Origin: an uncultured Duodenibacillus sp.
GTDB lineage: Bacteria; Pseudomonadota; Gammaproteobacteria; Burkholderiales; Burkholderiaceae_F
Length of the DNA: 64,000 nt
Direction of reading: 5' to 3'
NCBI GenBank assembly: GCA_944388865.1
Contig: CALXKM010000033.1
Span: forward strand, 98,054-162,053
The notes below the pieces were generated by a model. The model did not search any database, was not told the origin of the DNA, and worked only from the letters and a program-made list of their open reading frames with translations. Each line of letters starts with the position of its first letter. Positions within the stretch are counted from its first letter, which is position 1. Shown here in pieces: positions 1-64,000 of this stretch. The translations under genes were made by a program, and so were the position numbers.

Positions 1-42
1 ATGGAGGTTTCCATAAGTCCGGACATGAAAGACTCCCTCTGA
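1..42 (+). CDS. possible 3' end of an upstream gene
   Basis: Frame 1 is open from the window edge to a TGA at 40-42. Thirteen residues are too few to identify anything, and an in-frame ATG at the first base may be chance. It could be the tail of a gene lying to the left or simply non-coding DNA. Confidence 0.15.
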   Translation: MEVSISPDMKDSL

Positions 43-116
43 TTCCTAAAGTGGTGAAAATTAAGCTTATTGATTGTAAGGCTTTTGAAGCGCAGCGACT
101 AGAGTCGAACGCATCT

Positions 117-506
117 TCAGACAAAGGCGTGATAAAAAAGCACTGCCCAGCAGACAGCGGCAGCAAAAAGCGAAAAAAGCACGGCGCAGCTGCCGACATC
201 CTTGGCATATTTTGACAATGGATGAATCTCAAGACCGATGCGGTCAATGGCCGCTTCAATGCCTGAATTCAAAAGTTCGGTCACGAGCACGAAGACAACC
301 GAAACAAACGCGATGAGCTTGAGAGCGACATCGGCTTCAATAAATAAAAGAGTTGCCGAGAGGACGGCGCCGAGCACGCATTCTTGTCTAAAGGCGTCTT
401 CATTTTTAAAAGCTGCGCGAAAGCCAGCGGCGGAATAGCCCGCGGCATTAATGAGGCGTCTGAGTCCCGTTTTTCCCTTCAGTTCGGAGGCGTCTTTGGC
501 TGACAT
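117..506 (-). CDS. dgkA: diacylglycerol kinase (DgkA)
   Basis: A small integral membrane kinase that phosphorylates diacylglycerol to phosphatidic acid at the inner membrane, recycling lipid by-products. From the ATG at 506 it is 129 aa, close to the usual ~120 aa. It has three hydrophobic segments (about 45-60, 63-80 and 106-127). The family signature ELLNSGIEAAIDR starts at E77, the probable catalytic glutamate, and is followed by K102-D103-x-G-S. The open frame continues upstream to 617, but that extension has no family resemblance, so the internal start was chosen. It lies downstream of fba on the same strand. Confidence 0.9.
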   Translation of the reverse strand: MSAKDASELKGKTGLRRLINAAGYSAAGFRAAFKNEDAFRQECVLGAVLSATLLFIEADVALKLIAFVSVVFVLVTELLNSGIEAAIDRIGLEIHPLSKYAKDVGSCAVLFSLFAAAVCWAVLFYHAFV

Positions 507-625
507 GGCGGTGAGTCTGCAAAAGCAAAAGTAAAGAAATGAGCCCGAAGAACAGGCTTGCAGTATTCTTCGGGCCTCAAAGAGCGCGGGCGCGCTCTGA
601 GCCAGAGGCGCCCACAAGAAGTCTT

Positions 626-1690
626 TTAGATGACCTTCTGGCTCAGTTCGCCGCTTGCATAGCGCTCGGCCATGACGGTGAGCGCCAAAGGCTTGATGCG
701 CGCGCCCTGGCCCTCGCAGCCGAATTCAAGATAGCGCTTTTTGCACAGTTCGTAGGCAGCCTGACGGGCCTTCTTGAGGTAGTCGCGCGGATCAAACTTG
801 CTCGGATTTTCGACGAGAAAGCGCCGGATGGCCGCCGTCATGGCAAGACGGATGTCGGTGTCGATGTTGACCTTGCGCACGCCGTGCTTGATGGCTTCCT
901 GAATTTCAGAAACGGGCACGCCGTAGGTTTCGCGCATGTCGCCGCCGAATTCGCGAATTTCAGCAAGATATTCCTGCGGCACGGAGCTCGAGCCGTGCAT
1001 CACGAGATGCGTGTTGGGAAGACGTTCGTGAATTTCCTTGACGCGGGAAATGGAAAGAATGTCGCCGGTGGGCTTGCGCGTGAACTTGTAGGCGCCGTGG
1101 CTTGTGCCGATGGCAATAGCCAAAGCATCAAGCTGCGTGGCGCGCACGAATTCAGCGGCTTGATCAGGATCGGTGAGCAGCTGCTCGCGCGTCATCGTGC
1201 TGTCGGTGCCGTGGCCGTCTTCCTTGTCGCCCTTCATGGTTTCAAGCGAACCGAGACAGCCCAGCTCGCCCTCGACGGAAACGCCGATGCAGTGAGCATT
1301 TTCCACCACGCGGCGCGTGACGTCAACGTTGTAGTCGTAGCTGGCAATGGTTTTGCCGTCGCTCATAAGAGAGCCGTCCATCATTACCGAAGAAAAACCC
1401 ATGCGCATGGCAATCTGGCAGACGGCAGGGCTCTGACCGTGGTCCTGATGCATGCATACCGGCACATCGGGCCAGGTTTCAACGGCAGCCTCAATCATGT
1501 GGCGCAGAAAATCCTGGCCGGCGTACTTGCGCGCTCCGGCGCTGGCTTGCATGATCACGGGCGCGCCGACTTCGGCGGCTGCGGTCATGATGGCTTGAAC
1601 CTGTTCGATATTGTTGACGTTGAAAGCGGGAACGCCGTACCCGTTTTCAGCTGCATGATCAAGCAGCTGGCGCATGCTGACGAGAGCCAT
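626..1690 (-). CDS. fba: fructose-bisphosphate aldolase, class II
   Basis: Zinc-dependent aldolase interconverting fructose 1,6-bisphosphate with DHAP and glyceraldehyde 3-phosphate in glycolysis and gluconeogenesis. The 354-aa protein has the MHQDHG block with D83 (general acid/base) and H84 (zinc ligand), the block around [12 protein letters not shown] (139-148), and two later histidines in GTSHGAYKF and LVMHGSSS that complete the metal site. Length and sequence style fit the ~350-aa CBB-type class II subgroup. The ATG at 1690 is preceded by GGAG about 7 bases away, so the longer frame to 1756 is not used. It is followed by dgkA on the same strand. Confidence 0.95.
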
Positions 1691-1965
1691 AGATATCTCC
1701 GCGTGTAGGAAACTGGTGTTTTTAAATGCTCGGACAAAAACGAAAAACGCGCGCAAAAACCCCGCAGCCGTCGCCGCGAACGTTGTCTCGAAGCCGACAG
1801 CGCAAAGAGCTGCTTCTCTTTTAGATGCAAAAAAGAGTGCCGCAAAAAAGCGCGCTTTTCCGGATCGTTGAGCGCAATTCTACCGCCTGATTTCTTTTGG
1901 GTTTGAAAGAGCGCTGTGCATTTTTTCCCGAATGCGGACGTTGAGAGAGTTCTCAATGAGCCTTG

Positions 1966-3447
1966 TCAGCGCCTGAGGTCTTCCTTTGCTCTCGCGTGCG
2001 AGACGTAAAGGGCAAGAGCCGACAGAGAAATGCCGGCTAAAAAGAGGCCGACCGTGGTTGCCGCCCAAAAGCCTGCTGCACCGTAGGGGCCGCCGAAGGA
2101 TTCAGCAGAAAAGCCAAGGTAGTAGCCGCCTCCGAGGCCCACGCACCACAGCAGCACCCCGTACATGATCATCGGCACAACCGTGACGCGGTAGCCTCTG
2201 AGAGCGAAATTGCTCACCGATTGACAGGCATCGGTGACGTGGTAGATGACGCCGAAAATCAAAAGCGAAGCGGCAAGCTTCTGCACGGCGGCGTCCGGCG
2301 TATAAAGGCTGACGAGTTGGTCGCGGAAAATGTATAACAAGAGCGCATTGGTTGCCGTGATCATGACGGCGCATTTGAGCGTGCGCACCGTAATGACTCG
2401 CGCGAGATCCTTAAAGCCCGCTCCCAGACATTGCGACACCAGAACGCATACCGCAATGGCAAGCGACAGCGGCACTTGATAGAGCGTGGCGGTGATGTTG
2501 CCCACAATTTGGTGGGCGGCTACGTCTATCGTGCCGATGCGCGAAATGAAGATCGCCATGAGGGTAAACGAGCTCACCTCAAAGAAAATCGTCAGTCCTA
2601 TCGGAACGCCGAGCTTGAGCTGCGCGGCGATTGCCTTGATTTGCGGCCAGAAGAATCTCTCAGGCCGCATGGCGTCGTAGAAGCTGTCAAATCGCCAAAT
2701 GAGGTAGTAGGCCAGAAGCGCAATCCAGGAATTGACGCTCATGGCGACGGCGGCGCCTGCGCCGCCCATGGCGGGAAAGCCGCACCAGCCGTACATGAAA
2801 AGAAGATTTAATGGGGCCTTTGAAGCCAAAAGCGCAAGCGAGATGTACATTGACACGCGCGGCCTGTTGATGGCTGCGTTGAGCGCGATGAAGCAGCGCA
2901 TGATCACCGCCGCGGGCAGTCCCCAGGCGCTGGCGTAGAAAAATTCGCGGCTCATCTCGGCAACCGTTCCGGACACTCCCCCGAATTCAATCCAGAAATC
3001 GGTCTGCAGAATCAAAACCACGGCAATGACGGCAAGCACCAGCGCAAGCCACAGCGACTGGCTGAGCTCAAAGCCGATCAGGTTGAGCTTGCGTGCGCCG
3101 AAGTGATGCCCGGCAATAGGGCTCAGTCCCTGCAGGATGCCGACTAAACCAAAAAGAACCATGACGCTCGTGGCGCCGCCTAAGGCGACCACGGCCAGAT
3201 GTTCGGCGCCAAGGCGTCCGGCCATGATGGTGTCGATCGTGGCCGCGCCCATGATGGCGAGGTTGGCTACGAATAAGGGCGTGGCAAGCTTAAAAAGCGC
3301 ACCGAGGCTGACGTCGGGGGCTGCCGCGTGATGCGGCCGCGCCAGAAGCGCTTCGTCGGGCTCGGAGGCTTGCTTTTCTTGGGCCGCAGGCTCAATGAAG
3401 TTGTCTTTGGCCTTTTGGCTTGCGTTTGCGGGTTCTTTCTGGCTCAT
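1966..3447 (-). CDS. MATE family multidrug/Na+ efflux transporter
   Basis: Inner-membrane efflux pump of the multi-antimicrobial extrusion family (NorM/DinF-like), exporting cationic drugs or metabolites against a cation gradient. The protein is 493 aa. A hydrophilic N-terminal tail of about 45 residues is rich in Gln, Ala and Lys; after it come about 12 hydrophobic segments in two homologous halves, with an early segment reading MGAATIDTIMAGRLG, typical of MATE helix 1-2. The hydrophilic tail is longer than in E. coli NorM. Substrate cannot be read from sequence. About 275 bases separate it from fba downstream, and no clear terminator is seen there. Confidence 0.9.
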   Translation of the reverse strand: MSQKEPANASQKAKDNFIEPAAQEKQASEPDEALLARPHHAAAPDVSLGALFKLATPLFVANLAIMGAATIDTIMAGRLGAEHLAVVALGGATSVMVLFGLVGILQGLSPIAGHHFGARKLNLIGFELSQSLWLALVLAVIAVVLILQTDFWIEFGGVSGTVAEMSREFFYASAWGLPAAVIMRCFIALNAAINRPRVSMYISLALLASKAPLNLLFMYGWCGFPAMGGAGAAVAMSVNSWIALLAYYLIWRFDSFYDAMRPERFFWPQIKAIAAQLKLGVPIGLTIFFEVSSFTLMAIFISRIGTIDVAAHQIVGNITATLYQVPLSLAIAVCVLVSQCLGAGFKDLARVITVRTLKCAVMITATNALLLYIFRDQLVSLYTPDAAVQKLAASLLIFGVIYHVTDACQSVSNFALRGYRVTVVPMIMYGVLLWCVGLGGGYYLGFSAESFGGPYGAAGFWAATTVGLFLAGISLSALALYVSHARAKEDLRR

Positions 3448-3623
3448 TGTGGCACCAAAAATTCTTTGCTCTCTTTTTATGAGCGGCGAAAATCATCTTT
3501 TTTTGATGTTCGCTCAGGTCGTCGTTTTTGTGTTCTTCTCGATTGTAGATGGACTTGCTTGACGTTTTGTTCAAGTGTTCGGCTCAATTGTGATGGACAA
3601 AACGGCAAGAGCATCAAGCCAAG

Positions 3624-3655
3624 AAAAAAGGGAAGCCTTTTTTGTTTGGCCTCCC
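3624..3655 (-). terminator. intrinsic terminator of the fnr-like gene
   Basis: Read on the minus strand, GGGAGGCC pairs with GGCTTCCC (3648-3655 with 3630-3637, one mismatch) and is followed by six T's (3629-3624). It lies 32 bases after the regulator's stop codon. Confidence 0.75.
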
Positions 3656-3686
3656 TGGTTTTTGAACTTGTCGCGACGGCTGCTTT

Positions 3687-4505
3687 TTAGTTCTCGTCGC
3701 TTAAAAGCTCGTTGATGTCGTGCTTTTCGGGAGCAATCGGCACGACGTTGTCTTTGCCTGCATCGTGATGCTGGTAGGCTTGACCGCTCACGATGGCGCG
3801 CAGTCCTTCGAAGTCCATGATCTGCACGTGCTTTTGGTTGACGATGATGAGATTGTCGTGAGAAAAGCGCGACAGCACGCGGCTGACGGTCTCAAGCTTC
3901 AGACCGAGGTAGCTGCCGATCTCGGCGCGCGTCATGCGAAGCACGAATTCGCTGCGCGAGTAGCCGCGCTGCTCAAAGCGCTGCGAGAGATTCAAAATGA
4001 AGGCGGCAAGGCGCTCTTCGGCGTGCATTGATCCAAGCAGCAGCATTACGCCGTTTTGACGCACGATTTCCATCGAGAGCAGCCGCTGAAAGTGCAGGCT
4101 CATGGCATGCATGCTTTGGTTGACTTCAAGAAGCTTCTGGTAGGGCAGCAGGCATACTTCGGTGTCTTCGAGCGCAATCAAGTCGCTCGAATAGACCATG
4201 CCGGCCAGACCGTCGAGGCCGACGATGTCGCCCGACATGTGAAAGCTCGTGACCTGTTCGCGGCCATCGGAACTCATGACGGCGCTTTTCAAAAACCCCA
4301 GACGAATCGCATAGAGCGCTTCAAACTTGTCGCCGGCGCGATAGAGCGCTTCGCCTCGCTTGATGCGCTTGCGGGTGCTGACAAGCTCTTCGAGTCTTTC
4401 GATTTCCTTCAGACTCAGTCCGAGCGGCAGGCACAGTTCCCGCAGATTGCAGTTCGAACAGGCCACGCGCAAAGTGGCCATGTTGATGTTGGGGTTGTTC
4501 ATCAT
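3687..4505 (-). CDS. fnr: FNR-type oxygen-sensing transcriptional regulator
   Basis: Crp/Fnr-family activator that carries an oxygen-labile [4Fe-4S] cluster and switches on anaerobic genes. The N-terminus has C16-x2-C19-x5-C25, the FNR cluster spacing, and C118 supplies the fourth ligand. The cyclic-nucleotide-like beta-roll spans about 30-150. The C-terminal helix-turn-helix (about 192-214) has recognition residues E205, S208 and R209, the ExxSR set that reads TTGAT half-sites. At 272 aa it is slightly longer than E. coli FNR (250) through a C-terminal tail. It is divergent from hemN, whose upstream region holds a matching site. The start is the first of two adjacent ATGs; either could be used. 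Confidence 0.93.
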   Translation of the reverse strand: MMNNPNINMATLRVACSNCNLRELCLPLGLSLKEIERLEELVSTRKRIKRGEALYRAGDKFEALYAIRLGFLKSAVMSSDGREQVTSFHMSGDIVGLDGLAGMVYSSDLIALEDTEVCLLPYQKLLEVNQSMHAMSLHFQRLLSMEIVRQNGVMLLLGSMHAEERLAAFILNLSQRFEQRGYSRSEFVLRMTRAEIGSYLGLKLETVSRVLSRFSHDNLIIVNQKHVQIMDFEGLRAIVSGQAYQHHDAGKDNVVPIAPEKHDINELLSDEN

Positions 4506-4729
4506 AAATTTCAGCCTCGCAAAGCTGCATCGTCACAGTCTCCGGCGGCTTGCTCGCTTTGGGGCAGAGGATGATCGGCCGCAGCCGATAATTGTGAAAT
4601 AATCTTGCCCGTTTAAACTGCTCGCGCAACCGCACTGTCGATATGAACGACCGCAGAGCTCATCGCAAAGGGGCAAGCCCGACAACGGCAAAGCTCGTAA
4701 GGTTCATGCTCAAATGACAGCTGGAAAAC

Positions 4730-4743
4730 TTGACAAGGATCAA
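4730..4743 (+). promoter_or_regulatory. FNR box upstream of hemN
   Basis: TTGAC-AAGG-ATCAA matches the FNR consensus TTGAT-N4-ATCAA at 9 of 10 defined positions. If it acts in the usual class II position (-41.5), transcription would start near 4778, just after a weak -10-like CATATC at 4767-4772 and before the hemN ATG at 4815. The rest of the 4506-4814 intergenic region shows no gene. Confidence 0.8.
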
Positions 4744-4814
4744 TGTTTTTCCAAATTCGAGCGAATCATATCAGTTGGTTTGTGTTTTGTCATAGAAATA
4801 GGGGTTACATACAC

Positions 4815-6215
4815 ATGCTCAATCCGGCTACCAGCGGCGTCGAACTGCCTGACGACGCGCTTTTAAAAAAGTTCGACGTTCCCGCGCCGCGCTATACGTC
4901 TTATCCGACGGCCGATCGCTTTCATGCGGGCTATACGGCCTCTGACTACGAGGCAGCGCTTGCGGGTCGCGGCTCGGCTCCCAAAAAGACGGGCTTGTCG
5001 CTGTACTGCCATATTCCGTTTTGCAACGACGTTTGCTTTTACTGCGGCTGCAACAAGATCGTCACGCGCGATCATGAGCGTTCTGCTCAATATATGCGCG
5101 TCATGCTCGAAGAGGCCGATCTGGTCGGTGAAAAGCTCACCGGCAGCCGCACGCTCGAGCAGCTGCACTGGGGCGGCGGTACGCCGACCTTCCTGACCGA
5201 TGATGAAATTCTCTTTCTGATGGGAGAGATTCAAAAACGCTTTCCCTTTGAGGCCGACGGAGAATTTTCCATTGAGGTCGATCCCCGAAGCTGTCCCGTG
5301 AGCAAGGTAAAGACTCTCAAGCAGGCAGGCTTTAACCGCATGAGTCTCGGCGTGCAGGACTTCAACCCTGAGGTTCAAAAGGCCGTCAACCGCATCCAGC
5401 CTCTCGAGATGACCCGCGAGGTGCTCGAGTCTGCGCGAGCCGAAGGCTTTGAGTCGATCAACATGGATCTCATCTATGGCCTGCCCAAGCAGACGCGAGA
5501 AAGCTTCAAGCGCACGATTGAGCAGGTCATCGAATTGAGTCCCGACAGAATCGCGCTTTATCACTACGCGCACTTGCCCAACATCTTCAAGCCGCAGCGG
5601 CGCATCATCCCGGCCGATCTGCCCAACGCCGAGGAGCGCGTCAACATCATGTTCGACTCGATTCGCACGCTCACGGCAAACGGCTACCGCTACATCGGCA
5701 TGGATCACTTCGCCAAGGAAGACGACGAACTTTCCATTGCTCAGGTCAACGGGACGATTCAGCGCAACTTCCAGGGCTACTCGACGCGAGCCGAGTGCGA
5801 CATGGTGGCTCTTGGGGCAAGCTCGATTTCGTTTGTCGACGGCAACTACGCCTGCAATCCGCGCGAAATCGAGCCTTACTACGAGGCGATTCGCGCCGGA
5901 CGCCTGGCAACCTGCCGCGGCTTTAAGCTCAACGACGACGACAAGCTGCGCCGCGCGGTGATCATGACCATCATGTGCCGCTTTGAGCTTGACAAGCGTG
6001 AAATCGAAGCCGAGTTCGGCATCAATTTCGACGAGACCTTCGCGCATGAACTCAAAAAGCTTCAGGCCTATGCAAAGCATGAGCTCGTGGAACTCACGCC
6101 CGAAAAAATTACGGTAAGCGCCAAGGGCAAGATTTTTGTGCGCGCCGTGGCCATGCAGTTTGACCGCTATTTACGCGAATCGGATCGTGCAGGCGGTTAT
6201 TCAAAGATTGCTTGA
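4815..6215 (+). CDS. hemN: oxygen-independent coproporphyrinogen III oxidase (HemN)
   Basis: Radical-SAM enzyme that decarboxylates coproporphyrinogen III to protoporphyrinogen IX without oxygen, the anaerobic step of haem synthesis in the cytoplasm. The 466-aa protein (E. coli HemN 457) carries C70-x3-C74-x2-C77-G-C79 for the [4Fe-4S] cluster and SAM, followed by the GGGTPTF motif and the C-terminal HemN domain. The presence of C79 and the RYTSYPTA start of the fold separates true HemN from HemW. The ATG at 4815 is preceded by AGGGG; the upstream frame to 4743 overlaps the FNR site and was not used. It is probably activated by the divergent FNR. Confidence 0.95.
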   Translation: MLNPATSGVELPDDALLKKFDVPAPRYTSYPTADRFHAGYTASDYEAALAGRGSAPKKTGLSLYCHIPFCNDVCFYCGCNKIVTRDHERSAQYMRVMLEEADLVGEKLTGSRTLEQLHWGGGTPTFLTDDEILFLMGEIQKRFPFEADGEFSIEVDPRSCPVSKVKTLKQAGFNRMSLGVQDFNPEVQKAVNRIQPLEMTREVLESARAEGFESINMDLIYGLPKQTRESFKRTIEQVIELSPDRIALYHYAHLPNIFKPQRRIIPADLPNAEERVNIMFDSIRTLTANGYRYIGMDHFAKEDDELSIAQVNGTIQRNFQGYSTRAECDMVALGASSISFVDGNYACNPREIEPYYEAIRAGRLATCRGFKLNDDDKLRRAVIMTIMCRFELDKREIEAEFGINFDETFAHELKKLQAYAKHELVELTPEKITVSAKGKIFVRAVAMQFDRYLRESDRAGGYSKIA

Positions 6216-6279
6216 TGCCTGCTTGCGCTCGGGCAGAGATTCAAAAAGACAGCATTTTGCATTGCGCAAAAGCTCAGAC

Positions 6280-6345
6280 GGCTCCCGCGCCTGCTTCGGA
6301 TTTAGAGTCCGATGCAGGCGCGTTTCGGGAGCCGGTTTGCTTTTG
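6280..6345 (+). terminator. strong intrinsic terminator after hemN
   Basis: A long hairpin: CGGCTCCCG-CGCCTGC pairs with GCAGGCGCG-ttt-CGGGAGCCG, with a further TCGGA/TCCGA stem inside, followed by a T-rich stretch at 6341-6345. It separates hemN from sbcB. Confidence 0.7.
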
Positions 6346-6416
6346 TTGCGGCCTATTGCTAGTCTGAAGGCGCGTTGCCGTTGCTTCTTTTTTTTCGCAG
6401 CGCGTGTATTTCGATT

Positions 6417-7979
6417 ATGCAGACGACACCAAGCTTTTACTGGCACGATTATGAAACTTTCGGTCTAAACCGCCGTACGGACCGACCGGCGCAATTTGCC
6501 GGCTTGCGCACGACGATGGATTTTGAGCCCATGGGCGAGACCGACGTCTGGTACGCTAGGCCCGCGCTTGACTACCTGCCGCAGCCCGAAGCATGCCTTG
6601 TCACCGGCATTACGCCTCAGGAGGCGTTCAAAAAAGGCATGCCTGAGGCCGAGTTTGCCTCCAGAATCTATGAGAGGTTCAATACGCCCGGCACTATTGT
6701 CGTGGGCTACAACAATCTGCGCTTTGACGACGAAGTCACCCGCGCCATGTTTTGGCGCAATCTCTACGACATGTACGCGCATCAGTACAAAAACGGCTGC
6801 TCGCGCTGGGATCTGTTTCCCTTTGTGCTCGCCGTCTGGGCCTTGAGAGATGAGGGCATCAACTGGCCGCTGCGCGAGACTTCCGATCCTGAAAAGGCAA
6901 AGCTTGTGAGTTTTCGGCTCGAAAAGCTCACCGAAGCCAACGGCATCGAACACGATCATGCGCACGATGCCGCAAGCGACGTTTCCGCTACGGCGGCGCT
7001 GGCAAAGTTTCTTGCCGCAAAGGTCCCGAAACTGTGGCGCTGGGCGCTCGAGCACCGCAGCAAAGAGCATGTGACGACAACGCTCGAAAGCGGCCGACCC
7101 TGCGTCTGGGTGACGAGCACGGCAGGCCAAAAGGCGGGTTTTCTGCGCTTTCCCATGCCGGTTGCGGTCAATCCGGGAAACCGCAATGAGTACATCGTTT
7201 GGGATTGCAGAAGCGATCCGTCGGTTCTGCTTGGGTTGTCCGTTGAAGAAATTGCAAGGCGGGCCTTTGGGCCGCGGTCAGGTTTGGAGGAAAATGAAGA
7301 GCGGCTGTCTCTTTCCAGACTGCGGGTCAATACGTCTCCATTTGTCTGTGGAGATCTTCGCACCATCAACGCTCGCGTGCAGTCGCGCTTTGACATTGAC
7401 CTTGAGCAGATCGTCGCCAATGGAGAAAAGCTCACCGAAATTGCGCATCTGCTCACAGGTCCCGTGCTTGAGGCGCTGAGTCTCGTGCAGGGCGATGAAG
7501 AAGAGCGCCGGCAGACTGCAGCAGAGCCCCTTGACTGTGATTTGGCCATGTATGCCGGAGGCTTCATCAACGAGGCCGACAAGAGTCTCATGCGCGACGT
7601 GCATGCTATGACTGCTCAGACCATGGCCGAGCGTGCGCACGAAGGGCGGATTAATTTTGATGATCCACGGCTAAACGCTGTGTTTTTCCGCATGCGCGCC
7701 AGAAGCTGGCCTGAATTTCTTGATTTCGAAGAAAAAGCGCGTTTCCAATCGCATTGCCGCGCTGTGCTTGAGGGAATAGCTTCGGGAAGCGGCGGCATTG
7801 AAAAGTATTTTGAAGACATTGACGCCAAAGCCGAAGAAATTGCGGAGCTCGTTGAAGCCGGCCGTCTTTCTGAGGAGCGCGCCGAGCGCATGGAGCAGGT
7901 TCTTCACGCGCTCTACGACTGGGGTGAACATGTCGCGCAGTGCGTTGAGAATCTCGATGCAGCGGCCGATGAGCAGTAA
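6417..7979 (+). CDS. sbcB: exodeoxyribonuclease I (SbcB)
   Basis: Processive 3'-5' exonuclease on single-stranded DNA, acting in recombination, mismatch repair and removal of 3' overhangs. The DnaQ-like fold shows D11 and E13 in HDYETFG (ExoI motif), a central acidic stretch at D104-D105, and H183 with D188 in HDAASDVSAT (ExoIII motif), matching E. coli D15, E17, H181 and D186. The exonuclease I C-terminal domain follows. At 520 aa it is about 45 residues longer than E. coli ExoI. The ATG at 6417 is favoured because HDYETFG then sits about 10 residues in, as in homologues; its ribosome site is weak. Confidence 0.95.
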   Translation: MQTTPSFYWHDYETFGLNRRTDRPAQFAGLRTTMDFEPMGETDVWYARPALDYLPQPEACLVTGITPQEAFKKGMPEAEFASRIYERFNTPGTIVVGYNNLRFDDEVTRAMFWRNLYDMYAHQYKNGCSRWDLFPFVLAVWALRDEGINWPLRETSDPEKAKLVSFRLEKLTEANGIEHDHAHDAASDVSATAALAKFLAAKVPKLWRWALEHRSKEHVTTTLESGRPCVWVTSTAGQKAGFLRFPMPVAVNPGNRNEYIVWDCRSDPSVLLGLSVEEIARRAFGPRSGLEENEERLSLSRLRVNTSPFVCGDLRTINARVQSRFDIDLEQIVANGEKLTEIAHLLTGPVLEALSLVQGDEEERRQTAAEPLDCDLAMYAGGFINEADKSLMRDVHAMTAQTMAERAHEGRINFDDPRLNAVFFRMRARSWPEFLDFEEKARFQSHCRAVLEGIASGSGGIEKYFEDIDAKAEEIAELVEAGRLSEERAERMEQVLHALYDWGEHVAQCVENLDAAADEQ

Positions 7980-8059
7980 CGCCGGCGGCATAAGGCACAA
8001 CCTGAGCTCTCAGAGCGTGACGGCCTTTGACGCAGGCTCTCAAAAAGGAGGATTATCTT

Positions 8060-8959
8060 ATGAGCAAAACTGAGCAAGTGCGCAAAGTCGCCTTTTTGGG
8101 GCTTGGCGTCATGGGTTACCCGATGGCGGGCCATCTGGTCAAGGCCGGTCACGATGTGACGGTCTATAACCGTACGCAGGCAAAGGCGCAGAAGTGGGCC
8201 GAGCAGTACGGCGCACGATGGGCGGCAACGCCGGCGCAGGCCGCTAAGGACTGCGACATTGTTTTTGCCTGCGTGGGCGAAGATAAGGATCTGCGCGAGG
8301 TTGTGCTCGGCGAAAACGGGGCGCTCGCCGGCATGAAGCCCGGTGCCGTCTTTGTCGACCACACGACCGACTCGGCCGATATTGCCCGTGAAATGGGCAA
8401 ACTTTTTGCTGAGCGCGGCATGGCTTTTCTCGATGCGCCTGTCTCAGGCGGGCAGGCTGGAGCCGAAAACGGCGTTCTGACTGTGATGGTCGGCGGCGAT
8501 GAAAAGGTTTTCGAGGATGCCGCCGACGTCATTGCTGCTTATGCCTGTTCTGTAACGCGCGTAGGGGACGCAGGCTGCGGACAACTTGCCAAGATGGTCA
8601 ATCAGATCTGCATTGCGGGCGTCGTGCAGGGGCTTTCAGAGGCCGTGGCCTTTGGCTTGAATGCCGGCTTGGACATGAAGCTTGTGCTGCCCGTGCTTGA
8701 AAAGGGCGCCGCAGGAAGCTGGCAGATGAAGGCGCGCGGCGCGACCATGGTCGACAACGAGTTTGACTTTGGCTTTGCCGTCGACTGGATGCGCAAGGAT
8801 TTGGGCATTGCGCTTGCCGAAGCCAAGCGCAATGGCTCCGTGCTTCCTCTGACGGCGGTGGTCGATCAGTTCTACGGCGATGTGCAGCGCTTGGGCGGAA
8901 GCAGGTTTGATACTTCTTCGCTCATCACGCGTCTGCCAAGACCAACGTCGAAGAAGTAG
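8060..8959 (+). CDS. NAD(P)-dependent beta-hydroxyacid dehydrogenase (3-hydroxyisobutyrate dehydrogenase / tartronate semialdehyde reductase family)
   Basis: Cytoplasmic oxidoreductase that acts on short beta-hydroxyacids such as 3-hydroxyisobutyrate or tartronate semialdehyde. The 299-aa protein begins with a Rossmann GLGVMG motif (14-19). It has the substrate-binding DAPVSGG loop (126-132) and the catalytic K178 in GQLAKMVNQ with N181. The sequence alone does not settle which substrate is used; GarR/GlxR-like reductases and MmsB-like dehydrogenases share these motifs. The ATG at 8060 follows an excellent AAGGAGG. A terminator lies 30 bases after the stop, so it appears to be monocistronic or the end of a unit with sbcB. 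Confidence 0.88.
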   Translation: MSKTEQVRKVAFLGLGVMGYPMAGHLVKAGHDVTVYNRTQAKAQKWAEQYGARWAATPAQAAKDCDIVFACVGEDKDLREVVLGENGALAGMKPGAVFVDHTTDSADIAREMGKLFAERGMAFLDAPVSGGQAGAENGVLTVMVGGDEKVFEDAADVIAAYACSVTRVGDAGCGQLAKMVNQICIAGVVQGLSEAVAFGLNAGLDMKLVLPVLEKGAAGSWQMKARGATMVDNEFDFGFAVDWMRKDLGIALAEAKRNGSVLPLTAVVDQFYGDVQRLGGSRFDTSSLITRLPRPTSKK

Positions 8960-8986
8960 AAAAGCTTTCATCCTTGTTTTTCAGAG

Positions 8987-9019
8987 CCGGATCGGGCAAG
9001 TGCCTTGGTCCGGTTTTTC
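8987..9019 (+). terminator. intrinsic terminator
   Basis: CCGGA...CAAG pairs with CTTG...TCCGG and is followed by TTTTT (about 9013-9018). It ends the dehydrogenase transcript before the feo control region. Confidence 0.65.
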
Positions 9020-9129
9020 ATTGGGCGGGCATTGCCTGCATTGCGTCACGCCGATGCAGGCTGAGCGGACCCGACTGAGCACTTTTCGAAAGCAGACAGT
9101 CGAGCTGATGGAGCATTCTTGAATTGTTA

Positions 9130-9182
9130 TGAGAATCGTTCTGATTTGCGTTTAGTCAATAGTTTGTTAGAAATCGTTCTCA
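9130..9182 (+). promoter_or_regulatory. two upstream Fur-like boxes
   Basis: TGAGAATCGTTCTGA (9130-9144) and TAGAAATCGTTCTCA (9168-9182) are near-palindromes of the GAGAAT-N-GTTCTC kind that Fur binds. Their starts are 38 bases apart. The best copy is at 9277. The 8960-9366 region has no convincing gene; besides these boxes it holds a terminator and the feo promoter. Confidence 0.65.
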
Positions 9183-9269
9183 TTTGCAGCTTGTTGGTAA
9201 GAGAAAAAATTACTTATAAATCAGACCATTCAAGGGAAACTTCAACGGGAGAAGTTATCTTTTTGCGCG

Positions 9270-9298
9270 TTGATATTGAGAATAGTTCTCATTATATT
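9270..9298 (+). promoter_or_regulatory. feo promoter with Fur box in the spacer
   Basis: TTGATA (-35, 9270-9275), a 17-base spacer, and TATATT (-10, 9293-9298). The spacer contains TGAGAATAGTTCTCA (9277-9291), a palindrome with arms TGAGAA/TTCTCA. Fur bound here would block RNA polymerase, so iron repression of the downstream feoA-feoA-feoB genes is expected. The predicted transcript start is near 9305. Confidence 0.8.
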
Positions 9299-9366
9299 GC
9301 GCAATGAAAAAGCGGATGGGGCATGGCGTCCAGAGCTTTTGGCAACTCAAAGGAAACGGAAAAACG

Positions 9367-9606
9367 ATGACTTCCATCGAACGCAGGATACGCAAGCTCA
9401 CCGAACTCAAAATCAATGAACCGGCCGTCGTGGCCAAAATCAAGCTCGAACGCAACGAAGCAGGCCGCCTTGATGAGCTCGGATTGCATATCGGTTCGGC
9501 CGTGCGCGTGCTTGCCGGCAACCTTAACGAGAGCATTCTCATTGCGGTCGGAGACGGCCGCATCGGCGTCAATTACGACGTGGCGCAAAAGATTTACGTC
9601 TACTGA
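9367..9606 (+). CDS. feoA: FeoA-domain protein, first copy
   Basis: A 79-aa SH3-like FeoA protein, a cytosolic partner thought to modulate the FeoB ferrous-iron transporter. It shows the FeoA pattern: a DELGLHIGSAVRVLAGN block in the middle and a C-terminal RIGVNYDVAQKIYV strand. It is more diverged from typical FeoA than the second copy, which has the classic LGDPVEIRVRG motif. The ATG at 9367 is preceded by AAAGGAAA; an upstream in-frame ATG at 9304 coincides with the predicted transcription start, so it was not used. It is the first gene after the Fur-box promoter. Confidence 0.8.
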   Translation: MTSIERRIRKLTELKINEPAVVAKIKLERNEAGRLDELGLHIGSAVRVLAGNLNESILIAVGDGRIGVNYDVAQKIYVY

Positions 9607-9634
9607 TTCAAGTTCAAGAAAGGGAAATGCACAA

Positions 9635-9862
9635 ATGCTTCTGAAAGACCTTCAACCCGGAGCAAAGGGAACGATTAAGGGCTACAGCAAGTCCGCAGGC
9701 GAATATCGTCGCCGGCTGCTGATGTTGGGCGCAACGCCCGGCACCGCTTTTGAAGTGGTGCGTGTGGCGCCTTTGGGCGACCCGGTGGAAATTCGCGTGC
9801 GCGGCAGCTTCATCAGCGTCAGAAAGGATGAAGCGGCCATTATGGAAGTAAGCACGAACTAA
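9635..9862 (+). CDS. feoA: FeoA, second copy
   Basis: A 75-aa FeoA protein. It has LLMLGATPGTAFEVVRVAPLGD (about 29-50), then PVEIRVRGSFISVRKDEA, which is the canonical FeoA sequence. It is presumed to bind the cytosolic part of FeoB. It lies 28 bases after the first feoA and 76 bases before feoB, all on one strand, so a single transcript is likely. The real start is the ATG at 9635; the open frame further upstream overlaps the first feoA in another frame and is not coding. Confidence 0.88.
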   Translation: MLLKDLQPGAKGTIKGYSKSAGEYRRRLLMLGATPGTAFEVVRVAPLGDPVEIRVRGSFISVRKDEAAIMEVSTN

Positions 9863-9938
9863 AGGACTTTCGCGAGCAGGATTTCAGAAAGAAAGACAAA
9901 AGATCTTCAAACCATTGGAAAACAACGGAACATTCAAA

Positions 9939-12296
9939 ATGAGCAAGAACATCATCTGCATCGTCGGCAATCCGAACTGCGGAAAGACGACGCTCTTTAA
10001 TGCGCTCACGGGATCGCGACAGGAAGTCGGCAACTGGCCGGGCGTCACCGTCGACAAAAAAGTCGGCCGCTATAGTTTTGAGAACGACGATATTGAAATC
10101 GTCGACTTGCCGGGCATCTATTCAATTACGCCGGCTTCGCACTCGGGCGAAGATGAGCGTATTGCCCGCGACTACATCCTCACGGGTGAAGCTCAAGCCG
10201 TCATCAATATCGTTGACGCCTCCAACCTTGAGCGCAATTTGTACCTCACCACGCAGCTGATTGAGATGCGCGTGCCGATGATGGTTGTGGTCAATATGCT
10301 CGATATTGCGCAGTCGCACAAGATGCGCGTTGATCTCGAGGAGCTTGAGCGCGAGCTCGGCTGCCCGGTGGTGGGCGTTGTGGCTGCTCGTGAGCAGGGC
10401 ATCAAAAATCTCAAAAAGCGAATCAATGCTTTCTTGAAAGCTCCTGCCGTGCCGCCGGAGGCCACGGAATTTGATCCACGCATCAGCAAGGCCGCGCGCG
10501 AGATTGAAGCGCGTCTTGAGGACATGAAGATCGAGCACGCCGGCTGGTATGCACTTCAGATTCTTGAAGCCGCCCCCGGCATTGAAGACAAGCTCCCGGA
10601 CGGGACTATGCGGAAGTTGGCTGATGTGCTCGAGCCCTTCAACGAAGCTTTTGAGGGAGATGCCGACATCGCCATTGCCGACGGCCGCTATCGGTTCGTG
10701 AGCTCGATTGCGCAAAAAGTCATTGTGCGCGAAGGCGAAATGTCTGTGACGATGACCGACAAGATCGATCGCGTCGTGCTCAATCGCTGGCTGGGCTTGC
10801 CGATCTTTCTTGCCGTCATGTACGTCATGTTCTTGTTTACGCAGAATTTCGGCGCAGCCTTCATTGATTTCTTTGATATTTTGTTCGGCGGCATTTTCGT
10901 CGACGGCTTCGGGCGTCTTCTTGACTCAATGGGCTCGCCCGAATGGCTGCGCGTGATTCTTGCCGACAGCATCGGCGGCGGCATTCAGACGATTTCGACT
11001 TTTGTGCCGCCCGTTTTCTTTTTGTTTTTGTTCTTGGCCGTGCTTGAAGACTCGGGCTACATGGCCCGCGCTGCTTTCGTGATGGATCGTCTGATGCGCG
11101 CGCTCGGACTGCCCGGCAAGGCTTTCGTGCCGCTTTTGGTAGGCTTTGGCTGCGGCGTGCCTGCCATCATGGCTACGCGTACGATGGATCGCGCGGTCGA
11201 CCGCATCATCACCATTCTCATGGCTCCCTTCATGTCCTGCGGAGCGAGACTGCCGGTGTATGTGCTTTTTGCAACGGCATTTTTCCCGCACAACGGACAA
11301 AACCTGGTCTTTGGCATTTATCTCATCGGCATTCTGGCTGCGATCTTGACGGGCTTTTTGGTCAAGAAGTACGTGCTGCCGGGCGAGGCAGCGGCCTTTG
11401 TGATGGAAATTCCGCCATATCACATTCCGACGTTTAAGGGCGTGATGCTGCGCACATGGGATCGACTGAAGGCTTTCGTGAGCCGCGCCGGCCGTGTAAT
11501 CGTTGTGATCGTGGCAGTGCTGTGCTTTCTCAATTCCTGGGGAACGGACGGCAGCTTCGGCAATGAAGACACCGATCACTCGGTTCTTTCAGAAATCGGC
11601 AAGACCATTGCTCCGGTTCTTGAACCGATGGGCGTGACGCAGGAAAACTGGCCCGCGGCTGTGGGCATCTTCACGGGCGTGCTCGCCAAGGAAGCTGTTG
11701 TGGGCACGATGAATTCGCTCTATGAGGCCATGGCCCGCACGGAAAATGAAAAGGCAGGCGTAGCCGCTCCTGCTCAAGAAGAGGAAGCCGATGAAGGTTG
11801 GTCGTTGGGCGCCATCATGGCTGAGGCCGGTCAGTCAATTGTCGACAATCTTGCGGGCATGGCCTCGGCCTTCACCGATCCTCTGGGCGTGCGCGTCGGC
11901 GACTTGTCTGATACCGCAGCCGCTGCCGAAGAGCAGGGCGTGGCCATCGATTCCATTGCCGTCATGCAAAAGCTGTTCGGCTCTCAGCTTGCAGCATTTG
12001 CTTATCTGATGATGGTGCTCTTGTATCTGCCTTGCGTAGCAGCCATCGCAGCTGTCTATCGAGAAGCCGGTGCAGCCTGGACGCTTTTTCTGGCGGCCTG
12101 GACGACGGTGCTGGGCTACTCGGCGGCAACGATTGTCTATCGCGTGGGCACTTTTGCGCAGGATCCTCTTTATGCAACAGTCTCGATTGTCGTTTCGGTG
12201 GGACTGCTCGCTGGTCTGCTTGCCTTCATGCGCAATTGGGTGAGCAAAAACCGCGGCAAAGGTCCGCGCATCATCCCGATTGTGGCTCGTGCCTGA
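9939..12296 (+). CDS. feoB: ferrous iron transporter FeoB
   Basis: GTP-dependent ferrous iron importer of the inner membrane. The 785-aa protein has an N-terminal GTPase domain with G1 GNPNCGKTT (10-18), G3 DLPG (56-59) and G4 NMLD, a helical domain, and a polytopic C-terminal region with two Gate repeats (for example GFGCGVPAIMATRTM and the later VGIFTGVLAKEAVVGTM). An acidic insert of about 100 residues, including EEEADEGW, lies between late membrane segments, as in gammaproteobacterial FeoB. The ATG at 9939 gives the usual distance to G1. A terminator follows directly. Confidence 0.95.
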   Translation: MSKNIICIVGNPNCGKTTLFNALTGSRQEVGNWPGVTVDKKVGRYSFENDDIEIVDLPGIYSITPASHSGEDERIARDYILTGEAQAVINIVDASNLERNLYLTTQLIEMRVPMMVVVNMLDIAQSHKMRVDLEELERELGCPVVGVVAAREQGIKNLKKRINAFLKAPAVPPEATEFDPRISKAAREIEARLEDMKIEHAGWYALQILEAAPGIEDKLPDGTMRKLADVLEPFNEAFEGDADIAIADGRYRFVSSIAQKVIVREGEMSVTMTDKIDRVVLNRWLGLPIFLAVMYVMFLFTQNFGAAFIDFFDILFGGIFVDGFGRLLDSMGSPEWLRVILADSIGGGIQTISTFVPPVFFLFLFLAVLEDSGYMARAAFVMDRLMRALGLPGKAFVPLLVGFGCGVPAIMATRTMDRAVDRIITILMAPFMSCGARLPVYVLFATAFFPHNGQNLVFGIYLIGILAAILTGFLVKKYVLPGEAAAFVMEIPPYHIPTFKGVMLRTWDRLKAFVSRAGRVIVVIVAVLCFLNSWGTDGSFGNEDTDHSVLSEIGKTIAPVLEPMGVTQENWPAAVGIFTGVLAKEAVVGTMNSLYEAMARTENEKAGVAAPAQEEEADEGWSLGAIMAEAGQSIVDNLAGMASAFTDPLGVRVGDLSDTAAAAEEQGVAIDSIAVMQKLFGSQLAAFAYLMMVLLYLPCVAAIAAVYREAGAAWTLFLAAWTTVLGYSAATIVYRVGTFAQDPLYATVSIVVSVGLLAGLLAFMRNWVSKNRGKGPRIIPIVARA

Positions 12297-12322
12297 TTTG
12301 AGCTCAACAAGCTCACTGAAAA

Positions 12323-12367
12323 AAATTCCCCGGAAGACGGCATGTTTTTTCCGGGGAATTTCTTTCT
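12323..12367 (+). terminator. intrinsic terminator of the feo operon
   Basis: AAATTCCCCGG (12323-12333) pairs perfectly with CCGGGGAATTT (12351-12361), and TCTTTCT follows. Confidence 0.8.
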
Positions 12368-12544
12368 GGTGAGTTGATGGTGTGGCTGTGTGCGCGCTAC
12401 AGCAAACTGCTTACATTGTCTGACGCAGGTGAAAAGCACTGCTTTGCATTTGCCTGATCTCGGCACGTTTTGCACGATAATCAAAAAATGCGCGCCGCAG
12501 GGCTTTTCTTTTTTCGCATGCGGCATCAACACAGGAAAACAAAC

Positions 12545-13861
12545 ATGGACTCACTCATCCGCAACTGCGCCTCCATCAACGAACTGCTTGCGCGCTACGG
12601 CGTCAAGTTCGGCATCTACAAAAACGGGGCCTTTCATGAGCAGCTGTTTCCCTTTGATCCCATGCCGCGCATCATTGAAGCCAGACAGTGGGTCGAACTT
12701 TCTGCGGGGCTCGGGCAGCGGGTGCGGGCGCTCAATGCATTCTTGCTTGACATCTACGGCAAAAAGCAAATCGTGCGCGACGGCGTCGTGCCCGAGGAGT
12801 TTGTGTTTTCCTCTTCGGGCTTTTTGCGTGCATGCGACGGCCTGACGCCTCCGGCGGGTGTTTATGCGCACATCGCAGGCATTGACCTTGTGCAGGCCCT
12901 TGACAAGACCTGGTACGTGCTCGAAGACAATCTGCGCATTCCTTCGGGCGCATCCTATCCGCTCATCGCGCGTGAGATCTGCCGCAGAGCCTCGCCGCAG
13001 ACCTTCAGAAGCGCAGGCATTCTGGAAAATCGCACCTATCCGGCCATGCTTTCGCGCATGATGAAAAGCGTGGCGGCCGAGGGCATTTGCGTGATCATGA
13101 CGCCGGGCCGCTACAATGCCGCCTTTTTTGAACACAGCTATTTGTCGGAAAAAACGGGCTTTGCTCTTGCCACCAACGAAGACCTCTTCGTTGAGGGAAA
13201 TAAGCTCTATTTTCGCGACTGCGCCAAGGGACGCGTGCGCGTGGGCGCCGTGTACCGGCGCATTTCGGATGAATATTTGGATCCTTTGACGTTTCTTCCC
13301 GAAAGCCTCATCGGCGTGCCCGGCATCATGGATGCCTATCGGGCCGGAAATGTTGCCATCATCAACGCTCCGGGCAACGGCGTGGCCGACGATAAGGGCA
13401 TTTACTACTTCGTGCCGAAAATGGTGGAGTACTACCTCGGTGAAAAAGCGATTTTGAAAAATGCTCCCACCTATCTGCCGTTTTATGAAGCAGACCGCGA
13501 GTATGTGCTCGATAATCTGCACAAGCTCGTGATCAAGGATGTGGCCGAAGCCGGAGGCTACGGTGTGGTCTTTGGAAGAGACATGACGGCCGATGAACTT
13601 GAGGGCTGGCGGCAGAGAATTCTCGCTGAGCCCCGTCGATTCATCGTGCAGGAAGTGATCGACTTCATTGATCTGCCGATAATTGAGGGCGCTCAAACCG
13701 TCTGCCGCAAGGCAGATTTGCGCGCTTTCGTACTCACGGGAGCCGACGGCGTCGAGGTGTGGCCAAGCGGTTTGACGCGTTTTTCACGCGTTGCCGACAG
13801 CTTCGTGGTCAATTCGTCTCAAGGCGGCGGCTTTAAGGATACCTGGGTGAAGGCGGCCTAA
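12545..13861 (+). CDS. circularly permuted ATP-grasp protein (amidoligase-type)
   Basis: A 438-aa protein of the circularly permuted ATP-grasp type 2 family (formerly DUF404/407). These are predicted amide-bond ligases that work with alpha-E and transglutaminase-like proteins to make or modify peptides; the true substrate is unknown. Recognisable family blocks include IMTPGRYNAAFFEH, the RRISDEYLDPL segment, and INAPGNGVADDKGIYYF with the following YLPFY region. The ATG at 12545 follows AGGAAAA; an upstream ATG at 12470 would add a run without similarity. It heads a run of five same-strand genes (to 17352). Confidence 0.85.
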   Translation: MDSLIRNCASINELLARYGVKFGIYKNGAFHEQLFPFDPMPRIIEARQWVELSAGLGQRVRALNAFLLDIYGKKQIVRDGVVPEEFVFSSSGFLRACDGLTPPAGVYAHIAGIDLVQALDKTWYVLEDNLRIPSGASYPLIAREICRRASPQTFRSAGILENRTYPAMLSRMMKSVAAEGICVIMTPGRYNAAFFEHSYLSEKTGFALATNEDLFVEGNKLYFRDCAKGRVRVGAVYRRISDEYLDPLTFLPESLIGVPGIMDAYRAGNVAIINAPGNGVADDKGIYYFVPKMVEYYLGEKAILKNAPTYLPFYEADREYVLDNLHKLVIKDVAEAGGYGVVFGRDMTADELEGWRQRILAEPRRFIVQEVIDFIDLPIIEGAQTVCRKADLRAFVLTGADGVEVWPSGLTRFSRVADSFVVNSSQGGGFKDTWVKAA

Positions 13862-13881
13862 GGCGCTTGCGGCTGATCTGT

Positions 13882-13904
13882 GCGGCTCTTTTCGCAAGAG
13901 CTGC
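13882..13904 (+). other. hairpin between ATP-grasp and alpha-E genes
   Basis: GCGGCTCTT pairs with AAGAGCTGC around a TTCGC loop (one G-T pair). No T-run follows, so it may tune transcript stability or ratio between the two genes and is unlikely to terminate transcription. Confidence 0.4.
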
Positions 13905-13954
13905 CTGCGCACATGTCTTGAGCAGTCCAAAAACGCAAACACGGAAAAATTTTC

Positions 13955-14641
13955 ATGAAGTCTATGCAAGTCTCAACGGCCATTTCCGCCGAACAAGCTG
14001 ATCGTCTCTACTGGCTGGGGCGCTATGTCGAGCGCGTGTACTCAACGCTGCGCCTTTTTAACCTTTCAATTGACCGCATGATCGACAAAGACGGAGAGGA
14101 CTACGTCGAATTCTGCCGGCGGCTCGCCATTCCGTCGGACATCTACGCAGATGCCGACGATTTTCAGAGCCGCTACCTTTTTGATCCCTCCAATCCTGAC
14201 TCGATCTATTCGAATCTTTCGCGTGCTTACGACAACGCGATTGTTCTTAGAAACTTCATCACGACCGAGACGATGGCCTACATTCAGCTTGCTCTTGACC
14301 GCCTCGAGCAGGGAGCGGTGGCCGATTCGGCATTTCTTGAAACGCAGCGCGTGGCCGACTGGCTGCTGGCGTTTTGGGGCTCGGTTGATGACCGCGTGGC
14401 CGATGTTGAGCGCCGCGACCTTCTGAAGGTCGGCAAATACTCCGAACGTTTGGATCTTTTGATCCGTCTTGATGTTCCGGAATATGCCGTTGATGCACTG
14501 CTGCCGAGGCTTTTGTCGCATACTAAGCGTGTTGAGCCGCTGTTAAACGGCGAGGTGCTCGCGCAGCTTCGCAGCTTGTCGGAGGCGGGCATGGAACAAA
14601 ATCGCGCGCAACTCCTTAAACTTGTGAACCTTTTGCATTAA
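13955..14641 (+). CDS. alpha-E domain protein (DUF403)
   Basis: A 228-aa all-helical protein that opens with the hallmark LYWLGRYVERVYSTLRL (about 18-34) of the alpha-E family. Later comes a block with ETMAYIQLALDRLEQG, and LLKLVNLLH at the C-terminus. The family is almost always encoded beside circularly permuted ATP-grasp and transglutaminase-like genes and is thought to act with the ligase; its biochemical role is unproven. It sits 93 bases after the ATP-grasp gene and 22 bases before the transglutaminase gene. Another ATG three codons in is an equally possible start. Confidence 0.85.
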   Translation: MKSMQVSTAISAEQADRLYWLGRYVERVYSTLRLFNLSIDRMIDKDGEDYVEFCRRLAIPSDIYADADDFQSRYLFDPSNPDSIYSNLSRAYDNAIVLRNFITTETMAYIQLALDRLEQGAVADSAFLETQRVADWLLAFWGSVDDRVADVERRDLLKVGKYSERLDLLIRLDVPEYAVDALLPRLLSHTKRVEPLLNGEVLAQLRSLSEAGMEQNRAQLLKLVNLLH

Positions 14642-14663
14642 CAGGCGTTTTTAGGAGCAAGCT

Positions 14664-15443
14664 TTGAAGTATCGCTATGCCCTCAGCACGGTGTTCGAAT
14701 TTTCCGAGCCTGTGACGGGTCACGTCTTTCGCATTCGTCCGGTGCCGGCGCAGCTGCCCGGACAGAACGTCATCGAAACGCATTTGGTCACAAGTCCCAT
14801 GCTGCCGCTGGCCTGTACCGAGGACAGCGTGCTGGGAAATTTGACATGGACTGGCCGCATCGATGAGCCGCATGGTTCTTTTACGATTGCCTCCAAGGGC
14901 ATCGTTGAGAGCGTTGATGCGCTCGAAAATGATATGCCGCCCGCACCGTACTTTGTCTACAGCACGGCTTTGACGCGTCCGGGAAAGAAAATCCTAGAGT
15001 TTTGGGAAAGCCTTAGGCCGCAGCTTGGCTTTGACGTCGAGCAGAAGGCTCTGCAGCTCATGCACGCCGTGCACCAGAGTTTTGAATACCGGCCGGGTGT
15101 GACAGGCACGCGAACAACTGCCGAAGATGCCATGACTTTAGGAGCTGGCGTTTGTCAAGACTATTCTCACGTCTTGATTGCCTTGCTGCGGCTTGCCGGC
15201 ATTCCTGCGCTTTATGTGGCCGGCCTTGTGCATGGAACGGGAGCTACGCATGCCTGGGTGCACGCTTGGGTGAAAAACCGCTGGCTTGCCCTTGATCCCA
15301 CGCATGATTGTCCGGCGCATGAGGCGTATGTTGCGCTTGCGCGCGGGTGCGATTTTCAGGACGCAGCACTTGAGCGAGGAGTCTTTCTCGGCGGTGCCTC
15401 TCAAACGATAAAAACTCAGGCTGGTGTTGAGCCTATTGAATAA
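14664..15443 (+). CDS. transglutaminase-like cysteine peptidase
   Basis: A 259-aa protein with the bacterial transglutaminase N-terminal beta region (about 1-110) followed by the papain-fold core. The catalytic triad is visible: C164 in GAGVCQDYSH, H196 in THAWVHAW and D211 in LDPTHD. In this gene neighbourhood such proteins are predicted to cleave or form amide bonds on peptides made by the ATP-grasp/alpha-E pair. Translation starts at a TTG at 14664 with AGGAG seven bases before it; the Met-Lys-Tyr start of the fold fits homologues. No signal peptide is seen, so it is cytoplasmic. Confidence 0.85.
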   Translation: MKYRYALSTVFEFSEPVTGHVFRIRPVPAQLPGQNVIETHLVTSPMLPLACTEDSVLGNLTWTGRIDEPHGSFTIASKGIVESVDALENDMPPAPYFVYSTALTRPGKKILEFWESLRPQLGFDVEQKALQLMHAVHQSFEYRPGVTGTRTTAEDAMTLGAGVCQDYSHVLIALLRLAGIPALYVAGLVHGTGATHAWVHAWVKNRWLALDPTHDCPAHEAYVALARGCDFQDAALERGVFLGGASQTIKTQAGVEPIE

Positions 15444-15448
15444 GAAAA

Positions 15449-16417
15449 ATGCTCAAACACGTCGTATCCATTCATATGCCGGTCGCCGAAAAGATGGTGA
15501 TCCGAAAAAATCGCGTGCTCCCGCAGGGCTTCACAGAAGAAGAGGCGGCAAGCCGCAGACTTCCTCGCATTTGCGTAGCAACCGGAACGCATGGCGATGA
15601 GCTCGAAGGACAGTATGTGTGCTGGCGGCTTAACCGCATCCTTGCAGAAAATCCCCAGCATGTTTCCGGCGTCGTCGATATCTATCCGGCCATCAACCCC
15701 TTGGGGATTGATTCGATCACGCGCGGCATTCCTCGCTTTGATCTGGATATGAACCGCATTTTTCCCGGAGATGCGAGGGGGACGACCGAAGAAGCAATCG
15801 CAGCCAGAATCATTGCGGACATGAAAGGTGCATCCTGTGCGGTGGACATTCACGCCTCAAACATTTTTCTGCGCGAGATTCCGCAGGTGCGCGTCAATGT
15901 CAATACGGCCGACAAGCTGCTTCCTTTGGCGCGTGAACTCAATTGCGATTTCATTTGGGTGCATGCGGCCGCAACCGTGCTCGAGAGCACGCTTGCCTGG
16001 TCGCTCAACAAGATCGGCGTGCCTTGTCTGGTGATTGAAGCCGGCGTCGGTATGCGCATTACGCAGGACTATGGAGAAAGAATCACGGCAGGACTGCTGC
16101 GGCTGATGAAGCGTCTGGGCATCTGGAGCGGTCCGGTGTCCGAGGTGACAGAACCGATTGTTTCCACCGACGGACGCGTGGGGTTCGTCAACGCCAACAG
16201 TCCGGGCATCTTCATTCCCAAGGTCGAGCACTGGATGAACATTCATCAGGGGCAGACGCTGGGACTCATTACAAATCCGGCCGACGGCGGCGTTCTCGAA
16301 GAGGTCAAAAGTCCCTGCAACGGACTGGTCTTTACTCTGCGCGAATATCCCGTCGTCAATCCCGGCTCGCTCGTGGCGCGCGTTCTTGACGTCGACTCCA
16401 AGGAGGGCGCAAAGTGA
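15449..16417 (+). CDS. succinylglutamate desuccinylase/aspartoacylase family hydrolase, intact active site
   Basis: A 322-aa zinc hydrolase of the AstE/AspA branch of the M14 carboxypeptidase superfamily, which cleaves acyl-amino acid or peptide amide bonds. Zinc ligands are H48 and E51 (in THGDE) and H135 (in VDIHAS). The substrate-binding N102-R103 is in DMNRIFPG and the catalytic E196 is in LVIEAG. It starts 5 bases after the transglutaminase gene, and its end overlaps the next gene by four bases (GTGA). This operon position suggests it trims the product of the ligase rather than acting in arginine catabolism; no ast genes are nearby. Confidence 0.85.
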   Translation: MLKHVVSIHMPVAEKMVIRKNRVLPQGFTEEEAASRRLPRICVATGTHGDELEGQYVCWRLNRILAENPQHVSGVVDIYPAINPLGIDSITRGIPRFDLDMNRIFPGDARGTTEEAIAARIIADMKGASCAVDIHASNIFLREIPQVRVNVNTADKLLPLARELNCDFIWVHAAATVLESTLAWSLNKIGVPCLVIEAGVGMRITQDYGERITAGLLRLMKRLGIWSGPVSEVTEPIVSTDGRVGFVNANSPGIFIPKVEHWMNIHQGQTLGLITNPADGGVLEEVKSPCNGLVFTLREYPVVNPGSLVARVLDVDSKEGAK

Positions 16418-17352
16418 AGAAAGTCAAGATTTTTGAGATGCCCTCGCTTTACCGTGAGCCGCTTGAAATCACTGGATATCGCTTCGGCAGGGGAGAAAAA
16501 AGCGCAGCCGTGGTCGGCGCCATGCGCGGCAATGAAATTCAGCAGCTCTACATCTGCTCGCAGCTCGTGCGCAAGCTCAAGGCAATCGAGGCCGAAGGAG
16601 GCGTTCGCGAGGGCGCTTCCATTGAAGTCATCCCGTGCGTCAATCCCTATTCGGTCAATATCGGCAAGCGCTTTTGGGCGATGGACGACACCGACATCAA
16701 CCGCATGTTCCCAGGCTACGATCAGGGAGAGACGACGCAGCGCATTGCAGCCGGCCTTTTCAAACATCTCGAAGGCTGGAAGTGGGGCGTGCACTTTGCG
16801 TCGTTTTATTTAAGAGGCGACTTTGTTCCTCATGTGCGCATGATGCAGACCGACTTCGGCGACCCTCAAGCGGCCATGGACTTCGGTCTGCCTTTTGTGT
16901 TCGTGCGCAAGCCTTCGCCGATGGATACAACGACGCTCAACTACAACTGGCAGATTTGGGATACGCGCGCTTATACGATTTTTACGAGCCAAACGAATCA
17001 TATCGATCAGACATCGGCCGATATTGCCGTCAATGCCGTGCTGCGCTTTCTCGTCAAAAGAGGCCTTATCGACTATCGCATTGACGGAGGCCGCGTGCCG
17101 GAAATGCTCCATGAGTCCTGGATTGCCTCCGTGCACGCCGGCGCGGCAGGCATCTTCAGGCGCCTGATGGCTCCGGGAGCCCAAGCGCACAAGGGCGAGT
17201 TGATGGGCGAAATCATTGATCCCTGCGAAGGACATGTGCTGCGCGAGATTGAGGCGCCCTGCGACGGTCTGATCTTTTTTGCCTGCCATGACGCTCTGGT
17301 GATGCAGCGCCAGATTCTTTTCGGCGTCATCAAGGATTTTCACGCGGGTTAG
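16414..17352 (+). CDS. AstE-like paralogue with degenerate catalytic site
   Basis: A 312-aa relative of the preceding gene with the same fold landmarks: the MRGNE block (37-41), N96-R97 in INRMFPG, and H127 in GVHFAS. The first zinc-ligand histidine is replaced by R38. The region matching the catalytic LVIEAG reads TIFTSQ near 188-193, with no glutamate. It may be a non-catalytic partner of the upstream enzyme or may use altered chemistry. Start GTG 16414 overlaps the upstream stop, with AAGGAGG at about 16400-16406, so the two are translationally coupled. Confidence 0.8.
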   Translation: MKKVKIFEMPSLYREPLEITGYRFGRGEKSAAVVGAMRGNEIQQLYICSQLVRKLKAIEAEGGVREGASIEVIPCVNPYSVNIGKRFWAMDDTDINRMFPGYDQGETTQRIAAGLFKHLEGWKWGVHFASFYLRGDFVPHVRMMQTDFGDPQAAMDFGLPFVFVRKPSPMDTTTLNYNWQIWDTRAYTIFTSQTNHIDQTSADIAVNAVLRFLVKRGLIDYRIDGGRVPEMLHESWIASVHAGAAGIFRRLMAPGAQAHKGELMGEIIDPCEGHVLREIEAPCDGLIFFACHDALVMQRQILFGVIKDFHAG

Positions 17353-17397
17353 GCGAGGCGATAAGCGAAGGCGCCGCACCAATTGTTTTTTGATCCA

Positions 17398-17436
17398 TCA
17401 GCCGGCAAGTTTTGTGACTTGTCCGGCTGAAATTTT
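17398..17436 (+). terminator. terminator-like hairpin ending the ATP-grasp cluster
   Basis: TCAGCCGG-CAAG (17398-17409) pairs with CTTG-t-CCGGCTGA (17418-17430) with one bulge, and AAATTTT follows. The T-run is short. The rest of 17353-17673 contains no supported gene and ends in the nrd control sites. Confidence 0.55.
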
Positions 17437-17618
17437 CCGACTCCTTTTCCGATCTCCATTTCGGCGATTTTTTGTCGCTTTTTCTTTCCAGTCTTTCTGC
17501 CGGCCGTACGTTGCATGAAGCGTTGAGCCGCATTTCAAAGTCATTTGAAGCATCCGTTGAGAGCGCGTCCGAGGCTGCCCGCTCGACATATGACTACTAC
17601 AACAGAGGGATATCAAAC

Positions 17619-17666
17619 ATACAAAATGTTGTGTATAGTCACGTGACGATTCACAAAATATAGGTT
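17619..17666 (+). promoter_or_regulatory. pair of NrdR boxes upstream of nrdA
   Basis: ATACAAAATGTTGTGT (17619-17634) and TCACAAAATATAGGTT (17651-17666) each resemble the NrdR consensus ACACWATATATWGTGT, matching about 13 and 12 of 16 positions. Their starts are 32 bases apart, three helical turns, which is the usual NrdR spacing. A -10-like TATAGT at 17634-17639 adjoins the first box. NrdR repression of nrdAB when dATP is high is expected; nrdR itself is not in the window. Confidence 0.8.
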
Positions 17667-17673
17667 TCTTGTT

Positions 17674-19449
17674 ATGACCATCAAGATGGACTTCTCTCGA
17701 GACGCGCTCTTTGATGAGCTTGGATTGGTGCGTCTTCGCGAAAGCTACATGCGTCCTGAAGAAAATAGTCCTCAGGAGCGTCTTGCCTTCGTTGCCCAGT
17801 CGTTTGCAAGCGACGATGAGCACGCGCAGCGCATCTATGACTATGCAAGCCGCCAGTGGCTGAGCTTTTCAACGCCCGTGCTTTCGTTCGGGCGCATGAA
17901 GCGCGGGCTTCCCGTGAGCTGCTTTCTGAGCTACATGCACGACAGCGCCGAGGGACTTTTGCAGACGCTCACCGAAGTGAACTGCTTGTCGATGCTCGGA
18001 GGCGGCGTGGGCATTCATCTGGGCATTCGCAGCGCTGATGAAAAAAGCGTCGGCGTCATGCCGCACCTCAAGGTCTACGACGCTGCATGCCTGGCGTATC
18101 GCCAGGGAACGACCAGACGCGGATCCTATGCGGCCTTTTTGTCGATTGATCACCCGGACATTTTGCAGTTCATCGAAATGAGAAAGCCTACGGGCGATCA
18201 GAACATGCGCACCTTGAATCTGCATCACGGCATCAACGTCACCGATGCGTTCATGCGCAAGATTGAGCAAAGCATGCTCGATCGCGATGCCGACGATTCC
18301 TGGCCGCTCATTGATCCGCACTCGGGCAAAGTCGTTGAGACGGCAAGCGCCAGAGACATCTGGCAGCGCATTCTGGAGCTTCGCATGCAGACGGGAGAGC
18401 CGTATCTGGTCTTTACGGATACGGCAAGCCGTGCGCTGCCTTCTTGGCTTAAGGCGCAGGGGCTCAAAATCAACGGCTCGAACCTGTGCACGGAAATCTT
18501 TCTGCCGACCAACGAAGACCGCACGGCGGTGTGCTGCCTAAGTTCGGTCAATCTCGAGCACTATGACGAGTGGAAGAGCGAGCCGCGTTTTATCGACGAC
18601 GTCATGGAATTTCTGGACAATGTATTGCAGTATTTCATTGACCATGCGCCCGAGACCATCATTCGCGCCCGCCGTTCGGCCGAGCGCGAGCGCTCCGTCG
18701 GTTTGGGCGCCATGGGGCTGCATGCCTACTTCCAGAAAAAGGGCATTCCTTTTGACTGCGCGCTGGCCAAATCAATCAACAAGCAGATTTTTGCGCACAT
18801 TCAAAAATGCTGCGCTGCGACCGATGCGAGGCTGTGCGCTCTGAGGGGACCGTGCCCGGACGCCAAGGCTGACGGCATTGAGCGTCGGTTTTCTCACTGG
18901 ATGGCTGTTGCGCCCAATGCTTCCTCAAGCCTGATTTGCGGCAACACCAGTCCTTCAATTGAGCCGCGGCGCGCCAACGTATACCGACAAGACACGATCT
19001 CGGGCGCGCATATTGTGAAAAACCGCTTCCTTGTCGAAGTGCTCGAAAAGCTCGGCATGAATACCGATGAAGTCTGGGCCGACATCATCGCGCATGACGG
19101 CAGCGTGCAGCACCTGGAGGCAATTCCCAGACAAACGCGCGACGTCTTTAAGACCGCCCAGGAACTCGATCAGCGCTGGATCATCGAGCTTGCCGCCGAT
19201 CGACAGCAGTTCATCGACCAGGGACAATCGGTCAATCTCTTTTTCCCTGCCGACGTCTCGATTGCTTATCTGCATGCCTGTCATTTCCTGGCCTGGAAGA
19301 AAGGCTTGAAGTCGCTTTACTACTGCCGTAGCGACAAGCTGCGCAAAGCCGATCGCGTCGGCGTAGCCCTTGAGAGACACCGCATTGAGGAAGACATCAA
19401 CATGCGCGAGGTGCTCGAAGACAGCACCTGTCTGGCCTGCGAAGGCTGA
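17674..19449 (+). CDS. nrdA: class I ribonucleoside-diphosphate reductase, alpha subunit, short form without ATP cone
   Basis: Reduces ribonucleotides to deoxyribonucleotides using a radical delivered by NrdB. Active-site residues are present: C83 (in SCFLS) and C287 form the redox pair, N270-C272-E274 carry the thiyl chemistry, the YYC segment near the C-terminus carries radical transfer, and C586-x2-C589 is the swinging tail pair. At 591 aa it is much shorter than E. coli NrdA (761). The barrel begins almost at once, so the N-terminal ATP-cone activity domain is absent. nrdB begins 27 bases after its stop. The ribosome site is poor, and the second NrdR box lies immediately upstream. Confidence 0.93.
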   Translation: MTIKMDFSRDALFDELGLVRLRESYMRPEENSPQERLAFVAQSFASDDEHAQRIYDYASRQWLSFSTPVLSFGRMKRGLPVSCFLSYMHDSAEGLLQTLTEVNCLSMLGGGVGIHLGIRSADEKSVGVMPHLKVYDAACLAYRQGTTRRGSYAAFLSIDHPDILQFIEMRKPTGDQNMRTLNLHHGINVTDAFMRKIEQSMLDRDADDSWPLIDPHSGKVVETASARDIWQRILELRMQTGEPYLVFTDTASRALPSWLKAQGLKINGSNLCTEIFLPTNEDRTAVCCLSSVNLEHYDEWKSEPRFIDDVMEFLDNVLQYFIDHAPETIIRARRSAERERSVGLGAMGLHAYFQKKGIPFDCALAKSINKQIFAHIQKCCAATDARLCALRGPCPDAKADGIERRFSHWMAVAPNASSSLICGNTSPSIEPRRANVYRQDTISGAHIVKNRFLVEVLEKLGMNTDEVWADIIAHDGSVQHLEAIPRQTRDVFKTAQELDQRWIIELAADRQQFIDQGQSVNLFFPADVSIAYLHACHFLAWKKGLKSLYYCRSDKLRKADRVGVALERHRIEEDINMREVLEDSTCLACEG

Positions 19450-19476
19450 TTGCCGCAATTCTGGAGAAAGTTTTTT

Positions 19477-20496
19477 ATGAGCAACGCAAAGGACAAAACG
19501 CTGCTGACGCAAACGCGCGACTACTACAAGCCTTTTGCATACCCTTGGGCTTATGAGGCCTTCATGCAAAGCGAGCAGATGCATTGGCTGTGGACCGAGG
19601 TGCCGATGGTCGAAGACGTCAAGGACTGGCGCAATCGGCTCACCGAATCAGAGCGGGATTTCCTTACCAAGGTTTTCCGTTTTTTCACGCAGGGCGACAT
19701 TGATGTGAGCGCTGCCTACGTCTACACCTATCTGCCGGCGTTTCCGCAGCCGGAGGTGCGCATGATGCTCTCGAGCTTTGCCGCGCGTGAGGCCGTGCAC
19801 ATTGCTGCCTATTCGCACCTCATCGAAACGCTGGGCATGCCCGAGGCGATCTACAACGAGTTTTTGCAGTATCAGGCCATGGCCGACAAGCATGAATACT
19901 TCCATGGCTTAAGACTCAACGACAATGAGAGCATTGCGGCAAAGATGGCGGCTTTTTCGGGCTTTACGGAGGGTATGCAGCTTTTTTCGAGCTTCGTGAT
20001 GCTGCTTAACTTCACCCGCAACGGCACGATGCGCGGCATGGGGCAGATCATTGCCTGGTCGATCAACGATGAGACGCTGCACACGGAATCCATGATCAAG
20101 CTTTTCCGAGAGTACATTGCGCAAAACAGCGATCTTTGGACCGATGCGCTCAAGCGCGAGATCTACACCATTGCCGAGAAGATGGTGGAACTCGAAGACC
20201 GCTTCATTGAGCTTGCCTTCGGCGTGCACGAGATGCAAAAGCTTTCGCCCGACGACGTAAAGTCATACATCCGCTACATCGCCGATCGAAGGCTCACGGC
20301 AATGGGAATGAAGGCGATTTTCGGCGTTGCTAAAAATCCGCTTCCCTGGGTTGATGCGATGCTGGGCGTGACGCACACGAACTTTTTTGAAAACCGCGTT
20401 GTGGACTACGCCAAGGGCGCTTTAAGCGGCGATTGGGCCGATGTCTGGGGGCGTGCATCGGACGATTTTGCCCTTACGCCGCCAAAGGCGCAGTAG
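19477..20496 (+). CDS. nrdB: ribonucleoside-diphosphate reductase, beta subunit
   Basis: Di-iron tyrosyl-radical subunit partnering NrdA. The ferritin-like fold shows E105-x2-H108 and the radical tyrosine Y112 (EAVHIAAY), E165, and E199-x2-H202 (NDETLHTE), with an acidic first ligand in GDIDVS (74-76). The 339-aa length is normal, and there is no N-terminal ATP cone here either. The ATG at 19477 follows GGAGAAAG; the longer frame from 19450 just extends to the nrdA stop. It forms a two-gene operon with nrdA and is convergent with tsaD. Confidence 0.95.
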   Translation: MSNAKDKTLLTQTRDYYKPFAYPWAYEAFMQSEQMHWLWTEVPMVEDVKDWRNRLTESERDFLTKVFRFFTQGDIDVSAAYVYTYLPAFPQPEVRMMLSSFAAREAVHIAAYSHLIETLGMPEAIYNEFLQYQAMADKHEYFHGLRLNDNESIAAKMAAFSGFTEGMQLFSSFVMLLNFTRNGTMRGMGQIIAWSINDETLHTESMIKLFREYIAQNSDLWTDALKREIYTIAEKMVELEDRFIELAFGVHEMQKLSPDDVKSYIRYIADRRLTAMGMKAIFGVAKNPLPWVDAMLGVTHTNFFENRVVDYAKGALSGDWADVWGRASDDFALTPPKAQ

Positions 20497-20577
20497 CTCT
20501 GCGCGCTGCGTGCACCAGAGATTCGAGCAGGCTCGTGCACTTCAAGAGGCAAACTCAAGCGCCTTCGCTTTGCCCGA

Positions 20578-21654
20578 TTAATGGTTTCGATGAGCCTGAC
20601 GCGGATCGACGGCGTCAGGCGCCGCAGCCTGAGAAAGCGTCCAGCGGGGCTTGGCCGAAAAGCTCCAGCGCTTTTTGGCTGCTTCAAACTCTGCCGGAGA
20701 CATTTGCATGAGCCTCGTCATGCCGGCAACGGCAATCATCGCGCCGTTGTCAGTGCAAAGGGCCATGGGCGGAAAGAATACTTCTGCCCGTCGTCTGCGG
20801 CAGGCTTCGATGAGAGCAGCGCGCAGCTGCTTGTTGGCCGAGACGCCGCCGGCGACGACAACGCGCTTGATGCCTGTTGTTTTGATGGCTTTAATTGTCT
20901 TTGCAACGAGGACGTCGACGACAGCGTCAACAAAGCCTCGGGCAAGATTGCATCTGAAAGCGTGATCGGTTTTGTCCGCAGCATTGTTGACTGCCGTGAG
21001 CACAGCCGTCTTTAATCCCGAAAAGCTCATGTCGAGGTTGGGTGAGTGCAGCATGGGGCGTGGAAGCTCTACGGCGCCCGGCGTTCCTTCTTCAGCGAGT
21101 CGGCTGACGGCGGGACCCCCCGGGTAGCACTCGCCCAGAAGCTGAGCTGTTTTGTCAAACGCTTCTCCTGCGGCATCGTCAAGCGTTTCGCCAAGCAGCT
21201 CGTATTTGCCGAAAGCCTCCACTTTCATGAACTGCGTGTGTCCGCCGCTCACTAAAAGCGCAATAAAGGGAAATTCAGGAGCAGGGTCTGCCAGCCGTGC
21301 GGAAAGCAGGTGCCCTTCAAGGTGATGCACTCCGACGACGGGAATGTTGAGCGCGTAGCCTATGGCATGGGCAACAGAGGCGCCCACGAGAAGTGCGCCG
21401 GCAAGGCCGGGGCCTTCCGTGACGGCGATTGCATTGATGTCTTTTTTGGCAACGCCTGCTTTTTCAAGAACCTGATCGGCAAGAACCAGCACGCGGCGAA
21501 TATGATCGCGGCTGGCAAGTTCGGGCACCACGCCGCCGTAGGCGCGGTGCATGTCAATCTGGGTGTGAATGGCGTGCGCAAGAAGCCCCTTTTCGCTGTC
21601 GATCAGGGCTACTCCCGTTTCGTCGCACGAACTCTCAATGCCAAGGACTTTCAT
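20578..21654 (-). CDS. tsaD: tRNA N6-adenosine threonylcarbamoyltransferase (TsaD)
   Basis: Transfers the threonylcarbamoyl group to A37 of ANN-reading tRNAs, together with TsaB and TsaE. The ASKHA-fold protein has the N-terminal [10 protein letters not shown], metal ligands H111 and H115 (HHLEGH), the LVSGGHTQ loop, and the late [12 protein letters not shown] block. It is 358 aa, about 15 longer than E. coli TsaD. The extra tail is partly encoded by a perfect 9-base inverted repeat (20594-20602 with 20612-20620, GCCTGACGC/GCGTCAGGC), which may serve as a transcription-end structure between the convergent nrdB and tsaD. Confidence 0.95.
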
Positions 21655-21698
21655 TGAAAAAAGCTAAAAAAACATCAAAGGCTCGAATTTTAGCCTGC

Positions 21699-22250
21699 CT
21701 ACCTTCTGGGCGGCGGAGGCGGTCTTAAGCCGGGGCCGGGCCTCGGCGGAGGCGGTCGGAAACCGGGAGCAGGCCTCGGCGGAGGCGGCGGTCCCCATAG
21801 AGGGCCGTAAAAGCCTGGACCCATCATCCAGAACATGTCGTAGTCCATGCTGCGAAGTTCGAGTTCCGTTCGCAGCTGAGCTTCTCGGATCTTGGCTCGC
21901 ATCAGCGCGTTTTGCAAGTCTTTTTCGAGGTCAGGGGCGCCGCTCGGTCTGTCGAATTTGAGTACATAGCTCATTGAATCGCCGCAGAGGATGATTGGAT
22001 TGGGCGAAGAGACGCTCGCGCCCGAGGGCCACTTGTAGGTGACGCCCATGATTCTTGCGCAACCGTCAATGTCGCGGGTGCTGTCGAGGGCGTCATTGGA
22101 AAACTGTACGGAAACGGGCGTGATGCCATAGACGCGGCCGTCAGCCGTGGTGACAGTTGCGCCTTCAATGTCGCTGGTGAATGTGACGGTCGTCGTGCAG
22201 CCGCAAAGCAGGGCGCCGACGGCGGCAAGTGCAAAAAGCTGACTGCGCAT
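21699..22250 (-). CDS. predicted lipoprotein with PEGA-like domain and proline-rich tail
   Basis: A 183-aa secreted protein. The N-terminus is a lipoprotein signal with the cleavage box LLCGC (Cys at about 18), so it should be anchored in the outer or inner membrane. Residues 30-55 (GATVTTADGRVYGITPVSV) resemble a PEGA surface domain, then there is a charged helical stretch, and the last 35 residues are Pro/Gly/Arg repeats of PPPPRPGPG type encoded by GGCGGAGG-like DNA repeats. A GAGGAACC ribosome site precedes the ATG. It lies upstream of tsaD on the same strand. Function is unknown. Confidence 0.75.
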   Translation of the reverse strand: MRSQLFALAAVGALLCGCTTTVTFTSDIEGATVTTADGRVYGITPVSVQFSNDALDSTRDIDGCARIMGVTYKWPSGASVSSPNPIILCGDSMSYVLKFDRPSGAPDLEKDLQNALMRAKIREAQLRTELELRSMDYDMFWMMGPGFYGPLWGPPPPPRPAPGFRPPPPRPGPGLRPPPPPRR

Positions 22251-22427
22251 GACAGGTTCCTCAAAAGACTGAAGTCCGGGACTTCTTTTGTTGATTCTAC
22301 AGCCGCAAAAGCGACTCGATGAGAAAGCGGGCAGCCGTTTTTTTATTGTTCGGACAGCGCCTTCGGATGCGCTTTGCGGCGTAACATGCGCAAGTGCGCA
22401 TGGTCAAATTTCTTTTGTTGGTGCGTC

Positions 22428-23363
22428 ATGCTTTCTTATCGCAATCTATCAGTTCGTCAAGCAACGCTCATTGGCCTTTTTGCGCCTGTCTGCTGGGGTA
22501 TGAGCGTGAGCCTTGTGCGCGGCATTGCCGAAGGCTTCGGCATGGCGCAGGGCCAGTTTTTGCTTTATTGCGTTGCCACGGTCTGCGTTTATCTGATCGT
22601 TCGCTTTCCAAACTTCAAGAAAATGGATCGCCGATACCTTTGGATCGGCATTCCGACGGCCAATCTCAGTTCGCTCTCGTTTTGTCTGGCGATTTTCACA
22701 TCAAGCGGAGGCGCCCAGACCATGGAAGTCGGCATGGTCAATTACCTGTGGCCGTCGCTTACTATTCTTTTTGCCGTGCTTTTCAATAAAGTGCGCACTC
22801 GCTGGTGGCTCTATCCTGGACTTGTCGTGGCGTTTGCCGGAATCGTGATGATTCTGAGCGGCGACAAAGGATTTTCTTTGGCTGAGTTTGCCGGCCGGTT
22901 TGCTCAAAACCCGATTTCATACATTTTTGCTTTGACGGCAGCTGTGACTTGGGCTGGGTATTCGAGCATGACCCGTGCTTGGGGAGGGACGAGCAATCCA
23001 ACCACGATAATTTTTTTGATTGATACGGCAATTTTCGGCCTCTTCTGGCTTTTGGGAATTGGCTCGGTGCCGGTTGCAGCCAGTGCGCATGGTTTGATGA
23101 GCGTTGTTTTCGGGGGCTTTGCCGTGGGCGTGGCATATGCTGCATGGACGCTCGGGATGAGCCGCGGCAGCATCACCATACTGGCGGCGGCTTCGTACTT
23201 CACGCCGGTGCTGTCCTGCTTGTTTGCAACATTTTGGATTGATGCACAGCTCGATTCCGGTTTTTGGTCCGGCGTGGCGCTGGTTGTGGCCGGCTCTCTT
23301 TTGTGCTGGGATGCAACCGGACGCGGCATGAAGGCAAAACAACGTCATGAAAAGACCGCTTGA
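22428..23363 (+). CDS. EamA/DMT-family exporter, YddG-like
   Basis: An inner-membrane drug/metabolite transporter of 311 aa with about ten hydrophobic segments in two EamA repeats. The sequence style (GLFAPVCWGMSVSLVRGIAE at the start, MVNYLWPSLTILFAVLF in repeat one and ASYFTPVLSCLFA in repeat two) matches the YddG group, which exports aromatic amino acids and methyl viologen in enterics. The substrate here is inferred. The ATG at 22428 was chosen because the first helix starts there; the preceding frame has no helix. No good ribosome site is visible. It is divergent from the lipoprotein gene. Confidence 0.85.
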   Translation: MLSYRNLSVRQATLIGLFAPVCWGMSVSLVRGIAEGFGMAQGQFLLYCVATVCVYLIVRFPNFKKMDRRYLWIGIPTANLSSLSFCLAIFTSSGGAQTMEVGMVNYLWPSLTILFAVLFNKVRTRWWLYPGLVVAFAGIVMILSGDKGFSLAEFAGRFAQNPISYIFALTAAVTWAGYSSMTRAWGGTSNPTTIIFLIDTAIFGLFWLLGIGSVPVAASAHGLMSVVFGGFAVGVAYAAWTLGMSRGSITILAAASYFTPVLSCLFATFWIDAQLDSGFWSGVALVVAGSLLCWDATGRGMKAKQRHEKTA

Positions 23364-23509
23364 AGGAGCGCTACTTTTGTACGTTGTATGCCAATCGCTG
23401 AAGACTTTAGTTTTTTCGAACCATCGAATTTTCCTTGCACCTTCTCGTTTCTAGGGTGTTTGGCCTAGGCTGACTTTTTGTTGCTGTGGCATACTGCAAA
23501 TACTGTGCT

Positions 23510-23530
23510 CTGCCCAATGGCTTCGGGCAG
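23510..23530 (+). promoter_or_regulatory. hairpin in the leuC leader region
   Basis: CTGCCC pairs with GGGCAG around a 9-base loop, 66 bases before the leuC start. No Leu-rich leader peptide was found upstream, so classical leu attenuation is not supported. The hairpin could still affect the leuC transcript. Confidence 0.3.
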
Positions 23531-23596
23531 AAAGTGCAGATAGAGCATTAAAAAAGAAGCCCGATTCGAATAACAAACATATTTGGAACAAACCCC

Positions 23597-25018
23597 ATGT
23601 CTAAGACTCTCTACGACAAACTCTGGGATGAGCACGTGGTCCAGGCCGAGGAAGACGGCACCACAACGCTTTACATTGACCGTCACCTGATTCACGAGGT
23701 GACGAGCCCGCAGGCGTTTGAGGGGCTCAGACTAGCCGGCCGCAAGCCCTGGCGCATCACTTCCGTGGTGGCTACGGCCGACCACAACACTCCCACTACC
23801 GGCTGGGAAAAAGGCATGGACGGCATAACCGATCCGATTGCCCGTCTGCAGGTGGAGACGCTCAACAAAAACATCGCCGAATTTGGCTGCGCAGCCTATT
23901 TCCCGTTTATGAGCAAGGGGCAGGGCGTGATCCACGTCATGGGCCCCGAAGAAGGCGCAACGCTGCCCGGCATGACGGTGGTTTGCGGCGACAGCCATAC
24001 CTCCACGCACGGCGCATGCGCCGCGCTTGCTTTCGGCATCGGCACCTCTGAAGTCGAGCATGTGCTTGCTACGCAGACGCTGCTGACCAAAAAGAATAAG
24101 AACATGCTCGTCAAGGTTGAGGGCAAGCTTGCTGCCGGCGTGACCGGCAAGGATATTGCACTTGCCGTGATCGGCAAGATCGGCACGGCCGGAGGCACGG
24201 GCTGCACGATTGAGTTTGCGGGCTCTGCGGTTCGCGAACTGTCGATGGAAGGCCGCATGACGCTGTGCAATATGGCCATTGAAGCCGGTGCTCGTTCCGG
24301 TCTTGTGGCTGTAGACGAAAAGACGATCGAATACATGCGCGGCCGCCCGCTGGCTCCTAAGGGCGCAGATTGGGATAAGGCCGTTGAGTACTGGAAGACG
24401 CTCGTCAGCGACCCGGATGCGCACTACGACGTCGTCGTCGAACTCAATGCCGCCGAGATCATTCCGATGGTGACCTGGGGAACGTCTCCTGAAATGGTGA
24501 CGAACATTGAGGGCACGGTGCCTGATCCCGAAAAGCAGCTTGATCCGGTCAAGCGCGAAGGCTGGGAAAGAGCACTTCGCTACATGGGACTTGAGCCAGG
24601 CACGAAGATGACCGACATCAAGCCCTCGCATGTCTTTATCGGCTCGTGCACCAATTCGCGCATTGAAGATCTGCGCATGGCCGCCTACGTCGTCAAGAAG
24701 CTCGGCCGCAAAGTTGCGCCGACGATTGCTCAGGCTCTCGTCGTTCCTGGTTCCGGCCTTGTGAAGCAGCAGGCAGAATCCGAGGGACTCGACAAGATCT
24801 TTACGGCTGCTGGCTTTGAGTGGAGAGAGCCTGGCTGCTCGATGTGTCTTGCAATGAATGCCGACCGCATTGGTCCGGGAGACCGCTGTGCGTCGACATC
24901 AAACCGCAACTTTGAAGGACGTCAGGGCAAGGGCGGCCGTACGCATTTGGTGAGCCCCGCAATGGCTGCGGCTGCCGCTGTGGAAGGACACTTTGTGGAT
25001 GTCCGCAAGCTTTTTTAA
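23597..25018 (+). CDS. leuC: 3-isopropylmalate dehydratase, large subunit
   Basis: Aconitase-family [4Fe-4S] enzyme that, with LeuD, isomerises 2-isopropylmalate to 3-isopropylmalate in leucine synthesis. The 473-aa protein shows the substrate loop [11 protein letters not shown] near 132-142 and the cluster cysteines in FIGSCTNSR and CSMCLAMN. Length is standard. The ATG at 23597 begins [13 protein letters not shown], the usual LeuC start. It is the first gene of leuC-leuD-leuB, with asd following, the normal betaproteobacterial order. Confidence 0.97.
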
Positions 25019-25054
25019 TTCGGATTGCAAAAGTTAAGTGGGAAGATATTCAAA

Positions 25055-25708
25055 ATGGAAAAATTTACCGTACATACCGGACTTGTGGTTCCTCTTGACC
25101 GCAGCAATGTCGATACTGATGCGATCATCCCCAAGCAGTTCTTGAAGTCCATCTACCGCACGGGCTACGGTCCCAATGCGTTTGATGAATGGCGCTACCT
25201 CGATAAGGGCGAGCCTGGCATGGACAACTCCAAGCGCCCCATCAACCCGGATTTCGTGTTGAATTTTCCACGCTATCAGGGCGCGACCATCTTGCTCGCC
25301 CGCAAGAATTTCGGCTGCGGCTCTTCGCGCGAACATGCGCCATGGGCATTGATGCAGTACGGTTTTCGAGCCGTGATTGCCCCAAGCTTTGCCGATATTT
25401 TCTACAACAATTCGCTCAAAAACGGATTGCTTCCTGTTGTGCTCCCTGAGCTTGTCATTGATCGTTTGTTTGACGCCTGCAATGCCAATGAGGGCTATAA
25501 GCTCACGGTCGATCTTGACCGTCAGCTTGTGGTTGAACCCGACGGCACTTCGACGCCCTTTGAAGTGGCGGCGTTCCGTCGCTGGGCGCTGATGAACGGC
25601 TACGACGACATCGGCATTACGCTGTCGACGCGTCAGGACAAGATCCGTGCCTTTGAGCAGCAGCGCTTGGCGCAAAAGCCCTGGCTCAATCCGGTGCTTG
25701 AGCAGTGA
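25055..25708 (+). CDS. leuD: 3-isopropylmalate dehydratase, small subunit
   Basis: A 217-aa swivel-domain partner of LeuC. It has the N-terminal [20 protein letters not shown] and the [14 protein letters not shown] loop that contacts substrate, both diagnostic of LeuD. Start ATG 25055 has GGGAAG upstream; an in-frame earlier start at 25025 would be only 6 bases from leuC but adds residues not seen in the family. It is co-transcribed with leuC and leuB. Confidence 0.96.
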
Positions 25709-25746
25709 GAAAAAAGTTTCAGAAAATTTTTTAAAGAGAAACAGTT

Positions 25747-26823
25747 ATGACGCACAAGATTGCAGTTTTGCCCGGCGACGGCATCGGCACGGAGATCGTT
25801 GATCAGGCCGTTAAGGTGCTCAATGCTCTGGGTGAAGATTTCGAAATGGAATTTGCCGATGTCGGCGGCGTTGCCTATGCGCACCATGGGCATCCGTTGC
25901 CCGAGTCCACTCTCAACTTGGCAAAAGCCGCAGATGCAGTGCTCTTTGGCGCTGTGGGCGACTTCAAGTACGACAATCTGGAGCGCTCTTTGCGCCCGGA
26001 ACAGGCGATTTTGGGTTTGAGAAAAGCTCTTGGGCTTTTTGCCAACCTGCGCCCTGCCAAGTGCTTTGCAGAGCTTACCTCGGCGTCGACGCTGCGCCCT
26101 GAGGTGGTGAGCGGCCTTGATCTTCTCATCGTGCGCGAACTTACTGGAGACATTTATTTCGGCACGCCCCGCGGCCGCCGTACAGCTCCCGACGGACATT
26201 TCCCTGGAGCGCCGGAAGCCTTTGACACGATGCGCTATACGGTGCCTGAGGTCGAGCGAATTGCGCGCGTGGCTTTTGAGGCAGCGCGCAAGCGCAGAAA
26301 TAAGGTGACGAGCGTCGACAAGGCTAACGTTCTTGAAACGAGCCAGTTGTGGCGCGATACAGTCATTGAGGTCGCCAAGGATTATCCCGACGTGACGCTC
26401 GAACACATGTATGTGGACAATGCCGCCATGCAGCTTGTTCGTGCTCCTAAGGCGCTTGACGTTGTGCTCACGGGCAACATTTTCGGCGACATCCTCTCGG
26501 ACGAAGCCTCAATGCTCACGGGCTCCATCGGCATGCTCGCCTCGGCAAGCTTAAACGACAAGAAGCAGGGGCTCTATGAGCCCTCTCACGGTTCGGCTCC
26601 TGACATCGCCGGCAAGAATATTGCCAATCCGCTTGCGACGATTCTCTCGGCGGCGATGATGATTCGCTACAGCTTCGACATGAACGAGCAGGCTGACCGC
26701 ATTGAAGCAGCCGTGCAGAAGGTGCTCTCTGCGGGCGTGCGCACGGGCGACATCATGAGCGAGGGCTGCCGCAAGGTTTCGTGCTCGGAAATGGGCGACG
26801 CTGTTGTGGCCGCGCTCGCTTAA
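25747..26823 (+). CDS. leuB: 3-isopropylmalate dehydrogenase
   Basis: NAD-dependent oxidative decarboxylase giving 2-ketoisocaproate, the third leucine step. The 358-aa protein opens with [13 protein letters not shown]. It has the arginine cluster around [29 protein letters not shown], a YFGTPRGR segment, D/K residues in [10 protein letters not shown], and the NAD-site [14 protein letters not shown] near the C-terminus. The start lies 38 bases after leuD with AAAGAGAAACAG upstream. Confidence 0.97.
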
Positions 26824-26835
26824 GTCTTTGACGCA

Positions 26836-26860
26836 GGCTTCGGCAGGGCTTGCCGAAGCC
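26836..26860 (+). other. perfect hairpin after leuB
   Basis: GGCTTCGGCA pairs with TGCCGAAGCC (10 of 10) around GGGCT. There is no T-run, so it is more likely a 3'-end stabilising or Rho-associated structure than an intrinsic terminator. It sits in the 200-base gap before asd. Confidence 0.5.
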
Positions 26861-27023
26861 GCAGCCGTCAGCTGGCGTTGTACAGGAGCCCGAAGAGTCG
26901 AGCTCACTGCAAACCGGCTTTTGCGGCTGAATTTAAAAGCCCGCAGCTGGCGCGACAAGCCGGCGCTCAAAAACAAAAGAAAGCAACCAGGTTAACCACT
27001 TCAAAACAGGTGAGGTACTTCCT

Positions 27024-28154
27024 ATGATTCTCGGTATGGTCGGCTGGCGCGGCATGGTCGGTAGCGTTCTGATGGGACGCATGCTCGAAGAAAATGATTT
27101 TGCCTGTGTCGACAAGACGATTTTCTTTTCGACCTCGGCAGCCGGCAGCAAGGCTCCTGAGGTGCGCGGTGCAGACCCCGTTCTTGCAGATGCAATGAGC
27201 GTGGATGCTCTGGCCGCATGCGACGTCATCATCTCTTGCCAGGGCGGCGACTACACCAAGGCAATGCACCCGAAGCTTCGAGAGTCGGGCTGGAAGGGGT
27301 ATTGGATTGACGCGGCCTCTGCGCTTCGCATGCAGGACGATGCCGTTATTGTTCTTGATCCCGTCAATCGCGCGGTGATTGATAAGAGTCTCAAGGAAGG
27401 CGTGCTCGACTACATCGGAGGCAACTGCACGGTGTCCTTGATGCTCATGGCCATGGACGGCCTCATCAAGGCTGATCTGGTTGAATGGGTGAGCTCCATG
27501 ACGTATCAGGCTGCTAGCGGCGCAGGTGCTCAGAACATGCGCGAGCTTTTGGCTCAGATGGGCTATCTGAATGCGGCCGTAAGCGACGAACTTTCTGATC
27601 CTCGTTCGGCCATTCTCGACATTGACCGCAAGGTCACCGATGCTTTGCATGCGCCTGACTTCCCGAAGGCGGCTTTTGGTCAGCCTTTGGCTGGCTCGCT
27701 TATTGCCTGGATTGACAAGGATCTCGGCAACGGACAGAGTCGTGAAGAATGGAAGGGCGGAGCTGAGGCCAACAAGATCCTGGGGCTGCCCGCCATGGGC
27801 AATCCCGGCTCGCTCATTGTCGAAGGTCTGTGCGTGCGCGTGGGCGCCATGCGCTGCCACAGCCAGGCACTTACCATCAAGCTCAAGAAGGATGTGAGCT
27901 GCGAAGAAATTGAAGATCTGCTTGATAATGCCAACGAATGGGCTTACGTCGTGCCCAACCGCAAGGAGGAATCAATGCAGGAACTGTCGCCGGCCAAGAT
28001 TTCCGGCACGCCTCGTATTCCGATCGGCCGCATCCGCAAGCTCGCCATGGGGCCTGAATACATCAGCGCCTTTACGGTCGGCGATCAGCTTTTGTGGGGT
28101 GCAGCAGAACCCCTTCGCCGCATGTTGAGAATTGTTTGCGAATTCAAAGGATAA
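27024..28154 (+). CDS. asd: aspartate-semialdehyde dehydrogenase
   Basis: Reduces aspartyl phosphate to aspartate semialdehyde, the branch point for lysine, methionine, threonine and diaminopimelate. The 376-aa protein begins [17 protein letters not shown] (NADP site) and has the catalytic cysteine in GGNCTVSLM and the basic residues in GRIRKLAMG. It belongs to the long gammaproteobacterial-type Asd (about 370 aa). The start has AGGTGAGG upstream. It follows leuCDB, a common arrangement in betaproteobacteria, and ends at a strong hairpin. Confidence 0.96.
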
Positions 28155-28180
28155 GTCCAAAGTTCTTTTGAAGATTGCCT

Positions 28181-28222
28181 CAAGCGCGCCAAAGTTGAAA
28201 AACTTGGGCGCGCTTGGCCTTT
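28181..28222 (+). terminator. terminator between asd and the convergent MFS gene
   Basis: CAAGCGCGCC-AAAGTT pairs with AACTT-GGGCGCGCTTG with a small mismatch around GAAA; CCTTTCT follows. The near-symmetric stem may serve asd mainly. Confidence 0.6.
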
Positions 28223-28296
28223 CTACGGGCAGTGATGAGAAAAGATTTGTTATTGCCTAGCTTTTCGGGGCAGATCTGCCGGCGTGGCGTTAAAGT

Positions 28297-29721
28297 TCAA
28301 CGACATTCGGAAGGAGACTTAGGGCTGCCGCTCTCGGACTCTCCGTACGACTCTTCCACAGCATCACGGACATGCTGCATGTGCACCGGCTCTTTTGTCT
28401 TGGTTGCAGAAGCGGACAGATCAAGCTCATGCGGCTCGTCGCCGTAAGATTCTTCAACGGTTTGCCGAACATGCTGCTGTCTTTTGGCGAGCATGGCATT
28501 TCTAACAGCCGTTACAACATCAAGCGGAGCGCCTGTTGCGAGCTGCTTTTGCTTCGGGCGATAAAGATAGAGTACGGCAACAAGCGGCAGCAAAAGACCG
28601 CCGGATATGATCAAGGCCAGCTGGTTGCTGTAGTAGGTGGCCAAAGCGCCGCCCAAGACAGGGCCAATGACGCTTCCGAATTGCTGCGTGGCGTAGGAGT
28701 AGCCGAAAACTTTGCCTCGATCGGACGGATCTGTGCTTTGCGTCAAGACGGCATTGATGGCAGGGAAGATGCCGGCAAAGGCGATGCCGCCTACGAAACG
28801 CCAAATCGTAAACTGCGTGAGATCCTGCGGAATGGCTTGAATGATTCCGAAAATGCCAGAAAACAAAAGAGCAAGGTACAAGGCAGGTCGATATCCCCAG
28901 CTCTGTCCAAGCATGCCCCAAGGCGGGGAGGCAATCACGCCGGAGATGCCGACAACGGAAAAGACGATGCCGGAAATAAGCACGATGCGATCCATTGAGC
29001 CTTGCAGTTCAGCAATGTAAAGCGGCAAGATGGGCTGCGTCATCAGAATCGTCATTTGCACAAAGCCAGCGGCAAAAAGCATGCGCACTACAACCGAATT
29101 GCGCAAAGGCGAAGGACGTGCAGGGGCGGCCGCTGCTCCTGCTGCGGGCTTTGTGCGCGGAGGTTCTTTAATCAAAAAGACAAGCAGCACAGTAATGATC
29201 GTCAGGCCCGCTGCGGCAATCATAAAAGTCGACCGCATGCTGAAGGCATCAGCAAGAATGCCGCCGACAAGGGGGCCAAGTACGCCGCCGGCGGTCATGC
29301 CGGCCTGCATGATGCCAAGGCAAAAGCCAAGCTTTTTTTGCGGAGCATTGGCGCTCATGATGGCAAGCGTAGCTGGCCACAAACCTGCAGAAAGACCTTG
29401 CACGATGCGCACGGCAAAAAGCTGCCAGGGCGTCTCAACGATGCCGCCCAAAAAATACGTGATGGCCAGACAAAATGAGGCGCGTATGGCCATGAGCTTT
29501 CTGGATTTTTTATCTGCCAGAGCTCCCCAGATCGGCGCGCAGATGCCCGAAATCAGAAAGGTGACAGAAAAGATCGTGCTGCTCCACCAGTTGACATCGG
29601 CTTGCGCGACGCCCAGCTCGTTGATCAGGTACATCGGCAGAAACGGCACAAGCATCGTGTAGCTTGCCGACATGAGCATTGCACTGGCAGTAAGAACAGC
29701 AAGAGCGACTTTCCAGTTCAT
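28297..29721 (-). CDS. MFS multidrug efflux transporter (MdtG/Bmr-like) with repeated C-terminal tail
   Basis: A 474-aa proton-coupled antiporter of the inner membrane with 12 predicted segments. Motif A appears as GALADKKSRK after the second helix. The N-terminus (YTMLVPFLPMYLINELG) and ICAPIWG loop resemble MdtG. After the last helix a tail of about 70 residues contains two related copies of a HVRxxVEESYG segment, about 30 residues apart, of unknown role. The substrate is not readable. It is convergent with asd; upstream of its start there is a 331-base gap to the next, divergent gene. Confidence 0.87.
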   Translation of the reverse strand: MNWKVALAVLTASAMLMSASYTMLVPFLPMYLINELGVAQADVNWWSSTIFSVTFLISGICAPIWGALADKKSRKLMAIRASFCLAITYFLGGIVETPWQLFAVRIVQGLSAGLWPATLAIMSANAPQKKLGFCLGIMQAGMTAGGVLGPLVGGILADAFSMRSTFMIAAAGLTIITVLLVFLIKEPPRTKPAAGAAAAPARPSPLRNSVVVRMLFAAGFVQMTILMTQPILPLYIAELQGSMDRIVLISGIVFSVVGISGVIASPPWGMLGQSWGYRPALYLALLFSGIFGIIQAIPQDLTQFTIWRFVGGIAFAGIFPAINAVLTQSTDPSDRGKVFGYSYATQQFGSVIGPVLGGALATYYSNQLALIISGGLLLPLVAVLYLYRPKQKQLATGAPLDVVTAVRNAMLAKRQQHVRQTVEESYGDEPHELDLSASATKTKEPVHMQHVRDAVEESYGESESGSPKSPSECR

Positions 29722-30052
29722 ATAAATAAAAAAGCTAACAACCCAAAGAAAAACTACGCGTCAACTCAACGAGTCTACGCCCAAATGCATCAGGAAAGAA
29801 GGCAATTTCGGGCATCTACTCATGCGAAAAAATGCAAGCATGCGCTCAACGAATTCGGGCGCTTGACGCAAGCTCAAAAACAGCAGTGCTGCGAGAATTT
29901 TTGTTGCACAACTTTTCCTTGTCTCGACGCGGTCATGCGCTAAACTCTCTCGACAATCAAAGCATGCCGGCAGCTGCGCCAGGGACGCAGCCTGCATCGC
30001 TTTTTTGTTCGCTTTTCGTTTGTCCCTGAGCATTTCTTTTTACACAAAAGCC
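29722..30052. other. divergent intergenic region, no gene seen
   Basis: This 331-base stretch separates the MFS gene (minus) from a secreted protein gene (plus). It is A/C-rich near the MFS side. No recognisable operator, RNA gene or convincing small ORF was found; it presumably holds both promoters. Confidence 0.5.
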
Positions 30053-30715
30053 GTGAAGACCTTTCGTACAGCAGTTTTGGCGTTAGTTGGAACCTTTTCA
30101 ATCAGCGCTTTTGCTTTTGACCCCGATATCGCCGCAATTGAGGATCAGACAGTGATCAATCGATTTCCTGCAGGCTCGATTGTGACCAGAGAAAAAGCAG
30201 ATCGAGCGCTGGAGGAAGTCAGAAGGGCTCGCGGCAAGATGGATGAGCTCGCCGACTATTCCACGCGGCGCTGTAGTGAAAATTTCCTTGTCAACAATTG
30301 CATTGAAAAGGTAAGAAAAGCCAAGATGCGTCAGGACAGAAAGTTTCTGGCCATTGAGACGGAAGCACGAAAGTTCGTTCGCAAGGATGAAGCGCAAATT
30401 GAACGGGAAAAGCAGGCAGAGCGCGACAGAAAAGCTGCCGAGCCGCCCAATCGCATTGAGCCTGCCAAGGGACGCCCTGCGAATGCAGCGCAGGAGACGG
30501 CCGCCAAAAATCGCCAGGCCCGCAAGCAGCGCTCTTTAGAGGTCAAGGAGCGCCAGGCTGAAGCTCTTGAAAAGGCTTCGCTCGAAGATGTCAAACGAGC
30601 CGAATACGAAGAAAAGCTCAAGCAGCAGGAAATTCGCCGACAGCAGCGCGAGGCAAAGGTCAAGGCACGCGCAGCCGAGCGCGCGAAAAAAGCCCAGCAA
30701 GCGCAAAAAAAGTAA
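30053..30715 (+). CDS. secreted charged coiled-coil protein, Burkholderiales-type, unknown function
   Basis: About 220 aa from the GTG at 30053. A signal peptide (VKTFRTAVLALVGTFSISAFA) is followed by the mature start FDPD. Two cysteines in a CSENFLVNNC block (about 73-82) could form a disulphide. The following 130 residues are Lys/Glu/Arg/Gln/Ala-rich, a strong long helix or coiled coil ending in AKKAQQAQKK. I recall similar Cys-x8-Cys proteins of unknown function in Burkholderiales. The start is uncertain because no ribosome site is visible; the GTG places the signal peptide correctly. It lies 12 bases upstream of the helicase gene, so the two may be co-transcribed. Confidence 0.7.
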   Translation: MKTFRTAVLALVGTFSISAFAFDPDIAAIEDQTVINRFPAGSIVTREKADRALEEVRRARGKMDELADYSTRRCSENFLVNNCIEKVRKAKMRQDRKFLAIETEARKFVRKDEAQIEREKQAERDRKAAEPPNRIEPAKGRPANAAQETAAKNRQARKQRSLEVKERQAEALEKASLEDVKRAEYEEKLKQQEIRRQQREAKVKARAAERAKKAQQAQKK

Positions 30716-30727
30716 ATTCATTTAGGC

Positions 30728-32893
30728 ATGAGCTCAGCACAATCTTCAAGCCCGCGACAATCACTAGCAGACGAAGCTGGTCTTGACGGCAGTCAGCCTG
30801 GTTCGGAAAAGGCCAGTTCATTTGTTGACGCTGTTGCAAAGCAGTTTGCACCCAACGGTGCCCTTTCGCGCGCAACTGACGGATTCGTTTCGCGTCCTGG
30901 GCAGGTGGCGTTTGCTCAGAGCGTGGCGCAGGCCATTGAGACGTCCGATACGCTTGTCGTGGAGGCTGGTACCGGAACAGGCAAGACTTTTGCATATCTG
31001 ACGCCTGCGCTGATGTCTGACTGCAAAGTGATTGTGAGCACGGCTGGCAAAGCGCTGCAGGATCAGTTGTTTGAAAAGGACATTCCGGCAGTCAAGCGGG
31101 TGCTCATGAACAATGCCGATGTGGCGCTTTTAAAAGGTCGATCGAATTATCTGTGCCGGTATCGCATGGAAAACATCCAGACGTTGCCTTCGCCCGCGGC
31201 TGTGCAGGATCTGGTGGTCATTAAGCGGTTTGCGCAGACAACCCGCACGGGTGATCGAACGGCCATCAAGGGAGTGGCGGAAAATTCTGCTGTTTGGCCC
31301 TACGTTACCAGCACCAATGAAAACTGCCTTGGCGGCAAGTGTCCGCATGCCGGCGAGTGCTTTGTGACGCGTGCGAGAAACCGGGCGCGCAGCGCCAAGG
31401 TAATTGTGGTCAACCATCACTTGTTTTTGTCGGCCATGGCGTGTCAGGCTGACGATGAGACCATTGATGTTCCTGAATCGATGGATGATTTGATGGGCGA
31501 GATGCTGCCTTCGCCCGACAGCGATGAGGGGCTGCTGCCTCGCGCCGACGTCGTCATATTTGATGAAGCGCACAAAATTCCTGAGATCGCGCTCAACTTT
31601 TTCGGCGAAGAGCTCTCCACGTTCAGCATCAAAATTGTGGTCAAGGAACTGCAGGCGGTGCTGCTTGCGCATTTTCAGCCCTATGCTCCCAAAGATTCTT
31701 CCTGGCAAAAAGAGTGCGATGCCGTTGTTTACGCCGTGCAGGATGCCGTGCTGGCGATGGATGAGGCAGGGCTGGCTGAAGACACAAACCTCAATCTCAA
31801 GGACTTTGCTGATCTTTCAAAGGCCGCTGAGGCGCTTGATCGAGCCTGCGAGGCGCTCACGCATTTAATTGAGCTCTGCGAGCCTTTTCTTGCGGCAAGC
31901 GAGGACATTGAAAAGCACGCATCAACCGCAGCTGCTTTGCTGCCGTTGATGTCCGACTGGGGATTGCGCTTGAAAAACCCGCAGCAGGCCAAGGGTTCTC
32001 ACGCAACTCCTTCCGTGTTTTGGCTGGAGCGCCGCAAAGCCGAGGTGCGCCTCATTGAAACGCCGCTCACAATTGCCGATAAATTCGCCCGGCTCAGAAA
32101 TGCTAACAGCAATGCAGCTTGGATTTTTACATCGGCAACGATTGCAACGGATCAGGGAAACTTTTCACACTTTCTGGGCGAGCTTGGTCTGACGGGAGCC
32201 GCGACGCATGCTTGGGCATCGCCCTTTTCCTATCAGCATCAGGCCATGCTCTATGTTCCGCAGAATATGCCCAATCCGAGAAGCGTGGATCGGGATGCCT
32301 TCATTGAGGCGCTTGTGCACGAGAGCTGGCCTGTGATTGATCTGCTTGCTGGCAGAACGTTTTTCCTATGCACGAGCTATCGCGCCATGGAGCATGCTGC
32401 AGAAGTGCTGCGCGAGTACATCGTTGACAATGACCGTGACTACAAGGTGCTCGTGCAAAACGAAGACAGCCGGCAGCATTTGATCGATACCTTTAGAAAT
32501 AAGCCCAATACGATTCTCGTGGCCACCATGAGCTTTTGGGAGGGAATCGACATCAAGGGCGAAAAGCTTTCGCTGGTCGTCATCGATAAACTCCCCTTTG
32601 CCGCACAGGGTGATCCGGTTCTCGCGGCTCGATGCAAGTGGATTGAAGCCCAGGGCAAAAATCCTTTCATCGAGCATCAGGTGCCCACTGCGGTCATTGC
32701 TCTCAAACAGGGGGCTGGACGCTTGATACGCAGCGAATACGATCGCGGAATTTTGATTGTTGGAGACACGCGCATCATTCCCGGCAGCAATTCCTACGGA
32801 AGGCGCTTTTTGATGAGCTTGCCGCCTTTTGTACGAACGCGAAAGCTTGAACGGGTTCTTGATTTCTGGCGCTATCCGGACAGATCAAGCTGA
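30728..32893 (+). CDS. DinG/YoaA-family Fe-S ATP-dependent DNA helicase
   Basis: A 721-aa superfamily 2 5'-3' helicase related to XPD. Walker A is EAGTGTGKT (near 80), the DEAH box is IFDEAHKIPE, and four cysteines lie between them: one in LCRYRME and three in NCLGGKCPHAGEC, making the [4Fe-4S] domain. C-terminal motifs include MSFWEGIDIKG and QGAGRLIR. It probably unwinds R-loops or stalled forks. YoaA is the nearer match by length and the ~640-720 aa style; DinG is the alternative. It is convergent with the XRE regulator gene. Confidence 0.9.
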   Translation: MSSAQSSSPRQSLADEAGLDGSQPGSEKASSFVDAVAKQFAPNGALSRATDGFVSRPGQVAFAQSVAQAIETSDTLVVEAGTGTGKTFAYLTPALMSDCKVIVSTAGKALQDQLFEKDIPAVKRVLMNNADVALLKGRSNYLCRYRMENIQTLPSPAAVQDLVVIKRFAQTTRTGDRTAIKGVAENSAVWPYVTSTNENCLGGKCPHAGECFVTRARNRARSAKVIVVNHHLFLSAMACQADDETIDVPESMDDLMGEMLPSPDSDEGLLPRADVVIFDEAHKIPEIALNFFGEELSTFSIKIVVKELQAVLLAHFQPYAPKDSSWQKECDAVVYAVQDAVLAMDEAGLAEDTNLNLKDFADLSKAAEALDRACEALTHLIELCEPFLAASEDIEKHASTAAALLPLMSDWGLRLKNPQQAKGSHATPSVFWLERRKAEVRLIETPLTIADKFARLRNANSNAAWIFTSATIATDQGNFSHFLGELGLTGAATHAWASPFSYQHQAMLYVPQNMPNPRSVDRDAFIEALVHESWPVIDLLAGRTFFLCTSYRAMEHAAEVLREYIVDNDRDYKVLVQNEDSRQHLIDTFRNKPNTILVATMSFWEGIDIKGEKLSLVVIDKLPFAAQGDPVLAARCKWIEAQGKNPFIEHQVPTAVIALKQGAGRLIRSEYDRGILIVGDTRIIPGSNSYGRRFLMSLPPFVRTRKLERVLDFWRYPDRSS

Positions 32894-32921
32894 GGCTTTT
32901 AGAAGCTTGCTGCCGGATTAT

Positions 32922-33251
32922 TCAGTCAACAGGCTTTCTGATGCGCTGCGGCAGGGCTTCAGGCGGAATGCCTTCGACGGATTCCAAAATGCGCTGGCAG
33001 CTTTCAAGTTCATCGAGACAATAGAGAATGCTCAGGATGGTGCCGATCGAGGCGGTCATGTCGCCTTTTTCGATGCGCTTGTACGTCGTTAGCGACGTCT
33101 GGCTTTTTTTAGCGAGCTGACTTTGCGTGAGTCCTTTGACGCGTCTGGCCACAGAGATGCGATAGCCGAGCTCTTCGGTGAAATTCTGCACGGGCAGAAA
33201 AAAGAATCGTTTTTGCGGAGTGCGAGTCTTGGAAGACTTTGCGGGTGCCAT
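32922..33251 (-). CDS. XRE-family helix-turn-helix regulator
   Basis: A 109-aa DNA-binding protein. The HTH spans about 32-85 with RRVKGLTQSQLAKKSQTSLTTYKRIEKG, the Cro/CI pattern. The N-terminus is basic (KSSKTRTPQKR), and the C-terminus is short with no ligand domain. The organisation resembles stand-alone antitoxin-type or housekeeping XRE regulators; no toxin partner is adjacent. The start has AAAAAGGAAAA upstream. It is convergent with the helicase and divergent from the next gene. Confidence 0.8.
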   Translation of the reverse strand: MAPAKSSKTRTPQKRFFFLPVQNFTEELGYRISVARRVKGLTQSQLAKKSQTSLTTYKRIEKGDMTASIGTILSILYCLDELESCQRILESVEGIPPEALPQRIRKPVD

Positions 33252-33381
33252 GCGCGTTTTCCTTTTTTAGAAGGCTGCGGCAAGTTGAATAAAATAGATG
33301 CCTGCAACCGGAAATTCTCGGTTTTTTTATGCCCTGACGGCTCTCATATGATACTTCAGACGGGCAGAATCGCGGAGAAAA

Positions 33382-33873
33382 ATGAAAGAGCAAACATCGT
33401 TCGTTGATGAGGATTTGATCACAAAAAGGCGGCAGCTCCAGGAGCGTCTATACGAACTCGAGGAGCAAACAAAGGCATTGCTTGCTGAGCTCGAGACGAT
33501 TGAAAACCAAATGCAGGAGGCTGGTCAGCAAGTCGTAGACGAAGACTTTTGCGTTAAAAAGCCTCGGACTCACCGCCAGACGTCTCATGGTTTACCACGC
33601 GGGGTCCCTCAGGACATCGGGCAGGCCATCGCCCGCAGCATCGGACGCGCAGTGGCTAGCCTTGATGTGCGCAATGACGACGTGCTTGCAGCCAAGGACA
33701 AGCGCATTGAGCAGCAGAAGCCGGTGCAAAGCCAGCCTGCGGCGTCATTGGATTTGCGAGATGTTCAGCATCCCGGCAAAACGCCCCGTGTTGCGGTAAA
33801 AGCAACCGCTCAAACCGATCCGTTTGCAGCGCTGAAATCAGCTTTGGATGGCTTTGACGCAGATTTCTCCTGA
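33382..33873 (+). CDS. coiled-coil hypothetical protein
   Basis: A 163-aa soluble protein of unknown function. Residues 12-50 (for example LQERLYELEEQTKALLAELE) form a clear heptad coiled coil. The middle (about 70-95) has IGQAIARSIGRAVASLDVR, and the C-terminus DPFAALKSALDGF could be an amphipathic helix. A GGAG lies six bases before the ATG. Composition and codon use match neighbours, so it is likely a real gene. Confidence 0.65.
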   Translation: MKEQTSFVDEDLITKRRQLQERLYELEEQTKALLAELETIENQMQEAGQQVVDEDFCVKKPRTHRQTSHGLPRGVPQDIGQAIARSIGRAVASLDVRNDDVLAAKDKRIEQQKPVQSQPAASLDLRDVQHPGKTPRVAVKATAQTDPFAALKSALDGFDADFS

Positions 33874-33969
33874 GTTAAAAAGTTTCGAACTTTGCGCGAC
33901 TTTCGCTTTGTCGCAATTTGCCTATTGCGAGGCGCGAGAAAAATTAACAAAACTTTGCATGCTTTTCCG

Positions 33970-33998
33970 TTGACCGTTGTGTTGGTCAAAAGTATCGT
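33970..33998 (+). promoter_or_regulatory. sigma-70 type promoter for the tautomerase operon
   Basis: TTGACC (33970-33975), 17-base spacer, TATCGT (33993-33998). It lies 44 bases upstream of the tautomerase gene. Confidence 0.5.
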
Positions 33999-34041
33999 TG
34001 TGCTTGCTGACGGCAGACAAACTTGCAAAGGAGGAAGTCGT

Positions 34042-34257
34042 ATGCCTTTTGTAACGATCCGAGTTACCGGCGGCAACGAAGCCCCGAGCGTAGAGCAAAA
34101 GCAGCAGCTCATCGCAGGCGTGACCAAGCTTCTTGTTGAAGTGCTGGGCAAAAATCCAGAAACAACGCACGTCATCATTGAAGAGGTGCCGATGGACAAC
34201 TGGGGAATTGCAGGTGAGACGACGACCGTGCGCAGAGCGCGCAGCGCCAAGTCCTAG
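34042..34257 (+). CDS. 4-oxalocrotonate tautomerase family protein
   Basis: A 71-aa small tautomerase. After Met removal the N-terminal proline (MPFVTIRV) is the catalytic base. The helix EQKQQLIAGVTKLLVEVLG and the strand HVIIEEVPMDNWGIAG follow the family pattern. The catabolic partners (xyl-type genes) are missing, so the substrate is unknown. A textbook AAAGGAGG precedes the ATG, which rejects the long upstream open frame. Confidence 0.88.
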   Translation: MPFVTIRVTGGNEAPSVEQKQQLIAGVTKLLVEVLGKNPETTHVIIEEVPMDNWGIAGETTTVRRARSAKS

Positions 34258-34298
34258 TAGAAGCGAGCAGCTTGTTTGCTTTTAGTTTTGGAGGTTGT

Positions 34299-34613
34299 AT
34301 GCATCACTTTTTCGGTCCTCATTTCGGTGGTCCGCACTTTTGGGGCGGTCCGGGCTTTTTGGGCATTCCCGGCTTTGTCTGGCTGGTGCTTGCGGGCGTG
34401 TTGGTCTGGTACCTCGCAAGCCGCCGCAAGAGCGCTGAGCAAAGCGCCGGTCAAAATGCTTCGCAGCAGTCGTCCTCGGTTAGCGGCAAGGATGCCTTTG
34501 CGGCTTCCGACATCGGAACATTGAGAGGAGAGATTGCTGAGCTTCGCCGCGAAAACGAGGAGCTGCGCCGAACGATTAAAACGGCGCTTGAGCGCTTCAA
34601 TAAAGAGGTTTGA
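34299..34613 (+). CDS. small His/Gly-rich membrane protein with coiled-coil tail
   Basis: A 104-aa protein of unknown function. Residues 1-25 are rich in His, Phe, Gly and Trp (MHHFFGPHFGGPHFWGG), residues 27-45 form one membrane helix (IPGFVWLVLAGVLVWYLA), followed by RRKS, a Ser/Gln-rich linker, and a C-terminal coiled coil (IGTLRGEIAELRRENEELRR). The layout suggests a short periplasmic metal-binding head and a cytoplasmic dimerising tail, or the reverse. A TTGGAGG lies seven bases before the ATG. It follows the tautomerase gene by 41 bases. Confidence 0.75.
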   Translation: MHHFFGPHFGGPHFWGGPGFLGIPGFVWLVLAGVLVWYLASRRKSAEQSAGQNASQQSSSVSGKDAFAASDIGTLRGEIAELRRENEELRRTIKTALERFNKEV

Positions 34614-34827
34614 CGTTTTTTTTGTTCATGCAAAATCTTCTTTGCAAGATCAACTTGAATGTGCATGCGGGCGGCTGGCTTGGGACTCTTTTTCGAAAGC
34701 TTTGCGCTCGGTTAAAATGCGCCTGCAAGACGGTCGCAAAGACGATAACTAAAAACGAGAGCGCCCGTCATGAAGCCGTGTGAATATTCTTTCGCACGGC
34801 AAACAAAACTGCCAAGGAGTTTTTTGC

Positions 34828-35868
34828 ATGCTCTACAAACTTATTCGCAGCCTGCTCTTTAAATTGGATCCTGAAACAGCTCATGCGCTCATCATGGGCA
34901 ATATCGATTGGGCAGCGGCCACCGATGTGATTCGCTTGGTGTGTCCCAAGCCCGTGCGCGCTCCCGTGACTGTGATGGGCCTTGATTTCCCAAATGCCGT
35001 GGGTTTGGCTGCCGGCATGGACAAGACGGGCGAACATGTTTCCTCCTTGGGCGATTTGGGCTTTGGACATATTGAGGCGGGCACCTTCACGCCATATCCG
35101 CAATCTGGCAATCCACGTCCTCGCTTGTGGCGCCTGATCCCGGCCGAGGGCATCGTCAATCACATGGGATTTAACAACTGCGGAGCAGATAAGGCGATTG
35201 AAAATCTCAACAGCGCGCGACCTTTCCGCGCCCGCGGCGGCATTCTCGGCATCAATATCGGCAAGCAGAATTCAACGCCGGTGGAAAACGCGCTCGCCGA
35301 TTACCAAAAGTGCATGCAAAAGCTCTACTCTCAGGGCGACTATCTGGCTATTGATATTTCGTGCCCTAATACGCCGGGATTGACTAGACTGCAGGAAGTC
35401 GATGCTCTGGAACCTCTCGTGCGAGGGCTTGCCGAGGAGCGCGAGCGCTTGGCTGAGCAATACCAAAAACGAGTGCCGATCACCATCAAGATTGGTCCGG
35501 ATCTTGAAGATGATGCGATTTGCCGCATGGCAGATCTTTTCGTGAAGTACGAAATGGATGCAGTGACGGCTACCAACACGACCGTATCCCGCAAAGGGGT
35601 TGAAGATCTTGAAAAGAGCGAAAATCCGGGCGGCCTTTCCGGCAAGCCTCTTTTTGAACGCTCTACCGAGGTCGTGCAGCTTTTGTCTGACCATCTCAAG
35701 GGGACCTTGCCCATCATTGCTGTGGGAGGCATCATCAGGCCCGATGACGCCATAGCAAAAATGCAGGCCGGTGCAAGTCTCGTGCAGCTCTACACTGGGT
35801 TCATCTACACGGGGCCGGCTCTCATTGCACAATGTGCCGAGGCCATTGCTGCCTACCAAAGAGGTTGA
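34828..35868 (+). CDS. pyrD: dihydroorotate dehydrogenase (quinone), class 2
   Basis: Membrane-associated flavoenzyme that oxidises dihydroorotate to orotate with quinone in pyrimidine synthesis. The class 2 N-terminal helical extension (LYKLIRSLLFKLDPETAHAL) is present, along with the FMN-binding GLAAGMDK and the VNHMGFNNCGA, IKIGPDLED and VGGIIRPDDA blocks. The catalytic loop reads DISCPNTPGL: C179 occupies the place of the serine base of class 2 enzymes, a class 1 feature. The 346-aa length is normal. AAGGAG precedes the ATG at 34828. A terminator follows. Confidence 0.93.
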   Translation: MLYKLIRSLLFKLDPETAHALIMGNIDWAAATDVIRLVCPKPVRAPVTVMGLDFPNAVGLAAGMDKTGEHVSSLGDLGFGHIEAGTFTPYPQSGNPRPRLWRLIPAEGIVNHMGFNNCGADKAIENLNSARPFRARGGILGINIGKQNSTPVENALADYQKCMQKLYSQGDYLAIDISCPNTPGLTRLQEVDALEPLVRGLAEERERLAEQYQKRVPITIKIGPDLEDDAICRMADLFVKYEMDAVTATNTTVSRKGVEDLEKSENPGGLSGKPLFERSTEVVQLLSDHLKGTLPIIAVGGIIRPDDAIAKMQAGASLVQLYTGFIYTGPALIAQCAEAIAAYQRG

Positions 35869-35909
35869 CGGCCGCTTTTGGCGCTGTGCGCCAGAACTGA
35901 AGCAAAAAT

Positions 35910-35965
35910 GCCTCGCAGAAAATTTTCGTCGACGGCGGATTTCTTTCTGCGAGGCTTGTTTGTTT
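35910..35965 (+). terminator. intrinsic terminator of pyrD
   Basis: GCCTCGCAGAAA (35910-35921) pairs perfectly with TTTCTGCGAGGC (35944-35955), followed by TTGTTTGTTTT. It abuts the end of the convergent Feo-associated gene. Confidence 0.8.
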
Positions 35966-36163
35966 TCAGCGCGCTACGATGCGAAAGCGCTTTGTTTTAT
36001 GCGTTTGTCGTCGCTTCAATGTGTCGGAGCAGGTTTTGATGCTTCTGCCGGCACAGGCACGGCAGCTGCCGCAAGGCGAACCGCTTTTTTTCATCAAATG
36101 ACGAACGGCTGCGGCAAGTGCTGCAGCTATCAGAGCCAAAACAATCCAGCTTGCGGCGTTCAT
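35966..36163 (-). CDS. FeoB-associated Cys-rich membrane protein
   Basis: A 65-aa protein whose ATG overlaps the feoAB stop codon (ATGA), so it is translationally coupled. It has one N-terminal membrane helix (ASWIVLALIAAALAAAVRHL) and then C-G-S-C-R-A-C (about 32-38) plus one more cysteine, the layout of the FeoB-associated Cys-rich family that occupies the FeoC position in many bacteria. It may bind iron or a cluster and regulate the transporter. The longer open frame upstream to 36319 overlaps feoB in another frame and is a shadow. Confidence 0.82.
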   Translation of the reverse strand: MNAASWIVLALIAAALAAAVRHLMKKSGSPCGSCRACAGRSIKTCSDTLKRRQTHKTKRFRIVAR

Positions 36164-38523
36164 GCGGAAAATCCAAGCGCCATGCCGGCAAGGCGAACGA
36201 CGAAGGCGGCAATCCAAGCGATAACGCATTGCACTACAGCCATTGAGACAGCCCAGCCGCCTCCGAGTTCGCGCCTGACAGTAGCAATCGAGGCCACGCA
36301 GGGCGTGTAGAGCAGGCAAAAGACAAGAAGCGCGAGCGCGTTCAAGGGGGTGAGCGCGGCTGCCAGAGCTTCGGTTGAGCCAAAGAGAACCGAAATGGTG
36401 CTCACGACGCTTTCCTTAGCCATAAAACCGCTGATAAGCGAAGTGGTGACGCGCCAGTCGTCAAAGCCCAAGGGTGAGAAGACAGGAGAAATCCAGCCCG
36501 CAACGACCGAGAGCATGCTGCCATGCGAGTCGCCAATCGGGTTGAAGTGAAAGTCAAAGCTTTGCAAAAACCAGATCACGATGGTCGCAACAAAGATCAC
36601 GGTGAAGGCGCGTTCAAGGAAGTCCTTAGCTTTCTCCCACAAGAGCAGCAGGACGTTTTTCGCTCCGGGCAGGCGGTAGTTGGGAAGTTCCATTACGAAG
36701 GGAACGGCTTCTCCTTTAAAGAGCGTGCTGCGCATGATTAAGCCCATCAGCACAGCCATGAGAATCCCCCCGAAGTAGAGCGCAATCATGACGAGAGCGC
36801 CGTTGCCCGGAAAGAAGGCTGCAGTAAAAAACGCGTAGATGGGCAGCTTTGCCGAGCAGCTCATGAAGGGGGTGAGCAAAATCGTCATCTTTCGGTCGCG
36901 CTCCGATGGCAGCGTGCGGCTAGCCATGACGCCGGGAACCGTGCATCCAAATCCGACCAGCATGGGCACGATGCTGCGGCCCGAAAGACCGATGCGGCGC
37001 AGCAGTGTGTCCATGACGAAAGCAACGCGGGCCATATAACCGCTGTCTTCCAGAAACGATAGAAAGAAAAACAGCGTCACGATTGTCGGCAGAAAGCTCA
37101 GCACGCTTCCGACGCCGTTGAAGATGCCGTCAATGATGAGCGAATGCAGCGAGGTGTTGACCTGAGCGCTGGCCAGGGCCGCGTCGGACCATTCTGTAAG
37201 AGCGCCGATGACGAAATCAAGCGCGTCTTGAAACCACACGCCGATCACGTTGAACGTGAGCCAAAAGACAAGCGCCATGATGCCTAAGAAGGCAGGAATG
37301 GCTGTGTACTTGCCCGTTAGCACGCTGTCGATTTCAAGACTTCTGATGTGCTCGCGGCTCACATGCGGGCGCACCACGGTCTGATTGCAGATGCGCTCGA
37401 TGAATGAAAAGCGCATGTCGGCCATGGCTGCGGCGCGATCCAGCCCGCGCTCGGCTTCCATTTGTTTGAGGATATGCTCGATGGTGCGCTTTTCGTTGAT
37501 GTCAAGGTTGAGCTGTTCGAGAATGAGCGCGTCGCCTTCGGCGATTTTGCTTGCGGCAAAACGCACGGGGATGCCTGCGCGCACGGCATGATCTTCAATA
37601 ATGTGCATGATGCCGTGCAGACAGCGGTGCACGGCGCCGCCGTTGTCGCTCGAGTCGCAAAAGTCCTGCACGGCAGGCTTTTCCTGATACTTGGCAATAT
37701 GCAGTGCATGGTCGATGAGCTCTTCGATGCCTTCACCTTTGGCCGCGGCAATCGGCACGACCGGCAGCCCCAGCAGCGCTTCCATTTCGTTGACTCTGAT
37801 TGAGCCGCCGTTGGCAAGCACCTCGTCCATCATGTTGAGCGCAAGCACCATGGGGCGGTCAAGTTCCATGAGTTGCATGGTCAGATAGAGATTGCGCTCA
37901 ATGTTGGTTGCGTCAACGATGTTGATGATGGCCTTGGGGTTTTCTTTGAGAATGAATTCGCGCGTGATGATCTCTTCGCTTGAGTAGGGCGACAGAGAAT
38001 AGATGCCGGGCAGGTCCGTGACGAGAGTGTCGTCGTGGCCGATGATGCGGCCGTCTTTGCGATCGACCGTTACGCCGGGAAAATTGCCTACGTGCTGATT
38101 TGAGCCAGTCAGACGGTTGAAAAGAGTCGTCTTGCCGCAGTTTTGATTGCCTGCAAGAACCAGCGTAAGTTCGGTGCCTTCAGGCAGCGGATTTTCATGG
38201 TCTTTGATATGGTACTTGCCGCCTTCGCCGTAGCCAGGGTGAGAGATGATGGCGTTCTCAGGGGGATTTGCCGGGGTGCTCGAGGCTTCTTTTCTGATGT
38301 TGTCGATGGAAATCTCTCGAGCCTCGGCCGCACGAAGCGTAAGTTCGTAGCTTTTGATGCGAATTTCAATGGGGTCGCCCAGCGGCGCGCGCTTGACCAT
38401 CGTAACGGAAGCGCTCGGGATAAGCCCCATGTCGAGAAAATGCTGGCGCAGCGCGCCTTGTCCGCCGACGCTAGTAACTGTGGCTGTTTTTCCAATGGGA
38501 AGATCGTTCAGAGTAAGAGACAT
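36160..38523 (-). CDS. feoB: FeoA-FeoB fusion, second ferrous iron transporter
   Basis: A 787-aa fusion. Residues 1-75 are a complete FeoA domain (MGLIPSASVTMVKRAPLGDP), then a linker of about 40 residues, then FeoB. G1 is GNQNCGKTT (125-133), the G3 DLPG and G4 NMMD follow, and two Gate regions (GFGCTVPGVMASRTL; SGFMAKESVVSTISVLFG) lie in the membrane part. It imports ferrous iron across the inner membrane. The first Met of the longer frame is a TTG; the ATG at 38523 is preferred. Unlike the feo operon at 9367, no Fur-like palindrome was seen upstream, so regulation may differ. Confidence 0.93.
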   Translation of the reverse strand: MSLTLNDLPIGKTATVTSVGGQGALRQHFLDMGLIPSASVTMVKRAPLGDPIEIRIKSYELTLRAAEAREISIDNIRKEASSTPANPPENAIISHPGYGEGGKYHIKDHENPLPEGTELTLVLAGNQNCGKTTLFNRLTGSNQHVGNFPGVTVDRKDGRIIGHDDTLVTDLPGIYSLSPYSSEEIITREFILKENPKAIINIVDATNIERNLYLTMQLMELDRPMVLALNMMDEVLANGGSIRVNEMEALLGLPVVPIAAAKGEGIEELIDHALHIAKYQEKPAVQDFCDSSDNGGAVHRCLHGIMHIIEDHAVRAGIPVRFAASKIAEGDALILEQLNLDINEKRTIEHILKQMEAERGLDRAAAMADMRFSFIERICNQTVVRPHVSREHIRSLEIDSVLTGKYTAIPAFLGIMALVFWLTFNVIGVWFQDALDFVIGALTEWSDAALASAQVNTSLHSLIIDGIFNGVGSVLSFLPTIVTLFFFLSFLEDSGYMARVAFVMDTLLRRIGLSGRSIVPMLVGFGCTVPGVMASRTLPSERDRKMTILLTPFMSCSAKLPIYAFFTAAFFPGNGALVMIALYFGGILMAVLMGLIMRSTLFKGEAVPFVMELPNYRLPGAKNVLLLLWEKAKDFLERAFTVIFVATIVIWFLQSFDFHFNPIGDSHGSMLSVVAGWISPVFSPLGFDDWRVTTSLISGFMAKESVVSTISVLFGSTEALAAALTPLNALALLVFCLLYTPCVASIATVRRELGGGWAVSMAVVQCVIAWIAAFVVRLAGMALGFSA

Positions 38524-38789
38524 CAAAAGTTACCAAAAAGCTGAAAATGTCGATAAGGAAGGCTTTTGCAGACGTGCAAGAACGATGGCGCCCCCTTGAA
38601 AACACTCGAATTTTCGGGACCTGTATTTTACGGCAGCAAGTTGTGCTTGAGGTTTACAATTCTTCGTAAATGCCTCTTTTTAAGCGGAATCAGCGGGCAG
38701 CCTTTGCTCTGACGGGCAAGCGGCTGACGCAAGGCATTGACAAGAAAAACAAAGAGAAGAGAAAGAAGCTTCTCAAAGGTGTTTGAGCC

Positions 38790-39959
38790 GTGATTTTGCG
38801 CATCATTTGCTTTGCCATGCTGCTCAACGCTACCTTCATGAGTCTGCGCGTCATCGTGAGCTTGGATGCATTGGCTGACGGGGCGGCTCCTTCAGAGGTT
38901 GGCGTGCTGATGGCGCTTTTGTGCTTTTTCCCCGTGTTTCTGGCTATTCCCTGTGGGCGCTGGATTGACAAAACGGGGTTCCATCGACCAGTGCTCACAA
39001 CGGCAGGGCTTTTCATCACTGCTGCATCGTTGCCAATTTTGTTTGCCGGCAAAACTTACGGCTTGTGGCCGTTATATGCCGGCTGCATCGCAAATGGCTT
39101 GGGTTCAATGATTCTTGCCATTAGTTCCAACTATTTGGTTGGGGCGGCTTCCGTTGGGAGAAATCGTACGCAGATGTTTGCCTGGCTCACCATGGGCAAT
39201 TCTGTCGCAGGATTGAGTTCTCCCATTGTGGCAGGACACATCATTGACGCTTGGGGTTTTTCGGCTGCCTATGCAACGGCCGGTGCGTTTTCCGTGCTTG
39301 GTCTCATCGTGTATTTGATCACTTCTCGTGAGCTTTTCACGATCAAGCTGCCGCCGCCCAGAAAATTTGCCCGCCACTCAACGGATCTTCTCAAGGATCC
39401 CGTTATGGGGCGCATTCTCGTTGTTTCGGCTGTTGTGTCAATGGGATGGGATCTGGAGACGTTTATGTTTCCAGTTTACGGTCATGCTGCAGGGCTTACG
39501 GCCTCGGACATCGGCTGGCTGGTGGGGACGTTTTACGCGGCTACGTTTTTAGTGCGGTTTGCTCAGTCGGGCTTGGCAAAAATTTTCACTGACTGGCATT
39601 GCCTGACGTTTTGTCTGCTTGTGAGCGCTGCAGGCTATCTGCTTTTCCCAAACTTCACAAGCATGGCGCCGCTTCTTGCGATAGCTTTTGCTCTGGGGCT
39701 GGGGCTTGGCGTTGCCAACCCGAGCATTCTGAGTCTGCTGCAAAGTCACGCGCCGGCTGGGCGTGCGGCAGAGGCCTTCGGCATTCGTTCGACGCTGTCA
39801 AACTTCACGCACTTTGCGTTGCCTATGGCCTATGGCACGATCCTTGCGGCCATGAGCGTTGCATCGCTTTTTTACTGCTGCTCTGGTTTGATGCTCGTTA
39901 CGACGGCGCTGACGGTGTTCGTCAAGGAAAAAAAGAACTCTCAGTCCGATGAGACTTAG
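38790..39959 (+). CDS. MFS transporter
   Basis: A 389-aa permease with about 12 hydrophobic segments. Motif A-like residues appear in GRWIDKTGFHRP after helix 2. The second half begins near residue 205 (MGRILVVSAVVSMGWDLETF). No substrate can be assigned; such YfcJ/YnfM-like or tetracycline-like carriers are often efflux pumps. Translation starts at a GTG at 38790 with AAAGGTG upstream. It is divergent from feoAB and convergent with marC. Confidence 0.82.
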   Translation: MILRIICFAMLLNATFMSLRVIVSLDALADGAAPSEVGVLMALLCFFPVFLAIPCGRWIDKTGFHRPVLTTAGLFITAASLPILFAGKTYGLWPLYAGCIANGLGSMILAISSNYLVGAASVGRNRTQMFAWLTMGNSVAGLSSPIVAGHIIDAWGFSAAYATAGAFSVLGLIVYLITSRELFTIKLPPPRKFARHSTDLLKDPVMGRILVVSAVVSMGWDLETFMFPVYGHAAGLTASDIGWLVGTFYAATFLVRFAQSGLAKIFTDWHCLTFCLLVSAAGYLLFPNFTSMAPLLAIAFALGLGLGVANPSILSLLQSHAPAGRAAEAFGIRSTLSNFTHFALPMAYGTILAAMSVASLFYCCSGLMLVTTALTVFVKEKKNSQSDET

Positions 39960-39993
39960 AAAGAGGCCGCCTGCAAACAAGATTTTTTGGAGC

Positions 39994-40602
39994 TTAAGCG
40001 GCGGGTTTAAGAAATGCGGCCACGCCCGTAAAAATCATTTGGCAGGACAAAGCGGCCAGAATGAGCCCAGTAATTTTCGAGAGCATCGACAGACCGCTTC
40101 TGCCGATGAGTCGCTTGATGTATTGAGCGCTCAAAAGCAAAATGCCGACGCATAAAACAGCTAGAGTCACCGCGCCTGCGGTCCAGGCAAGTCCTGCATA
40201 GCCTTGTGCTTCGCTGCCCATGACGAGAAGCGCGCCGACGGCGCCGGGCCCCAAGGCCGTGGGAATGGCCAGAGGAACGATGGCCAGGTCCATGATGGAT
40301 GCTTTGGAAGCAGGCAGTTGAAACTTGCCTTCGACCAAAGAAACCGCCGTTAAGAAAAGCAGTGACCCTGCCCCGATGCGAAAGGCATCCACCGTAATGC
40401 CGAAAAGCGCAAAGATTGTATCGCCGAAAAATAAGAGCACGATGCTGATGATCACCATGCCGATTGTGGAGCGCAGAGCAAGCGCACGGCGCACGGCATC
40501 GCTTTCGTATTCCGTCATCGCCAAAAAAACAGCAATGACGAAAAAGGGCGTAAGGATGAAGAAAAACTTGACGTATACAGCAAAGAATTCGGCAAGCGTC
40601 AT
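39994..40602 (-). CDS. MarC family integral membrane protein
   Basis: A 202-aa protein with six hydrophobic segments and the MarC/UPF0056 pattern (FFILTPFFVIAVFLAMT at the start, ATALGPGAVGALLVMG in the middle, and the final RSGLSMLSKITGLILAALSCQMIFTG, close to the family C-terminus). The function is unknown; it was named after the mar locus but is not required for resistance. The ATG at 40602 has a weak ribosome site. Confidence 0.88.
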   Translation of the reverse strand: MTLAEFFAVYVKFFFILTPFFVIAVFLAMTEYESDAVRRALALRSTIGMVIISIVLLFFGDTIFALFGITVDAFRIGAGSLLFLTAVSLVEGKFQLPASKASIMDLAIVPLAIPTALGPGAVGALLVMGSEAQGYAGLAWTAGAVTLAVLCVGILLLSAQYIKRLIGRSGLSMLSKITGLILAALSCQMIFTGVAAFLKPAA

Positions 40603-40798
40603 GGATCAAACACCGAATGCAAAGTAGTGTGTTGTCGTCGTCGACCTGTCTGCAGGAAAAGCTGCTTTTGCAAGCGCTCTAGGCAGGTGAGCGGCAGAAA
40701 AGTCTAAAACAGCTTCGAATTGTAGTTTGAGCGAGTGACAAAACGCGTGAACTGATCTCTTTCTTGGGCTTTGCGTGCAGACGTCTGAGGCGCTCGTC

Positions 40799-41335
40799 TC
40801 AATAATTCTTCCTTTGGGAGCGCATGTGTTTGACGAGCGTGCAGGCCGCCCAGGCGCACAGACTGCCAACGATGGCGCCGACGATGATGTCGCTAGGAAA
40901 ATGCACAAACAGATAGAGTCTGGAAAAAGCCATGAGGGCGGCAAATAAAAGCGCTGGAATTCCCAGGCGAGGATAAAAGACAGCAAGCGCAGTCGCTGCG
41001 GCAAAGGAGCTCGTCGTGTGACCTGAGGGAAAAGAGAAGTCGGGCGGACAGGTGATCAAAGACATGCCCTCAACGAGATCGCAGGGCCTGAGACGCTCAA
41101 AAAGGGGCTTCATCGTCAGATTGCAGACGAGGTAGCCAAACAGCAGCGATGTCAGCATCGAAATGCCGGCCAGACGTGTTTTGACGAAAAATGCAAAGGC
41201 AAGCGAAACAGCAATCCAAATGAATCCGAAGTCTCCCATGCGGCTTACGGCAAGCAGCACGGCATCAATGCTTGGATGCGCTGCAGCTTCCTGAATGGCG
41301 TCAAGAACGGAGAGCTCAAAAGCGACGTGAGGCAT
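40799..41335 (-). CDS. PAP2-family membrane phosphatase
   Basis: A 178-aa lipid phosphatase of the phosphatidic acid phosphatase 2 type, acting on the periplasmic face on phosphatidate, PG-phosphate or undecaprenyl pyrophosphate. All three motifs are present: KPLFERLRP (C1), PSGHTTSS (C2), and SRLYLFVHFPSD (C3, with catalytic His). Membrane segments surround them. The ATG at 41335 begins MPHVAFELSVLDAIQ, the usual family start; the longer frame to 41464 adds a basic sequence without similarity. Which lipid it uses cannot be told. Confidence 0.88.
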   Translation of the reverse strand: MPHVAFELSVLDAIQEAAAHPSIDAVLLAVSRMGDFGFIWIAVSLAFAFFVKTRLAGISMLTSLLFGYLVCNLTMKPLFERLRPCDLVEGMSLITCPPDFSFPSGHTTSSFAAATALAVFYPRLGIPALLFAALMAFSRLYLFVHFPSDIIVGAIVGSLCAWAACTLVKHMRSQRKNY

Positions 41336-41580
41336 GCCTGAAAATATGACGAAGTGATGACAAAGCGATCCTATTGTGACACGCCGATGACGGGAAAAAT
41401 AAAGGTGTCTGCACACAAAAATTGCAAAAAAATGTTGTTGTGAGAAAGAAATTTGTTTCAGCATCCTTGTTCGGCGTTTTTTGTCACATTTGGTCTATAT
41501 AGTGCCGACATGAGCGTTGAATTGACTCGGCGCCCGGCCCTGAGACTCATCTTTTTCGCCTTTCGGCAAAGGAAACACTG

Positions 41581-41817
41581 ATGAACAGACGACAACTGCT
41601 TATGCTCTTGGCGGCTGCCGGCCTGACGATGCCTTTGCAGGTTGCGCATGCCGACGACGATGACGACGATGATGATGATCGTTGGGACGATGATGACGAC
41701 GATGACGATGATGACGACGATGACGATGATGACGACGACGATGATGATCGCCGCCGTCGCCGCGGGCGCAGAAAACGCCGCCGTCGTGATGACGATGATG
41801 ACGATGATGACGACTAA
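41581..41817 (+). CDS. exported Asp/Arg-only low-complexity protein
   Basis: A 78-aa protein with a clear export signal (MNRRQLLMLLAAAGLTMPLQ, then VAHA cleavage). It carries a twin-arginine start (NRRQLL), so Tat export is possible. The mature part is almost purely Asp and Arg: 9 Asp, Arg-Trp, 21 Asp, a 13-residue basic block (Arg with one Gly and one Lys), then 9 Asp. Asp is coded by mixed GAT and GAC. AAAGGAAAC precedes the ATG and a terminator follows, so it has the parts of an expressed gene. Cation (Ca2+, Mg2+ or metal) binding is a guess from charge. Confidence 0.7.
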   Translation: MNRRQLLMLLAAAGLTMPLQVAHADDDDDDDDDRWDDDDDDDDDDDDDDDDDDDDDRRRRRGRRKRRRRDDDDDDDDD

Positions 41818-41859
41818 TCATCTCGCATGACCCAAAGAGGCTCATTTTTGAATGCTTTT

Positions 41860-41897
41860 GCGCCGGTATTCGAAAGTTTTCGAACCGGCGCTTTGCT
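41860..41897 (+). terminator. terminator after the Asp-rich gene
   Basis: GCGCCGGT (41860-41867) pairs with ACCGGCGC (41884-41891) with an inner CGAAA/TTTCG pairing, then TTTGCTTT. Confidence 0.65.
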
Positions 41898-41959
41898 TTG
41901 CGTGCATTCGCTCAAAAAGGTGCTGAAGAACGCTAAGACCAGCCCAATTTGGGAAGGCC

Positions 41960-41996
41960 AAAGAAGAAAGCCGACCGTATCAAGCGGCCGGCCGGC
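41960..41996 (-). terminator. terminator of the HD-domain gene
   Basis: On the minus strand GCCGGCCG (41996-41989) pairs with CGGTCGGC (41977-41970, one G-T pair) and is followed by TTTCTTCTTT. It lies 28 bases after the stop of the HD-domain gene. Confidence 0.6.
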
Positions 41997-42023
41997 AAAT
42001 GTGCTCAGTTTGCTGACAGAGGC

Positions 42024-43130
42024 TTACTTCTTCACGACGCGGGCAACTTCAGAGGCAAAAGCTTTCTCGCCCTGGCTCGAGAGAATGCCGTACAGGCGCA
42101 TGGCCGTGAGGTTGGACATGACGTAGTTTCTAAAGGAGTTGAGCTGCTGCGCATCTGAGAGCTCGTAGTTTTCCTTGGCAAGCTTTACGAGCGCGGCGGC
42201 AGTCCACTGACAGGCCGAGGACGAGATTACAAAGTCGTGATCGGCCAGATGCACGACCCAGCCTTCAATGCGGCGCGGCAGCGGCAGGGTGTTGCCCGAC
42301 TTGTCAAGCAGACCGCTCTTGATCGGGTCAACGCCGGCAATGATGCTTGCAGCCTTGATCCAGCCCACGACAAGCTTTTCACCAGCGGGCGTGGCGGGAT
42401 GTTCATGGGCGCAGGCCTGAGCGACGACAACCTGAGAGGGAACCTTGCGCGCAATTGACTCGGCAATAGAGAGCACATGGTGCTCGCCCGTGGCGGCAAG
42501 CTGCAGCTCCTTGCGGCATGAGTGGCCGTCCTGCCAGGCAAAGACCCAGGGTTTGTGCAGATCATGCAGAATTTCGCCGCCGACGGCCGCATCGTAGTCA
42601 AGCGTCAGCCCATTGACGTCCATATAATTCTTCACTAGAGCCTGAGCCGATACGACATTCAGAGCCGTGTGCGTGACAAGGCCGCCCGGATAGGCATGGT
42701 GAGAAGCGTAGCCGGAGCCAGGAGCAGACCAGAATGGCTGGGGGCTTTGTTCGGGGTTCTTGACAGGCGGGAAGACTTCCTTGCGCGCCGGATCGATGAA
42801 TCCTTCTTTCTGCAGACGTGCAAGTATTTCCTTCTCATTGCCCTTGGCAATAGTGGGAGCCGGGTTTTCCAAGATGGCCAGAGTCGTGCTGCGCAGCGCG
42901 CTGTCGTGAAGCTGTTTGGCTGCATCGACGATGACGCGGTAAGCAGCCTGAACGACAACGCTCTCCTTGGCGATCTGCACGTCGCTCATGGAAAGAACGT
43001 CGGCGACGGCATGCTGCGTCTTGGGAGCGGCGGCAAGCGCTTCAATGTTGAACGTGCTCGCGCACAGTCCTCCTCCGATGGCAAGAAGGGCTGAGCTCGA
43101 AAGAAAATGACGGCGGGAAATTTCAGGCAT
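42024..43130 (-). CDS. Tat-exported HD-domain protein
   Basis: A 368-aa protein that starts with a twin-arginine signal (SRRHFLSSSALLAIGGG, cleavage probably near ALAAA at about 35), so it should be folded in the cytoplasm and exported to the periplasm. The mature part has an HD phosphohydrolase-like core: HHAYPGGLVTHT, GGEILHDLHKPW and a later HEHPATP, which together could bind two metals. HD domains usually hydrolyse nucleotides or phosphodiesters; periplasmic ones are rare. The ATG at 43130 puts the RR motif six residues in; the frame to 43172 is an unlikely extension. Substrate unknown. Confidence 0.72.
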   Translation of the reverse strand: MPEISRRHFLSSSALLAIGGGLCASTFNIEALAAAPKTQHAVADVLSMSDVQIAKESVVVQAAYRVIVDAAKQLHDSALRSTTLAILENPAPTIAKGNEKEILARLQKEGFIDPARKEVFPPVKNPEQSPQPFWSAPGSGYASHHAYPGGLVTHTALNVVSAQALVKNYMDVNGLTLDYDAAVGGEILHDLHKPWVFAWQDGHSCRKELQLAATGEHHVLSIAESIARKVPSQVVVAQACAHEHPATPAGEKLVVGWIKAASIIAGVDPIKSGLLDKSGNTLPLPRRIEGWVVHLADHDFVISSSACQWTAAALVKLAKENYELSDAQQLNSFRNYVMSNLTAMRLYGILSSQGEKAFASEVARVVKK

Positions 43131-43326
43131 GGGGTCCTCGTATTCGTGTGTTGTTCGACGAATCCAATTCACTTGATTCGTACCGCCATTTTGAAGCCCG
43201 AATATTTCAGATCCTCGTTGTTTTTATGACGCAGTCGTGAATAATGATTAAGGCCAATAGGTGGTTTCACGTAGGGATGAAAATTAATAAAAGTTTGAAT
43301 AATCAATCTTGATATTTTGATCAGAG

Positions 43327-43362
43327 AAAACTGCCGGTCTGAGCGCATGACTCAGCCGGCAG
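43327..43362 (-). terminator. terminator of the ABC permease gene
   Basis: CTGCCGG-CTGAG pairs with CTCAG-a-CCGGCAG (43351-43362 with 43331-43343, one bulge) and TTTTCTC follows on the minus strand. The remainder of 43131-43326 is an AT-rich intergenic stretch with no gene, presumably the HD-gene promoter. Confidence 0.75.
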
Positions 43363-43402
43363 CTGGCAGCGTTCAGTTCTGCTCGTCAATGTTTTCGATC
43401 TG

Positions 43403-44647
43403 TCAAACGAGCCTGCTTCTGCCGACGGCAGCCGCAGGCAGCAATGCAAAGACGGCGCCGGATACAATCACGACGGCAAGCATGGCAAATTCATCAAGTC
43501 CCAGCGAGGGCATCATGGAAATGCCTGTTTGCGAAGCAATGACAAAGCCTGCGGCAACAGATAAGGCCGTTCCCAGAATCAGTGCGCCTAAGCATGCGAG
43601 CACAATAGCCAATTCAATTGAAGTCCAGACGCAAGCCAAAATGAAGCGACGAGGCGCGCCCATCGTGCGCAGCAGCCGTAGATCTTTTTCGCGCAGTTTG
43701 GCAAGAACAAAGCCGGTAAGCAGTGCTGCCGCAAGCGACGTTGTCACTGAGCATGCGGCAAAGGCTTTGAGCGCAGAGGCTGCCGCAGCGAACACTGCAA
43801 AAAGTTCAATTAAGGCTTCACCCGTAAAGACAGCCATCAGATTGACGATGGTGCCGTCGGGGGCGGCCGCTGATGTTTTGAGCAGATGCTGACGAATGCG
43901 ATAGGCTCCGGCCATGTTGGTGGGCTTGACGACAAGAGCCGAAGCCCCGGGGAGCTTTGAGAGATCTCCTTTAAGCCAGGTCTCAATTTCCTCGTGTTTG
44001 TGTCCTTTATGAGAGGCTTGCTCGGAGGTAGCTGCATGTTGACCATGCATGGACCATAGGGCCTCGATCGGCACGAGCACCGCGCGATCCCAGGGCGTTC
44101 CGGTCTCCGGGAGAATGCCCACGATTTTGAAGCTTTCCTTGTGATCGTGTCCGAGAGCTGCGCTCATGCCGTGGCCGGGATGAAATTCATCGTTGATAGA
44201 AAAGCCTGCATGGATGCCGGCCACGGCCTCAAAAGGCTTTTCAAAGCTGCGGCCTTCAAGAAGCGCTCTTTTTCCGGCCTGATCGACGAACACGCGCGTT
44301 GTGCCCACAAGCGAGGCTCTGCCTGCTCTGTCGCCGAAGGCCAAAGGAGCAGCCCAGCTGATGTCGGAACTTTTGGGCGAGAGGTTGCTCAGCACTGGCA
44401 TCGGAACCAAGCTCAGCATTTCGTCGCGCAGATAGACTGTGCCAAGAAGAAGTGCTGAGCGGCTTCCCTTGGCACCGACCAAAATGTCGAACTGATCGGC
44501 TGCGCGAATCGTCGAATTCTTGACCATGCGTTCGGTTTGAATGACTGAGACGGCCACGGCTAAAGCTAGGGCAAGCAGCAGCGTCAGCCCAAAGAAAATT
44601 CCTTTGGATTGGCGCAGTTCTCCCTTTAGAAAGAGAAAAACGTTCAT
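43403..44647 (-). CDS. FtsX/MacB-type ABC transporter permease with His-rich extracytoplasmic domain
   Basis: A 414-aa permease with one N-terminal helix, a large extracytoplasmic domain (about 40-265) and three C-terminal helices, the FtsX/LolE/MacB topology. The extracytoplasmic part is rich in His: HAGFSINDEFHPGHG, GHDHKE, and HGQHAATSEQASHKGHKHEE, suggesting metal (zinc or copper) contact. It is co-encoded with the ATPase (4-base overlap) and a small exported protein. A similar trio is, from memory, the Zur-regulated PA4063-PA4066 group of Pseudomonas, so a zinc role is a reasonable guess; no Zur box was found here. Confidence 0.85.
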   Translation of the reverse strand: MNVFLFLKGELRQSKGIFFGLTLLLALALAVAVSVIQTERMVKNSTIRAADQFDILVGAKGSRSALLLGTVYLRDEMLSLVPMPVLSNLSPKSSDISWAAPLAFGDRAGRASLVGTTRVFVDQAGKRALLEGRSFEKPFEAVAGIHAGFSINDEFHPGHGMSAALGHDHKESFKIVGILPETGTPWDRAVLVPIEALWSMHGQHAATSEQASHKGHKHEEIETWLKGDLSKLPGASALVVKPTNMAGAYRIRQHLLKTSAAAPDGTIVNLMAVFTGEALIELFAVFAAAASALKAFAACSVTTSLAAALLTGFVLAKLREKDLRLLRTMGAPRRFILACVWTSIELAIVLACLGALILGTALSVAAGFVIASQTGISMMPSLGLDEFAMLAVVIVSGAVFALLPAAAVGRSRLV

Positions 44648-45351
44648 AAAAAATTCCTCAATTGCGGCTCATTTTCCAGCCACAGCCAGCGGCCCTGATG
44701 CATGCGGGCGCGCAGTGGGAATTTTTCAGCCAAATCGTTGTCGTGCGTGATGACAAAAAGCGTCGCGCCAAGCTCTTTGCTGCTTTCAATGAGAGCCTGC
44801 GTGACGTGCTGGGCATTGACTTCATCTAGGCTTGCCGTGGGCTCGTCGGCAAAGATAACTTTTGGGCTCCCCATCAGCATGCGCGCCAAGGCCGTGCGCT
44901 GCATTTCTCCTCGGGAGAGATGTTTGGCGGGGGTGTCGGCACGAATGCCGAAGCGATCAAGAAGTTCACGCGCGCGCTGTTGCGCTGAAGTTGAGATGCA
45001 TCCTTTGAAAGTTTCGGGCAAAAGCACGTTTTCAACTGCTGTAAGTCCTTCGAGCAGCCCAAAGTCCTGAAAGAGAAAACCACAGTTTTCTCCGCGCCAA
45101 GCATCGCGGTTGGTTTCGTTTAAGTCAGAAACGATGGTTTTGCCCCAGCGCACCAATCCTATATCGGAGCGAATGATGCCGCTTAGAACTTTAAGCAGGG
45201 TGGTTTTGCCGGCTCCTGATGAGCCTTGAAGCGCCAGTCTGCTTCCCTGCGCAATTTTGAGTCGCTCAATTGAGAGGATGGTGCGCACGCCCAGACCGTC
45301 GACGGTTTTGTAAATGATGTCGCGCGCTTCAAGATCAAAGTGCTCATGCAT
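44644..45351 (-). CDS. ABC transporter ATP-binding protein (LolD/MacB type)
   Basis: A 235-aa nucleotide-binding subunit. Walker A is GSSGAGKTT (about 43-51), the signature is LSRGEMQRTALARML, Walker B with the catalytic Glu is VIFADEPTASLD, and the switch His is in FVITHDNDLA. It drives the FtsX-type permease encoded immediately downstream, whose GTG/ATG overlaps this gene's end. Such mechanotransmission pumps usually move lipoproteins or substrates outside the membrane. Confidence 0.92.
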   Translation of the reverse strand: MHEHFDLEARDIIYKTVDGLGVRTILSIERLKIAQGSRLALQGSSGAGKTTLLKVLSGIIRSDIGLVRWGKTIVSDLNETNRDAWRGENCGFLFQDFGLLEGLTAVENVLLPETFKGCISTSAQQRARELLDRFGIRADTPAKHLSRGEMQRTALARMLMGSPKVIFADEPTASLDEVNAQHVTQALIESSKELGATLFVITHDNDLAEKFPLRARMHQGRWLWLENEPQLRNFL

Positions 45352-45362
45352 GACGTCGGTCC

Positions 45363-45812
45363 TTAGGTGTCGATAATCGAAATGCTCGCGTTCACAAGCC
45401 GCACTAGACTCACAAAGCCTGTTTCTTCATCAGTTGCCGATCCAAGCTCAAGCGTTCCCGTCACCTCGATGGCCTTGTTGGCCTGAACGAAGTCGCCCGG
45501 GTTTTTAAGGTAAACCACGATGATCGAATCTGGCCAGTCTTCGTCGCTGTTGCAAAACGGGCAGAGGTTGACGGGCGAGCGGGTAAGCACGAGAAATTTG
45601 GCATCAGCCTTAAGCGGCGGCGCCATGAAACCGCGCACCGAGGTGAGCTTGCCGTCGAGCGACTTCAGTTTGTCCGAAAACGTAATGCCAAGCACCGAGG
45701 CCGGGCCGTACATTTCATCAAATCCCAGCAAAACCGGCTCTGCAGCCTTTGCGGGAAGCATCAAGCCCGCAAGAGAGGCTGCAGCAGTGCAAAGCAATGT
45801 TCTGCGCTGCAT
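45363..45812 (-). CDS. exported protein with CPFC motif, partner of the ABC cluster
   Basis: A 149-aa protein with a signal peptide (MQRRTLLCTAAASLAGLMLP, cleavage after AKA), which also carries a twin arginine. The mature part contains a C-P-F-C motif in NLCPFCNSDEDWPDS (near 80-95), and strands following it resemble an OB-like domain (IIVVYLKNPG, IEVTGTLELG). I recall such domains in DUF3299-type proteins next to FtsX-type ABC genes. CxxC could bind zinc or do redox work. It lies 11 bases upstream of the ATPase gene. The longer frame to 45854 lacks a signal start. Confidence 0.7.
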   Translation of the reverse strand: MQRRTLLCTAAASLAGLMLPAKAAEPVLLGFDEMYGPASVLGITFSDKLKSLDGKLTSVRGFMAPPLKADAKFLVLTRSPVNLCPFCNSDEDWPDSIIVVYLKNPGDFVQANKAIEVTGTLELGSATDEETGFVSLVRLVNASISIIDT

Positions 45813-45849
45813 CGTCTGAAAATAAAAAAGTAAGTTTTGCGTCAAAAAT

Positions 45850-45928
45850 GGCACGCCCGGACTTTGCTCTGCAAGCTGCTCTTTGACAAGAAAGAGCTGA
45901 GCGTAGACGCAAAGTCCGCGTGCGTGCC
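45850..45928. other. long imperfect inverted repeat downstream of phoA
   Basis: GGCACGC-CCGGACTTTGC (45850-45867) pairs with GCAAAGTCCG-CGTGCGTGCC (45909-45928), with small bulges, and an inner AGCTGCTCTTT/AAAGAGCTGAGC hairpin lies between. It lies just after the phosphatase stop codon (minus strand) and before the next minus-strand gene, so it is probably the phosphatase terminator or a 3' protective structure. Confidence 0.6.
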
Positions 45929-45941
45929 GCTGTGTCGGAAT

Positions 45942-47681
45942 TTACTTGCCCAGAGCCAGAGCTTCAGCCATTACGCGGAAGATTTCCGTCGAGTTCATGA
46001 AGCCTTTGATCTCGTCAGCGTTCGGACCGCGAGCCGTGACGACGAGGTCATCGACCGTGTGCACGCCCTGAGGTTCATTGCGAGGCAGGTTGCCTTCAAC
46101 GAAATGAGCGCCCGGGATGTCCTTGTACTCGGCGTTGGCTACATACTCGCCTTTTTCGTTTTTGATGGCAGGCGTAAAGGTCTTGTCCTGGAACGGACGA
46201 TAGGTTTCGTAGTAGTCGGGATGAGCACCGAAGAACACGGCCAGACGCTTGTCAGGATAGAAGTTGTCCGGGAAGCCGTCCATGTCCTTGTCTTCATAGT
46301 GCGGGTAGCCGGCTTTGGCGTAGACGCCAACCTTTTCACGCAGATCGCGGCCTTCCTTCTTGTCGTCAATTGTGCCGGCCACAGCAATTGAGTGGGTGTG
46401 GTCGCCCGTGACGATCAAAAGCGTATCGGGATGTTCATCGCAGTACTTCTGTGCGGCTTCAACGACTTTGTCGAAAGCAATCGTTTCTGCGACGGAGCGC
46501 GTCCAGTCAAGCGGGTGCGAGAACTTGTCGACAAGACCGGCTTCGAGCATTAGGAAAAAGCCTTCTTTGTTCTTTTCGAGCACTTTAATGGCAGCCTGGA
46601 AGCTGTCGGTCAGATCAGGCTGATTGGGGAACTTCTTGACCGTGTTGCCCTTGAACTGGTGGCGGTCAAGCCAGCCGTCCATGTTGCCAGTGTGGAAAAG
46701 GCCGAGCAGGCGGTCAGACTTCTCAGCGGCCTTGAGCATGGCGTCGCGGTCGGTGACGAGCTCATAGCCGGCTTTCTGAAAGAGTTCGATGTAGTTGGTG
46801 TTGTCCTTGCGCTTGGAGCCGGCGGTGGACTTGGGCAGGAAGTAGGCCGAACCGCCGCCCAAGAGCACTTCGGGCTTGACGTCGTAGAACATGCCCACAA
46901 TATCGGCCTTATCGGCTCTGCGGCGGGTGTGCGAGACGACCGAGGCGGGCGTGGCGTCTTCGAGCTCAGCATCGCTCACGACGCCGACGGCCATGCCGGT
47001 CTTGCGGCGGATGAGCTCTGCAATGGTTTCCTGACGCGGATCGTCCTGCGTGGCCTTGGTGCGGTCAACATAAACACCCAGAGCGTTGACCGAAGACTTG
47101 TGGCCGGTCATGTAGGCCGAGGCGGTGTTGGCGCTGTCGGCGGCGATCGTATCAACCGAGCTCGTGCCGAGAAGGGCCATGTTGGGCATGTCGTCCATGG
47201 CAAGCGGAGCGTTGTACATGCCGTTGACTACGCCCTTGCTCATGATGCGGGCGGCCGTACGGTGGCCGACGCTTAGGCCGTCGGCAAGCAGCAGGATCAC
47301 GTTCTTGGCCTGGCGCTTCTTGGGCGTGTCGTAGATGTTCCAAACGACGGTCTTGCTGCCGCCCTTGCCCGAGACGGTCACCTTGTAGGTGCCGGGCTTT
47401 TTGATTTCGACTTCGCGCATCAAAACGGCGGAGGCGTTGGCATCAATTTCTTGGCCGATGAAAATTTCGTCGCCTGTCAGAACCTTGCGGTAGTCGGCGC
47501 CGTTGATTTCAATCTTGACGTCGCTGCGCTCGACCACTTTGTCGAGCTCAACCTTGAAATCAAAGCGCGCATTGGTCATGAAGCGGGCTTTGTCGACGGG
47601 ATAGATTTCGGCAGCCTGGGCGAGACTGCCCGCAAGCGCCAGAGCGGCTGCGGCCGCCGTAAAGGCAAATTTGGAATGCAT
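45942..47681 (-). CDS. alkaline phosphatase
   Basis: A 579-aa exported phosphomonoesterase. It has a Sec signal peptide (ends LAQAA near 24), an N-terminal domain of about 100 residues absent from E. coli PhoA, then the alkaline phosphatase fold. D134 (LLADGLSVG) binds metal, S183 in ADSANTAS is the phosphorylated serine, and DHTHS and the later TVDDLVVTARGP region complete the two-zinc site. It releases phosphate from organic esters in the periplasm. It is larger than PhoA (471), closer to the long PhoA-like group with an extra beta domain. It is divergent from the ketopantoate reductase gene. Confidence 0.92.
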   Translation of the reverse strand: MHSKFAFTAAAAALALAGSLAQAAEIYPVDKARFMTNARFDFKVELDKVVERSDVKIEINGADYRKVLTGDEIFIGQEIDANASAVLMREVEIKKPGTYKVTVSGKGGSKTVVWNIYDTPKKRQAKNVILLLADGLSVGHRTAARIMSKGVVNGMYNAPLAMDDMPNMALLGTSSVDTIAADSANTASAYMTGHKSSVNALGVYVDRTKATQDDPRQETIAELIRRKTGMAVGVVSDAELEDATPASVVSHTRRRADKADIVGMFYDVKPEVLLGGGSAYFLPKSTAGSKRKDNTNYIELFQKAGYELVTDRDAMLKAAEKSDRLLGLFHTGNMDGWLDRHQFKGNTVKKFPNQPDLTDSFQAAIKVLEKNKEGFFLMLEAGLVDKFSHPLDWTRSVAETIAFDKVVEAAQKYCDEHPDTLLIVTGDHTHSIAVAGTIDDKKEGRDLREKVGVYAKAGYPHYEDKDMDGFPDNFYPDKRLAVFFGAHPDYYETYRPFQDKTFTPAIKNEKGEYVANAEYKDIPGAHFVEGNLPRNEPQGVHTVDDLVVTARGPNADEIKGFMNSTEIFRVMAEALALGK

Positions 47682-47812
47682 GTCAATACTTTTCCGTGAG
47701 ATTGGTAAATGGAAGCGCTTGAAGATAAAGATGATTCAGCGCATTCGCTCAAGCAGTCTATGAGGCATGTATTGCACGTTTGTGATGCTTTTCTGACCAA
47801 TAAGTGACCGAA

Positions 47813-47828
47813 GTAGACAATTGTCTAC
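47813..47828. promoter_or_regulatory. perfect 16-base palindromic operator candidate
   Basis: GTAGACAATTGTCTAC is a perfect inverted repeat between the divergent alkaline phosphatase and ketopantoate reductase genes. Its size suits a dimeric GntR- or LysR-type repressor. Just before it, CTGACCA-ATAA-GTGACCG (47793-47810) is a weak 11-base-period direct repeat loosely like a Pho box. No regulator gene is adjacent. The remaining 47682-47946 sequence shows no gene. Confidence 0.55.
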
Positions 47829-47946
47829 ATATTGAGGCAAATTCCGAGGGCGACCGAAGCTGGCAGGGCAGTACAATTGGGCGCAAAACTTGGTCGAGAC
47901 GCTTATTTAGACCGCACAATCGAACGCAAGAGAGTGAAGCAGGCTT

Positions 47947-48873
47947 ATGCGAACCATCAAAAAAGCAGCCTTCATCGGCATGGGTGCTCTGGGAATTTTG
48001 TACGGAGCGATGATCTATCGGAAATTTGGTTCTGAGGCCATCACATTTCTGGCCGATGCCGGACGAATCAAGCGGTATCGCACAGATCCGCCGAAATTCA
48101 ATGGCGACATCTGCGGCTTTACGTTCTGCGAGCCTAGTAAATTCGAGGGCTATGCTGACTTTTTGGTATTTGGCGTCAAGGCAACGGCGCTTAAAGAAGC
48201 CATTGATGCCGTCAAGCTTCTCGTGGGGCCCGAGACGATCATTCTTTCGCTTTTAAACGGCATTTCAAGCGAAGAGATCATCGAGCGCGAAATCGGCTGC
48301 GGCACCATGGTGCACTGCGTTGCCCAGGGCATGGCTGCCAGGCGCACGGGAACTTCCGTGGTCTGCAAAAACCAAGGCGTCATTTGCTTGGGTGTTCCTC
48401 AGTCGCACCCCGAAAGGGCGCCCGCGCTTAAGGCAGTCGAGGACTTTTTCGACGCTTGCGGCATTCACTACGTGCACGAAGACGACATCGAAAGACGCAT
48501 CTGGTGCAAGTGGATGTTCAATATCGGCGTCAACCAGGTTGTGGCCGTGGTGGAGGGGAACTTTGCCAGCATTCAGCAGCCGGGGCCGGCAAGAGAGCGC
48601 TACATTGCCGCAATGAATGAAGTTGTTGAACTCGCGCAACGCCTGGGCGTGGACGTCACTCGAAAAGATCTTGAAGAGTATGTGAGGCTTGGCGATACGC
48701 TTGACCCCGAAGGGATGCCGAGCCTGCGGCAGGATACGCTTGCGCAGCGCTGCACTGAAGTCGATCTTTTCTCCGGCACTCTGATAGAGAAGGCGCATGC
48801 CGTTGGTTTGCATGTTCCTGTCAACGAGGCCCTTTACAGGGAGATCAAGGCAATTGAGGCTAGTTGGAAGTAA
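47947..48873 (+). CDS. panE: 2-dehydropantoate 2-reductase family protein
   Basis: A 308-aa NADPH-dependent reductase of the ketopantoate reductase (PanE/ApbA) family, making pantoate for coenzyme A. The Rossmann start is GMGALGILYG (about 11-20). The catalytic lysine is in WCKWMFNIGVNQ, and the C-terminal domain has SLRQDTLAQRCTEVDLFSG with the acidic catalytic residue. Many paralogues in this family act on other substrates, so the pantothenate role is likely but not certain. Confidence 0.82.
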   Translation: MRTIKKAAFIGMGALGILYGAMIYRKFGSEAITFLADAGRIKRYRTDPPKFNGDICGFTFCEPSKFEGYADFLVFGVKATALKEAIDAVKLLVGPETIILSLLNGISSEEIIEREIGCGTMVHCVAQGMAARRTGTSVVCKNQGVICLGVPQSHPERAPALKAVEDFFDACGIHYVHEDDIERRIWCKWMFNIGVNQVVAVVEGNFASIQQPGPARERYIAAMNEVVELAQRLGVDVTRKDLEEYVRLGDTLDPEGMPSLRQDTLAQRCTEVDLFSGTLIEKAHAVGLHVPVNEALYREIKAIEASWK

Positions 48874-48970
48874 GTTAAGGACTGTTGGTGGAAGTTGCAC
48901 AAAATTTGGCTATCTGTCCCCATCTTTGTTTAACATGATTTAATTTTTCCGTATTTTTGAAAGGAAAGAC

Positions 48971-49702
48971 ATGAGCGAAATGATAAATCTAGGCGATGTA
49001 TTAAGAAGCCACGTTTCCGTGCGTGAATTTGAAAATCGACCTGTTGAAAAAGATGTTCGGGACCGAATCCTGACGGCGGCCTTTGCAGCTTCGAGCACAT
49101 GTTTTTTGCAGTTGATCGACGTCATCCGCGTGACGGATCCAGAAAAGCGCCAGGCTCTGATGCATTTGTCGGGCGAACAGTCTCATGTTGCCGCTGCTCC
49201 CGAATTCTGGGTGTTTTGCGCAGACTATCGCCGCGACGCACAGCTTGTTCCCGAGGCCGATCTGGGCTGGACAGAGCAGCTCGTGGCAAGTTGCCTTGAT
49301 GCAGGCATCTGTGCCCAAAGTGCGATGGCTGCGCTTGAAGCCGAGGGGTTGGGGGGCGTCTTCGTGGGAGGACTGAGAAACGGCATTGAGGAGGTTGACA
49401 AGCTTTTGCAGCTGCCTCAGCATGTTGTTCCGCTGCTTGGCCTATCTTTTGGCTATCCTGCCTACAAAAATGAGCTCAAGCCGCGTCTTCCTCAGGCTGT
49501 GACTGTTATGGAGAACAACTACTGCGAGGTCAACCCTGAGACCATTGCCGACTACGATGCGCGCATGCGCGAGTATTTCGCTTCGCGAAGCCGCAATCCT
49601 CGCGAGGATACCTGGATCAACGGCATATCGGGCATTCTTAAACGCGAGCGGCGTCCGTTCGTGCGGGAGTTTCTCCAGAAAAAAGGTTTTGCAGTAAAAT
49701 AA
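48971..49702 (+). CDS. nitroreductase family FMN-dependent oxidoreductase (NfsA-like)
   Basis: A 243-aa flavoprotein that reduces nitro, quinone or similar compounds with NAD(P)H. The FMN-site SVREFENRPV near 15-24, AAFAASSTCFLQ, the GLGGVFVGGLRNG segment and GLSFGYPAY follow the NfsA/FRP branch. Its C-terminal arm (about 190-243) is the usual dimer extension. AAAGGAAAG precedes the ATG. The neighbouring genes give no hint of the substrate. Confidence 0.87.
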   Translation: MSEMINLGDVLRSHVSVREFENRPVEKDVRDRILTAAFAASSTCFLQLIDVIRVTDPEKRQALMHLSGEQSHVAAAPEFWVFCADYRRDAQLVPEADLGWTEQLVASCLDAGICAQSAMAALEAEGLGGVFVGGLRNGIEEVDKLLQLPQHVVPLLGLSFGYPAYKNELKPRLPQAVTVMENNYCEVNPETIADYDARMREYFASRSRNPREDTWINGISGILKRERRPFVREFLQKKGFAVK

Positions 49703-49915
49703 CGTGCCTTTGTACTATTGTTCATACAAAAGTCTGCGGCCGCGCCTAGATGAGTCCGCAGACATCTCAACATATTGCAAAGACTCTTTCGACTGCTCAA
49801 AAAAATAATAAAACATATTTGCAGTCCAAGGCCGCGCAGGGCAAAAGATTCCGGCGCGGTTTTTCTTTCCAGTGGTTTTTGAAGCTCTTTGTGGGTTTTT
49901 TCGCTTTTAATTGGT

Positions 49916-50551
49916 ATGTTTTTCCGTTTTCTTATGTTTGCCTTCGGTCTTCTTGTTCTGGCCACAGGCATTTCCACCGTTACGCATGCTGGACTCGGAA
50001 CAGGAACCGTGAGCTCGGCGGCCATTGTGCTTTCTCAGCAGACGGGACTGAGCATCGGCTTTTTTGTTTTTGCTACAAATGCCTTTTTCTTCGTACTGCA
50101 GACCATCGTTGATCACAAGGGATTTTTCATCAAGGCCTTCAAACAGCTTCCCGTCTGTGCGCTTTTCGGCGCAGTTTTTGATCTGGCCATGTGGGCGACA
50201 TCCTTTCTTGAGCCCTCGAGTTACGCCCTGAAGCTATTTCAGGTTTGCGCAGGCACGATTTTGACGGGGCTTGGCATCTCAGGCATGGTCTACGCTAGGC
50301 TTTTCATTCTGCCGCCTGAAGGCTTCGTGCTTTCTGTGATGAACCGCTGGGGCGGGTCGTTTGGAACGCTGCGCATGGGAGTAGACGTTTTCATCGTCTC
50401 GGCAGCGGCAATTATGAGCCTTTTGTTTTTTGGCACCATTGTTGGGTTGCGTGAAGGCACTCTCATTACGGCTCTCGGGTCGGGGCGCGCAGCAAATGTC
50501 TTTCTTAAGATTTGGGGACGACTTTTTCCGAAACATCGTCCGATTGACTAA
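49916..50551 (+). CDS. YczE/YyaS-like integral membrane protein
   Basis: A 211-aa membrane protein with five hydrophobic segments, beginning FAFGLLVLATGISTVTHAGLGTG, the hallmark of the YczE/YitT-like family. The function is unknown; relatives are reported near surfactin and thiamine loci in Firmicutes. Start ATG 49916 is chosen at the first membrane segment. No good ribosome site is visible, and GTG 49889 is an alternative. It is convergent with the TSUP gene. Confidence 0.78.
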   Translation: MFFRFLMFAFGLLVLATGISTVTHAGLGTGTVSSAAIVLSQQTGLSIGFFVFATNAFFFVLQTIVDHKGFFIKAFKQLPVCALFGAVFDLAMWATSFLEPSSYALKLFQVCAGTILTGLGISGMVYARLFILPPEGFVLSVMNRWGGSFGTLRMGVDVFIVSAAAIMSLLFFGTIVGLREGTLITALGSGRAANVFLKIWGRLFPKHRPID

Positions 50552-50574
50552 CTCGAGAGTGTCTTTGCCGGGAT

Positions 50575-51330
50575 TTATAGTGCGGCAAAAAGAAGCTCTC
50601 TAGCAATAAGGCTCAGGCCGCCGCCGATCATGAGCCACAAAAGCAGTCGGCGAAAGGCGCCATCGGAGAGCCGTTTGTAGAGTGCAACACCGATTTGCGC
50701 GGCGATGAGCGTAGAGGGAATGGCAATGGCCATCAAGCCGAGCGTATCAAGCGTAAAGTAGCCGCGCCACAAATACACTGCGCAGGCCAGTCCCAGAATA
50801 ATGACGTTGAAGGGACGCAATATAGCGCTTGTTTCCTGTTTGTTCCAGGGCTGCAGCGCTGCCCACATCGTGGGCAGCACTCCCGACAGAGAGGCTGCCC
50901 CTCCCAGAAGTCCGCTTGCAAAGCCCACCAGAGCATCAAGCACGGGGTGATCCTTGTTCATTTGCGGCAGAGAATGCTTGGCAATCAGAAAAGCTCCGTA
51001 AAGGAGCATCAGGCAGGCAATCGTGATCTTTATTGTCGAGGCGTCGACCCAAAACAAAATATAAGTGCCCAGCGGCATTGCAAACAGCGCCGGCAGAAGA
51101 AATCTAGGAAGTCTGCGAAATCCCTTGGACAGGCCGCTTCGGGTGAGCCACAAGCTTTGCACGCCGCTGATGACCGACATGGCCGCTACAATCGGAACGG
51201 CTTGTTCGGCAGGCATGGCCTGAAGCCAGATGCCAAGCGACATTAAAGCTGTTCCAAAGCCAGCCAGTCCGTTGACGAAGCCTCCGGCGGCTGCTCCGAG
51301 TACAACGCAGATGATGATTTCCCATTGCAT
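50575..51330 (-). CDS. TSUP family (TauE/SafE) permease
   Basis: A 251-aa permease with about eight hydrophobic segments and the TSUP repeat signatures (GGFVNGLAGFGTALMSLG near the N-terminus; GFASGLLGGAASLSGVLPTMW in the second half). Members move sulfite, sulfoacetate or related anions. The gene lies downstream of nth, on the same strand. The ATG at 51330 (MQWEIIICVV) is preferred over 51366, since the first helix begins there. Confidence 0.85.
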   Translation of the reverse strand: MQWEIIICVVLGAAAGGFVNGLAGFGTALMSLGIWLQAMPAEQAVPIVAAMSVISGVQSLWLTRSGLSKGFRRLPRFLLPALFAMPLGTYILFWVDASTIKITIACLMLLYGAFLIAKHSLPQMNKDHPVLDALVGFASGLLGGAASLSGVLPTMWAALQPWNKQETSAILRPFNVIILGLACAVYLWRGYFTLDTLGLMAIAIPSTLIAAQIGVALYKRLSDGAFRRLLLWLMIGGGLSLIARELLFAAL

Positions 51331-51369
51331 GACGGTTGTGATGATTGCGACAAAAATTTTGCTCAAAGA

Positions 51370-52002
51370 CTAAAGATTTTTGTCCTTATACTCGCACAGA
51401 TCTGAAATAGGACATTGCGCACACTGTGGGTTTCTAGCTGTGCAGCAATAGCGTCCGTGCAGCAAAATCCAGTGATGTGCGTCAACCAGCAGATCAGAGG
51501 CAAGGTGCTTTTCAAGAAAAGCTCCGACAGCTGCAGGCGTTTTCGCTCGAGACAATCCGGTGCGGTTGGAAACTCGGAAGATATGCGTGTCGACTGCCAT
51601 TAGGGGTTTGCCGAAGGCGACGTTGAGCACGACTTTGGCCGTTTTTTCGCCCACGCCAGGCAGACAAACGAGTTGTTCGAATTCCTCGGGCACGTGTCCG
51701 GCGTACTTCTCGCACAAGATGCGCGAGGCTTCGACTGAGTGCTTGGCCTTTGCTCGAAAAAGTCCTAGGGTTTTAATAAAAGGTTCAACCTCTTCGGGCG
51801 TCAAAGCAGCCATGGCTTGAGGGGTCGGAGCTTTTGCAAAAAGCGCTGGCGTTACGGCATTGACCTTTTGGTCGGTGGTTTGCGCCGAAAGCATGACCGC
51901 AATCAAAAGCTCAAAGGGGGAGTTGAAGTTGAGTTCGCTTTTGGGCGCAGGGCGCAAAGCCGCCAGTCTCCGTACGATTTCATCACGAATGGCGTCGTTC
52001 AC
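51370..52002 (-). CDS. nth: endonuclease III
   Basis: A 210-aa bifunctional DNA glycosylase/AP lyase for oxidised pyrimidines. It has the helix-hairpin-helix CLPGVGEKTAKVVLN with the catalytic Lys, the Asp in AVDTHIFRV, and the C-terminal C-x6-C-x2-C-x5-C [4Fe-4S] loop (CTARNPQCAQCPISDLC). It starts with GTG at 52002. The ribosome site AAGGAGG is made by the last codons of rnfB, so the two genes are coupled; this pairing is typical of proteobacteria. Confidence 0.95.
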   Translation of the reverse strand: MNDAIRDEIVRRLAALRPAPKSELNFNSPFELLIAVMLSAQTTDQKVNAVTPALFAKAPTPQAMAALTPEEVEPFIKTLGLFRAKAKHSVEASRILCEKYAGHVPEEFEQLVCLPGVGEKTAKVVLNVAFGKPLMAVDTHIFRVSNRTGLSRAKTPAAVGAFLEKHLASDLLVDAHHWILLHGRYCCTARNPQCAQCPISDLCEYKDKNL

Positions 52003-52004
52003 AA

Positions 52005-52595
52005 TCAGCCTCCTTTTGCTGAGCAGGTGGAGGCTTTTTGCAGAACTGCAGCCAGAATGTCTGCGCGCATTGCCGAATCGTGCTGCACGGCTTGCGTATT
52101 TGCTTCTTTGATGCGTCTGCGCCTTTGCTGCGCTTGGCGATAGCGTTCGCGGGCGGCCATGGCATCGAGCTTTGTCCAGGGCCGATCAGATTCAATCATG
52201 TCGATGGCATTGACGGGACAAGCGCACACGCACAGACCGCAACCCGTGCAGGCCTCTTCAATGACTGCAAAAAGATGCTTGGCAACGCCGCTGACGACAT
52301 CAACCGGACAGGCGGCAGCGCAAAGCGCGCAACCAATGCAGTCGTGTGCTCTGATGCGGGCAGTGCTGTAGGGAAGTTCGCGGCCATACTCAGGGTCGAG
52401 CTCACACTTCGGAAGTCCTGTGGCACGAGCGAGTTTCTCGATGCCGGCAGCGCCGCCCGGCGCGCACCGATTGATTGGTGCACGACCTTCGCTGATGGCC
52501 GCAGCATACTGCGCGCATCCGTCAAAACCGCATTGTCGGCACTGCGTTTGGGGAAGCAATATTTCTATGGCGCAAGCCTCTACTGGCAAAGTCAT
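52005..52595 (-). CDS. rnfB: RnfB-type ferredoxin, short form
   Basis: A 196-aa iron-sulfur protein with an N-terminal RnfB [4Fe-4S] motif (LLPQTQCRQCGFDGC..C) and two tandem ferredoxin [4Fe-4S] motifs in the middle (CIGCALCAAACP and CTGCGLCVCACP). It lacks the N-terminal membrane helix of RnfB in full Rnf complexes, and no rnfACDGE genes are in the window. In betaproteobacteria such soluble RnfB copies sit beside nth. Its electron partners are unknown; the adjacent fpr and fdxA are candidates. A basic C-terminal tail (QAQQRRRRIKEA) is present. Confidence 0.88.
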   Translation of the reverse strand: MTLPVEACAIEILLPQTQCRQCGFDGCAQYAAAISEGRAPINRCAPGGAAGIEKLARATGLPKCELDPEYGRELPYSTARIRAHDCIGCALCAAACPVDVVSGVAKHLFAVIEEACTGCGLCVCACPVNAIDMIESDRPWTKLDAMAARERYRQAQQRRRRIKEANTQAVQHDSAMRADILAAVLQKASTCSAKGG

Positions 52596-52612
52596 AAATC
52601 AAGCAAACCAAC

Positions 52613-52655
52613 GAAAGAAGGCGCCGCAGGATTTCGGGCATATCCGTGCGGCGCG
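52613..52655 (-). terminator. terminator of fpr
   Basis: On the minus strand GCGCCGCA (52654-52647) pairs with TGCGGCGC (52628-52621) with an inner GAT/ATC, followed by CTTCTTTCGTT. It separates fpr from rnfB. Confidence 0.6.
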
Positions 52656-52728
52656 GCAGGCAAAAAAGCCGGAAAAATTATCGGTTGCGGTGCTGATGCG
52701 TTTTTAAAGAGCATCGCAAGGAAAACTT

Positions 52729-53463
52729 TTACATCCAAAAATTTTCAACGAGCATTTGACCGGGTCTGCCGCCGCGAGGAGTGACGAAGCCGCGCTCCTT
52801 GAGTGCGCTGCGCACAGATTTGACCATGGCGGGATTGCCGCAAATCATCACGCGCGAAGTCGAGGGATCAAGCTTGATGTCTGCGGTCTTTTCGATGAGC
52901 CCGCAAGAGAGCGCATCCGGAATGCGCTGGTTGATCAATGCACCCTTTTCTCGCGTCACGCAGGCCATGACCTGAAGCTTGCTGCTTTTGACGATGTAGT
53001 GCCCGACATACTGCGTTTCGTTCCAGGTTCGCACGCCGTGGACCAAGACAATGTTTTCGTATTTCTCAGTGATGGCCGGATCGCTGGCAACGGCAACAAA
53101 TGAGGCGACGCCCGTACCGGTGGCAAAAAGCCACAAATCTTTGCCGCCTTCTTCGAGACGGCTTTCGAGGAGCATGCCCATCATTTCCGTGTCGAGCATC
53201 AGCTCGTCTCCCTTTTTTAGCGAGCAAAGCTTAGGCGATACAGCGCCGCCCTTGACGCGGGCAATGAAAAGACCAATGGTTGGGGAGCCGGTAGGCGTTG
53301 CAATTGAGTAGCAGCGCCATTCGCTTTCGGAGGCTCCGGGCAGCGCTACGCGGGCAAACTCTCCGGTTTTCCAGCTCGTGCCTTCGGGGACAGCTAAATC
53401 CAGACGCACAACATTGTCGGCAACTTGAACGGCTTCAAGCACCTTGGTACGAACTTCAGCCAT
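52729..53463 (-). CDS. fpr: ferredoxin-NADP reductase
   Basis: A 244-aa FAD enzyme that exchanges electrons between NADPH and ferredoxin or flavodoxin. FAD-binding RCYSIATP is read as WRCYSIATPTG near 55-65, the NADP-binding FATGTGVASFVAVA near 115-128, and the C-terminus has MICGNPAMVKSVRSALKERG. GAGGAG precedes the ATG at 53463. It lies 124 bases downstream of fdxA, so the reductase and its partner ferredoxin are probably functionally linked. Confidence 0.93.
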   Translation of the reverse strand: MAEVRTKVLEAVQVADNVVRLDLAVPEGTSWKTGEFARVALPGASESEWRCYSIATPTGSPTIGLFIARVKGGAVSPKLCSLKKGDELMLDTEMMGMLLESRLEEGGKDLWLFATGTGVASFVAVASDPAITEKYENIVLVHGVRTWNETQYVGHYIVKSSKLQVMACVTREKGALINQRIPDALSCGLIEKTADIKLDPSTSRVMICGNPAMVKSVRSALKERGFVTPRGGRPGQMLVENFWM

Positions 53464-53587
53464 GCAAATACTCCTCATGCAGCATACAAATCGCTAAGCC
53501 GGATCGATTGAGACGGCTTGAGATAAGCTCTGGCAGTTCAGATTTCGCTCAAGAAAGACTCAGCTGCGCCGCCAGAGTTGAAAACAA

Positions 53588-53911
53588 TCAACGCTTCAGA
53601 TACTGCCGTTTATTGGGAACGCCAACCCATTGATCGGCATCATCAGGATAGGGCTTCTTGCGGGTGATGGAAGGCCACTGGTGGGCAAGCTCAGCATTGA
53701 TCTGAATGAAGTCAAGCTGATCTTCAGGGACATCTTCTTCGGCAAAGATGGCTGCCTCGGGGCATTCAGGTACGCAAACGGCGCAGTCAATGCACTCGTC
53801 GGGATCAATCACAAGGAAATTGGGGCCTTCATGAAAGCAGTCGACAGGGCAAACGTCAACACAGTCAGTACGTTTGCAGTTGATGCATGCTTCGCAGACA
53901 ACGTGGGTCAT
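53588..53911 (-). CDS. fdxA: 7Fe ferredoxin FdxA
   Basis: A 107-aa ferredoxin of the azotobacter type. The N-terminal cysteine run [20 protein letters not shown] carries a [3Fe-4S] and part of a [4Fe-4S] cluster, and [12 protein letters not shown] carries the rest. It ends with a helical tail of about 40 residues. It shuttles low-potential electrons, probably via the neighbouring fpr. A FIXL-type regulator is not visible; the promoter lies in 53912-54160, which contains no gene. Confidence 0.94.
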
Positions 53912-54160
53912 GGTTTTGTATTCTCCAATAAGGCTCGGGCAACGAACACGAAACCCGATGCCGGCAACAAGATGATTTCGTCAGCTCAAAAATATCGGCA
54001 GCAAGCCAACCGCAACGGCTCATTACAGAGCCTGCGGCGCAATGCTCAGGTTATCTAGTCTGGAATTGATCTCGCTTTGGGGCTGCCGCAAAGCGGGAAT
54101 TTTAACGCAGCAAAGACCACAATTTTCTTAAGATTTTTTGCCGGAAAGTTCGTCAAGGCC

Positions 54161-54805
54161 TTAAATGACAAGGAATGTCTGCGCCAGCACCCACAAAGCA
54201 ATGGCTACGAAAACGCCGCCCGAAGCGCAGTTGACGATTTTAGGTCCGCGCGGACCGCTGAGAAAACGCCTGGCGTGCGAGGCAAGAATGGCTGTAGCAA
54301 GCATCACAACAAACACAATGAGGCCGTAGACCGCAATCATGATCGAGACTTGCGGAACGTAAGCAAGACTGGCATCGATAAACTGCGGCAGCACTGAAAT
54401 GCCAAACACAATCGGCTGGGGGTTGGTAATGGATACAAGCACGCATTTGCCAAACTGAGCAATTGCACCTTCGGGCTGCTGGTTTTCTGCGTGTTTTAAA
54501 AGCCCTGATGTGCGGCTGGCATCCTTAAAGAAATTTTTTAAGCCCAGATAGAGGAGATAGCATGCGCCGAGCGTTTTGATGACGGCAAAGATCGTCGGAC
54601 TAGCCGCAATAATGACGCCAAGTCCGGAAACGGCCAGAATAAACAGAATCTGTATACCGACAGCTAGACCAATGCAGCCGGCGATGGATTTTTTCCATCC
54701 GTGCTGCAGACTCAAGGTGATGGTCATCACCGAGCCTAGACCGGGGGCAAGAATATTTGCTGTCCCAGTGATGAGAAAAAGATAAAAGAGCTCTTCGTTG
54801 AGCAT
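54161..54805 (-). CDS. LysE/RhtB family amino acid exporter
   Basis: A 214-aa inner-membrane exporter with six hydrophobic segments. The signature AAPGPGxxxT-like block appears as ANILAPGLGSVMTITLS near 16-32, followed by GCIGLAVGIQILF. Residues LGACYLLYLGLKNF in the middle are typical of the family. The amino acid exported is not readable. It follows folA by 24 bases and may be part of the thyA-folA transcript. Confidence 0.85.
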   Translation of the reverse strand: MLNEELFYLFLITGTANILAPGLGSVMTITLSLQHGWKKSIAGCIGLAVGIQILFILAVSGLGVIIAASPTIFAVIKTLGACYLLYLGLKNFFKDASRTSGLLKHAENQQPEGAIAQFGKCVLVSITNPQPIVFGISVLPQFIDASLAYVPQVSIMIAVYGLIVFVVMLATAILASHARRFLSGPRGPKIVNCASGGVFVAIALWVLAQTFLVI

Positions 54806-54829
54806 GATGCATCGGCAATTGCCAGAGTT

Positions 54830-55321
54830 CTAGGATTCTTTTCTATAGAGCCGGCTAAAAATCAGCGCCGGCCGCGTTTCGGTTGCTTCAAGTTTCTGAA
54901 GAATTTCACGGCTCCAGCAATCCGTTTGTGCAATGTCGTAGAAAGCGTCGCCTTCAGTTTGGAGATCAATCTCAGTGAGCCAGATTTCATCGACCAGAGC
55001 CTGTGTTGCTCGGTAAATTTCTGCGCCGCCGATGATGAATGCCTTTGGTGCGTCGCCGACAGCCTTAAGCGCGTCCTCAATTGTGTTTGCAATAGTGCAG
55101 CCGGGAGCCTGAAAGTTCATTTGTCTCGTCACAATGATGTTCAGCCTGCCCGGCAGTGCGCGTCCGATGGATTCGTGCGTTTTTCTGCCCATGATGACTG
55201 GCGCGCCCATCGTCACCGATTTGAAGTGCTTGAGGTCTTCAGGAATGTGCCACGGCATGGTGCCGTTTTTGCCAATCACGCCGTCTTTGGCGCAGGCCAC
55301 AATGTGACAAAGTTTAGTCAT
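54830..55321 (-). CDS. folA: dihydrofolate reductase
   Basis: A 163-aa NADPH-dependent enzyme that regenerates tetrahydrofolate. It shows IVACAKDGVIGKNGTMPWHIPEDL at the start with the catalytic acid in PEDLKHF, VIMGRKTHESIG, and the NADPH loop AFIIGGAEIY. It lies 12 bases downstream of thyA, the usual pairing because thymidylate synthase produces dihydrofolate. Confidence 0.95.
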   Translation of the reverse strand: MTKLCHIVACAKDGVIGKNGTMPWHIPEDLKHFKSVTMGAPVIMGRKTHESIGRALPGRLNIIVTRQMNFQAPGCTIANTIEDALKAVGDAPKAFIIGGAEIYRATQALVDEIWLTEIDLQTEGDAFYDIAQTDCWSREILQKLEATETRPALIFSRLYRKES

Positions 55322-55333
55322 GATAATTTCCGA

Positions 55334-56134
55334 TCAGACTGCGACCGCAGCCTTGATGTGAGGCCAGGGGTTGTAGTCGACGATTTCGAAGTCTTCGAAC
55401 TTGTAGTCGAAAATCGAATCGGGTCTGCGTTTGATGAGAAGCTTAGGATAGGGCCGAGGTTCGCGTGAGAGCTGCAGCTTGACTTGCTCAAAATGATTGT
55501 TGTAGATGTGGCAATCGCCGCCCGTCCAGACAAAATCGCCGACATCAAGATTGCACTGCTGAGCCACCATGTGTGTTAATAGCGCATAACTGGCAATGTT
55601 GAAGGGAACCCCTAGAAAAATATCGCATGAGCGCTGATAGAGCTGGCAGGAAAGCTTTCCCTGAGCGACATAAAACTGAAACAGACAGTGGCACGGCGGC
55701 AGGGCCATCTTGTCAATGTCGCCGACATTCCAGGCGCAAACCAGGAGTCTGCGGCTGTCGGGCGTGGTTTTGATGGCGTCAATGAGATTGGAAATCTGAT
55801 CGATATGCCGGCCGTCAGAAGCTGGCCAGCTTCTCCACTGCACGCCGTAGATCGGGCCAAGATCCCCGGTTTCATCGGCCCATTCGTCCCAAATCGTTAC
55901 GCCGTTTTCGTGAAGATAGCCGATGTTGCTGCTGCCGGTTAAAAACCACAGCAGTTCATGCACAATCGAGCGGATGTGCAATTTCTTGGTAGTTACCAGC
56001 GGGAAGCCTTCCTGCAAATTAAAGCGCATCTGGTAGCCGAAAACGGATTTTGTGCCTGTGCCGGTTCGATCTGTTTTCGCTACGCCGTTTTGAAAGACGT
56101 GGGCAAGGAAGGTTTCGTATTGGTTGCTGGGCAT
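55334..56134 (-). CDS. thyA: thymidylate synthase
   Basis: A 266-aa enzyme methylating dUMP to dTMP with methylenetetrahydrofolate. It has the catalytic cysteine in [12 protein letters not shown], the folate-binding arginine region ([12 protein letters not shown]), and the C-terminal [13 protein letters not shown] precedes the ATG. It heads thyA-folA(-lysE), linking it with nrdAB in dTTP supply. Confidence 0.97.
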
Positions 56135-56286
56135 GACGACCTCAAAAAAGCATCAGTTGAGCGCGTGAGCGTGCGTTGACGGCAGTCTAGATTGTTGGGT
56201 CTGCGCGCAGCGCTGCAGTAAAAGCGCGAAAGCGGCTTTTATTGCAGCAAGCCGTTTTCGCCGAAAAGTCTACTCGAAGGTTCAGA

Positions 56287-57255
56287 TCAGTCGACCGCGT
56301 GAATATATCGATAAAAAAGAAGCGTGAAGTGATAGAACACGGGGGCCGAGAATGTGAGCGGCGCAAAGCGCTCCAAAATTCCGCGGCCGATATAAAGCTC
56401 GCCTTCCCAGCTGCGGGCGCCGAGACTGCGCTTGACGGAGTTGATTACAAAGTCGCCCATTGCGCAGGCAAGAACAATGGCAATGGCAAATATTGCAGTC
56501 TGAAGAATTGAAAACGGCGTGAGCCAATACAGAGCAATGCCGGCAACGACGGCAAGCAGACAGCCGACAGTAATTCCCTTGACGGTTTTGTTTGGGTTAA
56601 GTGCAAGCGCCTTGCCGCCCAACGCGGAACTTGCGAGCACGGAAAAAAGGTCTGCCAAAAAAGTGATGATTAAGAAAAAGAGCAGCATCAGCTGGCCCGA
56701 TGTCTTGTGGCTTTCAAAGTCAAGATTGACAATGGCCGGAGCATGACTCACGCAAAAGACGCAGATCATCAAACCCCATTGAACCTTTGCGACGCGCTCC
56801 AAATAGCGGTCCGTGTCGTGGCTTAAGGCGGCTACAACGGGAAGAATCAAAAAGAGGTAGATCGGAATAAAGAGCGTGAAGACCTGCGAGAGATTAAAGT
56901 ACACCAGCGCATACTGCACGGGGATTGCGATGTAGAAGGCAATGACAAGCACCCAGTGATCGGTGTGCTTGATGGGCGTGAGCGCTATGAATTCCCTAAG
57001 AAGGAAAAAAGAAAAGATCGCAAAGATGACCACCAAACTGGCCAAGCCCCACCACCAGGCAACTGTAAAGATGACGATGAGCCACCACCCCAGACGCACG
57101 CGCGAGTTTGCGATGGCCAGACGGCGGCTTTGCTCGGGCGAAGTGGCTCGACCCTGCGCCCAAAGGCCGTAGATGGTGCCGGCGCCTTCGAGAAAAATCA
57201 GCGCGGCAAGAATGATCAAATACCCTTCCTGAAGGGTGACGCCAAGACGCATCAT
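56287..57255 (-). CDS. phosphatidate cytidylyltransferase-like membrane protein with atypical signature
   Basis: A 322-aa membrane protein with about nine hydrophobic segments, related to CdsA, which makes CDP-diacylglycerol. The C-terminal signature normally reads with KD, GHGG and DRxD, but here it is KRSLGARSWEGELYIGRGIL then ER, so the acidic metal ligands are altered (KD to RS, DR to ER). Activity may be changed or lost. AAAGGAG precedes the ATG at 57255. It directly follows the acyltransferase gene on the same strand, 14 bases away. Confidence 0.75.
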   Translation of the reverse strand: MMRLGVTLQEGYLIILAALIFLEGAGTIYGLWAQGRATSPEQSRRLAIANSRVRLGWWLIVIFTVAWWWGLASLVVIFAIFSFFLLREFIALTPIKHTDHWVLVIAFYIAIPVQYALVYFNLSQVFTLFIPIYLFLILPVVAALSHDTDRYLERVAKVQWGLMICVFCVSHAPAIVNLDFESHKTSGQLMLLFFLIITFLADLFSVLASSALGGKALALNPNKTVKGITVGCLLAVVAGIALYWLTPFSILQTAIFAIAIVLACAMGDFVINSVKRSLGARSWEGELYIGRGILERFAPLTFSAPVFYHFTLLFYRYIHAVD

Positions 57256-57269
57256 AGTAGTGTTCTCCT

Positions 57270-57884
57270 TTAGGACAGGTGTGCGAGATCAATTACGGCC
57301 TGACGGGCTCTCGTCAGAAAATCTTCTTTGGTATTGCTCGGGTCGTGTTCAAGAGGAGCGCCGAAGCGCACCGAGCAGATCGTCGGCACCGGGATGTAAA
57401 CGCCCTTAGGCATGGCACGATGCAGGTTTTCGATATAGACGGGAATCAGTTCGACGTCAGGAAATTCTCTCATCAGGCGCCACAGGCCGCTTTTGAATTC
57501 GCTTGGCAGCGGCTGAGGTCTTCTCGTGCCTTCCGGGAAGATGATGAGCGAGTCACCGGCGCGCAGCGCGTCCTTTAATGGCTTTAAAGGATCTGCATGC
57601 TCGGCCCTGCGGCGGTCAATGAGCACCACATTGAGCTCGGTCATGGCAATGCGCTTGCGGAAAAAACCATGATCCCAGTAGTCGCGTGCAGCCACGGGGC
57701 GCGTCAGTTTGCGCAGCACCGAGGGCAGGGACGTCCAAATCACAATCGTATCAAGATGGCTGGTGTGGTTGGCAAAGTAAATGCGTTGCTTTTTTGAGGG
57801 CTTGCTACCTTCCCACTGTGGATAGGCCCCGACGAGCAGACGCGTAAGCCACACGATGGGCGTCATCAATTGAAACTGAAACAC
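57270..57884 (-). CDS. 1-acyl-sn-glycerol-3-phosphate acyltransferase family protein
   Basis: A PlsC-type acyltransferase (about 204 aa) adding an acyl chain to lysophosphatidate at the inner membrane. The catalytic NHxxxxD is NHTSHLD, and the substrate motif is FPEGTRRPQ, followed by LIPVYIEN. A GTG at 57884 has AGGA twelve bases upstream; ATG 57866 and 57947 are alternatives, and none has a strong ribosome site. It is coupled with the CdsA-like gene downstream, which would use its phosphatidate product. Confidence 0.82.
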   Translation of the reverse strand: MFQFQLMTPIVWLTRLLVGAYPQWEGSKPSKKQRIYFANHTSHLDTIVIWTSLPSVLRKLTRPVAARDYWDHGFFRKRIAMTELNVVLIDRRRAEHADPLKPLKDALRAGDSLIIFPEGTRRPQPLPSEFKSGLWRLMREFPDVELIPVYIENLHRAMPKGVYIPVPTICSVRFGAPLEHDPSNTKEDFLTRARQAVIDLAHLS

Positions 57885-58285
57885 GGCTGAAAAAATTCCT
57901 GTCAAAAGGCATTCATTGAAGCACCAAATTATAGAGGCGCCATGCATTAACGATCAGAAATGAGCACTCGTCTGAATTTTTCAGTCAGCAAAGGAATGCT
58001 TTTTGGTGTGTTACGGGTAAAAACTGAGAGAAAAAACTCAGGGTTTTGCTCTAGATCACAATGCTTACACTCGAAGTAGGAGCAAAGAGGGTCATAATCC
58101 CCCTATCTCAGTTGGACTGCGTTGCATGTTCAGAAAACAGGTTTAGAACAAGACGCATCTTCAGAGATGATTATTGCAAGCAGGACGCGCTCTCAACTCC
58201 GGCAAACAGCAGGGATGTTGCTTGAGCGGTCGTTTATGCGGGCACGTAAAAAAACAGTCCTTAGTTTGGAGGGAAAAGAAAGAAA
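57885..58285. other. long leader region before the patB-like gene
   Basis: About 400 bases without a supported ORF. It contains a short hairpin (AGGG...CCCCT near 58094-58112) and a TTGGAGGG ribosome site at about 58267-58274. A long leader could carry post-transcriptional control, but no known riboswitch class was recognised. Confidence 0.4.
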
Positions 58286-59464
58286 ATGACTTTAAAGCAC
58301 AATTTTGACGAAGTCATCGATCGTACGCACACCAACAGCTCCAAGTGGCTGAAGTATCCTGCCGGCGTTCTCCCGATGTGGGTTGCCGACAGCGACTTCA
58401 AGTGCCCGCAGCCTGTCGTCGAAGCAGTTTCCAAGCTTGCTCAGTTCGGCGTCTACGGCTATCCCTATGTCAAGGAAGGCGGCTTTGAAAAGGCTACCGT
58501 GGCATGGTGCAAGCGTCGTCTTGGCTTCGATGTGCGCGAAGATCAGTGCGACTACGTTCCGAGCCTCGGCACCGCTCTGGCTGTTGCCGTGAAGGCCTTC
58601 ACGGAACCCGGAGACAAGGTGCTCATGCAGTCTCCGATTTATCCTCCGTTTACGGCCGTGACGGTTAAGAACAGCCGCACCCCGATCTACAACGCTCTGA
58701 AGTTCGTCGACGGCAACTATCAGATCGACTTCGAAGATTTCGAACGCTGCTGCGCTGATCCCAAGACCAAGCTCTTCCTGCTGTGCAGCCCGCACAACCC
58801 GACGGGCCGTTGCTTTACGCGCGAAGAACTCGAACGCATGGTCGACATCTGCGTCAAGAACAACGTCGTGATCTTCTCTGACGAAGTGCACTCCGACTTT
58901 GTTTATGCTCCGCACAAGCACGTTTCGCTGCCCACGATCTCTGAAAAGGCTCGCGACAACTGCTTGGTCGGTCTGAACCCGTCGAAGACCTTCAACATCG
59001 CCGGTCTGCGTACGGCTGCTGTCGTGACGCCGTCCAACGCCAAGCTCCAGGAGGAGTACCAGCACGCTCTGGGCGCCTGCAAGCTCGGCCGCAACATCTT
59101 CGGTGATCTCGCCTATCAGATCTGCTTCGGCGGTGAATGCGACTACTATGCTGAACAGGTTCGCGATTATGTTAAGGGCAACATCGACTACGCCGTTGAA
59201 GCTCTCAACAAGATCCCCGGCATCAAGGCCTACACGCCTGACGCCACCTATCTGCTGTGGATCGACTGCCGTGGTCTGGGCTTCGAAACCCAGGAAGAAC
59301 TCGACAAGTTCGCTGTTGAGCAGTGCAAGGTTGGTCTGAACCCCGGCGAATCGTTCGGCATCGAAGGCAAGTGCTATCTGCGCATGAACCTTGCTTGCCC
59401 GCGCTCCTACGTGGTTGAAGGCTGCAAGCGCATCGCTGAAGCTGTTGCCAACATGAAGAAGTAA
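58286..59464 (+). CDS. PatB/MalY-type cystathionine beta-lyase or aminotransferase
   Basis: A 392-aa PLP enzyme, fold type I. Many PatB/MalY members cleave cystathionine to homocysteine; others act as C-S lyases or aminotransferases. It has the start LPMWVADSDFKCP, LFLLCSPHNPTGRCFTREE, the DEVHSDFVY block, and the PLP lysine in SKTFNIAGLRTA. Codon use is far more biased than in neighbours (Lys mostly AAG, Leu mostly CTC/CTG), pointing to high expression. The start follows TTGGAGGG. A terminator lies 32 bases after the stop. Confidence 0.9.
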   Translation: MTLKHNFDEVIDRTHTNSSKWLKYPAGVLPMWVADSDFKCPQPVVEAVSKLAQFGVYGYPYVKEGGFEKATVAWCKRRLGFDVREDQCDYVPSLGTALAVAVKAFTEPGDKVLMQSPIYPPFTAVTVKNSRTPIYNALKFVDGNYQIDFEDFERCCADPKTKLFLLCSPHNPTGRCFTREELERMVDICVKNNVVIFSDEVHSDFVYAPHKHVSLPTISEKARDNCLVGLNPSKTFNIAGLRTAAVVTPSNAKLQEEYQHALGACKLGRNIFGDLAYQICFGGECDYYAEQVRDYVKGNIDYAVEALNKIPGIKAYTPDATYLLWIDCRGLGFETQEELDKFAVEQCKVGLNPGESFGIEGKCYLRMNLACPRSYVVEGCKRIAEAVANMKK

Positions 59465-59495
59465 TTTCTTCTTTAAGCGGCTTCTTTAGCCAAAG

Positions 59496-59529
59496 AGGGG
59501 AGGCTCGGTACAGAGTTCTCCCCTTTTTT
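59496..59529 (+). terminator. intrinsic terminator of the patB-like gene
   Basis: AGGGGAG (59496-59502) pairs with CTCCCCT (59518-59524) and six T's follow (59524-59529). The 59530-59728 stretch to the tRNA promoter shows no gene. Confidence 0.75.
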
Positions 59530-59728
59530 CGTTGAGATCTGCTTGGTGGAATTGATTCCATAAAACAGCTTCGGGCAAGGATTTCCAAACGCGAAACATC
59601 TGTTCTTTCGCTGGGTGGGCTTTCCTTCAGCAATCTGTGCTTGATTTTCGTTGCTCAAAGATATGGGGTATCGCTTGGCGTATCTTGCTTAATCATCAGC
59701 AAATCGTGTTGTCAATCTCGTCGGGCTA

Positions 59729-59757
59729 TTGCGTTCTCGAAAAGTTTTATGTAAGAT
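59729..59757 (+). promoter_or_regulatory. promoter of tRNA-Ser
   Basis: TTGCGT (59729-59734), 17-base spacer, TAAGAT (59752-59757). A perfect 12-base palindrome GCTGAGCTCAGC (59758-59769) begins one base after the -10 and spans the likely start point. Confidence 0.55.
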
Positions 59758-59812
59758 GCTGAGCTCAGCTGATCAATGAGCTTTCGTTGAGACAGACGGA
59801 AGTGACGCAGCC

Positions 59813-59906
59813 GGAGAAGTGGCCGAGTGGCTGAAGGCACGCCCCTGCTAAGGGCGCAGATCAAATATACCTGGTCTCGAGGGTTCGAATCCCTCCTTCT
59901 CCGCCA
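59813..59906 (+). tRNA. tRNA-Ser (anticodon GCU)
   Basis: The acceptor arm GGAGAAG (59813-59819) pairs with CTTCTCC (59896-59902), followed by discriminator G and an encoded CCA. The anticodon stem CGCCC/GGGCG encloses CTGCTAA with anticodon GCT at 59847-59849, reading AGC and AGU. The long variable arm and GGTTCGAATCC T-loop are those of a serine tRNA. Integrase is encoded just downstream, so its 3' end probably served as an attachment site. Confidence 0.95.
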
Positions 59907-59966
59907 ATGATTACAAAAACTGCAGTTTTGTAATTAGTGATAAGCACTTGAAACTGCAGAGGATTG

Positions 59967-60001
59967 AAGGCTTGAAGCAATTGAGTTTCAAGCCTTTTTT
60001 T
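59967..60001 (+). terminator. terminator after tRNA-Ser
   Basis: AAGGCTTGAA (59967-59976) pairs with TTTCAAGCCTT (59986-59995), followed by a T-run to 60001. Confidence 0.7.
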
Positions 60002-60086
60002 CTTACCTGTGGAAATTTTGCAACACGCTTACAAAATTACTAAACAGAACCTTTTGTAACCGTACAAAACCTTACAGGACCTGCAT

Positions 60087-60110
60087 TTTTGGTGACCCTT
60101 TTGGTGACCC
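60087..60110 (+). repeat. tandem 12-base direct repeat near integrase
   Basis: TTTTGGTGACCC occurs twice without a gap (60087-60098 and 60099-60110), 61 bases before the integrase ATG. Such repeats near a tRNA-linked integrase can be arm-type binding sites of the recombinase or excisionase, or an operator for the integrase gene. Confidence 0.6.
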
Positions 60111-60171
60111 TCTGAAGCTCGATAAGATCGGATTTAGCGCAGTTTTCGTCGTTTTTTGGACCTCTTCGAAC

Positions 60172-61527
60172 ATGCCTAAATTCGTCACTCCGATGCCGCT
60201 CGTCATCTTCCGGCAACTCAAGTCACCCGGCTTTTATCCGCTCGGCGGTGTCCATGGTCTCTACCTCCGCATTCGCGGCGCCTCAGAAAGCTACATCCTC
60301 CGGTATCAGGACACATTCGGCAATCGGCGTAGCATGTCTCTCGGACTTCGCCGCTCCATGTCGCTGTCCGAAGCCCGCGCCAAGGCCACGGAAATCCGTG
60401 CACGCCTTTCTGAGGGCATTAACCCAACGCCCACACGCGTAACTCGTCGGCAGGCAAAGACGCAGCTATCGTCTTCAAAGACCGTCCTCACCTCCAAATC
60501 TTTCGCGGAGGTCATGGATTTGTGGCTGAAATATCGAGTGGAAAACAACTACTGGGTAAACGACCGGAAGGAGCCGTACGCCACGTCTAACCTTCTTGCT
60601 CGGCATGTGTTGCCTCGCCTCGGAAACATCGGCATCAACGCAATCACCGTTGAAGATATCCGTGATGTCCTTGTCCCTATTTGGACCACGAAAACCATCA
60701 CTGCGAAGAAGGCGTTGCGCAACATCAGAGCAATTCTGAACTGGGCTCGGGCGATGAACTACAGCTCATCAGCTGAAGATTTGTGTTCTCTACACGGACC
60801 TCTCGGCGTTCTCATGGAAGGAGCTCGCAAGAACGCAATTCGCAAGGAAAACTTCGCGGCACTACCTTACGAACGCATTCCATCGTTCATTTATGCGCTC
60901 TACCATCTAGAAGGCACGAGCCGTTGGATGATGATGTTCGCTATCCTAACGGCAAGTCGCATGAAAGCTGTTCGTCTCGCCACTTGGGGTGAAATTGATT
61001 TTGAAAACCGCGTTTGGGATATTCCGCCAGAACACGACAAAATCAAAGACCCAAAACGCGACCGTACCATCTACCTGTCGCAGCAAGCTATCGAAGTCTT
61101 AAAGAAGGTTCGCCCGAACTTGCCAAAGGCAAACGACTTAATCTTCAAAACGGACAAAGGCGGCAGTTTTTCCGACGCAGCAACGACTGCCTTGATCCGA
61201 CGAATGCACGACAGGCAGAAAGCTTTAGATGGCACCGGGTGGATTGACCCAGACAAGACCAAGCGCGAAGGCAAGATTTGCATCGTCACAGCGCACGGTA
61301 CGGCACGCAGTGGCTTTCGCACGTGGGCTAAAGATGACCGCCTCGGCAACAACCGCAAATACGACCAGGAAGCGGCAGAACTTTGTTTGTTGCACAGTAA
61401 AGCTTCCGACGACTACCGCGGAGCCTACGACCGCGCACGTTTGAGCACGGAGCGCCAACGACTGATGGATGATTGGGGGAAATTTTGCTTTTCTCTCATC
61501 TCAGGCAACATAGCCTCTATCAATTAA
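60172..61527 (+). CDS. tyrosine recombinase integrase, P4/DUF4102 type
   Basis: A 451-aa site-specific recombinase. The N-terminus (about 15-95; GGVHGLYLRIRGASESYILRY and LSLSEARAKATEIR) is the DUF4102 arm-binding domain of P4-like island integrases, followed by a SAM-like core-binding region and the catalytic domain. Catalytic residues: R in LTASRMKAVRLATWGEID, H-x2-R in HGTARSGFR, H in LLHSKAS, and tyrosine in GAYDRA. Codons are more AT-rich than in the flanking chromosome. It lies 265 bases after tRNA-Ser, as expected for an element inserted at the tRNA 3' end. Confidence 0.93.
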   Translation: MPKFVTPMPLVIFRQLKSPGFYPLGGVHGLYLRIRGASESYILRYQDTFGNRRSMSLGLRRSMSLSEARAKATEIRARLSEGINPTPTRVTRRQAKTQLSSSKTVLTSKSFAEVMDLWLKYRVENNYWVNDRKEPYATSNLLARHVLPRLGNIGINAITVEDIRDVLVPIWTTKTITAKKALRNIRAILNWARAMNYSSSAEDLCSLHGPLGVLMEGARKNAIRKENFAALPYERIPSFIYALYHLEGTSRWMMMFAILTASRMKAVRLATWGEIDFENRVWDIPPEHDKIKDPKRDRTIYLSQQAIEVLKKVRPNLPKANDLIFKTDKGGSFSDAATTALIRRMHDRQKALDGTGWIDPDKTKREGKICIVTAHGTARSGFRTWAKDDRLGNNRKYDQEAAELCLLHSKASDDYRGAYDRARLSTERQRLMDDWGKFCFSLISGNIASIN

Positions 61528-61570
61528 GAAAACGCCTGAAAATTACGTAAACTCAGGAAGCAAAATATTA

Positions 61571-61936
61571 TTGACTGACATGAAAAGCATCACAATTCGA
61601 AATAGTGTCACCGACTTTCTTATCTTTTCAGGAGGAAACAATGGTGACAGCATTGAGGTACGCACTGAGGGCAATTCCATCGGGGGCACGCAGAAGTTGA
61701 GGGCTCAGCTGTTCGACTACTGCACCAAAGTCATTCGCCACATAAAAATGAGCTACGAATACGATGAGCTGTCCAAACAGGCAACTACCAAGGATTTCTT
61801 AGTTGTTCGCCAGAAAGGTTCTGGCACAGTCGATCGAAAGGTAAACAACTTGGACGCCATTATTACGGCTAATTACCGCGCCAACAGCAAGCGTACGACA
61901 GACACGCTTAAGACAGCGGAGTCGGACCATGAGTAA
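61571..61936 (+). CDS. truncated RhuM-like N-terminal domain protein
   Basis: A 121-aa protein that matches the first ~110 residues of the next gene product at shared blocks (LFD, HIK, VRQxG, VxRKV, NLD, YRxNSK), although overall identity is modest. It looks like a shortened, diverged paralogue of the RhuM N-terminal region. Translation may begin at TTG 61571 (AGGAAG 10 bases upstream) or ATG 61580. The end overlaps the next gene's start by 8 bases, suggesting coupling. Confidence 0.6.
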   Translation: MTDMKSITIRNSVTDFLIFSGGNNGDSIEVRTEGNSIGGTQKLRAQLFDYCTKVIRHIKMSYEYDELSKQATTKDFLVVRQKGSGTVDRKVNNLDAIITANYRANSKRTTDTLKTAESDHE

Positions 61937-62984
61937 AGTGCCAACAATTTCCAACGGTCAATCTGGGACGATTGTCCTCTACCGCGATGACGCAGAAAAA
62001 ATCCGAGTCAGCGCACTGCTCAAGGACAAGACTCTTTGGATGACGCAAGCACAAATTGCAACGTTGTTTGACGTCAAGTCTCAGGCCATTACCAAGCACA
62101 TAAAGAACATCTACGAAGAGGGCGAGCTTGTTGAAGCGGCAACTTGTTCCAAAATGGAACAAGTTCGCCAGGAAGGCAATCGCATCGTTAACCGAAAAGT
62201 AGCCTTCTACAACCTCGATATGGTGATTGCTGTCGGCTACCGAGTGAATTCCAAGAAGGCAACAGCCTTCCGTATCTGGGCAACCAATATCCTTCGCGAA
62301 TACATCATCAAGGGATTCGCAATGGATGACGAACGTTTGAAAAATCCTGACTATTTCTTGGGCGAGGACTACTTCAACGAAATGCTCGAACGCATCAAGG
62401 ACATCCGTTCGAGCGAACGCAGGTTTTACCAGCAGATCACCGACATCTACTCGCAATGTTCTGTGGACTACGACAAAAATTCGCCAATTACGCGGCTCTT
62501 CTTTGCTCAAGTTCAAAACAAGCTTCACTGGGCCATTTCAAAGAAGACTGCGGCAGAGATCATCTACTCACGGGCTGATCATACGAAGCCAAATATGGGC
62601 CTAACAACCTGGAAATACGGGCCTGATGGCCGCATCTACCAGTCTGATGTCGTCATTGCCAAAAACTACCTCGACAAAGATGAGTTAGCGCATCTCAACC
62701 GGTTGGTCGACATGTATCTCGACTACGCTGAGAATCAAGCGAAAAAGAAGATTCCGATGACGATGGCGGATTGGGCAGCTCGTCTGGATGCTTTCCTTCA
62801 ATTCAACGAGGAAGAGCTGCTAACGGATGAAAACGGCAAAGTTTCCCGCGCCATTGCTGATGCCTTTGCGATCAGTGAATACCAGCTCTACCGAAAAGAC
62901 CTTTTGAAAAACTATCAATCGGATTACGACTTGTTCGCAGCTGCTGAGGAAGCCGCTCTCCTAGAAGCGAAGGACCATGAGTGA
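61929..62984 (+). CDS. rhuM: RhuM family protein
   Basis: A 351-aa member of the RhuM family (named from Salmonella SPI-3, found on many islands and beside mobile elements; function unknown, possibly DNA-binding). The N-terminal third (WMTQAQIATLFDVKSQAITKHI) resembles a helix-turn-helix, and the middle has RRFYQQITDIYSQCSVDYD and FFAQVQNKLHWAI, both diagnostic of RhuM. Start ATG 61929 is preceded by CGGAG and overlaps the upstream gene. AT-richer codons fit horizontal transfer with the integrase. Confidence 0.85.
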   Translation: MSKVPTISNGQSGTIVLYRDDAEKIRVSALLKDKTLWMTQAQIATLFDVKSQAITKHIKNIYEEGELVEAATCSKMEQVRQEGNRIVNRKVAFYNLDMVIAVGYRVNSKKATAFRIWATNILREYIIKGFAMDDERLKNPDYFLGEDYFNEMLERIKDIRSSERRFYQQITDIYSQCSVDYDKNSPITRLFFAQVQNKLHWAISKKTAAEIIYSRADHTKPNMGLTTWKYGPDGRIYQSDVVIAKNYLDKDELAHLNRLVDMYLDYAENQAKKKIPMTMADWAARLDAFLQFNEEELLTDENGKVSRAIADAFAISEYQLYRKDLLKNYQSDYDLFAAAEEAALLEAKDHE

Positions 62985-63035
62985 CTCGACGAAATGAGCC
63001 TCATGATAACCAAACGAATTCATTGGTATTAAGGA

Positions 63036-63095
63036 AGAACACGCCTTCGACGCTGTTCCCTTCCCGAGGAGGGAGTGAGCGTCGAAGGATGTTCT
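63036..63095. terminator. bidirectional terminator-type hairpin
   Basis: AGAACA-cg-CCTTCGACGCT pairs with AGCGTCGAAGG-a-TGTTCT; the 11-base core (63044-63054 with 63078-63088) is perfect, and an inner CCTTCCC/GGGAG pair extends it. It lies between the converging rhuM and autotransporter fragments and could end both transcripts, but lacks a long T-run. Confidence 0.6.
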
Positions 63096-63109
63096 CTGAA
63101 GGCGAAAGA

Positions 63110-63928
63110 TTAGAACTTCCAGTTGCCCTGAATCTGACCGCTTACACCATTACGCGTGCCGGCATAACCGTTGAGGCCAAATTCAAATGAGAAGCCGTCA
63201 TTTCCCTCATAGGTCCAACCAGCTGAGAGAATGCCCGTCGTGCCTTCCAGGTCAGAGGAACGCAGACTGATTTCACCCTGCGAATCATGAGCCTGTCCCG
63301 AAGCTTCCGCTTTAAGCGTCTGCTCCAGAGCAAACCCGAAGTAAGGACGATGTGTCGGGCTGTAGTCGTATTCAAAAAGGCTTCCGAGTTGAACCCGATG
63401 GGCATTAAGGGCGTCGTATTCAAAACGAGCACCTTCGACTCCGTCGTGTCCTTTCACATTAAAAGACATAGAGTCAACACCATCGTAGAAGTAGGAGATA
63501 AACGCGCGTCCACGAAGTTTTGCGATCTGGTAGTCAAAATGGGTCCCCAGATGAGCTCCCCAATATGCTCGCGTACGATCCAGTTCAGTCGTCACGCCGG
63601 CCAGCTGTGCATCATAACGATTTGAGAAAGCACCCCCCTTAAGGTAAGCCGTGACCTGCCAGCCTTCAACGGGAAGACTCTGATTGACGTAGAGACCAAC
63701 GCCCGCATAGTTATGCTTTCCAGCTCCGGAAACGTTTGCGAGTCCATTGTAAGTGCGAACATCATACGTCGCATGCCCCATTTCGATGAAGCCGCCGAAC
63801 TCGGTTTGAGCGATGTGCGCAGCATACCCGACAAGTCCCGAAACGATCGTCGTATCCGTATCGCCCCGAGAATCCACGGCGAACGCAGCCTGTTTCAAAA
63901 TGTAACAGCCCGGTAAATCCGGGCTGTT
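63110..63928 (-). pseudogene. autotransporter beta-barrel remnant, passenger missing
   Basis: About 270 residues resembling the C-terminal outer-membrane barrel of type V autotransporters: aromatic-alternating strands such as GFIEMGHATYDV, NYAGVGLYVNQSLP, GRAFISYFYDG, GSLFEYDY, and a terminal GQIQGNWKF ending in Phe, as the BAM machinery requires. The frame is open only from 63928, where an in-frame TAG and a hairpin lie upstream. No ATG or signal peptide exists; the only possible start is a TTG at 63898. The passenger has therefore been lost or lies elsewhere, and this copy is unlikely to be exported. Confidence 0.7.
63904..63928 (-). terminator. hairpin downstream of the window-edge gene
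   Basis: AACAGCCCGG and CCGGGCTGTT form a perfect 10-base stem with a 5-base loop, 14 bases after the stop of the minus-strand frame entering from the right edge. ACATTTTG follows on the minus strand. It also overlaps the 5' edge of the autotransporter remnant. Confidence 0.55.
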
Positions 63929-63941
63929 CTATTTTGAGGGG

Positions 63942-64000
63942 TCAGTCAACGTTGGCCCACTCTCCGCCAAGCCCCTCACAGTTCTTTACACCGATCGCCA
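63942..64000 (-). CDS. 3' end of an unidentified gene at the right edge
   Basis: A minus-strand frame is open from the right edge to a TGA at 63942-63944. The last residues read AIGVKNCEGLGGEWANVD, plausible for a protein C-terminus, and a hairpin follows. Too little is visible to name the product. Confidence 0.35.
   Translation of the reverse strand, partial: AIGVKNCEGLGGEWANVD

Follow-up and report, generated by a model that had tools for sequence, protein, structure and literature searches.

A cassette of five genes from an uncultured Duodenibacillus species (contig CALXKM010000033.1) is best read as a new, Anbu-free variant of the kind of system predicted for ATP-grasp, alpha-E and transglutaminase genes. 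The window, i.e. the whole stretch of DNA that was analysed, measures 64,000 nucleotides. The five genes may work as a single unit, with a ligase that makes a conjugate and with AstE1 and AstE2 as the eraser that would cut it back, a reading to which we give a little less than an even chance. Support for a unit comes from the conserved gene order, the asymmetric dependence between ligase genes and AstE pair, the coupling of the AstE1 residues to the cassette and the exclusion of Anbu (0/14), and from precedents in the Anbu operon, the Rlo system and cyanophycin degradation, described below. Among the papers listed, our literature search found no link of AstE to this cluster, with an earlier mention in Iyer et al. 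2009 being possible.

As the first-pass annotation had described, the genes are tightly packed on the + strand between 12545 and 17352 (gaps of 93, 22 and 5 bases, then a 4-base overlap; Table 1). The ATG at 12545 was taken as the start of the ATP-grasp gene, for which the listed open reading frame opens earlier, at a TTG. The Pfam scores of all five proteins were over the cut-off, and the families named earlier were matched, with two corrections: the alpha-E protein is of a short subtype and the second AstE protein lacks the zinc site. Upstream of the cassette lies a gene for FeoB, and two further genes downstream were examined by Pfam.

Table 1. The five cassette genes, with predicted products (coordinates are those of the window)
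Product	Position	Strand	Length (aa)	Pfam families and remarks
Circularly permuted ATP-grasp protein, predicted amide/isopeptide ligase	12545..13861	+	438	PF14403, PF04174
Short alpha-E protein, all-helical	13955..14641	+	228	PF04168, partial profile
Transglutaminase/papain-fold protein, triad C164-H196-D211	14664..15443	+	259	Transglut_core, Bact_transglu_N
AstE1, AstE/aspartoacylase-like predicted zinc amidohydrolase	15449..16417	+	322	PF24827
AstE2, AstE-fold without zinc site, predicted pseudoenzyme partner of AstE1	16414..17352	+	312	PF24827

The ATP-grasp protein (PF14403, 461 bits; PF04174, 425 bits) aligns over residues 14-435 with PDB entry 3n6x, a 'putative glutathionylspermidine synthase' (E 9.6e-117), and is strongly conserved across 68 cassette copies. 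In a quick tree, for which 30 of the 54 copies from outside the window's family were drawn at random, the cassette copies split from ten classic copies with a support of 100. The alpha-E protein scored 84.6 bits with PF04168, matching just positions 6-164 of the 294 of the profile; G22, R23 and E26 were present in each of the 77 cassette copies examined, and a Foldseek comparison of its confident structure model (pLDDT 93.8) with the PDB yielded nothing at E 0.001. Judged by their sequences, the alpha-E and ATP-grasp proteins of the cassette are distinct subtypes, separate from the Anbu-type (classic) ones. The transglutaminase-fold protein matched Transglut_core (72.4 bits) and Bact_transglu_N (40.4 bits), and among 77 cassette copies examined the Cys of the triad was found in 77 and the His and the Asp in 76 each (one gap).

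AstE1 is predicted to fit the AstE/AspA zinc amidohydrolase family, since the catalytic-domain model (AstE_AspA_cat, PF24827, 72.4 bits), the H-x-x-E motif, the second His and the catalytic Glu are all present. H48, E51, H135, E197 and R103 were kept in 74/74 cassette copies examined, and solved relatives are 3cdx, 2qj8 and DoeB (6twl/6twm). AstE2 also scored above the PF24827 cut-off (40.2 bits), and its model (pLDDT 87.2, weak at residues 88-93) matches 3cdx (E 2e-19) and 6twm (E 1e-18). Throughout the 129 AstE2 sequences, the column of the first zinc-binding His holds an R, the second zinc column contains no His and the catalytic column no Glu, which leaves the E of H-x-x-E as the sole survivor of the set. 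Of the two proteins, AstE1 alone therefore resembles a hydrolase, and because of this loss the earlier description of the pair as two hydrolases is not supported. Both proteins fall far short of the cut-off of the DoeB equivalog model TIGR02994 (402.7 bits; AstE1 40.4, AstE2 26.1 bits). The substrates of DoeB, CphZ and aspartoacylase are small N-acyl amino acids or dipeptides, those of M14 carboxypeptidases peptides and proteins.

In the proposed mechanism, the ATP-grasp protein, with the short alpha-E protein as helical partner, would couple a carboxylate with an amine at the expense of ATP, giving a small amide or isopeptide conjugate (either a free metabolite or a tag) that the transglutaminase-fold enzyme would process or transfer and that AstE1, as a zinc amidohydrolase, would cut again. 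AstE2, which has kept its fold and conserved residues of its own, may be a non-catalytic partner of AstE1 in substrate binding or control, and the pair would fill the hydrolase role that was proposed for Anbu in the classic operon. The product could be an acyl- or aminoacyl-peptide that is then trimmed, as had been suggested at first. A fuller version, which we consider somewhat unlikely, is that of an undescribed ligase-and-eraser pathway that is widespread in Clostridia and was transferred to the Sutterellaceae. In this version, AstE1 and AstE2 would be the active subunit and the pseudoenzyme of one heteromeric enzyme that erases an isopeptide metabolite or tag, the pair being kept, with a changeable active site, after loss of the ligase.

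The CphZ structures 8ein/8eip are among the fold matches of AstE2, and the profiles of both proteins match CphZ (AstE1, E 0.0035; AstE2, E 3.4e-8, in the C-terminal part only, residues 193-305). These matches would suit a role in nitrogen storage, in which a small isopeptide resembling cyanophycin or gamma-glutamyl conjugates is both produced and mobilised by the cassette, with induction by nitrogen shortage and with AstE1 as an isodipeptidase. The available text of four sources points in the same direction: a cluster of DUF404/407, DUF403 and transglutaminase genes (subtype unchecked) is under sigma54-NtrC control in Burkholderia cenocepacia (PMC5491218), marine metagenomes show the domains following urea metabolism (PMC3597751) and Anbu rises under nitrogen limitation (PMC6376114, PMC5666114). 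Nevertheless, we regard such a role as improbable: the matches to CphZ indicate no more than superfamily kinship, nitrogen genes are not regular neighbours of the cassette in Clostridia, and among 14 upstream regions a convincing -24/-12 site was seen in one (locus L038) and not in that of the window, for which sigma54 control was dropped.

In a protein-tagging role, the ATP-grasp, alpha-E and transglutaminase-fold proteins would be the writer, modifying proteins with amino acids or a peptide, and the AstE pair would be the eraser. In favour of this, the fold of AstE2 also matches, at a greater distance, M14 carboxypeptidases (E about 1e-5). The characterised proteins nearest to it in fold (DoeB, CphZ, aspartoacylase) act on small substrates, however, and there is little intergenic room for a gene encoding a tag: of 52 gaps measured in 13 copies of the family, 50 do not exceed 59 bases (first-start calls; open reading frames of at least 70 aa considered). 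For the Anbu operon, protein tagging has been put forward before (Iyer 2009, cited in PMC6376114), and PMC12239564, in the text available, describes RimK/RimB and RloC/RloA as pairs of an ATP-grasp protein and a peptidase, with RimK adding glutamates to RpsF. On balance, we consider protein tagging by the cassette quite improbable.

The five-gene cassette proved to be conserved. Among 67 genomes of the window's family, the 14 that encode AstE2 all carry the five genes in the same order, which is far beyond chance, and this order was found in 6 of the 18 genera of the family. It recurs in 63 of the nearest 80 loci of named genomes, mainly Clostridia, with another nine truncated on the upstream side within 4.4 kb. 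The variant is frequent in one Clostridia family, where 37 of the 299 genomes sampled have alpha-E. Of these 37 alpha-E genes, 34 lie no more than 4 kb from AstE2; two of the remaining three are at contig ends and one (G629, with the three ligase-side genes and without the AstE pair) is a real exception. The earlier proposal to group the AstE pair with the first three genes is thus supported, and neither of the two conditions named as refuting the extended system was borne out: linkage is common in both families, and no Anbu turned up in the assembly. The cassette probably passed from Clostridia to the Sutterellaceae; the Burkholderiales copies form a clade (support 99) among Clostridia copies in the ATP-grasp tree, and the 14 of them make up one side of an unsupported branch in the AstE2 tree, also a quick tree. 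A plasmid search returned four records, all of them AstE-family matches at 22-24% identity, and in the 80 loci no constant neighbour gene points to a substrate.

Anbu was found neither at the locus, as had been claimed earlier, nor in the rest of the assembly (2.49 Mb, 53 contigs). PF00227 alone is a weak test, because it scores the Anbu query only about at its cut-off, and its single match in the assembly is HslV, adjoining HslU. A direct Anbu query, validated against solved Anbu structures, found nothing in this assembly or in the other 13 AstE2 genomes of the family. Anbu also occurs in 14 of the 67 genomes, none of which has AstE2: the 33 genomes with alpha-E divide into 14 with AstE2, 14 with Anbu, none with both and five with neither (Fisher p = 1.5e-5, not taking relatedness into account). 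The same family also contains classic ATP-grasp/alpha-E loci that have Anbu close by, as would be expected if the locus were an Anbu-type operon that lost Anbu and gained the AstE genes by chance in this strain. The separate subtypes of the ATP-grasp and alpha-E proteins and the five-gene order shared by six genera and Clostridia make such a chance addition very improbable.

We also found AstE pairs on their own. No alpha-E gene lies within 4 kb of 41 of the 75 AstE2 copies, some of which are at contig ends; 29 of the 65 AstE2 genomes lack alpha-E, and 7 of the 8 genomes checked that have a cassette-free AstE2 locus gave no alpha-E match. The lone pairs imply that the AstE pair has a use without the ligase and could therefore have a separate job. 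It may be a metabolic enzyme of Clostridia, often encoded just upstream of purL, that was recruited beside the ligase genes without a common substrate. A purL gene lies downstream on the same strand in 22/34 lone pairs versus 4/57 cassettes (with 5 kb downstream readable); as a clue to function this neighbour was set aside, being taken as a matter of position. Against two separate modules, 34/37 alpha-E genes adjoin the pair and Clostridia share the gene order with Burkholderiales; that alpha-E nearly always occurs with the pair and the pair often without alpha-E is expected if a ligase needs its eraser. In the AstE2 tree, moreover, lone pairs appear nested among cassettes (depending on the root), and decaying remnants were seen in L095/L138 and L166. 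The AstE1 residues are strictly kept in cassettes only: they are altered in 16 of 37 lone pairs and in none of the 74 cassette copies, a difference that comes down to 4-5 independent contrasts, 1-2 of which differ in the trait, so that a sign test cannot reach 0.05. Two independent modules seem to us quite unlikely.

These comparisons leave out AstE1 without usable length (cassettes L040, L098, L099 and L105; lone pairs L169 and L177), L058 (identical to L037) in alignments and trees, and 12 loci that are truncated close to a contig end ('unknown') in the tree and contrasts; L166, L173, L174 and L175, without a single long AstE2, were unlabelled. Observations that count against a single unit are the lone pairs, G629, G047 (a short alpha-E without an AstE2 match, on a 4-kb contig where a Fic gene follows the transglutaminase gene), the decayed cassette of G606 and the few independent events behind the loss of AstE1 residues. 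Two published results on Anbu, cited below, weigh on the same side: the absence of specific interactions between proteins of its operon and the preference for protein degradation over peptide synthesis.

If the five genes do form a ligase-plus-eraser cassette, the substrate of AstE1 should equal the product of the ligase, and a tractable zinc hydrolase in the place of Anbu would offer a direct way in. The nearest characterised kin of AstE1 have small amides or isopeptides as substrates, a hint at a product of this kind, although peptidases too belong to the wider M14 fold. The Anbu-free variant could help to establish what the ATP-grasp/alpha-E/transglutaminase genes make.

Several known systems resemble the cassette in part. 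In cyanophycin metabolism (CphA, cyanophycinase and an isoaspartyl dipeptidase annotated as AstE), an isopeptide made with ATP is likewise cut later by an enzyme of the AstE family, some AstE-annotated enzymes being isoaspartyl dipeptidases in cyanophycin degradation according to the available text of PMC10206079. The cassette, in contrast, has no CphA-type synthetase and no cyanophycinase, neither of which was found among its five genes, the two downstream genes and the upstream FeoB gene. RimK/RimB and RloA-RloB-RloC of Pseudomonas likewise combine an ATP-grasp protein with a counteracting peptidase, in one case with a transglutaminase-fold protein, and mutation of RloB or of the ATP-grasp protein RloC rescues the defects of mutants without Rlo peptidase; they differ in having a RimK-like ATP-grasp protein, aspartic peptidases instead of AstE and a membrane-bound, inactive transglutaminase, and alpha-E goes unmentioned in the part of PMC12239564 available for these comparisons. 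With AstE/aspartoacylase-like amidohydrolases (DoeB/EutE, 3cdx, 2qj8, CphZ) the cassette shares the family model and the zinc and catalytic residues in AstE1 and the fold in AstE2, while the low DoeB scores, the zinc-free AstE2 and the conserved pairing set it apart. A further likeness is to the Anbu operon, where, in the available text of PMC6376114, the ATP-grasp protein releases phosphate from ATP, Anbu shows no peptidase activity and the operon proteins no specific interaction, and where inhibitor binding was taken to favour protein degradation over peptide synthesis for Anbu (PMC5666114, likewise in the part available). Both operons unite genes for a circularly permuted ATP-grasp protein, an alpha-E protein and a transglutaminase-fold protein with a hydrolase of another fold, but the cassette has an AstE pair instead of Anbu, a short alpha-E protein that covers about half of the Pfam model and an ATP-grasp protein on a separate, fully supported branch.

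The ATP-grasp, alpha-E and transglutaminase-fold genes of the window are followed by genes for AstE1, a predicted zinc amidohydrolase, and AstE2, an AstE-fold predicted pseudoenzyme. Their description in the first-pass annotation as five tightly spaced genes on one strand was confirmed by the coordinates, the spacing (93, 22 and 5 bases between genes, then a 4-base overlap) and the Pfam matches. The Pfam match of the short alpha-E protein is restricted to profile positions 6-164 of 294, and its predicted model is confident and all-helical, with no solved structure matched by Foldseek at E 0.001. The cassette is flanked by feoA/feoB on one side and nrdA/nrdB-type genes on the other.

Genes of the cassette in the window, with Pfam matches (all above cut-off)
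Gene	Position	Strand	Pfam match
ATP-grasp	12545-13861	+	circularly permuted ATP-grasp, 461 bits
alpha-E	13955-14641	+	Alpha-E, 84.6 bits
transglutaminase	14664-15443	+	transglutaminase, 72.4 and 40.4 bits
AstE1	15449-16417	+	AstE_AspA_cat, 72.4 bits
AstE2	16414-17352	+	AstE_AspA_cat, 40.2 bits

In the window's family (Duodenibacillus belongs to the Sutterellaceae, Burkholderiales, in the NCBI taxonomy) AstE2 was found in 14/67 genomes, representing 6/18 genera, with AstE1 directly adjoining in every one. The proposed linkage of the pair to the ATP-grasp/alpha-E genes held in all 14 AstE2 genomes, the window and 13 other stretches having identical five-gene order and strand. For L040, one of the stretches, the ORF caller yields a shortened AstE1, probably owing to a non-standard start codon, and the frame stays open for 306 aa; L037 (genome G013, window's genus) is letter-identical to the Duodenibacillus sp. 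record L058. Among 399 genomes drawn from the order, AstE2 was detected at E 1e-15 in four, all belonging to the family. The proteins flanking the cassette in the window had no match at E 1e-20 among selected ORFs of the other 13 stretches, some of which extend little beyond the cassette, and FeoA is a small protein for this threshold; the differing flanks thus speak for different genomic sites, though this is not proven for each stretch. The GC content of the cassettes resembles that of their flanks. A near-consensus sigma54 -24/-12 site (11/12) lies about 64 bases before the called ATP-grasp start in L038, and the best candidates in the other 13 upstream regions, including that of the window, reach at most 8/12.

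The claimed absence of Anbu, the proteasome-like protein of the classic ATP-grasp/alpha-E operon, was borne out across the window's 2.49-Mb assembly, in which HslV, adjoining HslU, is the sole proteasome-family match. Because PF00227 has little power to detect Anbu, scoring the Anbu query at 22.3 bits, we also used this query directly (L056:8182-9048, taken from one of the family's classic loci; E 4e-93 against a designed Anbu and 1e-72 against chains named Anbu), and it had no match in the window's genome. Alpha-E is present in 33/67 family genomes and Anbu in 14/67; the 33 comprise 14 with AstE2, 14 with Anbu, none with both and 5 with neither (G026, G032, G035, G047 and G066), an exclusion with Fisher p = 1.5e-5, relatedness ignored. 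Alpha-E scores 70.4-85.5 bits in AstE2 genomes and at least 273 bits (best copy) in Anbu genomes, and in the ATP-grasp tree ten classic copies branch apart from those of the cassette (support 100). G047 has a short alpha-E and lacks an AstE2 match; its transglutaminase gene is followed, on that strand, by a Fic-domain gene (L046:154-1332).

At least 552 relatives occur in named genomes, of which the best 80 were examined, being the nearest and not a random sample. By title these 80 include one Duodenibacillus record, one archaeal MAG and one unplaced 'Bacterium 1XD21-70', the rest being Clostridia or other Firmicutes, and many name gut or rumen samples. AstE1 is present in 80/80 and all five genes stand in order in 63/80 (six of these have a single gene called as two pieces); 9 loci end within 4.4 kb upstream, 4 of them with a partial cassette, 7 have the pair alone and L095 retains an alpha-E remnant. 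The locus archaeal by title (L111) is a five-gene cassette on a 51-kb contig (CALUOK010000017.1) of a MAG titled Candidatus Methanomethylophilaceae archaeon, which would reflect either acquisition by an archaeon or misbinning.

Across an even draw of 291 genomes from the class that includes Faecalicatena contorta (G075), AstE2 gave 10 strong matches and one short weak match. In 299 drawn evenly from its family, AstE2 was found at E 1e-30 in 65 (75 places, two being pieces in G409) and alpha-E, always of the short type (55-86 bits), in 37, with both together in 36 (Fisher p = 2e-27, relatedness ignored). Linkage of the pair in other phyla, which the first-pass annotation had left to be counted, was found in this one Clostridia family: AstE2 lies within 4 kb of 34/37 alpha-E genes, including the decayed cassette of G606. 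Of the three remaining genomes, G443 and G481 run into a contig end inside the transglutaminase gene or directly behind it, and G629 has no AstE pair despite 6.6 kb readable. Conversely, 41/75 AstE2 places have no alpha-E inside 4 kb, some being at contig ends, and an alpha-E search in eight genomes with a cassette-less AstE2 locus gave no match in seven.

A quick ATP-grasp tree groups the Burkholderiales copies in one clade (support 99) nested among Clostridia copies, a placement with which a quick AstE2 tree agrees, without support. The simplest reading of these trees would be a single transfer from Clostridia to the window's family, followed by losses and moves. Lone pair and cassette are separated by 5-8 state changes (5 on the AstE1 tree, 8 on the AstE2 tree). 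Decaying cassettes look like intermediates: L095/L138 keep an 81-aa alpha-E remnant ahead of the pair, and in L166 (G606) ATP-grasp is split in two and transglutaminase and AstE1 are reduced to short fragments. Where 5 kb could be read, purL lies downstream of 22/34 lone pairs (e.g. L172:6334-12204) versus 4/57 cassettes, and some lone pairs are preceded by a divergent gene, which we take from its sequence to be LysR-type.

Across 77 cassette copies, C of the transglutaminase triad is kept in 77, H in 76 and D in 76 with one gap, and AstE1 residues H48, E51, H135, E197 and R103 are present in 74/74 cassette copies examined. In 37 lone pairs, H135 and E197 are likewise retained throughout, whereas losses affect H48 in 8, R103 in 13 and D98 in 14; 16/37 are changed at H48, E51 or R103 (Fisher p = 1.6e-9 against cassettes, but with just 4-5 independent contrasts). 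In AstE2 (joint alignment, n=129) the first zinc-His column is R in 129/129, the second is A/T/P/S/G/R and the catalytic Glu column is Y/F/L/I/V, while the E of H-x-x-E is retained in 129/129; a His two columns ahead of the second site, present in 14/129 including the window's, is not conserved (Q in 114). The conservation of N96 and H140 (129/129) and of D171, N176 and Q180 (128/129) speaks for a conserved role of AstE2 other than zinc catalysis. Its predicted model best matches AstE-fold crystal structures, M14 carboxypeptidases being more distant.

The reading with most support is a ligase plus an eraser, for which we infer bond, substrate and complex: the ligase genes would form a bond on which the AstE pair would act as eraser. 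It is suggested by the bond-making genes hardly ever occurring without the AstE pair, by the pair often standing without them, and by the AstE1 residues being strictly kept only alongside them. An open literature search, with Iyer et al. 2009 outside its reach, found AstE nowhere linked to an ATP-grasp/alpha-E/transglutaminase cluster. As a precedent for the reading, such a cluster is controlled by NtrC and sigma54 in Burkholderia cenocepacia (PMC5491218). Counting against the reading, protein degradation is favoured for Anbu on inhibitor binding in PMC5666114. Among further precedents for it, PMC6376114 describes phosphate release from ATP by the Anbu-operon ATP-grasp and an Anbu of the same operon without peptidase activity. 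Also as precedents, some AstE-annotated enzymes are isoaspartyl dipeptidases of cyanophycin breakdown (PMC10206079), and in the Rlo system mutation of either RloB or the ATP-grasp RloC rescues the defects of peptidase mutants (PMC12239564).
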